Below, one piece after another: positions 1 through 64,000 of a stretch of 64,000 nt of DNA. This stretch comes from Daphnia pulex (Eukaryota; Arthropoda; Branchiopoda; Diplostraca; Daphniidae). Location of the stretch: positions 2,046,001 through 2,110,000 of the forward strand of contig NC_060020.1 of the NCBI RefSeq assembly GCF_021134715.1, in the 5' to 3' direction. The notes under the pieces were generated by a model, which saw only the letters and a list, made by a program, of their open reading frames with translations, was not told where the DNA came from and did no database searches. Numbering within the stretch: the first letter of the stretch is position 1; each line of letters starts with the position of its first letter. Made by a program: the position numbers and the translations under genes.

Positions 1-3000
1 TACTATCTATTTTGTTTTGATATCAACATCGTTATTATATCTCTATTATAGACCATGTTTTGTCTTGTCTTGGCTGATGATGGCGTATTATACCTATCGA
101 GTGGCCTCCTGGGTTTTTCTCTTCTTTTTGGGATTTTTTCCGAGCAATACTCAGTGGATGCTGGGGCACAGACAGATATGATGTAATAAGAGAGAAAGTA
201 TCGTGTGGTGATTGGTATCTTTTGAGTATTTTGTTCTGGGGGATTTTCGCGGGTGGTCCAAGAGTCTTCCGCCTATAGTCGACCTGCTGTCAATCTCCAA
301 TAGCTTTTTTTTGTTTTGTTTTATTTTTTTTATCGGAAAAGCCCAAAGAGAAAATCTCTATACAACTGAAATCAACCAACAAAAAAGTCAAAGGTCTATA
401 ACTCGTCCAAAGAGATTTTCTGGGCTCGGTAGAATCTTCTTCTCTGGATCCGAAAAAGGAGAAGAATTTCCGTTTTGATGCGACTTCGAACCAGCGGGTT
501 ATATACTACTACACGCGCAATTGAAGTTATTTATACATCCTTTGGTCTGATGGACATCAGCACAGCAGTCAGCCGTCCGTGATCGGGACGTACTTGAACG
601 AATTACATGGAAGAAGAAACCCCGGCCCAAAGAAGAGCTGGAGGACTTTGAGGCCATTACCAATTCATCATCATCCGAAATAGTGAACTGGCAAAGTGTT
701 GCAGCGCACGGCTTGTGTCTGCACGTGTATATATCTCTACCAACGCACCGTGCGGATGCGCTCCGCTGGACCAACATAATCACTTCTCTCGGAAGTTGCT
801 GTGTCAGCCGACTCGAGGGTCGCTTTAGACTTTTTCGGGAAGAAAAATGAGGGGAAAAATGGTTCTGGTCAAGAAATATACAATGAATTCTACTATGTAT
901 ACCGTCATCAGTTATTATATCTATACCATACAGGTACTTGATGGTAGTAATAGTATAAGTATAGCGCCTAGCTGACTGTCAAATGACGTGCTTGTATTTA
1001 TAGAAGGGTGTGCTGGGTGGAGGTCAGATTCGGTAAAAGATCAGCACGCCCGTATTTTGTTCATCACGCTCGGCGTGTAATACGTAAAGAATTTCGTCCG
1101 CTGACGAATCTGGTACACAAGAAAGGAATGCTGTTACAGCATTATCATAATAATATCGAGTTCTGTGCGAGGAAAAATATGGAATTGGTGTGGAGTAAAA
1201 AAGGAAAAGTCATGGCTTTATATGCCATTCGCTTTTATACATAACAAAGATTTCCCTCTCTCTACATGTATACTCCCATCCCTTTCCCTTTCTTATATTC
1301 TGAACGGATTGTTACAGTCTATTTTATTCAGCATAATAGGGCGAGCACGAGAACTTTTACCACAAGTCTCAAAAAAAAAATTTCTTCCAACACCAAAAAG
1401 CGTTTTTAATTTGTACGATGGAAATTGGACGATACTTGTTCTTTGGATAAATCAAGTGAATTGTTGCAAACGTTGAAATGGGCAACCGAAAAGGGTTAGT
1501 ACTAATCCTCTTCATCTTTAAGTGGGGTAGGGCAGTGCTGTTGATGTTGACAAATAGGTACAAACATTGGGCTTGGAAACGAGTTGGCTGCATATCAATT
1601 GGAATTTAGAATTGAACTACCAGCACTCGTCCCGCAATTCATTCCGTCCGGCTATTAGCCCTGAATTGTACGAACCCCCGTTGGATGCGCTCGAGAATGG
1701 TGCAATAGAATGTGTATCGAAATGGGTTGTCGACTCGATCACCGAGACAGAAGGTCAAGTACCTTGTCTTAGATTCACGCCCCGAGAGCGCACAACCTGA
1801 GAGAAATGGCTGTATATACGAGAGGGAGATAATACGTGAATAATTCAACTATAGCGCATAATTTCTAATAATAAGAGCATGAATAACATTTATTTATTCG
1901 TCTTATCGGTTAATATCCATAGCACGAAAAAGATATGTAAAATCATCTACATTTCCTGATGGAACTTTTCCATAAAACAACTTGTTTTGGCCCGGCCATC
2001 AGCCCATCACATATTTTGGTTGTTTATTACCTCACGGGTATTTTGTCCGGTTTCAATTTGCGGGCGAAAAGGGTCACCCCCGGTCATCCTTATTAATTTC
2101 TTTTCTTTATTTTCAATTCATCGTTCGTGAAAATATTAAAAAAAAGAAGAAATAAAGAAGAGAAAATTGCGCACTAGATTTCCATTGACGCTACCGGAAA
2201 TCTTCAAATGCGCCTCGCAATAGAATCTAATAGCGCAGCAGTCTCGCATCAGCGGGAGATCTCCTTTTTTTACAATATTCTTTTTCTATTCCTTTTCTTT
2301 TCGAGATTGAATGTGGCGTTCCCTTCAACCATTTTCCCTTTTAGCTACCACTCAATGCCCCTTCCTCGACAGACATAAGAGAGCAGCACTGTGAATCAGC
2401 ACTCTCTGCAACACCATATCTTCTTCTTCTTCTTCAAAGGTTATATTTTTTTTCTTCTTTATAATCGTGAAGAGAATCTCTTCCGTTCGTTTCGTTTTGT
2501 TGTCGCCGCGGATATCACGTCACGCTACTAACGGCACCGCTTATGTCTAATATTCCGCACCGGTTCCTTCTTATTCTCTTTCTCCGGACGACCAAGACCT
2601 TTTAATTCATCCAGTTTCCTATTTTCTATTAAAAGATCGCTACTATTTAGTTATAAACGTGCACGGGGAGAGAAAAACGGTACCGTAAAACTGGACTAAG
2701 AAGATGATTATCTGTTCCTGTCGTCTATTGTGTGATCCAAGTGGGGCTGGCCATTTTGATAGAAATGTATGAAAATAAATTTTATCGTGATGTATCATCG
2801 ATCGATAAGAGGGACCTCGTTGAGGTTCAACGGGATAATCAAACCGGAAAATCAGATAAACCTTCCAACACACAAAAAAACCAGATCAGCAAAATAAAAA
2901 AGAAACTCGTCACGTCGTACGTGCTGCATAGCGCTGGGCGTCGAGTTCAGCCGTGTGGAACTTTTTTGGCTCATTCAACGACACATAACAAACGGTGGGG

Positions 3001-4449
3001 AATTATGACTAACAGGAGAAGAAGAGAGTTCGTGTCGTCGACTCTTATGAAACTTGTCATCATATTTACAAATAAAAACCCAAGAGAAACCCAAACACGA
3101 GAACAAAACTTGGCATAAACCCTTTCATTACAGGCGATCGGTCATCGAGAAAAAGAACCGGAATTTCTTAGATATTTTTTTTTCCCCCAAAGAAGAAGAG
3201 CACCGCAGGGGCCAACGATGAAGTATTGCTGCGTATAGAGCACACAGACACACGAAACAAAAAAATAAATAAAAATAGTTTGGCCGGCAACAGGCCAAAA
3301 TTGCATAACTGCATACATTTCATTTCATTATAAAAACCCTTTCTCCTTTCGTCTCCTCCCTTGCATATCCCCGAAACAAAACGAAATCAAAAGAGAACCA
3401 AGGCGATAAACAAGGAAACGAGAAAGAGAATAAAGAGAAAAAAAAAGGCTCGGCCATCCGGACGTAATGTTTCTGCTGAAAACGAAGAAGAAGAACTCAC
3501 GTCTACTTCTATATATATACATGTAACACACACACAAGGGCGGTCATTATCTTCTTGTGTGTTCCGCGTTGTGAGCTGCTGTACATCTTTAAACGGTTGT
3601 GAGTGTATGTTGTTGTATACACGGACACAGAATAAAACGCCAAACCGTTTCCTTCATCGTTTGTCACGATGAGAAAAAAAGGAATACCTCATAGGTATTA
3701 TTTTTCATTTACCTATTTTGAGATTTACTTTTGTCTATTCTACGCTCGTTATAAATAATATCATTCCAGTATGCGCGTGAGAGGTCGCCAACCAGCTCCG
3801 GACTTTGGACCCTTGTGTCACTAGGATATTTGTCGCTTAGCTTCATCCTCAATTTTCTTTAATTTTTTTTAACTCTTCCAGACGTCCAAACGAACTTAAT
3901 GATTCGAAAGAACTGGCCTCATGCGGCGATGTTGAAGGGGCCAGTCTTTTATCACACCGTGGAGATATGGGAAAGTGATGAAGGGAATACGAGGGGAGAC
4001 AAAATAAATTTAAAAACAAAAATGGAAATCAGGCGCGGAATGGCTGCGGGGAGGGACGCTTATCCTCAAAATGGATTTTTCACTTTTGTCATCGTAAAAT
4101 GAAATTTTCAAAAAAATAAGGTAAACGCGCCAAAAGAGGCGAGAAAAATGTCGCTGTATAGTGCAGAACTTCAGACATAGCCTACGTTATTAAAAATCTG
4201 TTTAATTTATAATCGGAGGGATGGTGGATGGATGGATGAGAAATAAACACAGACACACCTGATGAGCGTTAAGGCTACTAAGTAATAGTGATAAACGACC
4301 GTCTGGATAAAAAGCCCAATGCGCCCCGAGCGGAAATATCTTTTCAAAAAACACTGCGGCCTCGGCCACCATAGAAACCGACGACTATCCAATAAGAAAC
4401 TTTGAAACAAACAAATTAGGAACCGAAACAAAACAAAACAAAAAATAAC

Positions 4450-4472
4450 AAATAAATAAATAAATAAATAAA
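4450..4472. repeat. (AAAT)n microsatellite
   Basis: Five to six uninterrupted copies of a TAAA/AAAT tetranucleotide, inside a wider A-rich tract. Confidence 0.9.
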
Positions 4473-7400
4473 GAAGAAAAAGGACGCCAACAAAACGGCT
4501 GAAGATAAACTGCGCCAGGTGATAAGGAAGCGAGACGTGAAAGCGCGTCGAGATGATTGAGTCGTGTTCGGGAGAATAAAAACAACAACCGTTTTGATTG
4601 GGTTCTATAAACAGAGTTTTGGTTTTGTTTTTTTATTATTATTTTCTTTAAGTGGCCGTTGAATGCAAAGAGAAAAGCAAAGAAAAAAACAAAACAAACT
4701 ATAAGGCTGCTGCTGCTATTTACAATTGGATGAGGGACATAAGCGATGCAGCAATAGCTATCGTCCAGCACTTTTGCTCGGCAGCACGTCCATTATGTAA
4801 GCAAATTACAATCCGGCGTCTATCTCGTTTTCTCTATTTGGTTTATTTATACGCCAGCAGAGAAAAGGACGAGCGCACAAAAAAAAAACAGCGATCCGCT
4901 CTGGTGATCATCCGCACCACCATACAGATCTCTTCCAATTTCATTTAATATTTTTAAATTCTCTCAAATAGACGAGACAGAGAAAAAAAGAAAGATTATT
5001 ATAAGAGAGAGTGCAGCGGAAATGGTCTGCTGCTCATCGTATTATCCAAGGGAAAAATATATAAGGAAGGCGCGGCCATCGACCAGCACGGGGCGGTAAC
5101 GAACGCGGGACTTAAAAACATTCAACAGCGCCTAAACACAAGAATAATACACACCACTACAACAGCGCCTACACAATAATAAAGTAGAGTGGCAAACGCG
5201 CATCTAATTTGGATGGCTCTATAACGCACTAAATACCGGGGTCGGTCATCTATTCTGTTTCGAACCTTTTTTTGTTCTTCTTCGCCCTTCCACGTCGTCA
5301 ATTTTCACCTTTGTTTTCATTTCATTTCATTTGTTTTTTCTCGCAGAAAAAAAAAACAAAAAATAATACAGTGCTGAGCCGACGGTGATTAAGGGCGAAC
5401 GATGAGAGTGGAAGGAAGTGCTCCAGTAGTCTCCCCGGTTCTTCCCCTGTTGTTACAATACCAAATTTTGTTTCCATCCCACCTCGGCAAAGCCAACCGA
5501 CACGGACGCATTTTATTTCTTTATATTCCAACCGATTTCCATCATCTAGGGGAATACCGCCGGAATACAGAGAACAGAAACATCACCTATATATTCTTCG
5601 AGGTCTGGTAACATGTAATAATTCCTCTTCTTTGGGGCTCGTCAACTGTGTTATATTTATATCCCGGTTGGTGCGTGTGTGTGTTCCTCCTCTATCCCTT
5701 TCCCCCCAGTGGCTCATTAACATTAATTAGTTCTCTATTTTTTTTCGGGGACGAACCAACGACCGAGCCCACGTATTTTGATGTCTTTTCTCACAAATCT
5801 TTTTGTGTTCGTCGTTTTTTTTTCCCCCCGCAAATTTCGGACTGTGGGCCGTTGGGTCCTTTTTGATGGACTCACTGGAACGTGTACGGGGCGACACTTG
5901 CGTTGGCTTATTACGTCGACTGGTTGATTACTGGGTAATATACATTTATATAATATAATATACTATAGGAGAGCAGAGCAGGTGTCCGGGCGCGATGCAA
6001 TCTTTGATGTGGTCAATGTTTTATTGAGCGTCAAATTTTAGTTCAAAAAAGCTTTCGCTGCTGATTTACTGATTCAAATGAGGTGCTCTGCGTGCAACCA
6101 GCCAGGCAGCAATAGTACTCACGACACAATACACACACACACATGTAACCGGCCAGAGTAGAGTCTATCTTTGGCAGCCATCGCATGTTGGATTCCGTCC
6201 GCTAATGTAGTGCGCAAAAAAGAAAAAAAGCCCTTCACACTCGTTGGCCTTTTTTAATTTCATTTTTTTCGTGTCGTTCATTAAAACATTTTCAAGTCCG
6301 TATCTGATGGCTATCACGTGCTCCATCCAGCCGGACCGAAAGCAAGGAATCAAATAAGACAAATGCAGTAGCAACGACATACAGCAGCAGAAGCCACTAG
6401 GACGAAATTGCTCCATGGACTGAAATGATGGATCCGTGGCCGTGGAAAAAATAAAGAAGTCCCAAAAGTCCCGAAAGTTATAAGACCAGCAGTCGGCCAA
6501 CGTCCGCATTTGTGGCCATAGCGTGAAAGATTTCACTCGGCTGACTCGGAACTGCCGTCCGCCTCATCTATTCAACACCCGATTTCAATCTAGCCACCAT
6601 CTCATTAAGGCCCATATTGTGTGTCAGACTCTCCCGAAAAAAAAAAAAATAAATAAAAAATCTCTGGCGCTATAAGAATGCGCCAACAGGACACGCTTCT
6701 AGACTCATATTTTTATGGGGTCCATCCAGCGCCAGTCTCCGCAGTTGGCGCTCGTAAATTACCGATAATAACTGAATTGAATGTTATTACGTCTGATGTT
6801 GAAGTCACGGTCTCAGGGATAATTTTCTTGGCGCAAAAACAATAAGACAAAAGCGAATGATTTAAAAATAAAAAAAACCACCCGACAACAGTAATAACCT
6901 CTAAGCTATGCAGACAGTTTTTTGTTGTTTCGTTTTGTTAGTGAAATAAACACTCAACTCTCCTCTTGATCGAGATCCGAAAGATAGTCGACACACAATT
7001 TCTGAATGAATCACAATCTTGTTTTTTTGTTTTTGAAAAACTTGATTGAGATTCTCTTTCGGAGACTGACACACTCCAGCACGCCTTTTGGAACGTGCAT
7101 ATCCCAACCCAGACGGAGATGGAAGCCAGGCATGTATAAATATAGCAGCAGACTAATAAGAGAATCTGACCCCGGAGCTACAAATCATTTGATATAGGTG
7201 TGACTCCCCAACCGAAAACGAAATCATAACCGTAGTCCAGAAAACAATGATTCAGGTGAAAGTATTTTTCTTTTAAAAGCTTCTCGTTGTTTTTTGGGCA
7301 TCCAGATCGTTATAATTTTTTCCATCATCTTTTTTTTGGGTGAGAGAATTGATCAAGGGTCGGTCGTTTATAAGGAAGTGATACACATTTGCCCATATCT

Positions 7401-10400
7401 GGGCAATCATCCAAACCATCAGATTTTGGTTTCAGCCTGATTTTCGACGATCAAACGAATATTAAATAGGTCTTCGGTTTATGTAGCTGGAAACTTAAGC
7501 GGCTACGACTTTGCACGGCATGCCATGCGCAATCCATGCATACGAAATGAGAAGGTGGTGGAAGGTGACTGCTGCGCTCTCCTCCTCGGTAGAATTAGAA
7601 CCGATCCATCAAGAAATGACGTCGCCCAGCACAACCAACTCACAGCTAACACGGGGCTGCAGAGCTCTTTTTGGCCAGACCAGGGCAGTACACAGAGCTC
7701 TGAAGGGGGCCGCAGGATATTGACTTAAATCGGTTCATGGCCTTGATGGCCTTCGAGGTTATATGATGGCTGGAAACATTTATAGGTATAACAAGTAGTA
7801 TAGTAGCCCGTCCAGCGACTGCTGCAACACTACATATTATATTAAATTCCCTCCACACGTGATGTATATACTCCGTTTATGGCTCAGCCCCCCCTAAAGC
7901 CCCCCCGCTGCCCATCGCAGATCGCCCGTCCCGGTCCGTCCGCCGAGTATCAACCGGTCACTATGTTATTTTCACTGACGGCCAGCCAAAGAGGTAGAGA
8001 GAGAGAGTTTTATCTTATCTTAGAGGGCCGAAGGGGTATATTTCTTTGGGTTCCTCCACCTTCATTTTCACCTCAGCTCACGAGCGTCTGTCCGTCCGTC
8101 TGCACAGTTTGGTCCGTCCCTATCTCTGGCGAGAGATTTTTTCTTTGATCACGTCCGCGCCGTAATTACAATTTATACAGAATGTGAACCTTTTAATAGT
8201 TGCGAGGTGATTGTTGTTGTTGCTGCTGCAGTTGAACACTAAAAAGGGGGCAGTCGCTTTAGTGGCCGTTAATAGGTTCTATACAGCCGGCCGGGGGAAT
8301 AAGGGGCCGTGCTGAGCGGGCCGAGAAAACAGAAAGATGGGGCGACTGTGGCGTGAAGAAGAAATTACGCCAGTATAGACGATACGAGCCGTCATCAATG
8401 TCTCAAATGTCTTGGCATTAGCATATATACGCGTTTTTATATTTCATCCAAAGTCTGAGCTAGGGAGTAGGAGCTGAGGCCAAAAAAGTTTATGTCCGAG
8501 TGGCACGACGAGGTCGAAAAAAAAAAGATGCCTGATAAAATTATTTATTTATTTTTGATTTTCTTTTTTCCAGGTAAAAGAAAGAAAAAGAAAAAAGACG
8601 AAAATGTGCGCAGTGTCGGGATGAAATAAGGCACCACTGGGGTTATAACACCGCCCAGGCGATTAAAAAGTGATTCAATTAAAATCAAACCAAATTAAAA
8701 ACTCCCCCCAAATGTTGTTATTTTTCCGAAAGAAATCGTCGAACCGCCGCTCTTCTCTCAAACGATGGCCGATATCCCCATCAACATTTTTTGGGAAGGA
8801 ATAAGAAAGAAAGAAAAGTTTGGTTCTTGCACATCACGCAGCAGCAGAGTCCCGCAGTTAATAATCACCTTGGGGCCGGCTAATGTCCACTTTGTCCGCG
8901 TCGTCGACCGTGTTGAATGACTCGGGTATGGGCCGCGCTTCCAAGTTGCGGCTCACGAAATATGTTGGCGGTGGACGTGAGGGTCTCAGTTGCGCCCTAG
9001 CGCACCCCCAGCGCATCAACACAAGTCACGTAGTCCACCCGCCAAACAAAACAACAACAACAAAAATAAAGCGCTTGGCTGCTTAATTATCGCCGTACCT
9101 TATACTTAGATGATACTCGGTCCTGTCTCATTAATTAGCCCGTTATCTACTTTAAGCGACTGGATATAGGTGCCTGCCCGGCATAATCACGGGCGGTTCG
9201 CCTATATAATCAGGCGGACGTGGATGGTTGTAATTCAAATGAGGGAAAAAAAAGACCACGGTTAAAAAGTGTCACAGGGAATATATGCGCCAATTGGTTC
9301 GGCTAAGAAAAAGTAGCGCAAACATCCAAGTAAAGTTCCACCCGTGAGTGTTACACTTTCCGGCCAGACCGCGTTGGCTGATGGAAAATTGAATGACGGC
9401 GCGGAAAAAAAGGAATAACCGAAATGAGTTGGCGAAAATTCACGCATTCAAATCAGTCCCCGGCGATGATGGGAAATTAATAACAGCCAGACGAATTAAT
9501 ATGCCGACGTGCCAAAATGAGAAACCGACGAATTCACGTCTGGTTTTTTTTCCCCCCGATGACGACATCGATCGATTCATTGAAGCGTCGCTTAATTGGC
9601 CTAGTCCCATAGCAGACAACCGTTGGTTTGATTACATCATCTCCGTCCTCCCACACAGCGAGTCTACACCGCACCCAGATGGGCATTGTGTAACACACAC
9701 ATCACACCGCTATGAAATAACACACACACAACATGTGCTCCCGAAAAATAAAATAAAAGGCCTTATCTTTTATTTTTTTTTCTCTGTCAACTATAGTAAT
9801 ACCTACTAAAAGGTAAATGACCGGCGGCGGTTTTTAATCGTTCCGGAGAAAAGAAAACAACAAAACATTTGATGCAAACAAGAAAAATGGGGATGACGTA
9901 TATACGGTGAGTTCGTCGTGCACATTGGCCAGTTAAATGAAGAGCGGCACATCTGGCGGATCTATATAGGCACACGCTACCATTTACACAATCAGAAATC
10001 GTTATCTTTATTATTGTTAAGCTAAAGCTTTTGCTTTAGTAGCCGCCATCCGTTCGAATGTTTCGGAGTCAAGACAAAATAGGGCGCCGAATTCTTCCGA
10101 TGAGCGGTCAGTGAGCCATTAATTTCGATTCTCGCTACGTGTTTAAATAGTAGAGGAGAAAGGATCTACAGCTCTCGTCTCTTTACGCTGGACACGTTAT
10201 GTATACAATAATACAAAATACAGGTTTCGGCGGTAGGGTAAGAGAGATGGGTAAATATGCGCTGCGCACTACCACCACGTGAAGAGGGAGGGTCCTCGAC
10301 ACGAAAATAGTTAGCACACTTTAAAAAGAAGTTAATTGGACCGATCCCAGCGATCGGAGCAGCCGAGGCACCCTTTGGGCACCTTGGCTGCTAGCCCCCT

Positions 10401-13400
10401 TTGATTTATTACACCACACACGCTAGATCTTCCACGCTCTTCTCTCATCTCTCTCTGCGGCCCTTTATGGCGGCCGGACTCTGCCACCTATATAACCTCA
10501 ACACATCCGAAAATGGATCGTGGCAGGATATGCCCCCAAAGACGCATTTGCATATTCTTATGATTAAAGAAGAAGTGGGGGGGGGGGAATAAGAAGAAAA
10601 GACAAATAAATAAGCCGATATTTTTAGATGATGATTATTATGTACCCCTTTTGGTTTCTATATATAGAGGAGAGGAATCGACTCATACGTATGTATGTAA
10701 TATAGCGTATAAATAAACATACACACTTTGAGCCGGGAATCTAATCGAAGGAATCAACTCCGATCACGCGCGCTTTGTTATTTGGGTTGATTCATTCGAG
10801 CGCGTACGCATCAAAAGATAAAACATCTGAAACAAAAATACAAGTCGTTCCATATCCATTCAGATTGCAATGGCCCATTCGAAATGAAAATCTCCGGATC
10901 TATGTAATTCCCATAGATTTCCTGTGATATGAATAAAAAGGATCTCTTTTAGATATGTAAAGGGCGATTGGACGGCGAGAGGAGAAAAAGGGTCGAGAGA
11001 AAGAGATGGAAAGTCTCTACGAATATCTAATCAGCGGGATATGTACGGAGAAAGAGGGGAAAAAAATTGGATGCATCGATTGTTGGATGCATGTCTTAAT
11101 TAGTCTTTTCTCTCTCTCTCTCTTTCTTTTTCTTTCTTTTTTTCCTTTTTGTTTCATTCGTTTTTATGGCTTTGCCCAGGACAACAATCTATTGATCGCC
11201 ACTGGGCGCAATTCTGAATGGCCCTCATCGTTTTCTTTCCCTTTTTGTTTTTTTAAATATTACGACGACGGGAATCGAATTGCGATTAGAAATATGAGCC
11301 TTGTACGTTATTTTCTGCTGACAACAGTATAAACTATTACGGACTTTAACATAACCATCTCCGTTCTCCGTCCCATCGAGGTGTGGCCGCCGGCCAAAAA
11401 AAAAAACCAAACAAATTCTTCTTCTTCCCTTTCGTGGACTATTTTTAGTGCATATTATATCACACAAATGCAGCACTGGATCTTGGCGTCGTCCTTAATC
11501 AAATTCATTTTTCACAGAGGGAATTCGGTATATCCTTTTTATTGCGCTCTGACGTAACAACTGCGCTTTCATCTGCTGCCGAATTCCACTGGCAGAAGAA
11601 ATTTGAAAAACGGACGGCGCAAGAATGGCGCTGCGCGCAATCGGAATGCGCGCACCCGCGTTCTGGAAAAAGCGGTCGGAAATGTTTAAACGTGCCGTCA
11701 CACATCCAGTAATAATGACGGCGATGATATGCGCTGGCCAACGAAAAATAGAATGCGACGTGCATACTGTTCATCGTTTTGGTTGAAACGGAGTCAAGGC
11801 GAACAAAACTGCCTCTGCTCGTGTTTGTACATCACCACCCGATTAGAATTTAGAAGAACCGGATCCGACCTTTCTGATAGTTACATAAGAAAGAAAGAAA
11901 AAGAAAACAGGTCCGCTAATTGAACTGGCGCTTTATACAAAAATTAATGGACAGGCCCATCTTTATTTTTCTTTTTTTTTCAATGGCTGATTTATATTTA
12001 ACGACCTGTCAGGAAAGAAATTTTTTCAATACAACTCGTCTGCCAATGTAATAACGAGCCATCCGACGCCTCTGACGTGATATCCGGGACTCAGAATGCG
12101 GTGGGCTGCCTGGGCTATAGTGGCGGGCGGTCATCGTGAAATCGTCCGCTCAATCGCTGCGCTGGCCGCTGCTATGTATGTAAGATTTCCCAATCCGTAG
12201 TATATTAGCTATAGATATCGCTTTGAGGTTCCCTTAAACTTAATGTTTTATTCAGGGTTCTCTCCCATTTCTTTTTGTAGATGAACGACATGGGCACCGC
12301 GGGTGGGTTCATCCCGGGCTGATTCACTGTTTCATGGCCCGTGATACACCGAATCCGTTTCCATGAAATGAAAAGAAAAAGGCTGTATAGATACACGAAT
12401 AGACCTTGTCGCCCGGGTCCCGGGCGGTCCAGCACCGTGGCTCGACACTCTTTTTCACGGCAGTCAACTTATGCGCGTCTATAGGAAAGATGAAGTTCGG
12501 ACAAGAGATAAAAAATGAAAAAAAGGTAAAATAATCGGCAGCCGATATACTATACGATCGCCTTTGGACACATGTGTGCTGGACGCTGCACTAGATCTAC
12601 ACTGGAATAGATAAGAGCAGCGTAGAGGAAAGGCGAATGGTTAAATTTTGTCGGTTATCAGCGATACATCGGAACGAATTGCGCTGCTGTCAGCTCAGCG
12701 TCCAGCACAGTCTATAGCTTTTAGTTTAAGGCAAAGTTGGGCCAGTCCAGCGTACTATAGCGCTGTTGAGAGAGAAACATTTCCAAAGCAATTACTCGAG
12801 CTGGCCAAAAAGAAAAGAGATCTGCTGGCCAAGCGTGCCGCACGATCGTTCCCCGTTTTGGGAGAGAGTCGGAGCAGGGCCCCAGCCGATAGTCCGCGCA
12901 CGTCAAAGCGACGATGATCGGACGGTGATAAAAAGCTGCAATCTTTTTCATATTTATTTACAATGTTCCGTGTGTGTGTGTGTGGAAATAGAGAGAGTCG
13001 ATGAGGTCCAGCATTTAACGGTCCGCTCATGCGATCATCACCACCAACAAGTTTTCTGGCCCGGCCGGTCAAACTTGGACTGTGCCTGGCCCCGATAATC
13101 ATTTGTCAGCCCCAATCACGCGTAAAAGGAACTAGCAGGTGATCTATAGTGTAGGTCACGCTTCTTAATTCATCTTAACCCCTTGCCCAATAATGCCTAT
13201 AGCTCTGAATAATTACGGCTGAATGGGGAAATGTATGACGTATACTCAACGAGCATCGACTTGTTTCTTTTATTTTTTACTGCAGAGCCCTCGGGTCTTT
13301 GACAACTTCTTCTCTCCTATTTCGTGTACGTGTGTGTGTGGAAAGAAATAAAAACATTTCTCCAGCTCGGCCAAAAAATAAGATTTCATTCGGTTGATGT

Positions 13401-14411
13401 TGAGCAAAAGGGCATCAAGACATTCCAGGAGTGTGGACCCTGGGATTTTATGCCTCCGATGGCAGAGGAGTTGGATGAGAGCGGAGAGAGATGATCACAC
13501 GCTATTAAGATACACTAAAAGAGATATCAGAAGAAATGAGAGAGAAAAAAGAGCCAGAGGTCCTTTCTAATATAGCCCTTCTCTCTCTCTCTCTCTCCGC
13601 AACGATATTACACCACGGAAGATTCTAATAAAAACCCGCCCGCTCTATACCTACTACATATAGTCCCGCTGCATCTACGAGGTTATAGACGCTGGGAAGA
13701 TATGCAACAACGAGGGGGTTTGGGTAATGTCTACAAGATGAGAGGAGGGAAAGAAGAAGAAGGAAAAAACCATTTTCAAAAGAAGTGGACTTGTTGGTGT
13801 GGCGGTTAACATCTTCACTAAGACTATTACAAGCCAGAGAGAGAAGAGAAGAGGGGGGGGGGCTATTAGCAACTTACAGACACTCCTAAATATAAAAGCA
13901 GCTCGGCACATTCGGTTGCCGTTTAACAGCCGTCCGATATATATATTCAAAAAAGAAAAGAAAAAAAAGGTGAAATAAAAATTTCAAGAAAAAAGAAAAA
14001 CGGGTTGTGCTACCTCATAGCGCATAAGGGAGAGAGAGATATGCATATGTAAAGATATGCACGTACGTATTCAAATTTATGGAGTGACACAAATATGTGT
14101 GTGTGTGTACAATTCTGCCGAGATACTGTGATCGGCAATTTTTCTTCCTCTCTTCTCTCCCGTCGAGGAAGAAAACGTTTCAGCCGCACATATTTTTTTT
14201 TCACGTTTAATGATTTCGGGCTACACGTCATCAAGGACGTGAGTATTAACATAAAAATATAGTAGCATAGTACTACTATAATACATGCTGCTGAACCGTT
14301 GTGGTTGCCGAGTGGAAAATAGTCGCACCGGCACATCGACTTTTTGGCAATCTCCTGTCCTTTCTCTCTTGCGAGATAGTTCCCTTCCTTTTTTTGACAG
14401 AAATGGAATGA

Positions 14412-14435
14412 AAAGAAGAAGAAGAAGAAGAAGAA
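14412..14435. repeat. (AAG)n microsatellite
   Basis: About eight consecutive AAG/GAA trinucleotides. Similar but shorter AAG or CTT tracts recur throughout the window and account for many of its spurious Lys/Glu- or Phe/Leu-rich open frames. Confidence 0.9.
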
Positions 14436-17053
14436 TGTGATGTGACTTTGGCTTCAATGCCGCCTTTTGTGTACCAACCGTATGGGTACGGTTGTTAACT
14501 GTGTGACGTTGGGATTCATTTTCTTGTTGGGATATCGCAGCGCATTGTCGGGACCCACTTCTTTTTCGTTCGTTACTTTCAATAAGAGGCTCAAATTGAC
14601 CGGCAGTCGCCCCGCACGCACTGAGTTCGGAGGACTACCCGGCGCGCCAATTTTCGAAAAAGAATCATAATAAAAAAGGGACGAACAATACAACGTTAAT
14701 AGAGAGAACAGAAGAAATATCTGCCGAGCAACCAGAAAAAAAAAACCATGTACGAAAAAATATTTGTTCGTGAGAAATTCTGATTTCCCCCTCGGAATAA
14801 ATGGCGCGATCGGGAGCGAAAAGAAGAACGACGACGACGACCGGCGGTCAAGAAAAGAAAAATATAAATCCGAACGACTTTTTCTTCTAAAAACAAATTG
14901 TCGTCCATTTTAATATATTTTTTTGGAGGGGGTAGTAGTCTAGACTCTTTTTCTGTGTCTTGTTCCTCTTATTCTGCGTACCCAGAGGAATCCCACATTC
15001 ATCTAATAAACGAAGTTGTGCCATTAGCGGACGTCGGCGGTTTTCTCACGCTATTTCTTTCTTTTTTTTTTTTGGTTTTCTTTTTTTCTTTTTTTTTTTT
15101 CTTTTCTCTCTCTTCTCAAAGTTGTGATGCAATCAGCATATAATGCACGGCGCTGTGGGCACACACACGGTAGTAGGGGCAGACCCGAATAGGAACCGGC
15201 CCGCGTATCTCCACATAGAGCACGGCCGGGGCTATATGTAGGCAAATGCGTCTAACCAAAGTGCCAAGAACTTTGTTGCGACGGAGGCTACTTGTAGCTG
15301 GGCATTTCTTTTTTTGGTTTTTCTCTCTTTGTTTTTACTTCTTTTAACTCCCGTCCGTTCCCACACATTCGATCAATGGCCTCCCTCCCCGACTGACCGC
15401 AAACTCATTGGGACCCACGGCCCACGACGTCTCAGGTCAGTTCACGCATGGCTATACTATAGTCCCTTTTTTTCTACCTAATCTCTTCTTATATGTACCT
15501 GTTCATTGTTTTTCTTTCTTTCCTTTGGGATGAAACTGGAAAATATTATTTCCTTTTTTTATTTTTTATTTTTTTTTATTTTCGCATTATTAGCATAGAC
15601 GCAGCAATTGTCTTTTGTTTGGGTCGGGGATGCAGAACAGGAAACGTGAAAACAAATAAATTACAGAAAAAAAAGAAAGGAAGTTGAACGTAGACGCAGT
15701 TCAACGGGACAAACAAAAAAACAACAAGCAGGTCCCATCCAAAAAATGATATCATGCGCCGCGTTGTTACAATAAATAAAAAAAAAAGATGCGCTTTTCT
15801 TTATTGGGTGATTATTATAACTATACCGGCGTCGCTCGTCTGCCTTATATATCCGTTCACGCGCTTGTACATCCCCAGAAAAATATTCACACCGTTTACA
15901 AGCTCCATTAGACTTTGGTGTGCCATACCGTCGCACCGTTGGAAAAAAAAACATAGAAGCTAATAAGTAATAACGTCTATCCTCGTCTCGTTTTGTGTTT
16001 TTATTAAAAGAAAACAACAACCGGGCCCCGGAGAGTGTATAAGTAGGAGGAGATATGACCATAGCCCGTCCGTCTGCCTTGATATACACACAAGGCCGGT
16101 AAAACATATCCAAGTATACACTATATAATGTTTTATGCAAGTGAATGAAGAGAGCCGGTCGACTGCTGCTGGACTTATGGCGAGGTTATTTCGAATACAT
16201 TTTTTTTTTCTTTTTCCAGAGCTCTCGAACTCATTAAACGTTGACGACATCGCCATCAACGCCAACGCCGCCGCTCTCTCTCTCCCACCGTCGCACCTCC
16301 TTCTTCTCCTCTTCCTCGTAAAAGAAAATGAGCAACACACATTTTTTTATTTTAAATCCAGCCGCCAGAAATTTTGTTTAGATTACGTCCGTGTGAGAGA
16401 CTAGACACATAGAGTATGAGTAGCATAAATGGGTATCAGCTATAGGTGCTGCTTTACCTTGTCACTCTACTACGGAGCATTTGCTGTCTGATATGTCTCG
16501 GACGTTCTATTCTGCGGTGATGGACACGAAATTGCGTTTCCCGTACACCTTTTTGAGACGCAGCACGTCGTGTAATTGGCCATATAATACATCGAGATAC
16601 GGCTGTCTAGAGAGTATTTAGGATACGTGTGTATAGACACGGGACCCTTTTTTTTTCTTGTTTCAGGTGTTGACTCTTGTGTGTCGGCAAATTTCTATAC
16701 GATAGAGCTCCTTATTATTATTATATTCCCATCGTCCACTTTGCGTTGTTGTTGTGTCGGGCGGTGTCGGTGCCGCATGTCGGATGAATAACGACAGCCA
16801 CCAGCCAACAGCGGCTGATGTGATAGGGTGTATTATAATACCATTGCGATCCCGCTGCGTTTCGTTTTGGGGATTACGGGATTCGATCAATTCGAGCGAT
16901 GATGGGAGACCATCACCGCCAAAAGCGCTTGCCAGTCAAGCGCGTATTGTGGCAAGATAAAAATAGATTTTTGTTTGGGCTGTACGGAGATTGGCCATTT
17001 TTGTAATTTGACGAGTGGAATCTTATTATACATGCGCCATTTCTTAATTTCAG

Positions 17054-17092
17054 AATTGGAAATCTTATTTAAGATTAATAAGATTTCCAATT
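17054..17092. repeat. Perfect 15-bp inverted repeat (hairpin)
   Basis: The arms AATTGGAAATCTTAT (17054-17068) and ATAAGATTTCCAATT (17078-17092) are exact reverse complements separated by a 9-base loop. No gene surrounds it. It could form a stem-loop or cruciform, or be a remnant of a small inverted-repeat element. There is no U-rich tail or known microRNA seed that would assign a function. Confidence 0.85.
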
Positions 17093-20000
17093 TAGTAAAT
17101 CTACTATTTAAAAAAAATGAATAATTATTGTTTTTTTAAATACTTGATTTTTTTTGGCGCCGAGTTTGATTTACGTACAACCATAATCCTCGTCTGGGAT
17201 ATTCAAATGTGTAAAAATAACCCAAATGAACCAAAAATACCGAGTACACTTATTCAATTCTGTCTTTATTGACGAAAAAGAGGAGGCCGATAAAGGTGCC
17301 GGCGCTCTCTTGTTGTCGCCAGATTAGCGGAGTCATCCAATCGGCCACTCGATGTGACGTCGGCACAGCCAAGTAGCCAACAACATCCATTGATAAGAGG
17401 GGCTTATCATACAAGAAAACATCATCCGCACCTATACACACAGCCACTTGACCGTGAGGGTAAACAATCCGTAATCCGCGTGATAAAAAAAAAAACCAAC
17501 CTACCAACCGGAGTTAGTAAAAATAAGAATTCGGCGGCACCTGTACATACTATAACAAGAACTCGGAATATAAAAACATTAATCACGCGACGCTAGTTTT
17601 TTTTTTTCTTTAATTTTAATTTCTTTATTTAATTTATGTGGACGTGAGCAATCGCGAGCGTGCGGGGATTTAGATTCAACTGACTGGTTGCCGTTTTCCA
17701 CGTCTTTTCGATCTTCTTTTTTAAATCAAATCTCCCGAACGAAAAGCGGCGCGCGGACGTTACGACGAATGCAAAGAAATAACTATATGGTCGTTTTTAT
17801 TTTATAAACAACACTCTCGGCGGAATTCCCGAAAACTGTTGGCCGTCCAATATAAAACCCAGAGTCGTGATTAATGACCGCCCAATGGACAAATCAAATC
17901 TTGATTCGCCCATTTTCTTTTCTTCTTCTGGGAAACTGAGCTATCCTCCGCGCTCAGAAGAATTTCTTTTTTTCTTTCCATATATTCCTGTACTCACCAC
18001 GAGCCCTGCGTATAAACCTGTGTGTTTTTCACATCACCTGCGCAGAGGAACATTCGTCCAACATCTGCTGGCCAACAGCGGCCAGCAGAGAGTTTGGTCG
18101 ATGTTAAAAAAAAAATAATAATAATAACGACATCATCAGGAGCAGCACACAGCGGCGATCGAGACAATTTCAACCCAAAATCTCGCCGTGTGGTCCCCCC
18201 CGTCAGTTTCCAAAAGCCAAATTCACATTCGAAAATTGAGATGCTGCTGTGGATATAACGAAGCTAAAGTGAAATCACCTTTTGATATCTGCCAGTATAG
18301 TATTATAGTAGCTATATTCTCTGCTGCTGTTGTTGTGAACCCTATAGAGTAATAACCTTGTCATTTCCCGTTGTATCAAACGTGTAATTACCTATGCTGC
18401 TGCTGCTGTGTATCTCGCCAGACGCAAGTAGCTTATTGTCAGTCGAAAAAAAAGCTAGAGACGTAAAGTGCGGATTCATCTTTGAATGTGACGACAGCAG
18501 CGGTCACCGTTGGTCATTCAACACCAGAAGATCTCAAGAGGATCTCAAAGATAATTCCCCAACGTAGAGGACACACTGAGAGGAGATGATGATTCGAAAG
18601 CCTCATCATGTCCAGTCCCCACACAATAGCCAACAAGGGTTCCATGTTTTTACTCTGCGTAACGTCACACATTTTCTATCCACTTCCGAGAAAAAAAAAT
18701 CCCCCCAGACTCCACAGACGTCAGCATCAAGTACAGCCACAACCGAAAAGACGTGGTAGACTCTGTGTGTGCATATGGATACACACACAAGTGTGACAAG
18801 GCAATCTGTTTTGATTTTTTTTTCTCTCTCTCTCTCGGCTGCCGCCCGCCACGGGAGGTGCTGGCAAATGTGCACTCGGCTCTTTTCTCTTGATGATGAC
18901 GTCTGTGAGCTGCTGTTCCTAGGCTTCACCTGACGTATTTTCCCATGCACGTATAGGTCTATACGCGGTGTATTATGCTATTTATAAACCGCGGGATATT
19001 CAGACAAATGTGTCCTCGGCAACACAGCGCGGTGCGGCTATAGTATATACATACACTTTTAGAATTGAGTCAAAAGATGTTTGTACAAATAAATTTTGAA
19101 ATGACCAACAAAAGAGGAAGGAGGACTGTGAAGGCGACATTTCTCTTGTCGAGTTGACGGATTGTCCTCTCTCCATTCACATCCGTCGCGGGTGATTTGA
19201 ATGCCAACAGGAGGACCAGCCGGGACCCACACAACAACACGCCGGTTGTGTGAAAAGCGAAACGGTGGCAGACGGGAGAAGAAGAAGAAGAAGAGCCGCG
19301 ACGGTGCGGCCGTTTGTGATTATCACGGTCGTACAATTTACCATCGCAAACAAAACAAGAGGAAGAAGAAGCCGCGCCGACTTTTTTTGAAAAAAGGAGA
19401 AAGAAATCGACGACGCTGGGCTGTTCAAAACGGTTAACCGAATCAAACCGTTTCCAATTGGCTCATCAGCAGACACATAACCGACCAAGAAATGAGGAGC
19501 GAATAAAAGCCGGGACGATAGACCGAGATAACATCATCACACAAAAACTTTGATGGCGATATTCTCTCAAGAGATTTCCACTGCGGGTAGCTCTCTCTCT
19601 CTCCCAGCGTGAGCAGCAAATGTCTAAACTGCAAGAGGGGGGATATAGAGAGTCATTCGAATGTTCCACACATCAGAGATACACGTACAGTAATAGTTGC
19701 AGTAAAAAAACGAGTGGGATTTAGTCGCTTTTATCGCCAGAGATGGTATTAGACACCACATCAAGCCGGCACGGCTGTTCCTTCTGTTGACCACCCGTGA
19801 GTTATATGTACTGCTGCCGTTGTCTTTTTTCTTCTTTTTCTTTAGCCTATACACGATCGTATATTCCTCGATGACTCTCATCATCATCATCTAGCTTAGA
19901 GAGACAATAGCGGCCGGGACGCGCTCTTATACAACCGAGCAAATCGTTCTCGTCCCAAAAGAAACGAATAGACTTTTTTTTTGTTTTGTTTCTTTGGCTG

Positions 20001-20687
20001 GCGTCTTTATTAGACTGGTCGATGGCGTGCTAATGAGCAATTTACCTTCTCGTCGCTTAAATTTTCCATCCACTTGACTCTCTCTGAATCTTTTTGTGGC
20101 TATGGAGTATGGACCTCTTGGGTCTCGCGCTGTAATTCCCGGCATTTTTCGGCAATCGTTCAATAATAAAAAAAAGTTTTTTAGAGAAAAAGAATTTAAA
20201 TGTAGACGAGATATAACCGCCCGAGTATATGACGTCTATGGTTTCTCTGATTGCGCTGAAATTGCAGAACAAAAGAAAAAAAAAATAGAAAAAAATAAAA
20301 GAATAGACGCAAGGAATGTCGACTCCTGCTGTTGCTGGCGCTCAGCTTTTTCTTCTTCTTCCACTTCTCGTTTTCCATATGCAACGCGGGGAGAGAAGAG
20401 AGAGAAAAATGACTTGACAGTTGGAAATGAAGGAGAATAAACTTGGTCGACTCGAGTCGTTATTGTCGTTAACTGTTACGTGATACGAGTAGATATGGCG
20501 ATTAGCGATATGGAAACCTGACAGCCCTTTGTTTTTCACAGTATATAGATACGATACTATCATCATATCTACATAACAGAGGAATGTAATCAAATGGACA
20601 AAAATTAATTTATTTTGGCATTCCACCTTTGGTTACCAGGAAGTGCCGGTGTAGCGGCAAGACCCTCTAGGTGGAAAAAAAAATTGT

Positions 20688-21102
20688 TCAAGTTGCAGTT
20701 TGCTTCAAGTGTTTCAAGTTCAAATATTTCTGAATTTGATTGTTGAAACCCACAGACAAAGTTGCGAGGTACGAAAACAAGCCTGATCTGCAGTGGTTCC
20801 ACACGTGAGCATGAACCCTGACTGAGAAAAACAAAAACAGCAAGATGAAAAAATTTCAGCCAACTGCATGGCCCAGGAATGATCGTATTCCGTACTCCGC
20901 AACGATTTAAAATCAACCCCACCAAATGGTCAAAAAGGAAGAATAGAGATGAATTTGTCCTACCTTTAAGCCTGGGAAATACAGCCAGGCTTCCACAGGT
21001 GCTCCATCCAGCCACAGAAAAGTTGAATCCACCAGAGGAGGGATAGGTAAAAGGGAGTCCTCGTGAATACACCCACACTCGCATGGGCGTACACGAGAAC
21101 AT
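20688..21102 (-). CDS. Weak spliced ORF candidate, unknown protein
   Basis: A minus-strand frame opens with ATG at 21102. After 46 codons it reaches a plausible donor (AAAG|GTAGGA, exon end 20964). A pyrimidine-rich acceptor (TTTTTCTCAG) precedes 20821. Splicing these joins the frame to a second exon that stays open until a TGA at 20688-20690, giving about 89 residues. I recognise no domain, and there is no clear signal peptide or membrane segment. The reading depends on two splice sites that occur easily by chance, and the same DNA also reads through unspliced as a 165-codon frame. I offer it as a hypothesis only; lncRNA or no gene are at least as likely. Confidence 0.15.
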
Positions 21103-21855
21103 TTAAGAAAGGGGAATCGAAGAGATCCTTAACTCGGTCGACACTGGATGTTTCTCCAATTGAAGAGGATGCTGTTTATCTAAATAAAAAATATCAACAA
21201 TGAGTTACGAGAAATATTTACAGAAACAATAACAAGCAAGGAAAAGTTGAAAATAAGACATTTGTAAACCAGGGGTGAAACCTAATTGTTAATAAACAGG
21301 GGAATTGAAGGTTTCCCTGTAATACATTGCATTTGTGCAAGTCATGTACATCATTAAAAAATCTGGCAGGTAACATGCAGGTTGATAAAAGTAACGAAAA
21401 TTATTACCTAAGTGAGGATGCTGTGATTGTTGCTGATGACAGGAGGCCATCAGTCAAATCATATGACTGGACTTCCAACACAAGCAAAACTTTGCTGTTA
21501 CGATGGCTGGCTCAGGCCTGAATTCTGCACAGAGGAAAATGTTACATTTAGTGCAAATAACAAACTGCAATGCATCGACAAGGGGATAAATAATGCTAGT
21601 CAGGAAGTTACAATTCACATTCTTGAAACAAGTTTAACTCTTCTATTTAAGCCCATCTAGTCGGTCATCCCATTTTCATTGTGAGAATTTACCCGCCAAA
21701 CAACATGGAGTGGAGAGCATGGAAAGCTGCGACACCAAAGTTGACATGACGATGACCACATTTTTGTAACTTTATTTTCGTGCATCCATGTTCTAAAAAG
21801 TGATCGTTCCGTTTTTAATTGGAATGTTAGTTTTATCGTTGTCTGTGGTCTCATT

Positions 21856-21882
21856 GTCGAACTGGTCGAACTGGTCGAACTT
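21856..21882. repeat. Three tandem 9-mers
   Basis: GTCGAACTG is repeated twice exactly and a third time with its last base changed. It sits at the right edge of the less repetitive island and has no visible function. Confidence 0.9.
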
Positions 21883-22904
21883 GTTTAACAGTATTACGGT
21901 AACGAAATCTTCGAAAATCTGATGAGCAGACGACACTAATATTCTAATTAGCAATACTTAAGATATCGATTAGAATTCATTAAAAATCGACCCCTTCCCT
22001 AAATCAAAACCGCAAAAAACGATAAAAAAGCGATTTAATCGCTCAACATCTTGGAACCCAAGTGGGAATTAATTTTATTCTCTTTTTTGCCCAAATGTTG
22101 TCGTGCAACTTTATTACTACAAAATTTGCGCTGTGATGATTCAATGAAGACAAATTTTAGCCGGGAGATTTCAATTTCTCAACAGCAGATGTGATTTCGA
22201 GGTACTGATGACGTGCAAAAATTCCCTTGTGAAGAAAGCAAAGAAAAAATAACCCTTTTTTTTTGGCGCATTGATAATAACCATGTGTGTCCAGTCCGGT
22301 GGGTGTGTACTGCTATAGTCTTGTTTCATGCATGTTAGTATACAGCACATACGTATAGTTATTCAGCATGTTTCTTTCTTCTTTATATTATTTGCTGTTA
22401 TCTGCGCTGTCCAGTCAAGCGACTCTATCCCAGCCAAAAATTCCTGGGCGGAGGGGCGCGCTTGCTGGACTATACGGAACATCTATCGTACGCGTACATC
22501 TCTGGCCGGACGGATTCGCAAGTATGAATATGAGATTTTCAACGGTGACTCCCCAAAAATAAAGTAAAAACCGCAGACGGATTACCATAAGTGCAGTCTG
22601 TAAAAAGTGACCGGTGCGCGAGAGTTTTGCTGTACATTTCTTATGCGTTTCCTTTTTTATTTAATATTATTGTATTACGGAATGGGAAATATTTTGGGTG
22701 AAAAATAAAAACGAAAAAAAAATGATTATCTCGCACTGATACATCACGTCAAATTATTTTGATAGCAAGAGGGAAATATAAGAAGAAGAAGACCCAGAAG
22801 AAAACAATTCTGATTTTTTATTTTATAAGACGCCATGGGAAAATCGGACGCCTGGGAAAATAAGACAACAATTTTCTTTGGCTGGCCTATTCTGGTTGTG
22901 TCCA

Positions 22905-22924
22905 GTGTGTGTGTGTGTGTGTGT
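22905..22924. repeat. (GT)10 microsatellite
   Basis: Ten GT dinucleotides followed directly by ACACAC, so the tract is partly self-complementary. Confidence 0.9.
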
Positions 22925-23071
22925 ACACACCATATCCCGTTTGTTTGTAACTTGCTGGGCCAGCGAAATAATCCAGCCTTTTTGGACAGTGGTCGTCGAC
23001 CAAAAAGCCAAGAGAAAGAGAGAGGGGAAATAATAAATAGATATTTAATAAATGGTACGGTAGACGAAGGG

Positions 23072-23100
23072 AAGTGTGTGTGTGTGTACATACGTATGTA
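23072..23100. repeat. Alternating purine-pyrimidine tract with palindrome
   Basis: A (GT)n run leads without a break into the 14-bp palindrome TACATACGTATGTA (23087-23100). The whole stretch alternates purine and pyrimidine, a composition known to favour Z-DNA under supercoiling. Confidence 0.8.
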
Positions 23101-26100
23101 AGTTATGTCCTTTTTTTTCGGTTTGCGTTCTGGCGGCCAGTGATTGATCTATTCTCCCATCGCCCTGACTTGATAAATAGACGAATCAATCAGTTTTTAT
23201 TTTTTTTTAACCATTGCGGTCTTTCTATTTCTTTTTTCTCACTTGATTCTCTTTCTTCTTTATCTTCTTATGGCCGTAATAATCCGACACGCAGAATTGA
23301 AAGAATTCCCCGGTCGCTGTAGCACGGAAACTTCCTCGAGCGCCATTTTTCATATCTATCTCACCCAAGCAAAAATGTTATCAGAGGCAAAAAACTATAC
23401 TATTATTTATAATAGAATTCTTTCCAATCGCACCCTTCATCTTCCTGTGGCATTTATCAGATTGTTCAAAGCTGCACCGATTCATTCAGCAATTTGAGCC
23501 AAAATCCGACGTTTTGGAACGCTGATGGAACCGACAGATAATATAAACGTGCCTATAAAAGTCGTCACATGACAACGGGAAAATCGGCCATTTGAAGCGA
23601 AAAAAAAACGGCAATCGCACAAAAGAGATCGCCAAGGTTCGCATCGCGAATCGCGGGAATCGAAAACCTTTTTTTGGGTTGGATTTCCCGGATTCCGGAA
23701 TTGTTGCGGTTGTCAAATCATTGCCAAACCGCTCGCGGATGGCCGGCAGAGCTCATCACTCACCGCCAAACGTCAGTTCTAAATAGGACGCGGAGTCTAT
23801 CCTGATATAACTTTCCCTTTTTCTTCACCCGATTGGTTATTGTGCCGCTGTGACCGACGAGGATATGTGTACTTATGGGAATCTATGGCGACAGATATTG
23901 AGGTTCACTGGCCCACCTTTCTCATCGCTTGGCTCCTTCGACTATTGATAAATAATAACTGGCTTTTTGATGGTTAAAAAGAAACTGTATCGATATCGGG
24001 AGGGAGGATCGTGAGTTTGTGTACTGAAAACCTCAAAACTTCTTTTATTTTTTGGGGGGAAAAGGGGTTTTTCCCTTGGCTTCTTGATTCGATGCTGCCA
24101 TTATTATCGCGACCGACCATTACCCATTTGAATGAACACCCGCAAAAGCGTTTTTTGGTTTCCACTCGGTGATGGCTAGCTAGATATGGCGTCCCACATT
24201 TCAACCCCTCAAGTTAATGACGAAGGATTTTTATGCTGCCGTATATTCGAAATGAAAAGACAAAAAGAAACGGAAGATGACGACGGCGGCTGGGCAGTGA
24301 TGCGCAAAGCAGAGGCCAGTAAAAATAAAAACACACAAGAAAAATAGAAATAATAATAACCAAAAGTAAAAAAACGGACGGAAGGAAACAAAACAGAATT
24401 TCCCATGCCGCGATATTACATAAAAAGGAAGGAAAAGAAATGGATATAAAACTATAGTCGACTCTCCCGAGGTCCAGAGGTGTCCAAAGTCGCCGCGCGG
24501 TCACTAATCAGAAAATAAAAAAATTTTGGGAAACAACGAAAAAATAAATGAAGGAAAAATAGTATTTCTAAAGAAGAAAAAGAAAAAAAAAACAAAGCAA
24601 TGACCGTCGAACCACCACATACAAGTCGCCGCCTTGTGTAACGCACCAGTGACACACAGCACAGACAAACTTCTCTCTTTTGTACTGGAACTAATTCGCT
24701 GGTAATGGACGCGATCCGAGCGTGCTGCCTAGCTGCCCTCATCATCCAACCAGCCAACAACTAGAACCAAACTTTTTGGCTTATTCCCTATATAGTTGTA
24801 TTAGCTTCTTTTTCCCAATTGTCTCCGGTAGTCTTTTTTTTCTCTCCTAATTTACGGACTTTTATAGCACCAAAGTGCACCACCGTTGACATGTGAATGA
24901 ATTACTGGGCCAATTGAATCATCCAAGCTTTTTTTCTTTTTTAAGAATAATGCACCGGTCACAAGCCAGTGACTTTTGCTTCTTGTTTGATATAATGTGC
25001 AGACCGTAAAGTATAGCCAAGTCTACATCACTCGATTGTGTGTGGGAGACGTCCGCTATATCACGCGGGATATATAAGAGTCTCCCTCCTCAAAAGAAAA
25101 AACCCGAACCCAATGTCTATTCCCGGCTTCTTTCAGCTGCGTCTTCAAGTCATTTCATCCAGCAGCGGCGCAGCAGTTGGGGTTAGGAAGTCGTCGAGGC
25201 GCGTCGCGACGCCACACCGTCATGTTAGTAACGAGGAGGCGGGCGACTTGATGACTTTTAACGGTGGGCGACGTCGGTCGGTCGGTCGGTCGCCGTCGAT
25301 GTCATAACGCGTCCCGAGAAGAGGAGGCGGATGTGGCGTTTCAACAATCAAGAAAAAGAAAAAAAGAACTTTTTTTTTGCTTTTTGTCGTTTTGTGTCGC
25401 AAGTGCTGCACGATGTCTCCCACGTTCTCCACTTGCGCCATCTTTTTCCAACTGCCGGACCAGCAAGAAATACTCTACGGTCTTATTGTCTCACTGTGTT
25501 GTTGTAGCCAGTGAATTTATCATGACTAGAGTTGTTCGGCAATGGCTATAGGAATCATCAACCCGCTCCGCCGAGTGTGAACTGCCGAAAGAAAAGTCAA
25601 GTTCCGCCGACTACATTTACCCAGAAGCGCGGCCAGCAAATCGGCATCGCGTGAATCAGACGAATAAGATAAACGTCCAAGGCATATACACTAGCAACCA
25701 GCAGCCAAAGTCCCGGGCCGGCACACGAATAATCTAATACAAGAAAGAAATAAAAAGGCTCATAATATAACATTCGATGGATAATATCCGCCCACCGATC
25801 GTCCCGTCCAAATTGAGTCGGCATCCTACCATGGCCACAAGCGCAAGCAGCCGCTTGAACGTTTTCTTTTCTGTATAGATATTCTCTTTCCGTTACGATC
25901 GGTCGGGGCCTTTTAAATATATTTTTGTGTGTTTCTCGTTTTCTGGCCGCCACGCAACACGTCCCTTATAATAATAACAAACGCGCAAGACACACGTTGA
26001 CTTTAGGCTGCCAAACTGTAAAAAAAAGAGAAATGAACGAATTGGTCAACGCTTGATGGTGGACGTTTCGATCGACTGTTCTCACGCGAGCCAAGGGAAG

Positions 26101-29100
26101 CCTCCCTCTTTTCTTCTTATTTTTCCTTTCAAAAAAAAAGATAACCTGTTGTTATTTAGTTTTGGAGATAGCTCCTTGTTTCTATATCGTCGGAGTAGCT
26201 AATTCGTCCTCTCCTCCCCATCCGAGTGTGTCTGTGTCGTGCGAGAGGAGCGCCGCGTGAGCGCCAGTGATTGATTCGATCCATAAATCTAGATCGCCTT
26301 GTGTTGGTATAAGAAGACGAAAGAGAAAAGCCAACAAATATAGGAGGGACGACGACGATGAAGCGAGCGGAGCCCATCAATATTTATTTGAAAGAACAGC
26401 AGCCAGCAGCGCAAAGAAAACAAACAAGCAGCAACAAAAAATGAACGAAATAAAACTATAATAGCAATTTTCTCTAGAGTTGGTTATTACGTATCTGATT
26501 ATTTGGCTACTCTCCTTTTTTTCTTTATGTGCAAAGTCGTTTCTCGCTCGCGCAACTTCTCATCAGCTGAGACAACACACAACCGTCCAGTTATTTTGAA
26601 TGCGCTAAAAGATTTGTTGTTTCTTCTAGCGACGAAAGCCGCAAAGTCAAAAGGAATAGGGAGAGAAGGTCGTTGGGTCTATAATACGATCGACACACGT
26701 GTGCGCATCTCTATCGCCACGGTGGGTATATATATGTAATGGACAGCCCGATGGAAGTGAATCGAGAGCTTGTGATATTATACGACGCGCATTTAATGGG
26801 CGCAAAAAAAAAAAGAATTTCCCCGATGAACCGCAATTTGGTGAAGAGCAAACACACACACACACACAGCAGCAGTGTGTGTGCAAGGATATGATGATGA
26901 TATACGCCGTTGTAAATCAGCAGCGCAGCCAGAAAAAATAAAAATAAAAAAAGTTCCAGCGTCGCCGTCGCCGTCGCTCCGACATCTGGACCCTCTCTCT
27001 CAAAATTCAGACATATTATACAACGCCAGGAATATTTAAAAATAAAGTTCTTTTTTAGCAGCAAGAGAGAGAGAGAGTTGGAAAAGAATAAAAAATATAA
27101 CAGCAGCATACAACCCGCCTCCTCCCGCGCGTTTCACAAAAGCCGCGCGCGGACGCATATTTGTCCGCGCTGGATTTTTTTTTAAATAAAGTCGCGGGAC
27201 GTCGAATCAAAAGACGCGCCACACCATATGCCCAATGTACATATATACGTACATATATAATATGCGTGCGGATGGGTGGCGCAAAAAGGAGGCAGTTTTT
27301 TAGCGTCGAGGATTCAATTCACGGCAGCCGAGGCATCAACCGTAATTTATTAACTCGACGTGTTTGTCTTTCTTTCTTTCTTTAGATTTGTCATTTTTGT
27401 ATTTCCAGCAGGGATCTCCACCACCACCACACAGGCCTGGGAATGGTGTCGTGTGTTATTCTCTCTCTCCCGTTTTTTTTTAATTTTATTTCTTCCGCTT
27501 TCCATTTTTGCGTCTTATGTTTTTGTTTGGGCTGTTAAACGAGTTGACGTCGGGAGGATTTATCTCTCCCCATGATGGATGGCCGGCCAGACAGTTTTTG
27601 TTTGTGAACTGCTGCGCTGTGGGCCTCTGTGAATAACCCCAGCACACGGGTGAAAGAAAAGAAGAAGACCTCCAAAGGTGTTGTGTACAACAATCTCTAT
27701 GAAAATAGCGTCAAAGAAATCAAGAGGCAGCTCATTAATATCAAAGTGAAAAAGCAACAGGTTAGAAAAGATGTTGCTACTTCAGTGTGGGGCTGAGGCT
27801 GCCGGATGGCGATACGTCATCTTTTGTGTGTGGCAGGGAGAGTGGACCGTTGGTGATGGGGTCCCGGGCAAAGGTCCCGGTCCAATGATAAATCCCCCAC
27901 GGATGCGCGGTAAGGGTTGAAAGAGTCCACACCAAAAAAGAAAAGACAAATGGATAAATATAGAAAACGCGACGAGACAAGCGGAAGACAAGCAATTCGA
28001 CCCATTGCCCGTCGTTTGCGATTGGTTCCGCCACTGCCGCCGCCGCCCCCCTGCCGTCACGTCACCACCACACACACACCGACACTCTCCGATGAGGCCA
28101 GCCAACATTATGTACACGCACTATAAGAACCTATATCCAATTTTGGGAGGATGAAAATCCCCCGGCTCCTTCACCATTTTTCGATATAAGCAGATTCACC
28201 TCCTTTTTCGGTCGGCCCCTTTTCCTTTCCAGTCGTTTCGGAAGATCTTTTTTGACACCTGGTAATGCCCAATTCCCTCCCAGCTGCTACTGCTCTTCTA
28301 TTTACGTGTGTCTGATGCGACGGATCGAAGGTGAATTCAATATATCCCGTAAGTAAATTTTATTTCCTCTACTTTTTGTTTATTATATAAGCAGTCCGGC
28401 TATGCTATACATGTGCGTGTATGCCTAAATATAGAATTAACGACACATTGAATTTTTCTTTTTCTATTTTAGACTCGCGGGAAAATAAAATAAAATAAAA
28501 AAAAAACCTGTTGCTGTTTTGAACGCCATTTTTACACAGTTTACACAATTGCGCCTCTCGACAAAAGAAATGAAATAAATAAAAAGAGAAAGAAAACAGA
28601 AGAAGGGGGGGGGGAGGATAAAAGAGCGAGGGAACAACAACAACAACAGCCGAAAAAAAAAACCAGAAATGAATGGGTAGCCCAACAAATAACTTAAAAA
28701 GTAAATAATAGTCCAGGGGAAGATAAATCTATAAAAGAAAAGAAAAGAAAAATAAGAAGAAGAAGGGAAACAAGTCACTCGTGATTTACTGTGAGAAGCT
28801 GCAAACTTATTGCCATAGCGCCCAGCGCTCGTTCTGCTGGATATATAGCGGTAGTGCGTGTGCTGTGCTGGGCGATGCGGAGTTGGCGGACCTACTCCGC
28901 CTCTATAGCCTTGCTTCGTCGGCTGGGCTGCCAGTGCGCGCGCATTACCGCCCGTTTATGTCAACTAATGACGTTATAAGTACAAGACTTTCTGGGCCAC
29001 TGGCCGGCGTCCGCCGACGACTCCCAGCCAACCAATTGGTATTAAAGCCCTTGCTGCCTATTATACACAGTGGCTATACACACTCAGACCCCCATCCGCC

Positions 29101-32100
29101 TAGGAAAAAATAATAAGGCCGGACGAAAGAAAAAGAAAAAAAGGCTCTCACAGTTGCCGACCGAAAAAACCGCCCGCTCCACTTTTGATTTATCGACACA
29201 GGAAAAACGGAAAAAAAAAACAACAACAACAGAAGAACCTGGCGCAGTTCCAGTGAAAAAACAAACGCAGCTTTTTTTCAGTTATTCGAAAAATATAAGA
29301 AAGGAAAGAATATAGGAAGGTCTCGGTGGCGTACCGTGTTCATTCTCCATCGAACTGGCTGGCATATCTGTGAAGATTATTGTATACATTCAAATGGGCG
29401 AGACGTAGTGCCCCCCATTTCCTTCCTTCCGGGATGGCTGATTACAATCATATTCGAAAAAAAAACCCACCGGGTTGGCGCTGTGATGATTGTAATATCA
29501 CGGCGCGTACCCCATATGTACATATAATCGACTGGAGCTCTCGGAGGAGCGCCCGTGAATATATGTGGGGCGCACAGACTAAAAAGCCGCAATTAACTGG
29601 CTGTATAATTGAAATTCTCGTCCAATTAGCATCATTATATAGAGCTGGAGTCCGAGAGCCGCGCTCACAGGCAGCAAGATTTCCCAGCGCGTTTAATTAT
29701 TTGTGATTTTCTCTCCGTGTCCTTTTTCTTTTCTCTTTTTTGTTTTTCTTAAATTCATTTTTTTGTTTTTAATTTTGAAAGAAGAAGACAAAAAAAAAAG
29801 AGAAAGTGCATTGCATTATTCAGGGTCGGTGTCCAACACAGACGGATCGACTTAACTCTTTAAGCGCCCAATCTGCATCTCTATTAAAGAGGATAAGCTC
29901 ATTAGCCGCGCGGATCCCCTACAGACGAGAGAAGAAAAGAGGATGATTATCTCATTATATACTACACACAGCGAGCTGTATGTGTCTGCGCGTATATCAT
30001 TAGACGCACCACCCGCTGTGATTAATCAATGGTGGGTCTCGGCGACTGTATGCGCCATACACACTAACTACATTCTCATTTATTCCCTCCCGACGTCAAA
30101 TTACATTTCCAACCGGCTGCTGCTGCTGCTGCCTTTCCATGTGTGTACCAAACCACAAACATCTCGAGCAATTTTGTGTTGTGTGTGGATACCCGTACGC
30201 GCTTAGATGTGGATGGCCTTTTGGTGAGAGATCAAGACATCATCCATACATTTGAGGTGCGGAAAAGGAATTTCCACTGGAAGTGAATAGACTGAAGATC
30301 GAGCTGCTTTGATGTGTTTGACAGGGGCAATTACATAGGCCCTGGAGATTGAGAGTCTGTCAATGTATTAATAAAGACGTGATGATGATGAGAAGATGCG
30401 GAGAAGGAATGATGCGGGACGAATATATAAATACCAGCACTCGATAGGGGTAACGCCTAGAGACGTGCAGTAGCTCATGATGGCAAATCAGATGCTGCTG
30501 GAGAAACAACTGTTCACCGAAATTGAATGGTGTTGCATAATTTCCAGCTGGACCCAAAAAATAAGAAAAAAAGATGCTCGGTCATATCCCAGGCAATGAT
30601 GACCTGCAGGCTTTTTCTTTATATTACTTTTATTCTCAAAAAATTTATCGAGATCGGAAGATGGTCAATTGAATCATCAATCACTATTACATCAACCGCG
30701 ATTCCGATGAAAAGAATAACTACAAGTATATAAAAGGATAAGAGCAGATATTCCTTCAGCTCATCAAAAATCTACCCCGTAAAAAAGCCGATTTGATTTA
30801 TAGATTATTGCGCATTATGTCAGAAGATGATGCTCCGTTAATGTTTTACAATATGAAAACGGTTATATAGAGGAATAGATCCCCGGTCGGAAAACTCTTC
30901 CGCACGACGGCGGTTAATACAAAAGCGGATCGGGAACAACAACAGCAGACAGCACTTTGATGGCCACGCGTTAGAGCTCAGCGCAGATGATGATGACTAT
31001 TAGATGAGCTTATGTGTATATGCGCCAGAGAGCAGCCAGAGAACAGCCAGTTAATATTATAATTTCTTTTTTTTTAAAAAAAGAAAAGAGCGGGAGGAAT
31101 CGTGAATATAATCTAATAGGATGCGCTATGGCGCTATGGGGTCCGCGACGAAAGACTAGTCCGGTAGTTAATGACGTTTTACGACACACTGGAAGCCTAG
31201 CAAAGGGATGTGTGGTGCGCTGCTGTTTGGGAAATGTTTTTTTGGAAAGACAATAAGCGAAGCATCCTCATGCCCAGCAGATCCTCGTCTTTTCAAGACA
31301 TATTGCCAGCATTAATAAATTATACTTCTTCTTTTTTTATGATCATTCCAATAAAAAAAAAGTATGTAAGTAAATGAAGAAGAAACTTGAGATGGCGGGT
31401 CATTTTTCATTTTATTTTAGAAGAAGAAAATAATTCGGTTTCTCTTCATAGTATCTCCAGCAGCGAAAAAATCCGGACAGACCATATAGTTCTGTTTTCA
31501 CGTCTCTAATGAACAAGATATCATTTCTGTTGCTGGGTACTTACTGTACAACTGAACTAAATGTTTATTTCTTTTTAATTTGTAGGTTAGGGCCTACGGA
31601 ATCCGACTGCGTCAATGGCGATATAACCAATTCACGTCGTTGGCCGTTCTCATTTTTTCCCCCTTTATTCTTTTGGTTGTCCATTATTGAATTCTTGATA
31701 AATGCTTGTCAATTTCCGGTGTGAATTGTGCGGTTCTCTCTTATATTCTCTTTCACTGATTGCTCCTCCTTCTTTTTCTTTTCCATTTTTTTTCTCTCCG
31801 GCCGACTTTTTCTACTCTGCCGGATCGTCAACTTTCTGTGCTCGTTCCTCCTCACGCTCGACTTGACACGCTCGCACTCACGAGCCGGACCAAAGTCCCG
31901 GTTTTCTATTTATTTCACGCGCAAAAACGAACGAAAAAAAAAACGAACGAAATTTCATTTTTACGCAATGTCGCAGCGCTTCCCCCCCCCCCTCCCAGCA
32001 GGGAAATTTTTAAAATGACAAACACATTGACAGTTTGAGCGTGTATAAATATACTACTATGTATTTATAACAAACAGCGAAAAATGCTGATAAATTTGAC

Positions 32101-34870
32101 GTAAGCTGTTTCTCACGGTTTCTTTGACGTCATCTTTTTCTCCAGCTCCTTTGGCTTGTCATGTTCCTGTTTCGTTTTTATTTTATATTTTTTTTTTCGT
32201 CTTTTTTTTTTCTTTCGGGGATGATAATTTGTTCGTCTTCCCCCAACTAGCTTTAAAAACTTACGTATATACTATAGCGAAGGGGAGCCGTTGCTCCACA
32301 CTGTCTATGCGCTATGTCTATGCCGAGGGAAGCCGGAACTGCTGGAGCGAGAGAGACTGGGAAGAAGAAACAATAGCCGCAGGGCCGTCTGAAAAAAAAA
32401 AAAGAACTTTTTTCATATTATGTAAGTGGCAGGATCGCGGCGGACGTCGTGCCGAAGTTGAAAAATGGGAAACCACCCTTTAATTGTAATACAAAGATCA
32501 CTTCCGGAGGAGGGCTCAAAAAACTGTTATAAAAAAAAAAAATTTATTTTGATACTCGAGAGCTGCAAGTTGGTCATCGACTCGTTGCAACGGCCTCGCT
32601 GTTTTAATTATTAAAGAAAAAAATGAAAATGAAAATTGACGGAATTGTATTTTTTTTTTACTCACTGGCGCCTCCGCTCGGATCCGATGGTGAATGGAGT
32701 GAAGAAATCTCTATTGATAACGGCCAACTCTTGCGCTACCGACGACGACGGATTTTATTTTTGGGGGTGAAAAATTTACAGGAAACAAAAGACAATCGAG
32801 CAGCAATTGAGAGCGAAAGAATCAGAGAACAAGCGGGCATATTTATAGCTAAGAAGGAAAGAGAAAAAGAATTCAATGACCCAGCCGACACGGAGGTTTC
32901 ATTCTCGATTGTGTCTACCCATTTCTTTTGTAAATTACCTGCACAATGTCAATGATAATGGCGCTGCGAGGTTTCGGTCACGCAACGTCGGATCCTGTCA
33001 CCTCGCAGCAGAGTTACGACTTTATAGATCCGTCACACCCACCAAAGAATGTACATAACATCAAAGATGTAATCCCTGTTTTGATAATAATAATCCCAAA
33101 GTTGATGACTCCTTCTTCTCGATTCAAAAGAAAAATGTTTTTATGATTTATTTCTATCTTTTTTGGAGCCCGGGAGTTCAATACAGAAATATAGTAAATC
33201 ACGGAGCGCCCAAACTTCCGAGAAGATGTGAACACTGAACTGATTGGTCGACATTTGCCATCATTTGAAGATTGTCCAGGCAGCAGTTGGAATTTGGGAA
33301 AAGGGGAAAAACTCACACACAACTAGCGCCTTTTTACTATTTCCAGACCCGATTCCTGTCGTGTTGTTGCTGGTGCTGCAATCCCGCGTGTACTGCCCCT
33401 GTTCGAGGAATTGAATAATGACTCGACGGCCGGCCCCATCACGCTGGCCCACACTGGGCAACTGCAGCAGCAGCAGCAGCCAGATGTAATCAAGTCGTTG
33501 AAAAGCCACTCGCACGATGCATCAGCAAATTTCAGCATGGCTCTCCCGCGATTTTATACAAGTAGATTTTTTGATTTTTTCCTACCTCCCATTCGCTTCT
33601 TCTTATTCTATCTCTTTTTCCGACTTACTATTTTCCTTTTGAAAGCCATGCATATCTATCCCTTCTCTTTTCTTGATTTTTTTAAAAAGGGAAAATTAAA
33701 AAAGAAAAAAAAGGCGAGTTGGGAGGGACGAAAATGAGCATTTACCGCAAGTGCAATAAATCACTATCCTTCTCGATGCATAGCAATGTGTGCTAGTAAG
33801 TCTTGGGATGTATACATAAGAAAAAGGGACAGAGTATAATACTTATAGACCTTTCTAACTTTATATCTTCAACAACTTCTCACTTCTTTCTTTTTTATTT
33901 AAAAAAAAAAAAAGACGATTACATTTCTTTTTTACTTGGAAGCCTCTGACCGGTTAGGGTCAATCATTATTTCGTGACAATGCCATTTCATATCTGCGCC
34001 GAGAGAAAGATTCATATCCTTATAGACTTGATTTTGTCTGGCCTTCCATATATATTCGACATCATTTTCTTTTTTCTTCGTGACTTCTTTTGTCTGAATT
34101 TTTTTCAGTTTTTTAAAAGAAGTTCGTCCTCGTTCGTGTAAAAAATATCAAATGAAAGTTGTAAAAAAAAACAAAGAGCCACGCATTTAGAAATGAGAGA
34201 CATCATCGCCTTACTGCAACAGTTTCTTTTCGTTGTCTCTCCTATATGGAAATTGTAACCGACGAATGTGAAAAAAGATGTTGGACAAGTGTCAACGCCC
34301 TTATACCCAAAGCACGTCATCATCATCGTCGTCCGCAAAATAAACATTTACGCCTTTTGGATGATGATTGAGCCGTCAAAACGACCCCATCAGAGCAGTT
34401 CTTTTTATTATACAACCAGCGGGTCATTTCTCTTATTAGCGTCAGGGGAACCAGACCAAGACTTTTTTTTTTAAAGAAAAAAAAAAATAGCCGAACTGGC
34501 ATTCCATAGTGATATGGGGGCTATAGTTGTACGGACAGGTGCCGTCCAACTGAGACGGGCTAAAAAAAAAAGGATAACAAAAACTAGTTCAAAGCGGGCG
34601 GCCCTGTCGCGCTACCGAATTGTAATAAAAGAAACGGGCAGCTATAGCACAGCAGCAGCAGCGCAAAAGAGAGTGATACACAAACTTTTCTTTCTTTCTT
34701 TGCAAGAGCCAAAGAGTCGAGCGCTCGATCGTATATCAGCTGCGGATAATGTCTCCCAATTAGAGTGAGGCGTCCGAGCCGGCGTTGTGAGAGAGTCTCC
34801 GTTGACGCGCGATGCGACACGGTGATTTTGGCTGCAAAATGAAACGTTACAGAGTCTATATAAGTATGCG

Positions 34871-36000
34871 ACGGACGCTGTCTTGTCTTACATTTTGTCT
34901 ACCTTTTTCTTTTATTCCATTTTTGATTGTTATTATAGATCTACCTTAGACATTTCGTTTTTATTTTATTGGGGTTCTTATGTGTGTTACTTGTTCTATT
35001 CATGTTCCTTTCTATTCTTATCGCGGTCCATTCTTTCATTATATCATTATTTCTTTTTTTTTCTATTCTTATCTTTGACGTGCTACAAGGCCCACACGGG
35101 AAATTTTGGCCACCAGCTCTATACAAGCTGTTCACTAATATTATCCAGCACCGCAGCATCAGCACAATGACGTACGCAAGTGTCGTGCAAACAATCTGCA
35201 CATGTCTACACTGCTGCTGTTCAAATAACATCAATCAAGTCAACTTCTCGACTTTTCTGCAAGTTGCAATTAAGTGTACTGTTAGATATTTTGACCAGGT
35301 TACTGAGGACAACGACACCTTTGATTACATTCATTTTGTGTATGCGATCAGTTATACCAATGGGTGGACTGGACAACACGAAATGTGTAGAACTTGTTTT
35401 TTTTGTTTTGGTTGTTCTTGAATAACATTGTTTATGGTTATTCAATATTTATTCATAACCGTAACTTTAGACCCATGAACTGGTTTAGTAATAATAACAG
35501 ATTTGCGATAATAGCGCTACGTAGCGCTATTGGCATTCCAAAAGGGTTTGCTTGTTCGTGTGTTTTACACTGACCGGCTAATGTCTGTGTAGCTGACTAG
35601 CGGTAAAGTTATTCAATCAAAACGAGTGCTATAATATTTCAAACGTACGCATAATGGGTCAACTTTGCAATTGTATGAGATCCAAGGTCCCTGCAGACTG
35701 ACAGGTAATTACAACGGGCAAGATTAATCGAATATCTATATTGCATTCCGCTCGTGAAATGGGATACTCGCTCACAATCAACATCAATTGAATTTTACCG
35801 CAATGAAACCGAGCAGCAAAGCCAAAAATCCCCGCGTGATGTGAGAAAAAATAAGAATTAAAATTAGAATTCATCACTTCATCACCAGTTAGTTTTATTT
35901 TAGGCACTCTCGGAAACTATATAGCACATCTGTCGAGGTAGAAGAAACCCTAGCGTTATATTGCAAGAAGATGTGCTGTCCCGCAACTGGGTATATCTAT
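34871..36000. other. Less repetitive island, unknown content
   Basis: Microsatellites thin out here, and a 150-codon plus-strand frame spans 34969-35421. Its first third is hydrophobic and derives from a T-rich tract. The rest is compositionally ordinary and Cys-rich near the end, but matches no family I know. The island also holds a perfect 22-bp palindrome at 35510. A gene fragment, a lncRNA exon or unique regulatory DNA are all possible. Confidence 0.3.
35510..35531. repeat. Perfect 22-bp palindrome
   Basis: AATAGCGCTAC is followed immediately by its exact reverse complement GTAGCGCTATT, with no spacer. Such a site could bind a symmetric dimer or form a small cruciform. I know of no factor with this full site. 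Confidence 0.9.
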
Positions 36001-39000
36001 AACTCGACTAAACAATTACCGCATCTGTTGCCCACCCATCAATCCGAAAAAAAGGCGTATAGGAAAATTAAAGTCTAACCATATTATAAATACGTATTAC
36101 ATTTTTATATAGACCGCAAAAGTGAAACGCGTCTAAACCTAAAATAAAATAAGTCTATAACGGATGTTCTAGATATGTACTGCGCAACCCTCTCTCTCTC
36201 TACGTATTGGATTATTAGATGATACGCAACATTATTGGCAGTACCCACCGCCACCATGATCGTATTAAAACAGACAGGGCTCACCCAGCGCGCTTACTAT
36301 ATAGTGGCTGCTGCAGTGTACAATGTTTATCTGTACATGTACTGGACGGCTAACCGGTTATTCAGCTCCAATGATTTCACTCAGCCGCCCGGGAGCGCAC
36401 CATCTTCTTAAATATAAATTCAACTTTTTTCACTTTATCCTATACATGTGTGTATAGTGTGGTAGGTGCACACTGTTTAGCTGGTGGTACAGGGTACTCT
36501 GCTGGAGGCCAAACTGTTTCTGGATGGTTTGATTCCATTAAGAGAGAAAGAAATGAATTGAAAAAAAAAAAGGAATTTGAAAGAAGAAGAAGAAAGAAGA
36601 GACAGGAATAATCGAGCGTGCAGTTAAACCATATAGCGCATCTCTTGCGCTCTTTGTGGAGAGTTGTGGCCAGTCAAAAAGTCGAGCTCACGTATATAGT
36701 CTGGACACCCCTGCGCTGGAAACCAATAATTTCCGGACTGTCACGGAGAGAGTGAGAGAATTATTCCGGTTGAAATTTATATTCCCGCGTTCAGCAATTG
36801 AACTTCTCGCCGTTGTGTGCTGCCCTTTGACGTGAGACGCGCAAGGCCGTCGCTGCCGTGTTCACCCACCGTCGCCTCGTTTCAAAAGGATTCCCAAATT
36901 TGTGTTCTGCCATTGAAGGAAAAATTTGGTCTCTCGTCTCCGTATAGATTTAGTTTTTCATTGCGCTTCTTCGTTGGTTGTCGTCCACTTTTTCTTTTTT
37001 TTTCCTCGTGTCTCTCCAGGCAAAACGGCTGCTGCGCTTTTGTGTGTAACATTTTTTATTTTTAATAGCGCCTCTGGGATCGCACTACGCATCGCATCCT
37101 GTATATACACTTGGTCTTTTTCCCTCTCTCTCTCTCTTCACGAGAAGAATCTTTGCCATTCCGTTGGGGACGTGAGAAACAAACAAACAAAAACTGCGCT
37201 ATGGCCACCGAATAAAAATTGAAAAATCAAACCCCCACACACAACAAAAGACAAAAACAAAACTAATGTTATGGAAATGACAGTGGACACACACACACAG
37301 TTAGTCGCCGTTAGAATGGTGAACTTTTTCGGTATAGACATATCTACATGCACAACAACCGCTGATGAAACAAGAAGAATGAGTATATGGAGAGATATTA
37401 TAAGAACCCTTATTGCGGTAATGCAAACGACGTCGTCCAGAAAAAGAAACAAAAATTTTTCAAACTGATTGGTGTGTGCGTACGTGACAGACGAAAGCGT
37501 CGGGTGTGTGTGTGTGTGGAAGCTCTCCCTCGTTTGTTACACAAGACAATATGAATATATAGATGTATACTACGTATTATAATATGCAGTACCACACGGC
37601 GCGGTGTTGCATAATGTTTAGAATTTTCTGAAGGCGTTTGTTCCGCTCGGCCACTGCATAATCGCCACCGTCCGAAACCTGTCAATTACCTCATCGTTTC
37701 GTATCGTCTACGAAGTATACTATCCAGGCAGCAGCGGCTCTCTGCTGTTGATTCGGTCGAGAAGCGCAACCGTTGAGAAACAAACAAACGCGCAACTCCG
37801 ACCGAGTGACGGATATGTGTGTTCTTGTAATTAAGAAAAGTCGAGCATCCTATACTCTAGTAGTATAGTAGCCCTCCTCCTCCCACCACGCAAATATATC
37901 TTATTCTAATGTCTTCCAGGCTGGCTTCCAGTACAGTACACACACTTCCTTATGGATTCTCCACGAAACGAACGGGCAATCAGTCAGACGTGAAACCAAA
38001 CTTGTACCTTTATAGTCTCTCGGCTGTGCCATACCCTGGTAATTCTCCCGGTTTTCTATTTTCCCTGGAAAAAAGAGAAGAAGAAGAAATACCATGTATC
38101 TCGTTTGTAATATGGATATTTGCTGTGGATTATATAGATAAAGGTGTACGTTATATTTTTGTTAAGCTCAAGAGACCGTCGTCGTTCATCTTATCGGCAA
38201 ATGGGACTGCAGGGAAGAGAGCAGAGAGGCGCGTTGGGAGGTGGTCCGCCGGTCCTATATCCAAACTGAATGTTCTCCTAACTACCGGCGACTTCTTCTT
38301 AACTCTTTAGTAGGTCGCTTGAGCGTTGTTCTTCTTCTTCTTGTGTCTGTCCCCCCGTGTGAGTCGACGCTCGTGTGTGGTCATTCGGTCGTGTATAGCT
38401 CTCTAATTTGATCCAGTAAACTTCAGCCAAGCGAAAGAAATGAGTGTGTAATTCTATATAAGAGCGCGCGATGCAAGAGACATGTACAGTACACAGGGAG
38501 AGTCCGTGTTATTTCTTCCTTCTTCTTCTTTTTTATTTTTTATTTTTCAATTTCCAGTTTTTTTCTTTCCTTTTTTCTCTTTCTCTCCAAATTGAATCGC
38601 CCGGCCCTTTTCTTCCCAGCGTTCATTTCATATCGCCAGAGCAAATTATATCCATATACGAAAATAAGAAAGAAAGAGAAAAAAAAAAAATAAGCTAGCA
38701 GCCCTTGGCTGGTGTGGCGTGGTCGCGGTGTGCGATAGGGTGTGAATCAAAAAGTCCGAATGCTTTGCATAAATTCCCAGGCCAAACTTCGCCTTTTCTT
38801 TTCTCTTTCTTCTTCTTCTTCTTCTTTTATTTTTATGGACATTTTCTTGTATTATTCACTTTGAAGGGAATTTGAATGCCAATGTCACTCGCCCCAAACA
38901 CCGAAACGCACAGGAGAGACGGCCCAACCGAAGAAAAAAAAGAAGTTGAAGGGGAGAGAGGACGGACATAGTCTGGACACAGAAAAGAGGCGGATCGTAA

Positions 39001-39104
39001 ACCTGCATATAGTCCAGCCAAAGCTACACCTACCTACCACCACCACAACCGAGAAACGGTGAATGCACTTTGGGTTGAGAGTCTCGAGAGAGAGACTGAG
39101 CTAT

Positions 39105-39128
39105 TGATGATGATGATGATGATGATGA
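39105..39128. repeat. (TGA)8 microsatellite
   Basis: Eight uninterrupted TGA trinucleotides in non-coding DNA. Confidence 0.9.
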
Positions 39129-40092
39129 CTATAGCCCAGCTATTTTTGTTTATTTTTCCAGCGAAGAAAAAATCCAAATCATTTGCGTGTAACGTACCGA
39201 AAACGAGCTACTAGAGAGACTAAAGCCAAGAAAAAATTTCGAAATGGGAATAACATATCATCTATTTGATATTATAATACCAGCAGAATATTTTTCAGCG
39301 TATTACACACAGCACATATCTACCGGTATATAGGATTGCGTTGGAAGGGGGATTCGGCTTGTCCGTGGGGGGGTTTGTTTTCTATCTATTTTTTAAAAAT
39401 AATCAAGAAATGGGCCGACACGATACGACGGGAGCCGGGCTCACCGAGGGGGCCCGAAGCGCGCGCAAGGCCGCGCGACTCATCATCTCTTATTTCATAT
39501 CTCCCATTTTTTTTTTTTCTTTTTCTTGTGATTTATATCGAAAGGGGTTAGATACTTTTTCAGTCCTACACAACAGTTTGATGATAAGAAGATGCCCCCG
39601 TCGTTAAAGTCTGGAATCTCTCCGTATAGACTTTTGGGTTGAGTCTATACAACTGTGTGTATATATCGTAGTAGTAGTATACACCTGACTGGATTCGAAC
39701 GAAGCAACGGGAACGTGCGTGCTGCCCAGCACAGATGTCCGGTCGTTTGCTAAAATAAAAACAAAACAAGGAAAACCAGAGGGGGGTTAAATAACTAACG
39801 ATAACATTGCGAGTGATTTTCGGCCGAGAGTTTTGTTATACATTTCTTATGGGCATTTTTGAACATTTCCTTTAGCTGTCATTACATTCGTCTCTCGTGT
39901 GTATAATGAAGGGGTCATCAGATTCCAGTCCTTCCGGGCGTACGAATTGATCTTCAGGGGTTGCAGCATACATCAGAAAAGATATAAAAATAAGGCGATC
40001 GTATTCTTATAAGCGCAGCCACACAACACGTTTTTTTTTTCTCGTAATTATTCCCGAAACATTCTTGTAATAACAAAACGCGGACTAACACG

Positions 40093-40112
40093 GCAGCAGC
40101 AGCAGCAGCAGC
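40093..40112. repeat. (GCA)n microsatellite
   Basis: Six to seven GCA/CAG trinucleotides in non-coding DNA. Confidence 0.9.
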
Positions 40113-41769
40113 CGAGTGGTTTACAAAAGATTTTTGTTTGATGGGCAGGAAAACCACAGGAAATTCGTTCATTAAAAAGATAACAAAACTTTTTTCTTTT
40201 TCTATCTTTGCGCCGTTTTCTTTTGAAACAAGCCCCAAAAAAATGCGCGCAGAACTAAGAAGAAGAAGATTGAAACGTCAAACGAAATGGTGGGGGCCTC
40301 GACCACCCAAAACCCCCGACGGACGGTTATATGTGAGAGTATATATACCCCCAGCAAGTTAGATAGTAGGTCCCATACGGCCAAGAGAGAGAGAGAAAGA
40401 TAAAAAGAATCTAGAAAAAAGGTCGACATCACGCCGCTGATCAGCCCATTTGTATGATAGTTGCAACTGCCCGCCAGTGGTGCCCGCAGAGTGCGCCCAT
40501 GGTCATGTAGATTTACTCACAGCGGTCCCTCACTCTCGGCGTGTCTCTCGACGTTATGTTCATACCGGCCATCACGGGACAAAACATGGACCATTTTTTT
40601 CCAGCCTCGTTTGAGAGAAGCCTAACAGAGCCATACACACAAACATATACACACGCAGCACAGGGGGGAAAAGAAAAAAGAAAGGTGGAAAATGTTGGAT
40701 GGTTGAATTTTATTTTTAGCTATGGCGCTTCATTTTTTCTTATAGATGCGCCCAGTCCTTTTTCCAGGGACTTATATAAAATGTACGTCCCTGTATTTTC
40801 TCTCTCTCTCGTAAATGCTGTCAATGTCTTGTTTTCCCTAGTCTATTATCAAGTTTATTGCTGAAATATTGACGTCAATGGGTCTAATCAGAAGAGGGGC
40901 CAGCCAGAGCCAGAAGGCCACCAAAAAAGCTTCTTCTTCTTCTTCTTCTTTCCTTTATTTTTATCTCTTGTTTCCCAATTTCTTTATTCCTTCTTCTTAT
41001 ACAACGTCTGCCCAGGTATATGCAGTACTACACTCTTCTTTGCCGCGCTTCGAACTAATTGCAGGGCTTTTCACAAAATAAAAATATACTCGAAGAATGA
41101 AACAGTCTAAAATATTATCAAGAAGGAAATAAGAAAAGGGCTCTTATTCTCTTGAGGGAACGTCTCGGACTGGCGCGCCCGGCCGCTGTGCAGGTAATAC
41201 AGGTAGGTGGGCCTCTTATTCTCATCTATCTGGACGCATAACAATACACTTATAGAGTAGCACCAGCAGCAGTCCAGCAGCAGCAGCAAAACTCCCTTTT
41301 GTTTAATGCGTCTTGAATAGTTTGCGCTATAGCTGCTGTGATGTTAATTCACTCTCTTTCAAATTGCCGGAGCGCGAACTTATTCTACTATATGAAATTG
41401 CTTATGATTATTACTCCATATCTTCTGCTGTGGCTCTGTGGCGCAACCCTACCCGTCTATATCTCTCCTCTTCGTGACTGCTGTGTGCTGGGGGTTTTCG
41501 ACTTTCGGTCCTCATTTTGGTTGTTTTTTTTTTATTTCCGTTTTTCATTTCTCAAATGGCCATCAGCAGCGAACGTTATTGTGGGTTATGGCCGCTCTTT
41601 TTCTTTTTTGATGAGCTTTAAACTTCAAATTTTTCGGTCGGAATTTCCCGATAGTTGTCCTATCTTCCGCTTCTCCGAAAAAAAAAGAAACGCCAAAACA
41701 AACCATTTCGTCCGCGCGTTGTTTTTCCCTCGGTCCTGGACTATCGACCACACACACGCAAAACACGCT

Positions 41770-41787
41770 CACACACACACACACACA
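41770..41787. repeat. (CA)9 microsatellite
   Basis: Nine CA dinucleotides; the preceding 20 bases are also CA-rich. Confidence 0.9.
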
Positions 41788-43740
41788 ATGTAACAACACC
41801 CCACCCATATCGCTGGGTAATTTTCGGTTGTTGTTTTTTTAAGACTTTCCGTTCGTTCGTTTCACACGGAGCATATAGCTGTCCGGTCATCCCAGTGCCA
41901 CTCTAGATTATATCCGGCCGACGAAAAACAACCAAATTTCCATTGGAATATTTTTCATAATCCATCAAATATAATCCTCACCATGCATCATATTGGTGAT
42001 GTCATCGATTCTGATGTAACAAAAGTTCGCAGCGGCCGTCATAAAAATGATGAAAAATTGGTTGCGCAATTAAAATGTGACACTTTCGTTCGTTATTTTT
42101 TCTTCTTTTTTCTCAAGAATAAGATGGAAGGTGGAAAATGACAGATTTGAAAAAATCGTACCCAAAGAACTCGTTGGAGAAATGAAAAGAAATATCTCGC
42201 GACTCGATGGTGAGCGAAGAAAGTTATCAGTTCTGTGGCGTTTTATTACACACAGGATTTCGGTAGTAAAAAATGTAAATGTCCAAAATATAAAGGGCGA
42301 CATATAGGAATATAATCCGCATCTGCATATTGGAAGAAAAAGAAAACAGGTTCCCCCTGTGGGGCAATCGGCCAATGCCATTTCCAAACGTTCGGTTTTG
42401 CTCACATCTATACACACCGACAAATCGCCCAGTAACTTTGTTTCTATCCTATATACAAGTCGATGTGCGTGATTTTCTCTTTTCAAATTTCAGAGCATCA
42501 TGGAATTTCGCGAAAAAAAAATGTTTATTTCTACGAGAATTTGAATTTTTAAAAAATAAAATAAAACGGACTTTGAATCACCAAATAATCTTCTCTTTTA
42601 TTTTGTATTATTGCGCCAAACAAGAAGAGAGAGACACGAGAGAGAAAAAGGTCATCATTTTTTTTTTTCGGGCAGGAGTAGAGTAGAGAGAAGAGAAGGA
42701 CAAGACATTAAAAAGAATGCCATCATCATTAACACTGGATTGCTTTTGTCAGCTGAGAGCGCAGAAAGGTTAAAAAAGAAGAACAGAAAAGCTTTTTACT
42801 TCCAACTATCCAATTATTCGATTCAAAAGAATAAGAGGAGGAAGGAGAAGAAGAAGTCGAAAAAAGGCAATCTCTATCATGTAATCGCATTAAATATATA
42901 ATCATCAGTACTTTTGTGAGGAGTTTTTTTGTTCTTCATCATCATCGCGTCATATATGTAGAGGGACTAGTGAACCTTTTTTCAGGGTTGATCTGGTTAA
43001 AACCAAACACAATTTGGATCTCGAGCATTTTGTCATTTTTTTCGGGGGGGATTTAACCATTTAACATTTAATTTTTTCCTTCGCTGAAGCCGATCACGCG
43101 CCATTCGATGGGATCGCCGAAAACAACAAAATATCGCATAACGTTATATCGTTCAAAACACAACCAAAGGGTTTCCATTTTCAATATGTCATCATCGGTA
43201 TTAGAGCAGCAGCAGCACGTAACAAATCATATAATAATAAGTCTCAGCAACAAGTGGCAATAACAATTAAAGACCAATGATCAAACAAAACAAAACAAAA
43301 CCAAATTTTTTGAACCGAAAAACGAAATTGAACAAAAAGTGGCATTTCAATTCGGGGGGGACAAATACGTTCTCATCAATCGGCTGGAACGAGAAACGAT
43401 ATAATAACAACAATCCAATATGTATTTATAATATAACTATCAAAAATTTGCTATATCTCACAATAAAATTATAGATCGTTTTCAACTCTCTATATATTTT
43501 GTTTTTAGTTATAGTTATTCATTTTCTATATTATATAGTCAATTCGTTAGAATTAGCTGCTCTTATTTGGAAGTGTGGAATCGGTTGGAGATGTTGTGTG
43601 ATAAGTACATTTATAAAAGGCTAATTTTTTTAAATTTTTGTGGTTACATAATAACTATGAATGAATATTGCTGCAAAGTTTACGTTACATTGTAGGCCTA
43701 TTGGGATGTAGTAGGCCTAATGGAGACGGACGGCGGATCA

Positions 43741-44697
43741 TCAGTGCCTCGTGAGAAGTTCGGCCAAGGCGCCGATGTAAGTCTGTGCCATTTGAAGCGT
43801 TTCGAACTTCGAAAGTTTGCGGTCGCTGCCCAGCGCGGGCACGACCTCTCGGAGTCTCTCGAAGGCGTCGTTCAGGCTGTTCATGCGCCGCCGTTCTCTG
43901 GCGTTGGCGGCCAACCGGCGCTTCTTGACCACCTCGACGGTCGGCACTTTGGTCGAGCGACGTCGACTTCCGCTGCTGCTGTTGCTTCCGCCGCTGTTGT
44001 TTTTCGGCGTCCGCGGCGTCCGCGTCTTGCGCTGCCGTTTCTGCTGGGCGGACGACGACGATTTGGCTTCGGCCGATGGGCTGGCGCAAGATTCCAGCGC
44101 TGCCGAATTGGATTCCATCGTCGCTTCCGACTCGCCGTCGTCCGTCCACAAGGACGAAGGGCCGCCAAACTCGCCGGCGTTCGATTCTTCCTGATCGGTG
44201 GCGACGGACGCGCTGTACTTGTCGTCGGACGCCACCACCGACGCCGGACCACCGCCGCCATCCATGCCCAGTAGGCAATAATCGACGGATCCGATGGGGG
44301 TGCTGCTGGAAGGTCCCGGAGTGGCCAGTCGGCTGTGCTGATGCGAATGCGGCAGCGGGTCGTTGCCGGTCCGCGTCAATTCCGTCAGCAGCCGCGGAGA
44401 TGAACTGGGTGACCTCAGACTGGCCCACGACTGAGCCGAGACGGGACTCTGGCAATTCGTGTCGTCGTAAGAAGCCGAGCTGTTGTTGTTGTTGCCGCCA
44501 TGATTGTTTCCGTGGTTGGTAGCGCTGGTATTGTTGTTGCTGCTGCTACTGATGCGGACGCCTTCCTCGGCCGTAAAACCCGTCGAGTGGTGGTAAACGT
44601 CGTGAACGACGTAGGCGGCCGGCGCGTAATATCCATGAGCGTCCGCGTTGCCCATCAGATCACTGGAGCCGAACTGAGAGTACATTTCCAAAGACAT
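43741..44697 (-). CDS. ato: Atonal-family proneural bHLH transcription factor
   Basis: An intronless 318-codon frame. The C-terminal end (about residues 256-315) is a basic helix-loop-helix domain. The basic region reads [12 protein letters not shown] and is followed by helix 1 ([16 protein letters not shown]), a short loop, then helix 2 ([21 protein letters not shown]), with the protein ending three residues later. [12 protein letters not shown] and the [10 protein letters not shown] helix match the Atonal/ATOH1/ATOH7 group rather than NeuroD or Neurogenin. The N-terminal 255 residues are low-complexity: Asn/Ser runs at about 51-75, Ser-rich and acidic parts, and a Lys/Arg/Ser stretch at 218-250, as in other Atonal proteins, which are conserved only in the bHLH. 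Family members dimerise with Daughterless/E proteins on E-boxes and specify sense-organ and photoreceptor precursors. The start at 44697 is the first Met; Met5 is an alternative. The stop is TGA at 43741-43743. Frames on the opposite strand are shadows of this GC-rich gene. Confidence 0.93.
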
Positions 44698-45199
44698 TTC
44701 GTCCTCTTTCTTTTTGGTCTTCTTTTCCTTATCTTCTTCTTCTTCTTCTACTAAAAACTCGTTTAAAACCTTTTTCTTTTCCGAACGTCAATTTCGTTTC
44801 TCTTCTTCGATTGGCAAAATGGGGGGAAATTTCAAATAGAAGAAGAAGAGCAGCAGCACTTTGGGGATTTCAAATCACTTGGGGATCTTCATCACCGTCT
44901 TCGGGGGGAGTGTGGGACGACATTTAAAAAATATCGAACAAGACAATTCAATATCTTGCGTGTGTTTGAACTCCCGCACGAAAAATTGAATAATAATAAG
45001 AAAAAAACCCTCTTATTTCTTCCCGGTGTGTGTGTGATTGTTAAAAAATAAATAAAAATGTGGTGGCGGTGAATGCGCGTGTGTGTGTTAAGTGCGTCGA
45101 GGAAATGACGGTCCTATCTCTCGCCGTGTGGAGCGATAAGAGCGTGTGACTGCACCGACTGCTGACGGTGTACTGGATGAACGGTGGGAGGGCCAGTGA

Positions 45200-45216
45200 A
45201 GCTTATAGTTTATAGT
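45200..45216 (-). promoter_or_regulatory. Possible TATA region of atonal
   Basis: Read on the minus strand, CTATAAACTATAAG contains two TATA-like hexamers (45209-45214 and 45202-45207) about 500 bases upstream of the atonal start. A TTCATCC initiator-like word follows roughly 30 bases downstream. TATA-like words are frequent across this AT-rich window, so this is weak evidence. Confidence 0.25.
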
Positions 45217-45457
45217 TACCTGCTTCTGGGCAAAAAGGCAAAGAAGAAGAAGAAGAGAGAAAAAACAAGCAACCCAAAAAGATAAAAAAGAATTCTGGAA
45301 GGAGGAAACACCTCCTCTATTCTATATAGCCTCCTCCTCCTTCTTCTACTTCTCCCCCTCCTTTTCATTTTTCTTCCTCTTTCAACTGCATCTATACTCG
45401 AGGCAACCGCAGCACCGAACGCAAACACTCACTCACGCAGCAGTGTATATAGCCTCT

Positions 45458-45477
45458 AGAGAGAGAGAGAGAGAGAG
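45458..45477. repeat. (AG)10 microsatellite
   Basis: Ten AG dinucleotides, upstream of atonal. On the atonal strand this is a CT tract. Confidence 0.9.
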
Positions 45478-48229
45478 TTTGGCTGTGTGTGTGTGTTGCC
45501 CACACAAAAGCTGACTGATTGAGGGGGAGGAGACCGTGTGGTGCAACAAGCGGCCTGGACTCTTTAGATATAGGCGAAGTAGTGTAGTGCCGGGGTTCTC
45601 TCTGTCCAGGATCTATCTCTTATAAGAAGAAGAAGCCAAGAGGAGTGTGATGATGATCAAAAGAGGGGAAGCAATAAAATGCCCAGTCAGGATCATCATT
45701 CGCCACACTTTTTTCTTTGGGAAAGAAGAAGATGGACTCTTGTCGATAATGGGACCGAAGCTTCCAAGTTCATTCGGTTTTTATGGGTCCCATTTTATTT
45801 ATTTTTTTATTCGGGGGCTCTTCCCGATGGTTCATACGCCCATTTCTGATGAATCAAATTTATAACTATATTTCCCCCCAAGTTTGATTTCGTGAAATGG
45901 AAAGTGTCTTCTAAAAACATTTGGTTTGAAATAAAGGAATATTTAAAAAATTGATGTGTTTGGACCTCGAATTAAGTGTCGATTCTCTTCGCGTGTGCTG
46001 CCGGGCATCAACTCTTTTTCTTTTTTTTTTTCATTTCTCGACAAGTCCGTTTTGAAACGCTTAAAGTAGATTATATACATTGGTATAGAGAAAAGAAAAG
46101 AAAAAGGTAAATTGGAAAAATGGACGATTTAACCTGTGGGAGCTAGAGAGTCGAGCGCACCGGTTAGCCGCCAACTGGATTAATTGAATGCCCGAAAAGA
46201 AAAACTTGGACGTAATGTGGGAACGTGTGTGTGTGTCTACTGGCACTATGTGAATGGGTTCCAGAAACACGAGCGTATATTATTCCCCAGCTGCCATGAA
46301 TGGTGAATTACCAAGAGCTACAAGTCCCCTATATAAGAAAGAATACACCTTATATAAATGCATACGTATATAATACGTAGAGTTGGGAGGAAAACCGAGC
46401 GACATCATTTGTTCAACTAGATATCTGCTCTCCAACACAACGGCATATACCATATTATTAGACTTGATGATTTTCTTTTCCCTACATAAATCTTGTTTTG
46501 TAATTTCTGGTTTCCTCAAATTTAAACAACGAAGGACACTAGTAGCCACCGAGAGCCGGGATCGTCCAACCGTTCATAATTAGAAAACAATATAATACTT
46601 GACGAATTTCTTGATGTCACTGACATGAACTCTTGAGGACATGCCACCCGCAGAGAGTACCACAACCTCTCGTGTAACTTAAAAGTTGTTAGTATAATAT
46701 TATCTATCCCCAATGAAACGACAGTCGAAAGCAATCAAATAATATCGCTTTACCCTCGTCGACTGTGCCGAGAGACCTTCATAGAGCATCATGGGACACT
46801 TCAAAAGGGACATTATTGACTTTACATGTTTTCTGTCCTTTTTCCAAAGTCATGACGTGGCCAGCAACTGGCCAAACCTCCGTCAGACGAGGTTGTCAAT
46901 CGCTTGTCAATGTCCTGTTGGTCCTGTTATTCTTTTACTGCAAGTCGTTATCGCAGACAAATAGTAGTTCCCACTGAACTGATGGATTGTTATGAGTACT
47001 GATGCTGATGCTGTACGCTCGACTGAACTGGGTTGGATTTTTGCCACAAACAATAAAATATTGTCCTCTGCTGCGAAATCTTTGCGAAAATGGAAGAGCA
47101 AAATGATGACAAAGTTCTGGCATTCGGGGGAAAATCGGCGCTGTACAACCATTTGTAGATATTGAAAGGTATATTATAGCTTTGAATTATTATGTACGAG
47201 GTTTGAGCATTATCGTCAAAACATTTTGGAATAACTCTCTCGTTGTATACCGGACAACAGTGTCTGTTGGGAGTTTCTGGGTACCGATACGACCGTTAAA
47301 AAAAGGAAATTCTATTTGACTTGACGTTTTGCATGTGTCACAAATATGGCATCTTTTGGCGAAATTTAATTACCCTCCACTACTCCGGCTCTCTCATGTC
47401 GAAATCCGCAAGGAATGTCTAAAAAACTAAACAAAAATGGGGAAAAAATATTTTACACATTTATTATTCTGTGCTGGGAATCCTCGGGGTATCTCACAAG
47501 TGTTAAAAAAAACCAAGTTCAAAAAGTCCAAGCGAGTCACTAAGGCATCGTAAAAATAGTAATCCATAGTTTCATCAGCAGCCAATCGGCATCGACTGAC
47601 CCGGAAAATGTTACCGGCCGCCCACCGCGCGTGCGTGCAACTATAGTCATATACCGCGATGATGAGGACCCGCATCTTATTGATGCCAAGAAAAAGAAGA
47701 ACGCACACAGCATCGCACGTAAATCATCATTATTAAATTGCTGGGCGAATTTCTCGCCGGCCCGTGCTATTCCATTTTGAAATACCCGCCATTACGTTCC
47801 CTCTCATATTGGACCTTTTTTATTTTTAGCCGCACGTCGGCAGCTCCTTACAACCCATCCAAAGGGCAACAAGTCACGAATGAATATATCTGCCATTATT
47901 AAACCGATTTTTTTTCCCGTAACCATCCTTATACGCCGCAAGGGCATCGCCACTTGCGTCGATTGTTGTGTAAGCGGATTCGTGATTTTCCCTTTCGCAC
48001 CAGACCTACAAGAGGACCATTGACACGCCACAACAACTCCCACTTGAATTTTCGTGAACGTTTCGGCTCGTCATGGAGGAAAATATCGTGCCGAGTCTAT
48101 ATCCCTATGAACACGATTACGTATTATTCTAAAAGGCAGCAGCACTTTCATTCGTTGGGCAAAGTAGTGTAAGACGTCTGATTCACCTTCCCCGATGAGT
48201 TGGCGTGCATCAGAGTGATGGAAACAGCT

Positions 48230-48264
48230 GTTGTTGTTGTTGTTGTCCGAGTAACAACAACAAA
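48230..48264. repeat. (TTG)n and (CAA)n inverted microsatellite
   Basis: A run of about five to six TTG units is followed, after eight bases, by four CAA units. The two tracts are reverse complements over at least 11 bp and could form a hairpin. Confidence 0.85.
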
Positions 48265-48699
48265 GTAACTCTCGATCGAGTGCGGTTAAAATGATTTGAG
48301 CTCGGTCAACCGTCGCTTGGAAAAGTAAAAGGTTCAATCGGTCTGCAATCAGTCGAGGCCGGTGCTGACGTTGGTCGGTGTCGCTTTGCTTATTTTTTCG
48401 GCTGATGACCAGCTCCAAAGTGCACAGGGGATTGTAAAAACAAACAGCAATTCACGTTGTCGTGCATTCAATTTTATGGCGTTCCACTGACGTTGCAAAC
48501 CATATAGCATCCAACGTTTTCTTCCTTGTATGTTTTTGTTTTCTTTTTTCCTGGCCGATTTGGTTCTATACCGCCCACTGGAAAATTCCATCATTTTAAA
48601 ATGTCCAGTTGCTCTTAACTGCGGACTGAGTTGTATACAAATACGTGGCCGATGCGGTAGCCTCGATTAAAAGCCACTGCATCAGATACACGAGTACAC

Positions 48700-48728
48700 A
48701 GCAGCAGCAGGAGTAGTAGTAGTAGTAG
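48700..48728. repeat. (CAG)n then (AGT)n compound microsatellite
   Basis: A short CAG run (about 48700-48710) passes directly into about six AGT units. Confidence 0.9.
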
Positions 48729-49102
48729 CGCTTGAGAAAATAACGATTACTCCGCCGGAATGGCGGCCATACGCCAGCACACCGCTCAATCAGTCAAGAT
48801 GATCAGCCCTTTGTAATCTTCGTCGGCGTTTTTCTTCTTTTCTTTTTCTTTCTCTCCCCACCCACACGTCTACTCCACCCTTTTTAAATAAAACAAAATT
48901 CGAAAGAAAAATAAAAACACAAACAGCCAACCAAACTCACTTCAATTCGTATCGGTGGGTGGAAGTGATGGCGAAGGGGGGGGGGAGAGAATAATACGGT
49001 ATGAAATAAGCTTGGGAAATGTAGAAGATTAGCCTTTTTTGTTTTTCTTTTATTGCTGCGCTGGTGAAACCAAAAAGACGAAAACAAAACAACACCAAAT
49101 AT

Positions 49103-49124
49103 CCGTCCGTCCGTCCGTCCGTCC
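49103..49124. repeat. (CCGT)n microsatellite
   Basis: Five and a half copies of the tetranucleotide CCGT, which is GC-richer than the other microsatellites here. Confidence 0.9.
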
Positions 49125-51598
49125 CAGAAGTGATCGTAAAAAACCGAAAAACAAAAGGGAAGAAAATATAAGAAACGAGCTAGGCGCGGGAAAAGATTTT
49201 GTCTACTGGGCTCTCTGATGATGTAAGGATGCCATCGGACGCCCCCTGCCAGTCGAGTATAGCCCCTTTTGCAGATATTGCGCGACGACTCGACCGCCAA
49301 ACTCCAAGCCTAACGATATGTACACACGATATAATGACTGGAGCGGTACTACTCGTATCGTCTAGAACGTACGGAAGAAAAATACAAAACACATTTTTTG
49401 GGTTGTTTTGTTCCAGAGCTCCGGACAGAACCCATTAGCACTCAAGTTTTTTAAAGGCAAGCTCAGCTGTCGTCGCTACTTTTCTAGAAAAACAAAAAAA
49501 AACAAACAAAATTAAACGAAACTTGCGTGCGGTGAAAATCTTGGACAAGACAAAAAGAAGCAACTTACAAAAAGCCCACACTCAATTTCAAACCGCATCT
49601 GGACATGTCAGTCGACGTGTAATAGTTGACTGAATGGAGCCGAGCTCTGATTGAAGGCAGATTTTTTCATTAGTGCATGAAATTTAGTTTGAAAAGAAAC
49701 AAGGAAAGAGAGTCGAGCGTATTTTACTCGTTGAATATCGAAATCTGTCGGAATTCTTGACGGGTCCAATAAAAATGATTCATAATGTTTCGTAAAACAT
49801 AAGAGACTGAGCTGTATAGCGGCAGCTTCAACGATCAAGAGATCACCTGCTGACTGGCGCTCAAACACGACGGCAGCTGACATAGCGGACGCTTTCTTGT
49901 CATGAGACTTTTCTTATCCTCTGCGCTAGCGAATTTCAAGGGCCAGGTAGACAATAAAGAGATTCTCTTAAAGTATCAAATCTATTGGTTTCCAGATTCT
50001 TGAATAATCTCGGACTTTTCTTTTGTTTTTCTACGTAAAGAAGAAATGCCCCAAGTGTTTTGGTTTTTCCTTTAGGTATAAAAATGTGACAAGAGATCGC
50101 AACCCGGCGATAAGATTAAGGTTGACAGGTAAAACTTTGTCTCGGCGGAGGCGCCGCTGCAATAAGTTCTGTTTCCATCTGAAAGGAGAGAGCCGTGCGA
50201 TACAGATCGAAGCGCGTATACGTGTGCAGACGTTACGACTTCCTAAGATCAGTCATCAAACGCTGGTGCCCACTCGGTTCCCTCAAACTCCAGGTTTATT
50301 GTCTACATCGTCAACGCCCTCAAGTCAACATTAAATGCCGTAAAAACTGGAGTAACTTTGTGAAGAATAATAATGTTAAAAGGATTCCTTCTGGCAATTT
50401 GTGTTGGATGTTTTTAAACAAAAATTTCACTTTGCTGTTAAGGTTTGTCAACAACCTGTTAATAATGCAGCGACTTTATATGGCATTCGTTGATTGCTGC
50501 TCTTCATAATAAACGAGAAAAATCGTTCATGAGAAACAAATCGGACACTGATGCATTCACTACGTAAATCGATGAAGTGTGACGGGCTCCCAGGTAGATA
50601 CTGGCCTGAAGGCGACGCAATCATTTTTGCAGATTTCAGTCTAGACTATAAGGTCAACCCTCATACCCTCATGTCCAGCTGAATATCTGCAACATAGCGG
50701 GAGAAAGGGATGAATTATTATTCTTCCGTGCTTCGTCGACATGATTGAACTTTAAGCGCCCGATAGAAAGCGGAGCCAACATTTACCGTCTGGAAATTTT
50801 CAAATTATTTTATTTTTCAAACCCCACACTTTCGTTGCGCCATCTAGATGCCCTTGGTAAAATAACAAATTTGCTTTTTCAAGTTATGAATGAAAACTTT
50901 GAAAAATTCCGCTTTTGTTCGGTTAAACCGATAGCTAGAAAAAATACGGTTTGATCAACCGAACTTCGATGACCATATATCTCGATAACTGATTTAATCT
51001 TAGTAGTATTCCCTACCCCTTTGTCAAATTCCATATCTTTCTGATGTTGCTGTGTTCCAGAAAAGCTCGGACCGAAACAAATGGCATCTTACATCATGAT
51101 CTCGCGTTGATGTTATAAACACATGTTACGTTTTCAAAATCCTGTGATTTTTCGTGACATCAGAGTTATTCCAAGTACATCTATTATTATCTCACTTCCC
51201 ATCGTTTCGCTTGATTATTTTCCGCCATAGATAGCTTTCGTGATTCAATAATGTGTGACACTCGAACCCGTAAACGTTATGCCAAAAGAACAAGGTATAC
51301 ATGAGTATTACTAGTCTCAACGGCAACTTGTAATCACACCATCGCCTGATATGTATTCGATTGTATTCCATGTAAGTATTCCATTCCAATTTCATGTATT
51401 TCAGTTCATCAAGAATGTATTTGAATTTCATCTAATTGAATTTATTGTGTGCGGCAGACATACATTCAATGTACAGCGCACAGACATTTGCAGCACACGG
51501 GAACTCGAGAAATCGACGCACAAGCCGGAATAAGTGTGGGAACAGGAAGCACTGTAAATTTTATAGGATGTCTGGTCGAAAAAACGTGGGGAATGCGT

Positions 51599-52950
51599 TT
51601 AAATTTTACCCATTTCGGACATTCCCATTAACATACTGCGAACTTGATCTGAGTTGGCGGACGGATACTGGCCATCTTCGAAAGATTCTTCGTCGTCAAA
51701 AGATTGCTTCATCCTCTTCTTGAATCTAAGACAAAACACATTGAAAGTTATGAAAGGATCAGTTAAAATTCATGTTGAATTGACAAAATAAGAATGGCAA
51801 TTACGCTGGGCTTTCACTGTTGTTGTCGGGATTGCAGCAGAGTTGAAGCTTCTTTTCCAAAGCTTTGATGACATCTCGATGAGGTGTTTGAACGTTCCGC
51901 ACCATCACACGGATTTCTTTGATAAAAGTGAAAGCAAACAATGAAGTTCGGCAATCGGAAAAACCATCTCTATTACGAGGAAAATAGAAGGAAAGTTAGA
52001 ACTCTTACTTTTCACTGCTTCTATGAGATTTAATAAGCGTTTCTGGTCTTCGGAAAACAAAATTTTCGTAATGTATTCGTCGACATTTTCCTTAGAAGTG
52101 CTCGCGGAATGAATGATGGCTGCCAGAGAAATTTGAGACGGGGAGTAGATCAAAATAGCGTCAGTGTAAAAAACTTGTTCGAGGAATTCATCAATTCCTG
52201 ATCTCAGTCTCTCAGGGTCACTGAAGGTTGGAAATCTTGTTTTCATGTCAATCATCAAGCCTTCAAGCCTGCAAAATTATAAATCAGGATTAATGTTGAG
52301 CAAAAGAAAATTGCAGCAAAGGGAAAGACAATGAAATGTACATACGGTCGAAAAGGATTATGGACAGTCAATTGATAGTCAAGTTGTTGCATTAGAAGAA
52401 GTTCATTGTTCAAAATAATGGAAGCAGCCTTTTCTCTGTCTCCTTTCAGGTTACCGACAAATTGATCCATAGAAACATTGAACTCTTCCACTTTGCAAGC
52501 CAAGTAGACACAAGTAACACTATAAGAATAAATGATTATTGCAAATTCAGGTATTTAATTAACAAATAACTTACAGGATCTCTTTGGGTGGATAGTCCAT
52601 GACAGAATTGTTGACATAGAAACGCTTTAGGTAGTGCAAAGCTGTTCCTATCACATAGCGAGGCATAGGAGGGAGGAATTTTCTGCAAAAGTCTCTGAGC
52701 TGGTATTCATAACTCATAATCAAAATTTTTTCCTCTGTCACGTTCAAAAAATGGAGTTCTTGCTCTTCAACCTGTTAAATAGTACACATTGATTATCATG
52801 CCATGTTGGTCACACTTCCTGGAAGCAACTTACAGTCATATTTCTCCCTCGGCTTGAAATATATTTTATGTTGGCACTGAGCCGGGCATTAGAAACATCA
52901 TTTTCATCTTTAAACATCCAAAAACTACGCTGGGTACTCGTTGCAAACAT
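51599..52950 (-). CDS. CycH: Cyclin H, regulatory subunit of CDK7 (CAK/TFIIH)
   Basis: Six exons on the minus strand: 52834-52950, 52575-52771, 52346-52519, 52009-52268, 51805-51916 and 51599-51725. All joins are GT-AG and keep frame, giving 328 residues (human cyclin H has 323). The first cyclin fold (about residues 55-155) contains [20 protein letters not shown] and [11 protein letters not shown]. The second (about 160-255) contains HNPFRP and [17 protein letters not shown]. An [10 protein letters not shown] tail follows a basic FKKRMK patch, like the charged C-terminal tail of the human protein. Cyclin H binds and activates CDK7 with MAT1; the trimer phosphorylates cell-cycle CDKs and, within TFIIH, the RNA polymerase II C-terminal domain. 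The first five exons are secure. The last intron (79 bp) is chosen because it restores the expected tail; reading straight through would instead stop soon after residue 285. Introns are 55-92 bp. Confidence 0.95.
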
Positions 52951-53440
52951 ATTGAACTTGCCCCGTTTTCATGTGTTTGACCATGCAAAATATAACATTC
53001 ACATATGGTTTTTTGAGTTTCAACTGAAAATTCTGGTAAATTTCGTCTGCTAGAGGACTTCGTTTCCAAGGCAATGATTACGACACCTACGCCATCTGGG
53101 AGACGTTGTTTCATTCTCCGACAGCCAATGAGAATCCACCGCGTTTGAATGAGTTTTGACAACCCTATTTCGATAGAAAGCTTTTTTTTTTAAATAATAA
53201 TAAATGAGTAGCTTTAAATAGACTGGAGAATTGAATCTAAACTTTTATTTCAGCATGGCAATTTTGAAAGTTTCTAAAGCTCTGTATCCAGTAAAGAGCT
53301 TTTGAGACACATAACAAAATATTTTTCCGAGTATTCAAGAAGGCATTGCATAGGATTGCGGTGAAATATGAAACGTGATAAAAATTCGTCCGGCGCACTC
53401 GTCCTTAAGTAAATTGTGTGACGTCGTCGTCAGTTGGCTT
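52951..53440. other. Cyclin H promoter interval
   Basis: This short gap lies between the cyclin H start and the 3' end of the Gly-rich gene, both on the minus strand. It must hold the cyclin H promoter and the 3' UTR of the Gly-rich gene. I see no clear TATA box and no further gene. Confidence 0.5.
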
Positions 53441-54063
53441 TTAGTGGTAGTTACCAGTTTGCCCAGTTCCGAAACCACCGAAACCATTGCCGCCAGAGCC
53501 TACGAAAAGGAGAATAGATTATTAACACATTTTTTCAAACGATATCTTTTACCAAAGACAAAATGAAAATATTACCACCACCGCCGGCGTAGGGGTTGTA
53601 GCCTTTTCCGGCAGTCAGCGCTTGACCTGTTTACATTGAAAATATTTAGATTTGGTTGACAAGCATATGAGTCATTCTGGGTTTTACTTACCAACTCCAA
53701 CGGTACCGATTCCAGTGAATTGACCGTAGGCACCAATGGCTCCGGCAACAGTACTATCAACACAAAATAAAATATTAGATTATTCCTTTTGCCTTCTTTA
53801 GAGCATAATTGCGGATTGTTTTACCCAGCTCCATAGCCACCTAGGCCGTTTTGAAATCCGGTGGAGAATATTTCATTGAAAGTGTTACTTCCATATCCGA
53901 CAAGAGGGGTACCGGCTTGTACTCCGCAAGCCAAGCAAAGAATGACAGCCTGCGTGAAATTAATTATTTAGTGGATGAGATCCTTGTTTTAGTCGGTATT
54001 TTTATTTAAAAAAAGATGCAATATACTCACGATGGAAACGATGCTGGTATATCTGGCAACCAT
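53441..54063 (-). CDS. Small secreted Gly/Tyr-rich protein
   Basis: Five small exons on the minus strand: 54031-54063, 53825-53949, 53692-53753, 53576-53626 and 53441-53499. All introns are GT-AG, 65-81 bp, and keep frame; total 109 residues. The N-terminus, MVARYTSIVSIAVILCLACG followed by VQA, is a typical cleaved signal peptide with a likely cut after residue 23. The mature part of about 86 residues is rich in Gly, with Tyr, Asn, Thr and Phe, and has motifs such as GLGGYGAG, GGNGFGGFGTG and NPYAGGGG. It has two Cys, both in the signal region, so the mature chain has no disulphides. Such proteins in arthropods are often cuticle or other extracellular-matrix components, or Gly-rich antimicrobial peptides; I cannot tell which. 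The exon structure makes it a real gene rather than a chance frame. A TATA-like box lies about 70 bases upstream of the start codon. Confidence 0.8.
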
Positions 54064-54129
54064 ATTGAAGATTGTGTAGCTAGGAGTCCTAGTGAACAGT
54101 GAATAATGATAGACTTGGTTTTCAATCCG

Positions 54130-54137
54130 TTTAAATA
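54130..54137 (-). promoter_or_regulatory. TATA-like box of the Gly-rich gene
   Basis: TATTTAAA on the minus strand is followed about 30-37 bases downstream by TTCACT words (near 54100 and 54093) that fit an arthropod initiator (TCA-type). This would give a 5' UTR of roughly 30-40 bases, typical of a strongly expressed secreted protein. Confidence 0.4.
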
Positions 54138-56354
54138 GAGTACCGCTGATCACGTGATACTTTCGCTCGTTTTCTTTGTAACATTACAGGAAATTTGGAT
54201 AATTTGAGAAAGCGATTCTCGATCATTCCCAAAATTCCCAAGAAAAAAGATCGCTGATTCGTACTTCTTGTCTAATAGTCTAAAGTATTGTTCTGAAGAA
54301 AAGATCTGTCCCACTTCTTCACTGACTAAGTGAAAGCCATTTTATTACTTTGTCTTTAGATTTATTATAGTCTAATGGAGCTTCAATCCTACAATTTCCA
54401 TTATTATTGTAGCCGTTAGACAGGCAGGCGTAGGACGTCGCTAAAGAGACGTGAACGATTTCGCTTTCCAGTTTCCAGTTGACCGCAATTCATTGTATCT
54501 ACATACTATAGAATTTCTTCGATAGTCATGCCACAATAGATTATGGTACATTGGCCTTCCTTTATCTGTTGCGCCAATAAAGAACAAAAACTACTAGACT
54601 GGATTGAATATCGTTTTTGCGTTCAATGGGGTTAGTATTTCACCCTGTTTATTGCATGGGGAGAATCAGTCTGAGAAATATGACACAACCGTACAAAATA
54701 CAGGGAACAAACTCACCGTCAACAATTAAACCCCTTTTAAAAAATAAATTAAACTATTCAAAATTAGCGCTGCTGTGCAGTTGATAGTTTCATGGCAATT
54801 TTCATTTGTAACCAGGTGTGGCATTACATCTACTAAACCGCGCGTGCGATACCCATTTTTCCATCGCTTAAAAAGACAAAAGGAAACACAACTATTTATG
54901 TAGAGTTTTGTAGACTCCACCCTAGATGAATCCGACACGGTGGGGTAGTAAAAATAACGACAAATATACATCTGTTAAGTGGACGCTGGAGTGGCTGGCT
55001 TTTTTCCCATTTATCACAAAACGAAATATGCGGTTGAAAAGCCTCTACGATCTTTCGCGCCAATCTTCATGTTATCTACGGGAGAGAATACCGAGTACCC
55101 CTTGACACATGGAAGCCTATAGCATAGTTTATCCCACTTCACAGTAACGGTCCACAGGTCCAGTCGATTACGATCTTTCCGATGCCAAGTTCACAGAACT
55201 GCAAACTGAATAGTAATAGCTAACAAAATAGAAGACCATACATGTAGAGCGGACAGGCAGATGTGGGTAACTTTTTCCTCTTTTCGTCATTGTTAGGTTT
55301 TTATTTATCGATTATGATTGAGGGAAAGGAAGAGAACCTAGATTCAATTTCATTTGGCAGGGGAGCGGTCGATATACAAATACATACATGGGATATACCG
55401 TACAACATGCGCTGTAAGTTTCCTCTCCATTTTTTCTCCCTCGCAACTCGTCTGTGGACGTTGACGTGTATGCACATTTTTACCATTCCCTCCAGTCTTA
55501 CTCACACCTGTACAGGTGTGTCGGCCAATATTGATTGCGTGCAGCATTCACGTTTCGTGCCGAACGGCTTCCTAGCCAAAAAATAAAATAAAAAGGAGAT
55601 TCTCGTTTGCTTCGGCACATTTCGACTTATCTATTACACTTGTAGACTTGCTACGTAATCGGATAGAAAAGCGCTTACTCACTCTTCTTTATAGACTGTT
55701 TAAATGCTAAGTGGAATCCAATTAAGTGGAAAACCACACTGGATAACGCACAGGGGGAAGTAACAAACTGGCCAAAAGCATTCTCTCTCAGTTGGGGGTA
55801 TAATGGGTCTTTTTTTAAATCGTGAATACAAAAGAACGGTCAAAACGACTGTCAATGTGTTTTTGTAACGGGTGAAAGGGGGGAGGGAGAGGGGAGGCCG
55901 CTCAAAAGGGAGGTTGAGGGGGGCAGGTGTTTGGTCGGGATAACACATCGTATATAGAGATGCTTCGAACTGATGTGGGCATCAGAGCGGTATTGTACAG
56001 AGAGTGAAAGGGAGAGACAGGAACGGATGGGGGGAGGGGATGAGTAATGCACACTTGCACGGGACCCTCGAAAACTGCCACCACACATCTGTGGGCGCTC
56101 TGTTGTATATACGTACAAGTATTGCATTGTCGGCTACATCACTCTCTAAGCTGGAAAAACGATTTGGCCATCATTTTAGTTTGAAGCACCGTGGGACAAC
56201 GTGGCACATTCTACTTCGGATGTTTCCGTCGAACAGTTCTCGAAGTTACTCCTGTTTTCATTTGTAGCGCTCGGTCCCTGTAATACAGTCGCTGCTGTCG
56301 TCCAGGTGAGGTGTCGTGTAAACAAGTGACCGATTAGTGTAAATTTGGTTATGA
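54138..56354. other. Intergenic DNA before mir-252b, no gene seen
   Basis: No supportable protein gene. It contains AT-rich unique-looking DNA and a GGGGAGG-rich part near 55,880-56,040. If the microRNA has its own promoter, it should lie here, because mir-252b is on the plus strand and no host gene is visible. The frames of 60-107 codons in this stretch lack recognisable domains. Confidence 0.5.
55503..55520. repeat. 18-bp palindrome with two CACCTG E-boxes
   Basis: CACACCTGTACAGGTGTG is a perfect palindrome. Each half carries CACCTG/CAGGTG, an E-box type bound by bHLH or Snail-class zinc-finger factors. It lies about 0.85 kb upstream of the mir-252b hairpin. Confidence 0.7.
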
Positions 56355-56427
56355 GGTCGCTAAGTAGTAGTGCCGCAGGTAATTGCTATTAAATCTCATA
56401 TTACCTGGACAAGGCTACTTAACGTTC
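56355..56427 (+). ncRNA. mir-252b: microRNA precursor mir-252b
   Basis: The 5' arm at 56360-56382 begins CTAAGTAGTAGTGCCGCAGG and then TAA. From memory this matches the arthropod miR-252 family: it shares CTAAGTA and GTGCCGCAGG with Drosophila miR-252, and it is the -AGUAG- form usually called miR-252b. The sequence folds back. After a loop of about 17 bases (56384-56400), the 3' arm ATTACCTGGACAAGGCTACTTAAC pairs with it through AGGTAAT/ATTACCT and TAAGTAG/CTACTTA, with a central bulge. The mature product should come from the 5' arm, with seed UAAGUAG. No protein-coding host is visible on the plus strand. The hairpin ends about 260 bases beyond the stop codon of the convergent XPNPEP1 gene. 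Confidence 0.9.
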
Positions 56428-56687
56428 TTTTAACTTTAAACGACTTTTAAAACTCTATTGAAACATTTGAACTGTATAATAAAAAAGAACAATTACCAAA
56501 TGACCTGTTTTCATTCACCAACTATTAGTTATGTATTTGATTCATCCTAAAAATTCGTCCTGAAATCCTTGTTTGTACTTTTTGAACACAAAATAAACTG
56601 GGGTTTGAAACTCCAAAGATGTTGTTCGATGTAAGTTACAAAGCATAGAAGGAAGAAGGAATTTTTTCTTTCTGATGGAACCACATT
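56428..56687. other. Gap between mir-252b and XPNPEP1 stop codon
   Basis: This 260-bp gap must contain the XPNPEP1 3' UTR (minus strand) and may contain the 3' part of the mir-252b primary transcript (plus strand). I found no canonical polyadenylation hexamer for the minus strand here, so the XPNPEP1 transcript may run antisense through the microRNA. Confidence 0.45.
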
Positions 56688-59279
56688 TTAGCCAACCGGT
56701 TCCGTTTCTCTCATAAGCCAATTCAAGCCTTCTTTTTTGTTCATCTTCTGTAAAAGAGGCGCTACTTTATCGCGACACTGGGTATGGTATTGGTCGATGT
56801 AAGCAACCTGAAATAACGACACAGGTTATTTTTTATAATTTATGATACGAATAGAAAGTTGATTATACCTCTTCCTTGGTCAACATTTCAGCAATGATCC
56901 TGCAAGAAAAAAACTGTTCTTTTAAAAATGCTCTCACGAATTTATCTGATAAATTAAACTTACATCTTTTGCTGGATGGGGACAAAAGTTAGATTTTCAA
57001 AAGTGCAAAATTTGCGGTCTTTGAAATTGTTCTCGGGTTTGGCTGGCACGATTTTAACCAAATTTTCGATGCGAATTCCGAATTCTCCGTCTTGATAAAA
57101 ACCTGGTTCATTTGAAAGAACCATATTCTCGCTTAGACCCTACCAAATGAAACAGTAAATTATAACAAGAACAGGTGACGTCAACAGGATTTATACCGGA
57201 TCGTCTGGGTAAACTCTCCAAGAAATTCCCATTGGGCCTTCGTGAACGCAGAGGTAATGTCCAACTCCGTGACTCGTGCCATGAAGATAATCAAGGCCAA
57301 CGTCCCACAAAGCCTTGCGCGCCAAAACATCCAATACATTGCCCTGTGGAAATTGTATTAAATGTTAAAAGCAACCTTCGTTCTAGAAACTCTACGGGCA
57401 CGTGTTACTTTAATTTTGGATGGGAAAAGGCAGGTAGCCAAACTCATTTGACCCTTCAGAACGCGGGTAAAACATTGGCGCTCAAAGGGTGTAGGGCATC
57501 CAAAATGTACAGTGCGTGTTACGTCAGTTGTGCCATCCTTGTACTGGCCACCGGAATCACAAAGGTAAATTTCGCGATCATTAATGGGACGGTCCGTCTC
57601 AGGACTGGGTTTGTAATGAATGATAGCTGCGTTGGAACCCGACGAACTAATCGTGTCAAAACTCAAACCAACAAAATCGGCTTGCTCAGCACGAAAGCCA
57701 GCTAGTTTATCGGCGGCAGATATTTCAGTCACAACTCGCTGCGATTCAACTTCTTTCTCCAACCAAGCAAAGAAACAACAGAGAGCAGCTGCGTCCTTGA
57801 TGTGTGCGTTTTCCATGCCTACAATAGTACACATTCACCAAAAGAAGATTAAAGATGATGGGACACAAATAAATATAAGGAAATAAACGTCATACCGGCC
57901 ATCTCGACTGGATTCTTGATCGCTTTCATGAAAACAACAGGCGACACATCACTACAAAGGATATCTTCAGCAACTAGATTTGAAAATGCGACTGCACTTT
58001 TGTCGCTTATCCAGATCTTCTTCGGTTGCTGTGGAATCTGTCGACAAATCAGCAAAAACAAACAAAGAAAACAAGTCAGAATGCATTTTTCTTTCTTGGT
58101 TATGATCGCTCATGAATGTACTTCAGCAGCCAAGAATCCGTCAACATCCTCGTACGGGTGTAGAATAGCCAATACATTGTTGTTGGTCTGAGACGAAACC
58201 AGTTCTGCCATTTCAACGTCAGCTTCCAGATTTAAATGCTGTCTAACCGAGAGTGTCACTTTAGATGGGTCGACGAATAAATGAATTTCTCCATTCGTTT
58301 TGACCAGCGCCCACGAGAAAAATACAGGATTGTACTGAATATCCGAACCACGTAAGTTTAGCAACCCTAAATCAGTTGAATGTATAGGCTAATAGTTAGT
58401 CTCCTTCTAGTTGATCCATTGATTTTCACTTACATGCAATATCATCAAGAGCAGTCAGCAATAACAAGGAACAGTTTTTGGCATCCATTTCTTGAATGAC
58501 ATCTTTAACTTTGTCTTGCCAAGATTTACCTGGTGCAACGACGACGAAGATTAAATAACACGCTTGTCAGTAACATACTAATTCAAATAAAACTTACCAG
58601 TAAATTCAATTCCAAGAGGTTGAATAACATGGGATGGAGGTGGGGGTTTATCATCCCAAATGGCATCTACTATATTCCTTTCCACTGGAACCAGAATGTG
58701 GCCATTGGATTTTAGAGTTTTTGATAAAGGAGTCCATTGGTCTTTGGAAAATAGTCTTGGATCCACACCAACTTTTGATCCTACTGGTAATGTTTTGGCA
58801 AGCCAAGCTCCTTGAGTTGGAGTAGTAGGTATACCTAATGAAAAATATTATATTAGGTAATTTCATTAATAATTTCTTTAAAAATATATACCTTCTTTCA
58901 TTAATGTCCAATTTGCATCCAATTGTTTCTCAGCTTGATTGAAGTAACGGCCATCAGTCCACAGGCATGCATCTGTTTCTGTTATGACAGCCGTACCAGC
59001 TGAACCAGTAAACCCAGAGACAAAAGCCCTACGCTGATCACTGTCAGCTAAATATTCACTCTATAAAAGTTTAGAGAAGAAGACACACTCAATTAAGTGA
59101 ATTATGGTTAATGTAACAGTTGCATCTTAAAATATGAGAATTGAGACAAAAGACCAGCCAACCTGATGTGCATCTCCACTTGGTACAATGTAAGCTTGGA
59201 TAGCTTCCGTAACGAAAGTTGTATCTTTCATCAAACTCCGAAGACGTTTTAGAATTTGGGTAGTCTGTTTAGCCGCCAT
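56688..59279 (-). CDS. XPNPEP1: Cytosolic Xaa-Pro aminopeptidase (aminopeptidase P1)
   Basis: Eleven exons on the minus strand: 59163-59279, 58892-59060, 58598-58834, 58434-58529, 58122-58366, 57896-58037, 57409-57818, 57197-57343, 56964-57139, 56869-56899 and 56688-56807. All introns are GT-AG (57-102 bp) and all joins keep frame: 629 residues, against 623 in human XPNPEP1. The enzyme removes the N-terminal residue from peptides with proline second, using two Mn ions. Two creatinase-like domains come first ([37 protein letters not shown]), then the pita-bread catalytic domain. The five metal ligands are Asp423 and Asp434 (in [12 protein letters not shown]), His497 (HGTSHGVG), Glu532 (NEPGFY) and Glu546 (GIRIEN). 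There is no signal peptide, which favours the cytosolic form. The Met at 59279 fits the position of the human start. The gene is divergent from RPB10, with a 2.6-kb mobile element between them. Confidence 0.97.
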
Positions 59280-59554
59280 AATGCGCAGGTTTGAAGTGTC
59301 AAATCACCATTAATTGAATGTGATTGAACTATCTAACACACACAACTATTAGGTAAATGACCGTTATCTGACTAGACACAATCAAAATCAATCAAATAAA
59401 TTTTACCTTTGATCCCTAATACGTAACAAGCTAAAAAATAAAGACGGAGATATTGAGAAAAACAAATATCAGCTGGACCAATTGAAACCGCGCAAAATTT
59501 CGCTCCCTGGTGCCTAAAATTCGAACAACTTGAATACAAAAAATGTAAATAGGC
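59280..59554. other. XPNPEP1 5' UTR and promoter interval
   Basis: AT-rich unique DNA between the XPNPEP1 start codon and the left end of the mobile element. It probably holds the 5' UTR and core promoter. A short upstream ATG on the minus strand is closed by TGA after two further codons. No TATA box is clear. Confidence 0.5.
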
Positions 59555-59581
59555 TAGGGTAATGTCTCAAAATCTGGACAG
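59555..59581 (+). repeat. Left terminal inverted repeat
   Basis: Starts TAGGGTAATGTC and ends TCTGGACAG. It pairs with 62146-62172 at 22 of 27 positions. Confidence 0.8.
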
Positions 59582-60209
59582 GCCTGAACGCTACAAATTT
59601 TGGACAACCGAAGAAATTTTGGTTTAAAAGTCCTATATGATGAGCAAATATCGCGAAAACTATACCATTATGAAGAATTTTTGCTATTCTATCTGGGTTT
59701 GCAAAATATTTACTCTAAATGCCTGAAATCTCAGGAAATTATTAAAATAAAATTTCTGAAAAGAACTTAGAAAATATGAAGTTTCTTGGCCTCATAAATC
59801 AAGCTGGAATAACATTTCTAGATGATATTTCTTGCTGTTTTAGGGCTCAAACGAAAGAATTTTGTTCATTCTTCACATTTCAGTACTTAAAACTGCGCCA
59901 AAACTGCAAATTCATGGAAGAAATCTAAGTAGAAGCTTGCTGGCGATAAATCCCATTACACAAAAGCTGGACACCCCCCCTTTCTAAATCTGGACAACTG
60001 TAGAAGCCACAGGGTGTCGCTAGTTGAGGTGTACGCCACATTTCTTCGTTCTTTTTAATTTCAGCTTCTTGACATCTGAAAGCAATTATGTTTATACTGA
60101 TCTCATTCGTGTCTTATCTATACATTCAATAAAATATACTATAATAAAAAAAAAAAAATAATTGCTTTATTTTGCCATTGCATTTAAACAATTTCATAAT
60201 TAGCAAGCT

Positions 60210-60365
60210 TCCACAGTTGTATGGTAAGGGGCTTTCTTTGGTAATAGTTTGGATTTTGGGTGTCTCAAGGTTCAAATCCAAATCTCAACATAAATTTTTT
60301 CATGAAAATAATTTGGAAATTGCCTAAGGGTGTCCAGAATTTATAACACGCTAGGGATAGCGTGG
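60210..60365 (+). repeat. tRNA-like module 1 (forward)
   Basis: The B-box-like sequence GGTTCAAATCC is at 60269-60279. A weak A-box-like part (GTTGTATGGTAAGGGGC) lies about 45 bases upstream. The shared tail (CATGAAA, TTTGGAAAT, TGTCCAGAATTTATAACACG, then CTAGGGATAG) ends near 60360. It is the most diverged of the forward tails. Confidence 0.65.
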
Positions 60366-60437
60366 AAATATATTCTTTTTTCAACTTAGATCATTAAGCA
60401 AAATATATAGACATCTAATCTGCATTAGATTATCATT

Positions 60438-60589
60438 CGTAGCCGTATCGGTATAGCGTCCAACTATTGATCGGCCTTTTCACGGGGCACAGGTTCAAAT
60501 CCTTTTTGCTCCAAGGATTTTCTTTTTATAAAGTATTTGGGCATTGCCTAGGGCTGTCCAGAATTTATAACACGTTAGAGATGGCTTGG
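60438..60589 (+). repeat. tRNA-like module 2 (forward)
   Basis: A-box-like TAGCCGTATCGGTATAGCG starts near 60440, and B-box GGTTCAAATCC is at 60492-60502. The tail with CTGTCCAGAATTTATAACAC runs to about 60588. The part between the boxes differs completely from the other modules. Confidence 0.7.
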
Positions 60590-60660
60590 TTATTTTTTCC
60601 TTTTTTTATCTTTGATCATTCTTGAAACTATTCAACATTTGTCATTCATTAAAAGAAGTC

Positions 60661-60817
60661 ATGTAGCTAAAATGGTAAAGTGCCGTTCTGCCGAAAAAAT
60701 GGTTTTATCATCAGTATGTAGGTTCGAATCCAGATTCCTTTAAAACTCTTTTTCATGAAATAAATTTGGAAATCGCCCCAGGCTGTCCAGAATTTATAAC
60801 ACGCTAGAGATGGCTTA
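60661..60817 (+). repeat. tRNA-like module 3 (forward)
   Basis: A-box-like TAGCTAAAATGGTAAAGTG (60664-60682) and B-box GGTTCGAATCC (60721-60731) both fit the Pol III tRNA promoter consensus. The shared tail ends with AACACGCTAGAGATGGCTTA near 60817. The segments cannot be folded into a full tRNA cloverleaf, so this is a tRNA-derived sequence rather than a tRNA gene. Confidence 0.75.
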
Positions 60818-60890
60818 GAATTTTATTATTTTAAAAACTTCTATCATTTTAAAAATCAGATTAACATCGATTTCATTTTCTGATAACCTA

Positions 60891-61016
60891 TATAGCTATG
60901 TCGGTAAAGTGCTTACTTCCTGATAATGTTTACGATTACGGCCATGGTTCAAATCCCATTCCGAAAAATATTTTGCATGAAATATATTATGAAGCGGAGA
61001 ACGCCCAGAATTCAAA
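60891..61016 (+). repeat. tRNA-like module 4 (forward, truncated tail)
   Basis: A-box-like TAGCTATGTCGGTAAAGTG (60893-60911) and B-box GGTTCAAATCC (60946-60956). The tail is degenerate (CGCCCAGAATTC) and runs straight into the reversed modules, marking the centre of the inverted array. Confidence 0.65.
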
Positions 61017-61020
61017 ATTA

Positions 61021-61116
61021 CTTTCATGAAATTGATTTCAACTGAAATAGGATTTGAACAACGGCGCCGATAGTGACGACCGTTGGAAAATATGCACTCT
61101 ACCAACAGAGCTATAG
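61021..61116 (-). repeat. tRNA-like module 5 (reverse, best A-box)
   Basis: On the minus strand, TAGCTCTGTTGGTAGAGTG (61096-61114) is almost a textbook tRNA D-arm/A-box, with a possible GCTC/GAGT stem. The B-box-like TGTTCAAATCC is at 61050-61060. The T-arm and anticodon arm do not pair well, so a functional tRNA is unlikely. Confidence 0.7.
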
Positions 61117-61185
61117 CGACTGTTAGTGAGAGAAAAAGATGTTAATATGTTTTGAAAAATTATGAAAGTTTTAAAAATAATAAAT

Positions 61186-61346
61186 TTCTAAGCCATCTCT
61201 AGCGTGTTATAAATTCTGGACAGCCTGGGGCGATTTCCAAATTTATTTCATGAAAAAGAGTTTTGACGGAATCTAGATTCGAACCTAAATACTAATGAAT
61301 AGATCAAGTTAATGGCAGGCCAGCACTTAACCATTCCAGCTACATG
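61186..61346 (-). repeat. tRNA-like module 6 (reverse)
   Basis: The shared tail is at 61189-61260, the B-box GGTTCGAATC at 61275-61284 and the A-box-like TAGCTGGAATGGTTAAGTG at 61324-61342 (minus strand). Confidence 0.75.
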
Positions 61347-61415
61347 ACACGTTATAAAGAATGAAAAATGTTGTAATAATTTGAAGAATGATCAAAGATA
61401 AAAAAGGAAAAAATT

Positions 61416-61575
61416 ACCAAGCCATCTCTAGCGTGTTATAAATTCTGGACAGCCTAAGGCGATTTCCAAATGAATTTCATGAAAAAATGTTTTTGCTGAT
61501 TCCTGGATTCGAACCTAGGAATTATAGTTTAACCTCAACTTCTCAGGCAGGCCCTCAACCACTTTAGCTACATGG
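61416..61575 (-). repeat. tRNA-like module 7 (reverse)
   Basis: The shared tail begins at 61419 (reads CCATCTCTAGCGTGTTATAA on plus). B-box GGTTCGAATCC is at 61505-61515, and A-box-like TAGCTAAAGTGGTTGAG at about 61553-61569 (minus strand). Confidence 0.75.
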
Positions 61576-61645
61576 GTAATCACTGTGCAAGGCAAGTATT
61601 GAAATATTTTGAAGAATGATGAAAGTTCCCAAAATAATAAATTTT

Positions 61646-61803
61646 CATGCCATCTCTAGCGTGTTATAAATTCTGGACAGCCTGAGGCGATTTTCAAATG
61701 AATTTCATGAAAAAATATTTTATTCAATCCTGAATTCGAACCTAGGAACCCTTGGTTAACTTTAACACTTCAGGAAAGCCTTCAACCACTTTAGCTATGT
61801 GGG
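61646..61803 (-). repeat. tRNA-like module 8 (reverse)
   Basis: The shared tail starts at about 61649. B-box-like GGTTCGAATTC is at 61732-61742, and A-box-like TAGCTAAAGTGGTTGAAGG at about 61778-61796 (minus strand). It is closest in sequence to module 7, suggesting recent tandem duplication. Confidence 0.75.
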
Positions 61804-62145
61804 TCGAAAATTTACTATGGTAAGGGTAACTTTAAACCATAATGCTGACCAATATTTTCAGCATAGACTATGAAAATGGTCTTAGATCACTCTGAGAGAG
61901 GTATAAATTAAAACTGAATTGATGAAAACGTTATTATTATGGTGCCACTTTATGCGTTTATTTTATCACAATCACAGTCGAATCATTCAAAGAAGACCCG
62001 TTTTATTAAGTTGTGGTTTCTGCTCATAGATGGCGCTGGTGGCTGTCCAGAATTTTTACAAACTGTCCAAGATTTTTGACGGTTGTCCAACTTTAGGAAG
62101 ACGTTTGGCCTATCTCAAGCACGCAAATATGACATAGCCACAAAA

Positions 62146-62172
62146 GTGTCCAGAATTAGTGACACTACCCTA
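62146..62172 (-). repeat. Right terminal inverted repeat
   Basis: The reverse complement starts TAGGGTAGTGTCAC and ends TCTGGACAC, matching the left end at 22 of 27 positions. The outermost TA is shared with the left end. Confidence 0.8.
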
Positions 62173-62945
<773 letters not shown>

Positions 62946-64000
62946 CATGTCATTGTCACAACTATAAACATGTCATTCAACCCTGATGACAAACCATCAT
63001 CCTACTCCAAGTTACATCTGATGTGAATACAAACCATTTCTTCAATTAGTAATTGTTTTTATGATGGTATTATAAATTTTCCTATTTCCTCAACACTAAC
63101 TAACAATATTCTAACAATCAAGTTATTATTATGTAATTCTACACGATAGAAGCAATGATGAAGTTGCAGTCTCGTGCAATTCGCATTTATGCCGAATCTC
63201 CTTGCTCAGATTGAATTTTAACGAACCATACGATACCCAGACTGCGTTGGGCCATGGTTCTTTGCTCTCTCCTATCGCACGAGCTCGTATAGCCAACAGA
63301 CGGCTCCGAGTCATCGCGGTGCGTCTTATTTTAAGAATAGAACAGATTGCGCCGTGGTTCTCTAACCTTCCCCTTTTTTTAAGACGGCGTGTAAGTTTCT
63401 TTGCAGTAGCAGTCGTGCCTCAGCTTTCTCAATCGCTGCTACTCTCAGCCACTTATGTAAAGAGCTGTTGCTTGCTAGTGTGAAAGTGCGCGCGCTTGCG
63501 TCTACAACTGTTCTTCTATTTTTCATTAATGCTCTAAATTTATAATCATCGTTTTAAAGCCGAACAAAGACTAAACTCTAGAGAAGAAGGTCGATACGCC
63601 TGAAAGAGAAGCTTTATCTAGTATTTTTAGATCCGACTGACGAGCGTTCCTTACTTGTCATAAGTGTATTTCCCAACTGAAATTAAGGTGAGTAAAAGGA
63701 TTATTAAATTTGGAATTGTTGTTGAGTTGGATCTTATTAAAAGTAACCTTTAACGGCTTCTACCCCGCGTAACCGTCACCGGCTATTTTTATCAACTGGA
63801 ATCATTGTAGGATTACATTTCGTGTAGTTTTCACGGATTTTCAGAATCACGTTCTGATGATTTTTTTTGTTTGTTTCATTGTTAATTAAAAACAAATGCT
63901 GTTAAACTAGAATAATTAAGCCTGGTTAAATTAGAAAATGTCAAACTGGCCCGTGAAATAACTCTAATGATTAATCGCGATTTGTTTTCAAAAATAATTC
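62946..64000. other. RPB10 3' flank and possible start of another gene
   Basis: No coding exon is visible. RPB10 3' UTR sequence occupies the left part. Beyond about 63,200 the DNA becomes less AT-rich, which may mark the promoter of a gene that lies outside the window on the right. Confidence 0.4.
63560..63687 (+). other. Possible 5' UTR exon end (splice donor at 63688)
   Basis: The sequence AAG|GTGAGTA at 63685-63694 is a full-consensus splice donor without an open frame before it, as expected of a non-coding first exon. The left boundary given is arbitrary. It would belong to a plus-strand gene continuing past the window end. Confidence 0.25.

Follow-up and report, generated by a model that had tools for sequence, protein, structure and literature searches.

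A TA-inserting Daphnia transposon with a mirrored array of Pol III-like, tRNA-like modules joined to copies of its end motif

Galileo, a P-superfamily transposon of Drosophila, carries its repeats in the terminal arms, and its abstract proposes that the transposase owes its specificity to the many sites; that abstract does not mention Pol III boxes, and Galileo, unlike the element described here, does not insert at TA (PMC3688188). Tetris, a foldback element of Drosophila virilis, resembles the present element in being non-autonomous and modular, in its internal tandem repeats of ~220 bp, and in being described with few complete copies and no autonomous partner found; it differs in its 8-10 bp target-site duplication (TSD), and its authors assign it to Mutator (PMC4079207). 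The words tRNA and polymerase III are absent from that text. In Daphnia itself, the piggyBac element Pokey is likewise a DNA transposon with two diverged lineages, both of which hold 2-5 repeats of ~200 bp taken from RNA-gene DNA, namely the rDNA spacer (PMC3849761). Pokey differs in targeting TTAA and in placing these repeats upstream of a transposase, and the excerpted account describes no end motif in them (PMC3849761). MER6, a mariner MITE, offers Tc1/mariner-type ends that enclose SINE-related sequence; as excerpted, its captured part has no tRNA-related head and forms one SINE-derived region, not a mirrored array (PMC6887750). Dada elements, named after zebrafish and Daphnia, are DNA transposons linked to small RNA genes including tRNA genes, but these genes are their targets, their TSD is 6-7 bp, their U6 and U1 families have no terminal inverted repeats, and an internal array of small RNA genes is not described in the excerpt (PMC3706591). 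Among the matches listed from titles and abstract openings of the open-licence literature, none names a DNA transposon that holds tRNA-like modules in an array.

Positions 59555-62172 of the window (the whole 64,000-nucleotide stretch of Daphnia pulex DNA analysed here) constitute a single transposable element and are real mobile DNA. The element is non-coding, its longest stop-to-stop frame being 81 codons. It has 27-bp terminal inverted repeats (TIRs) that agree at 22 of 27 positions with TA at both edges, and near-identical copies. It may be a MITE, probably non-autonomous and moved in trans. Four intact copies, which we call subfamily A, have both ends in common and are 98.4-99.7% identical in their outer parts; the first 26 bases of the left TIR are identical in the C3, C9 and C10 copies. 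A further A-type pair (C7) is duplicated, shorter and diverged. The diverged subfamily B comprises three complete copies of 2572, 1973 and 2572 bp and one left half. Its left 640 bp are 55% identical overall to those of A, and its complete copies have a mirrored array with the module plan seen in A, so that the design recurs in two diverged subfamilies.

The sequence-only initial annotation of this stretch had described these TIRs as we find them and had placed eight tRNA-like modules, four forward and four reverse, within them. Profile and repeat searches bear out that layout, with eight homologous units at 60207-61014 (forward) and 61008-61803 (reverse); the profile was built from the same eight units, and the repeat search returned 328-nt arms at 60633-60960 and 61046-61373 that are 79% complementary (Table 1). 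Array and frame also belong together, occurring jointly in the four intact A copies and the C7 pair and again in subfamily B. A search with the ends and a module, proposed in that annotation as a check on this link, found that the ends of other copies coincide with 59555 and 62172, and also found units in other repeats that are diverged and partial and lack the ends. With ends and array together in both subfamilies, an array unrelated to the ends is rejected.

Table 1. Coordinates of the element and its parts, numbered along the window.
Feature	Position	Strand	Description
Whole element, subfamily A	59555..62172	.	2618 bp including TA at both edges; copies with coincident ends
Left TIR	59555..59581	+	contains ATCTGGACA; 22/27 identity with right TIR
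Right TIR	62146..62172	-	contains TTCTGGACA
56-bp block	59921..59976	+	A vs B 89% identical (left 640 bp overall: 55%)
TGGACA, left terminal, putative transposase word	59575..59580	+	
TGGACA, putative subterminal site	59601..59606	+	
TGGACA, putative subterminal site	59968..59973	+	
TGGACA, putative subterminal site	59991..59996	+	
TGGACA, putative subterminal site	62044..62049	-	TGTCCA on +
TGGACA, putative subterminal site	62064..62069	-	
TGGACA, putative subterminal site	62084..62089	-	
TGGACA, right terminal, putative transposase word	62147..62152	-	
Module F1	60207..60369	+	A box poor, B box exact, T6, tail with TGTCCAGA at 60331
Module F2	60434..60592	+	A box 1 mismatch, B box exact, T5, tail with TGTCCAGA at 60555
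Module F3	60658..60820	+	A box 1 mismatch, B box exact, T5, tail with TGTCCAGA at 60784
Module F4	60886..61014	+	A box, B box; tail degenerate CGCCCAGA
Module R1	61008..61118	-	A box, B box 1 mismatch; no tail; groups with F4
Module R2	61184..61347	-	A box 2 mismatches, B box 1 mismatch, T5, tail site 61217
Module R3	61413..61576	-	A box 1 mismatch, B box exact, T6, tail site 61446
Module R4	61642..61803	-	A box 1 mismatch, B box 1 mismatch, T6, tail site 61674

The element inserts at TA. Nine other places match the joined flanks of one subfamily B insertion, B_C9, nearly end to end. The eight of the nine that were read are copies of the repeat that holds this insertion, and in all of them the insertion point is intact and element-free, as a single TA in seven, the form of empty site that the initial annotation had proposed to look for, and as AA in one. 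A single TA at seven of eight empty sites indicates Tc1/mariner-type insertion. All eight insertions examined lack a direct repeat past the TA, with a lone shared T in four. Both a TA target duplication and TIRs, two marks of Tc1/mariner elements (pogo included), are present. The TTAA target of Pokey and piggyBac, the 6-7 bp TSD of Dada and the ~8-10 bp TSD of Tetris-like foldback elements are not found here. Long inverted repeats that contain tandem repeats mark the foldback elements (FB, Galileo, Tetris); the mirrored tandem array here is internal, its edges ~650 bp in from the left end and ~370 bp in from the right, and among the matches listed in the repeat search none is a long inverted repeat in the outer parts. 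That the element produced the palindrome surrounding B_C9 is a reading we do not favour, since the insertion point is element-free in at least eight copies of another repeat.

In seven of the eight units an A box (≤2 mismatches) and a B box (≤1 mismatch) stand at tRNA-like spacing, much as the initial annotation had read most modules, and six of the eight also have a T4 run within 28 nt, a weak condition given that TTTT occurs in 33% of the element's 28-nt windows. Full modules are found neither in 200 dinucleotide shuffles of the element nor in the rest of the window, which rules out chance as the source of the boxes. The tail is not intact in either central unit, F4 or R1, and the A box of F1 is a poor match. 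Units are gained and lost whole: A_C9 is without one F3-type module and A_C10 without one R2-type, and B_C9, equal in length to B_C6, is short of it by one forward unit and exceeds it by one reverse unit. A central inversion between these two B copies, suspected from the unit positions, proved to be a one-unit loss and a one-unit gain instead.

Two features add to that earlier description: the module tail resembles the TIR, and a putative transposase word differs set-wise between the subfamilies. The window copy has 14 TGGACA (1.1 in shuffles) and no GGGACA, B_C6 has 13 GGGACA (1.0 in shuffles) and no TGGACA, and the A copy C10 has one GGGACA alongside 13 TGGACA. Of the non-array sites compared between A and B, 8/8 change from T to G, with 57% identity in their flanks, and each lies equally far from its end to within 1 bp. 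Such a set-wise one-base difference is what co-evolution with a single DNA-binding protein, presumably the transposase, would produce, and we infer that the transposase binds at TGGACA or GGGACA. These scattered words amount to a natural experiment on joint change of a transposase and its many sites.

We put at roughly 65% the reading that this is a non-autonomous TA-inserting transposon whose array of Pol III-like heads and end motifs serves as follows. The interior would have arisen as a single two-part unit was duplicated in tandem and in inverted orientation; the unit joins the head of a tRNA-like Pol III gene, with A box, B box and T run, to a copy of the element's end motif. A transposase acting in trans would bind TGGACA in A or GGGACA in B, finding some four sites at each end and another in every typical module, and the array may act as a multi-site landing pad, by analogy with the proposal for Galileo's long internally repetitive ends. 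The A and B boxes would recruit TFIIIC and Pol III, which would yield short, tRNA-sized transcripts and would probably hold the element in open chromatin; the boxes would be kept by this recruitment and not by any tRNA product. Mirrored units are mostly joined to the end word, suggesting that Pol III promoters and mobilisation signals are kept as one repeated part. Use of Pol III could be incidental. Less likely than not is the further idea that the Pol III machinery belongs to the element's life cycle, promoter and transposase site evolving as one selected cassette, such that TFIIIC-bound DNA would open the element or draw its sites into one complex.

Somewhat unlikely, in our estimate, is that the modules are passive passengers, a tRNA-like gene caught once by the end motif and spread in satellite-like fashion, its boxes roleless and intact through youth. 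Internal repeats expand in many elements without known function, the gain and loss of whole units fits such a history, and so do decayed modules in relics elsewhere, where boxes plus tail remain at only three of the 14 loci scanned (L039, L051 and L053). Youth alone, though, would protect all parts alike, and the parts differ: among the eight modules of the window copy, identity is 69% in the A box, 41% in the spacer between the boxes, 88% in the B box and 95% in the tail, and B_C6 repeats the mosaic (spacer 55%, B box 87%, tail 98%). Between the window copy and B_C6, B box and tail are each 88% identical and the spacer 39%; A-box identity across A and B, however, is 47%, barely more than the spacer's, which counts against our preferred reading. 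The boxes and the end-like tail of the modules have been kept and the stretch between the boxes has drifted, which speaks against passengers.

An improbable alternative is that the boxes are extra recognition words of the transposase or of a host protein, their likeness to A and B boxes coincidental. The units are indeed not true tRNA genes: acceptor pairs of the cloverleaf (115/287 vs 112.4 shuffled) and outer T-stem pairs (51/123 vs 57.0 shuffled) stand at chance, ARAGORN calls no tRNA in the window, and Rfam gives no tRNA match. Type 2 Pol III genes, however, are laid out as two distinct words in this order and at this spacing, the start-to-start distance here being 51-57 bp, and in several subfamily B modules the A box has 0 mismatches to the consensus.

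That the mirrored arms serve as a source of long double-stranded RNA or of a cruciform seems very improbable. The centre does fold very stably (single-strand DNA, 60633-61373, z -24.9 against 20 shuffles), and long double-stranded RNA from both arms had been suggested initially. The modules of both arms read in the same sense, an argument from sequence that counts against the suggestion, because short Pol III transcripts would then be mutual copies, not complements, and only transcription running on through the centre could give a hairpin RNA. B_C9 and B_C7, with unequal arms, are moreover 98.3-99.8% identical to B_C6 outside the changed units, which points to recent spread without a balanced mirror. 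Least credible of all is an array formed by SINEs landing successively in a transposon: the heads are tRNA-like with Pol III boxes, and 11 diverged matches of a whole-unit search lie in other repeats, but the other 26 of its 37 matches lie in A copies, two typical heads searched alone match solely these elements (8/8 for an A head, 6/6 for a B head), and the tails, spaced evenly at 218-229 bp in each arm, resemble the element's own end. A and B boxes within the units, as in tRNA-derived SINEs, are present; in these searches dispersed single units are not. The initial proposal of a foldback transposon that captured and amplified a tRNA-derived sequence keeps its TA-edged frame and amplified, mirrored tRNA-like array; a SINE identity is not supported.

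Internal tandem repeats of transposons are often viewed as clutter; here a two-part unit has been kept in two diverged subfamilies, and the system offers a concrete test of whether a DNA transposon profits from Pol III promoters. Were the life-cycle idea true, it would define a class of DNA transposons that recruit RNA polymerase III for mobilisation. Together with the rDNA spacer repeats of Pokey, the element hints at a possible recurrence, among Daphnia transposons, of arrays made from parts of RNA genes.

The open frames checked inside the element include no transposase. End searches and DDE families yielded no autonomous partner among the matches listed, and hence none of the related DDE elements with these ends that the initial annotation had envisaged. 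Of 77 DDE_1/DDE_3 places, the closest to the 58 end or fragment places entered, which are a part of all such places, is 5.5 kb off and has three stops; the mariner-type family PF01359 has zero matches among those listed, a result that carries no weight. Right-end fragments such as L034 and L035 sit within larger repeats and are probably relics.

The stretch at the right of the window is a single TA-flanked element, and the initial annotation described its architecture correctly: a mirrored array of eight homologous tRNA-like units, four forward (F1 to F4) and four reverse (R1 to R4), framed by terminal inverted repeats alike at 22 of 27 positions. The whole genome (133,188,837 bases, 13 contigs) was searched for copies with the same ends, and a second full copy, 96% identical and sharing both ends, lies on contig C3. 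Copies of 2376 and 2386 bp on C10 and C9 are each one unit short, and a more diverged copy of 1515 bp is present at two duplicated places on C7. Among the four near-identical copies of this subfamily (A), identity reaches 98.4–99.2% over the left 640 bp and 98.6–99.7% over the right 365 bp, indicating that these copies moved recently. A diverged subfamily, B, comprises three complete copies (2572, 1973 and 2572 bp) together with a single left half. Its outer sequence is 55% (left 640 bp) and 72% (right 150 bp) identical to that of A; despite this divergence B retains the same plan of forward units, centre and reverse units, with a tail-to-tail spacing of 218–219 bp in the B copy on C6 (B_C6) versus 224–229 bp in the window copy (A_win).

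The element inserts at TA, as is the habit of Tc1/mariner-type elements. None of eight insertions shows a direct repeat beyond the TA, save one shared T in four. When the two flanks of the C9 B copy are joined, they find near end-to-end matches at nine other places; the eight of these that were read all have an intact insertion point, and seven carry the single TA anticipated for empty sites there, the eighth (L066) reading AA. This B copy sits at the centre of another repeat with 2-kb inverted arms that are 99.5% identical, and many related copies of that repeat occur in the genome.

Whole units are gained and lost, as seen directly in the copies. An F3-type unit is absent from the A copy on C9 and an R2-type unit from that on C10; the B copy on C9 equals B_C6 in length with one fewer forward unit and one more reverse unit, and the B copy on C7 has lost about 600 bp of its middle. 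In a tree of 56 units, A and B units separate with support of 100/100. Within A, units mostly cluster by array position across copies, with R2 and R3 unresolved and a long-branch warning attached; this grouping makes it very likely that the A array is older than the spread of the A copies. F4 and R1 fall together (98/90) and F3 and R2 share one unresolved fork, the placement expected if an inverted duplication made the centre.

The unit tail is similar in sequence to the element's own terminus. The A right end reads TGTCCAGAATTAGTGACACTACCCTA and the A module tail TGTCCAGAATTTATAACACGCTAGAG, and in B the right end and module tail both contain TGTCCCGAATT. Counted on both strands, TGGACA occurs 14 times in A_win (shuffle mean 1.1) and GGGACA not at all, whereas B_C6 lacks TGGACA and holds 13 GGGACA (shuffle mean 1.0). 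The remaining five A copies carry 8 to 14 TGGACA each, and only the one on C10 also has GGGACA, once; the other two complete B copies carry 13 and 11 GGGACA and no TGGACA. Measured from the left end, these putative transposase sites fall at 21, 47, 414 and 437 bp in A and at 21, 47, 413 and 436 bp in B, where the site at 47 bp reads GGGACG; measured from the right end, they fall at 21, 84, 104 and 124 bp in both subfamilies. Each unit with an intact tail contributes one site, oriented opposite to the sites near the element end in the same half. A 56-bp block that includes one such word is 89% identical between A and B amid diverged surroundings.

At all eight sites outside the array the same single base differs between A and B and GGAC is kept, with surroundings that are 57% identical. 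Homogenisation could spread a change among modules but hardly to these eight sites, since they keep their own flanks. The simplest cause would be a change in one DNA-binding protein, which we infer to be the transposase. We propose, with Galileo as a parallel, that a trans-acting transposase would act on multiple sites per end and, probably, on the module sites as well; the long ends of Galileo are described as tandemly repetitive, with transposase binding sites recurring in the repeats (PMC3688188).

The longest open stretch within the element is 81 codons, and no transposase was found for it; the related autonomous DDE element envisaged earlier did not emerge among the limited number of candidates scored. 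Of 77 genome places with DDE_1 or DDE_3 domains, only one lies within 30 kb of any of the 58 end or fragment places entered (part of all fragments), and this one, at a distance of 5.5 kb, has three stops. A profile search with PF01359 gave no match anywhere, controls included, and is hence uninformative.

A typical unit consists of an A box, a B box starting 51–57 bp later, a T run starting 0–21 nt past the B box, and a tail of consensus TGTCC-A/C-GAATTTATA-A/G-CAC; the 60 nt scanned in one unit of the B left half contain no T run. Full units, defined by an A box with at most two mismatches, a B box with at most one and a T4 run, number six in A_win and five in B_C6 (200 dinucleotide shuffles average 0.0 and 0.005, respectively), and the remaining 61 kb of the window hold none. 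The T-run requirement contributes little, since TTTT falls in 33% of all 28-nt windows in A and in 27% in B_C6. Without that requirement, seven of the eight A_win units hold both promoter words, bearing out the claim that most modules do.

Conservation is a mosaic across unit parts, which youth alone does not explain. Identity among the eight A_win units is 69% in the A box, 41% between the boxes, 88% in the B box, 64% from B box to tail and 95% in the tail; the corresponding values among B_C6 units are 79%, 55%, 87%, 80% and 98%. When A_win is compared with B_C6, identity is 88% in the B box and again in the tail, 39% between the boxes and 47% in the A box. The last value disfavours a shared A-box word, and each subfamily still conforms to the loose consensus.

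TFIIIC is the most likely binding partner of the A and B boxes, and the units may be transcribed into short RNAs. Our preferred guess is that these promoters keep the DNA of the element accessible; the main rival is that they are passengers carried along. Double-stranded RNA from both arms, suggested by the initial annotation, is disfavoured because the arms read in the same sense, so that transcription would yield the same RNA repeatedly and not complementary strands.

The units do not behave like SINEs, as the heads of two typical units, when used as queries by themselves, match only inside these elements (8 of 8 matches for the A head, 6 of 6 for the B head). Searching with a whole A unit gives 37 matches, of which 26 fall in A copies and the other 11, all diverged, in other repeats. 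No element ends were found in the seven loci of those repeats that were read (L015, L016, L017, L025, L026, L027, L028), which represent another repeat family holding one or two diverged modules; none of the three examined for boxes (L015, L025, L028) has boxes plus tail intact. A profile places diverged B-type units at 11 of loci L034–L060 (full A copies L049 and L050 excluded), among which a left end is clear at L051 and a right end at L044. The tie drawn earlier between modules and ends stands for the intact array, which occurs with the ends; diverged units are also present without a complete frame, as would be expected of old relics. One relic, on C7, has the right end, and there a second, different tRNA-like stretch with A-box-like and B-box-like words follows a standard module.

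The units are ruled out as tRNAs: ARAGORN finds no tRNA gene in the window, there is no Rfam tRNA match, and across 41 distinct units neither acceptor pairs (115/287 versus 112.4 with partners shuffled) nor outer T-stem pairs (51/123 versus 57.0) are in excess.

Among known systems, Tetris of Drosophila virilis is similar in its internal repeats of about 220 bp and in having no known partner, and differs in its TSD of 8–10 bp (PMC4079207). Pokey of Daphnia is described as carrying 2–5 rDNA-spacer repeats of about 200 bp each in both lineages, with a role suspected by the authors (PMC3849761). MER6, of the mariner type, contains a SINE part, but one without a tRNA head (PMC6887750), and Dada inserts into small RNA genes with a TSD of 6–7 bp (PMC3706591). 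DNA transposons of D. pulex, Tc1 and Pogo families among them, were listed in 2010 (PMC2884549). Among the open-licence titles and abstract openings listed, none names a DNA transposon that holds arrayed tRNA-like modules.

Features of the element, its neighbours and two related loci
Feature	Position	Strand	Remark
TA-flanked element	window 59555-62172
Block conserved between A and B	window 59921-59976
HLH transcription factor exon	window 43744-44787	-	domain match; ordinary gene near element
Peptidase_M24 exon	window 57361-57834	-	domain match; ordinary gene near element
Rpb10/POLR2L-type small RNA polymerase subunit, exon 1	window 62512-62607	+	PF01194
Rpb10/POLR2L-type gene, exon 2	window ~62837-62942	+	read by eye
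Second tRNA-like stretch in relic	L039 3880-3936 (C7:6759044)
Inverted arms around B copy on C9	L031 1-1988 and 4693-6689 (C9:2066500-2073500)

The product of the Rpb10/POLR2L-type gene is a subunit common to Pol I, II and III; the start of this gene lies about 340 bp beyond the right end of the element, a proximity that is probably coincidental.
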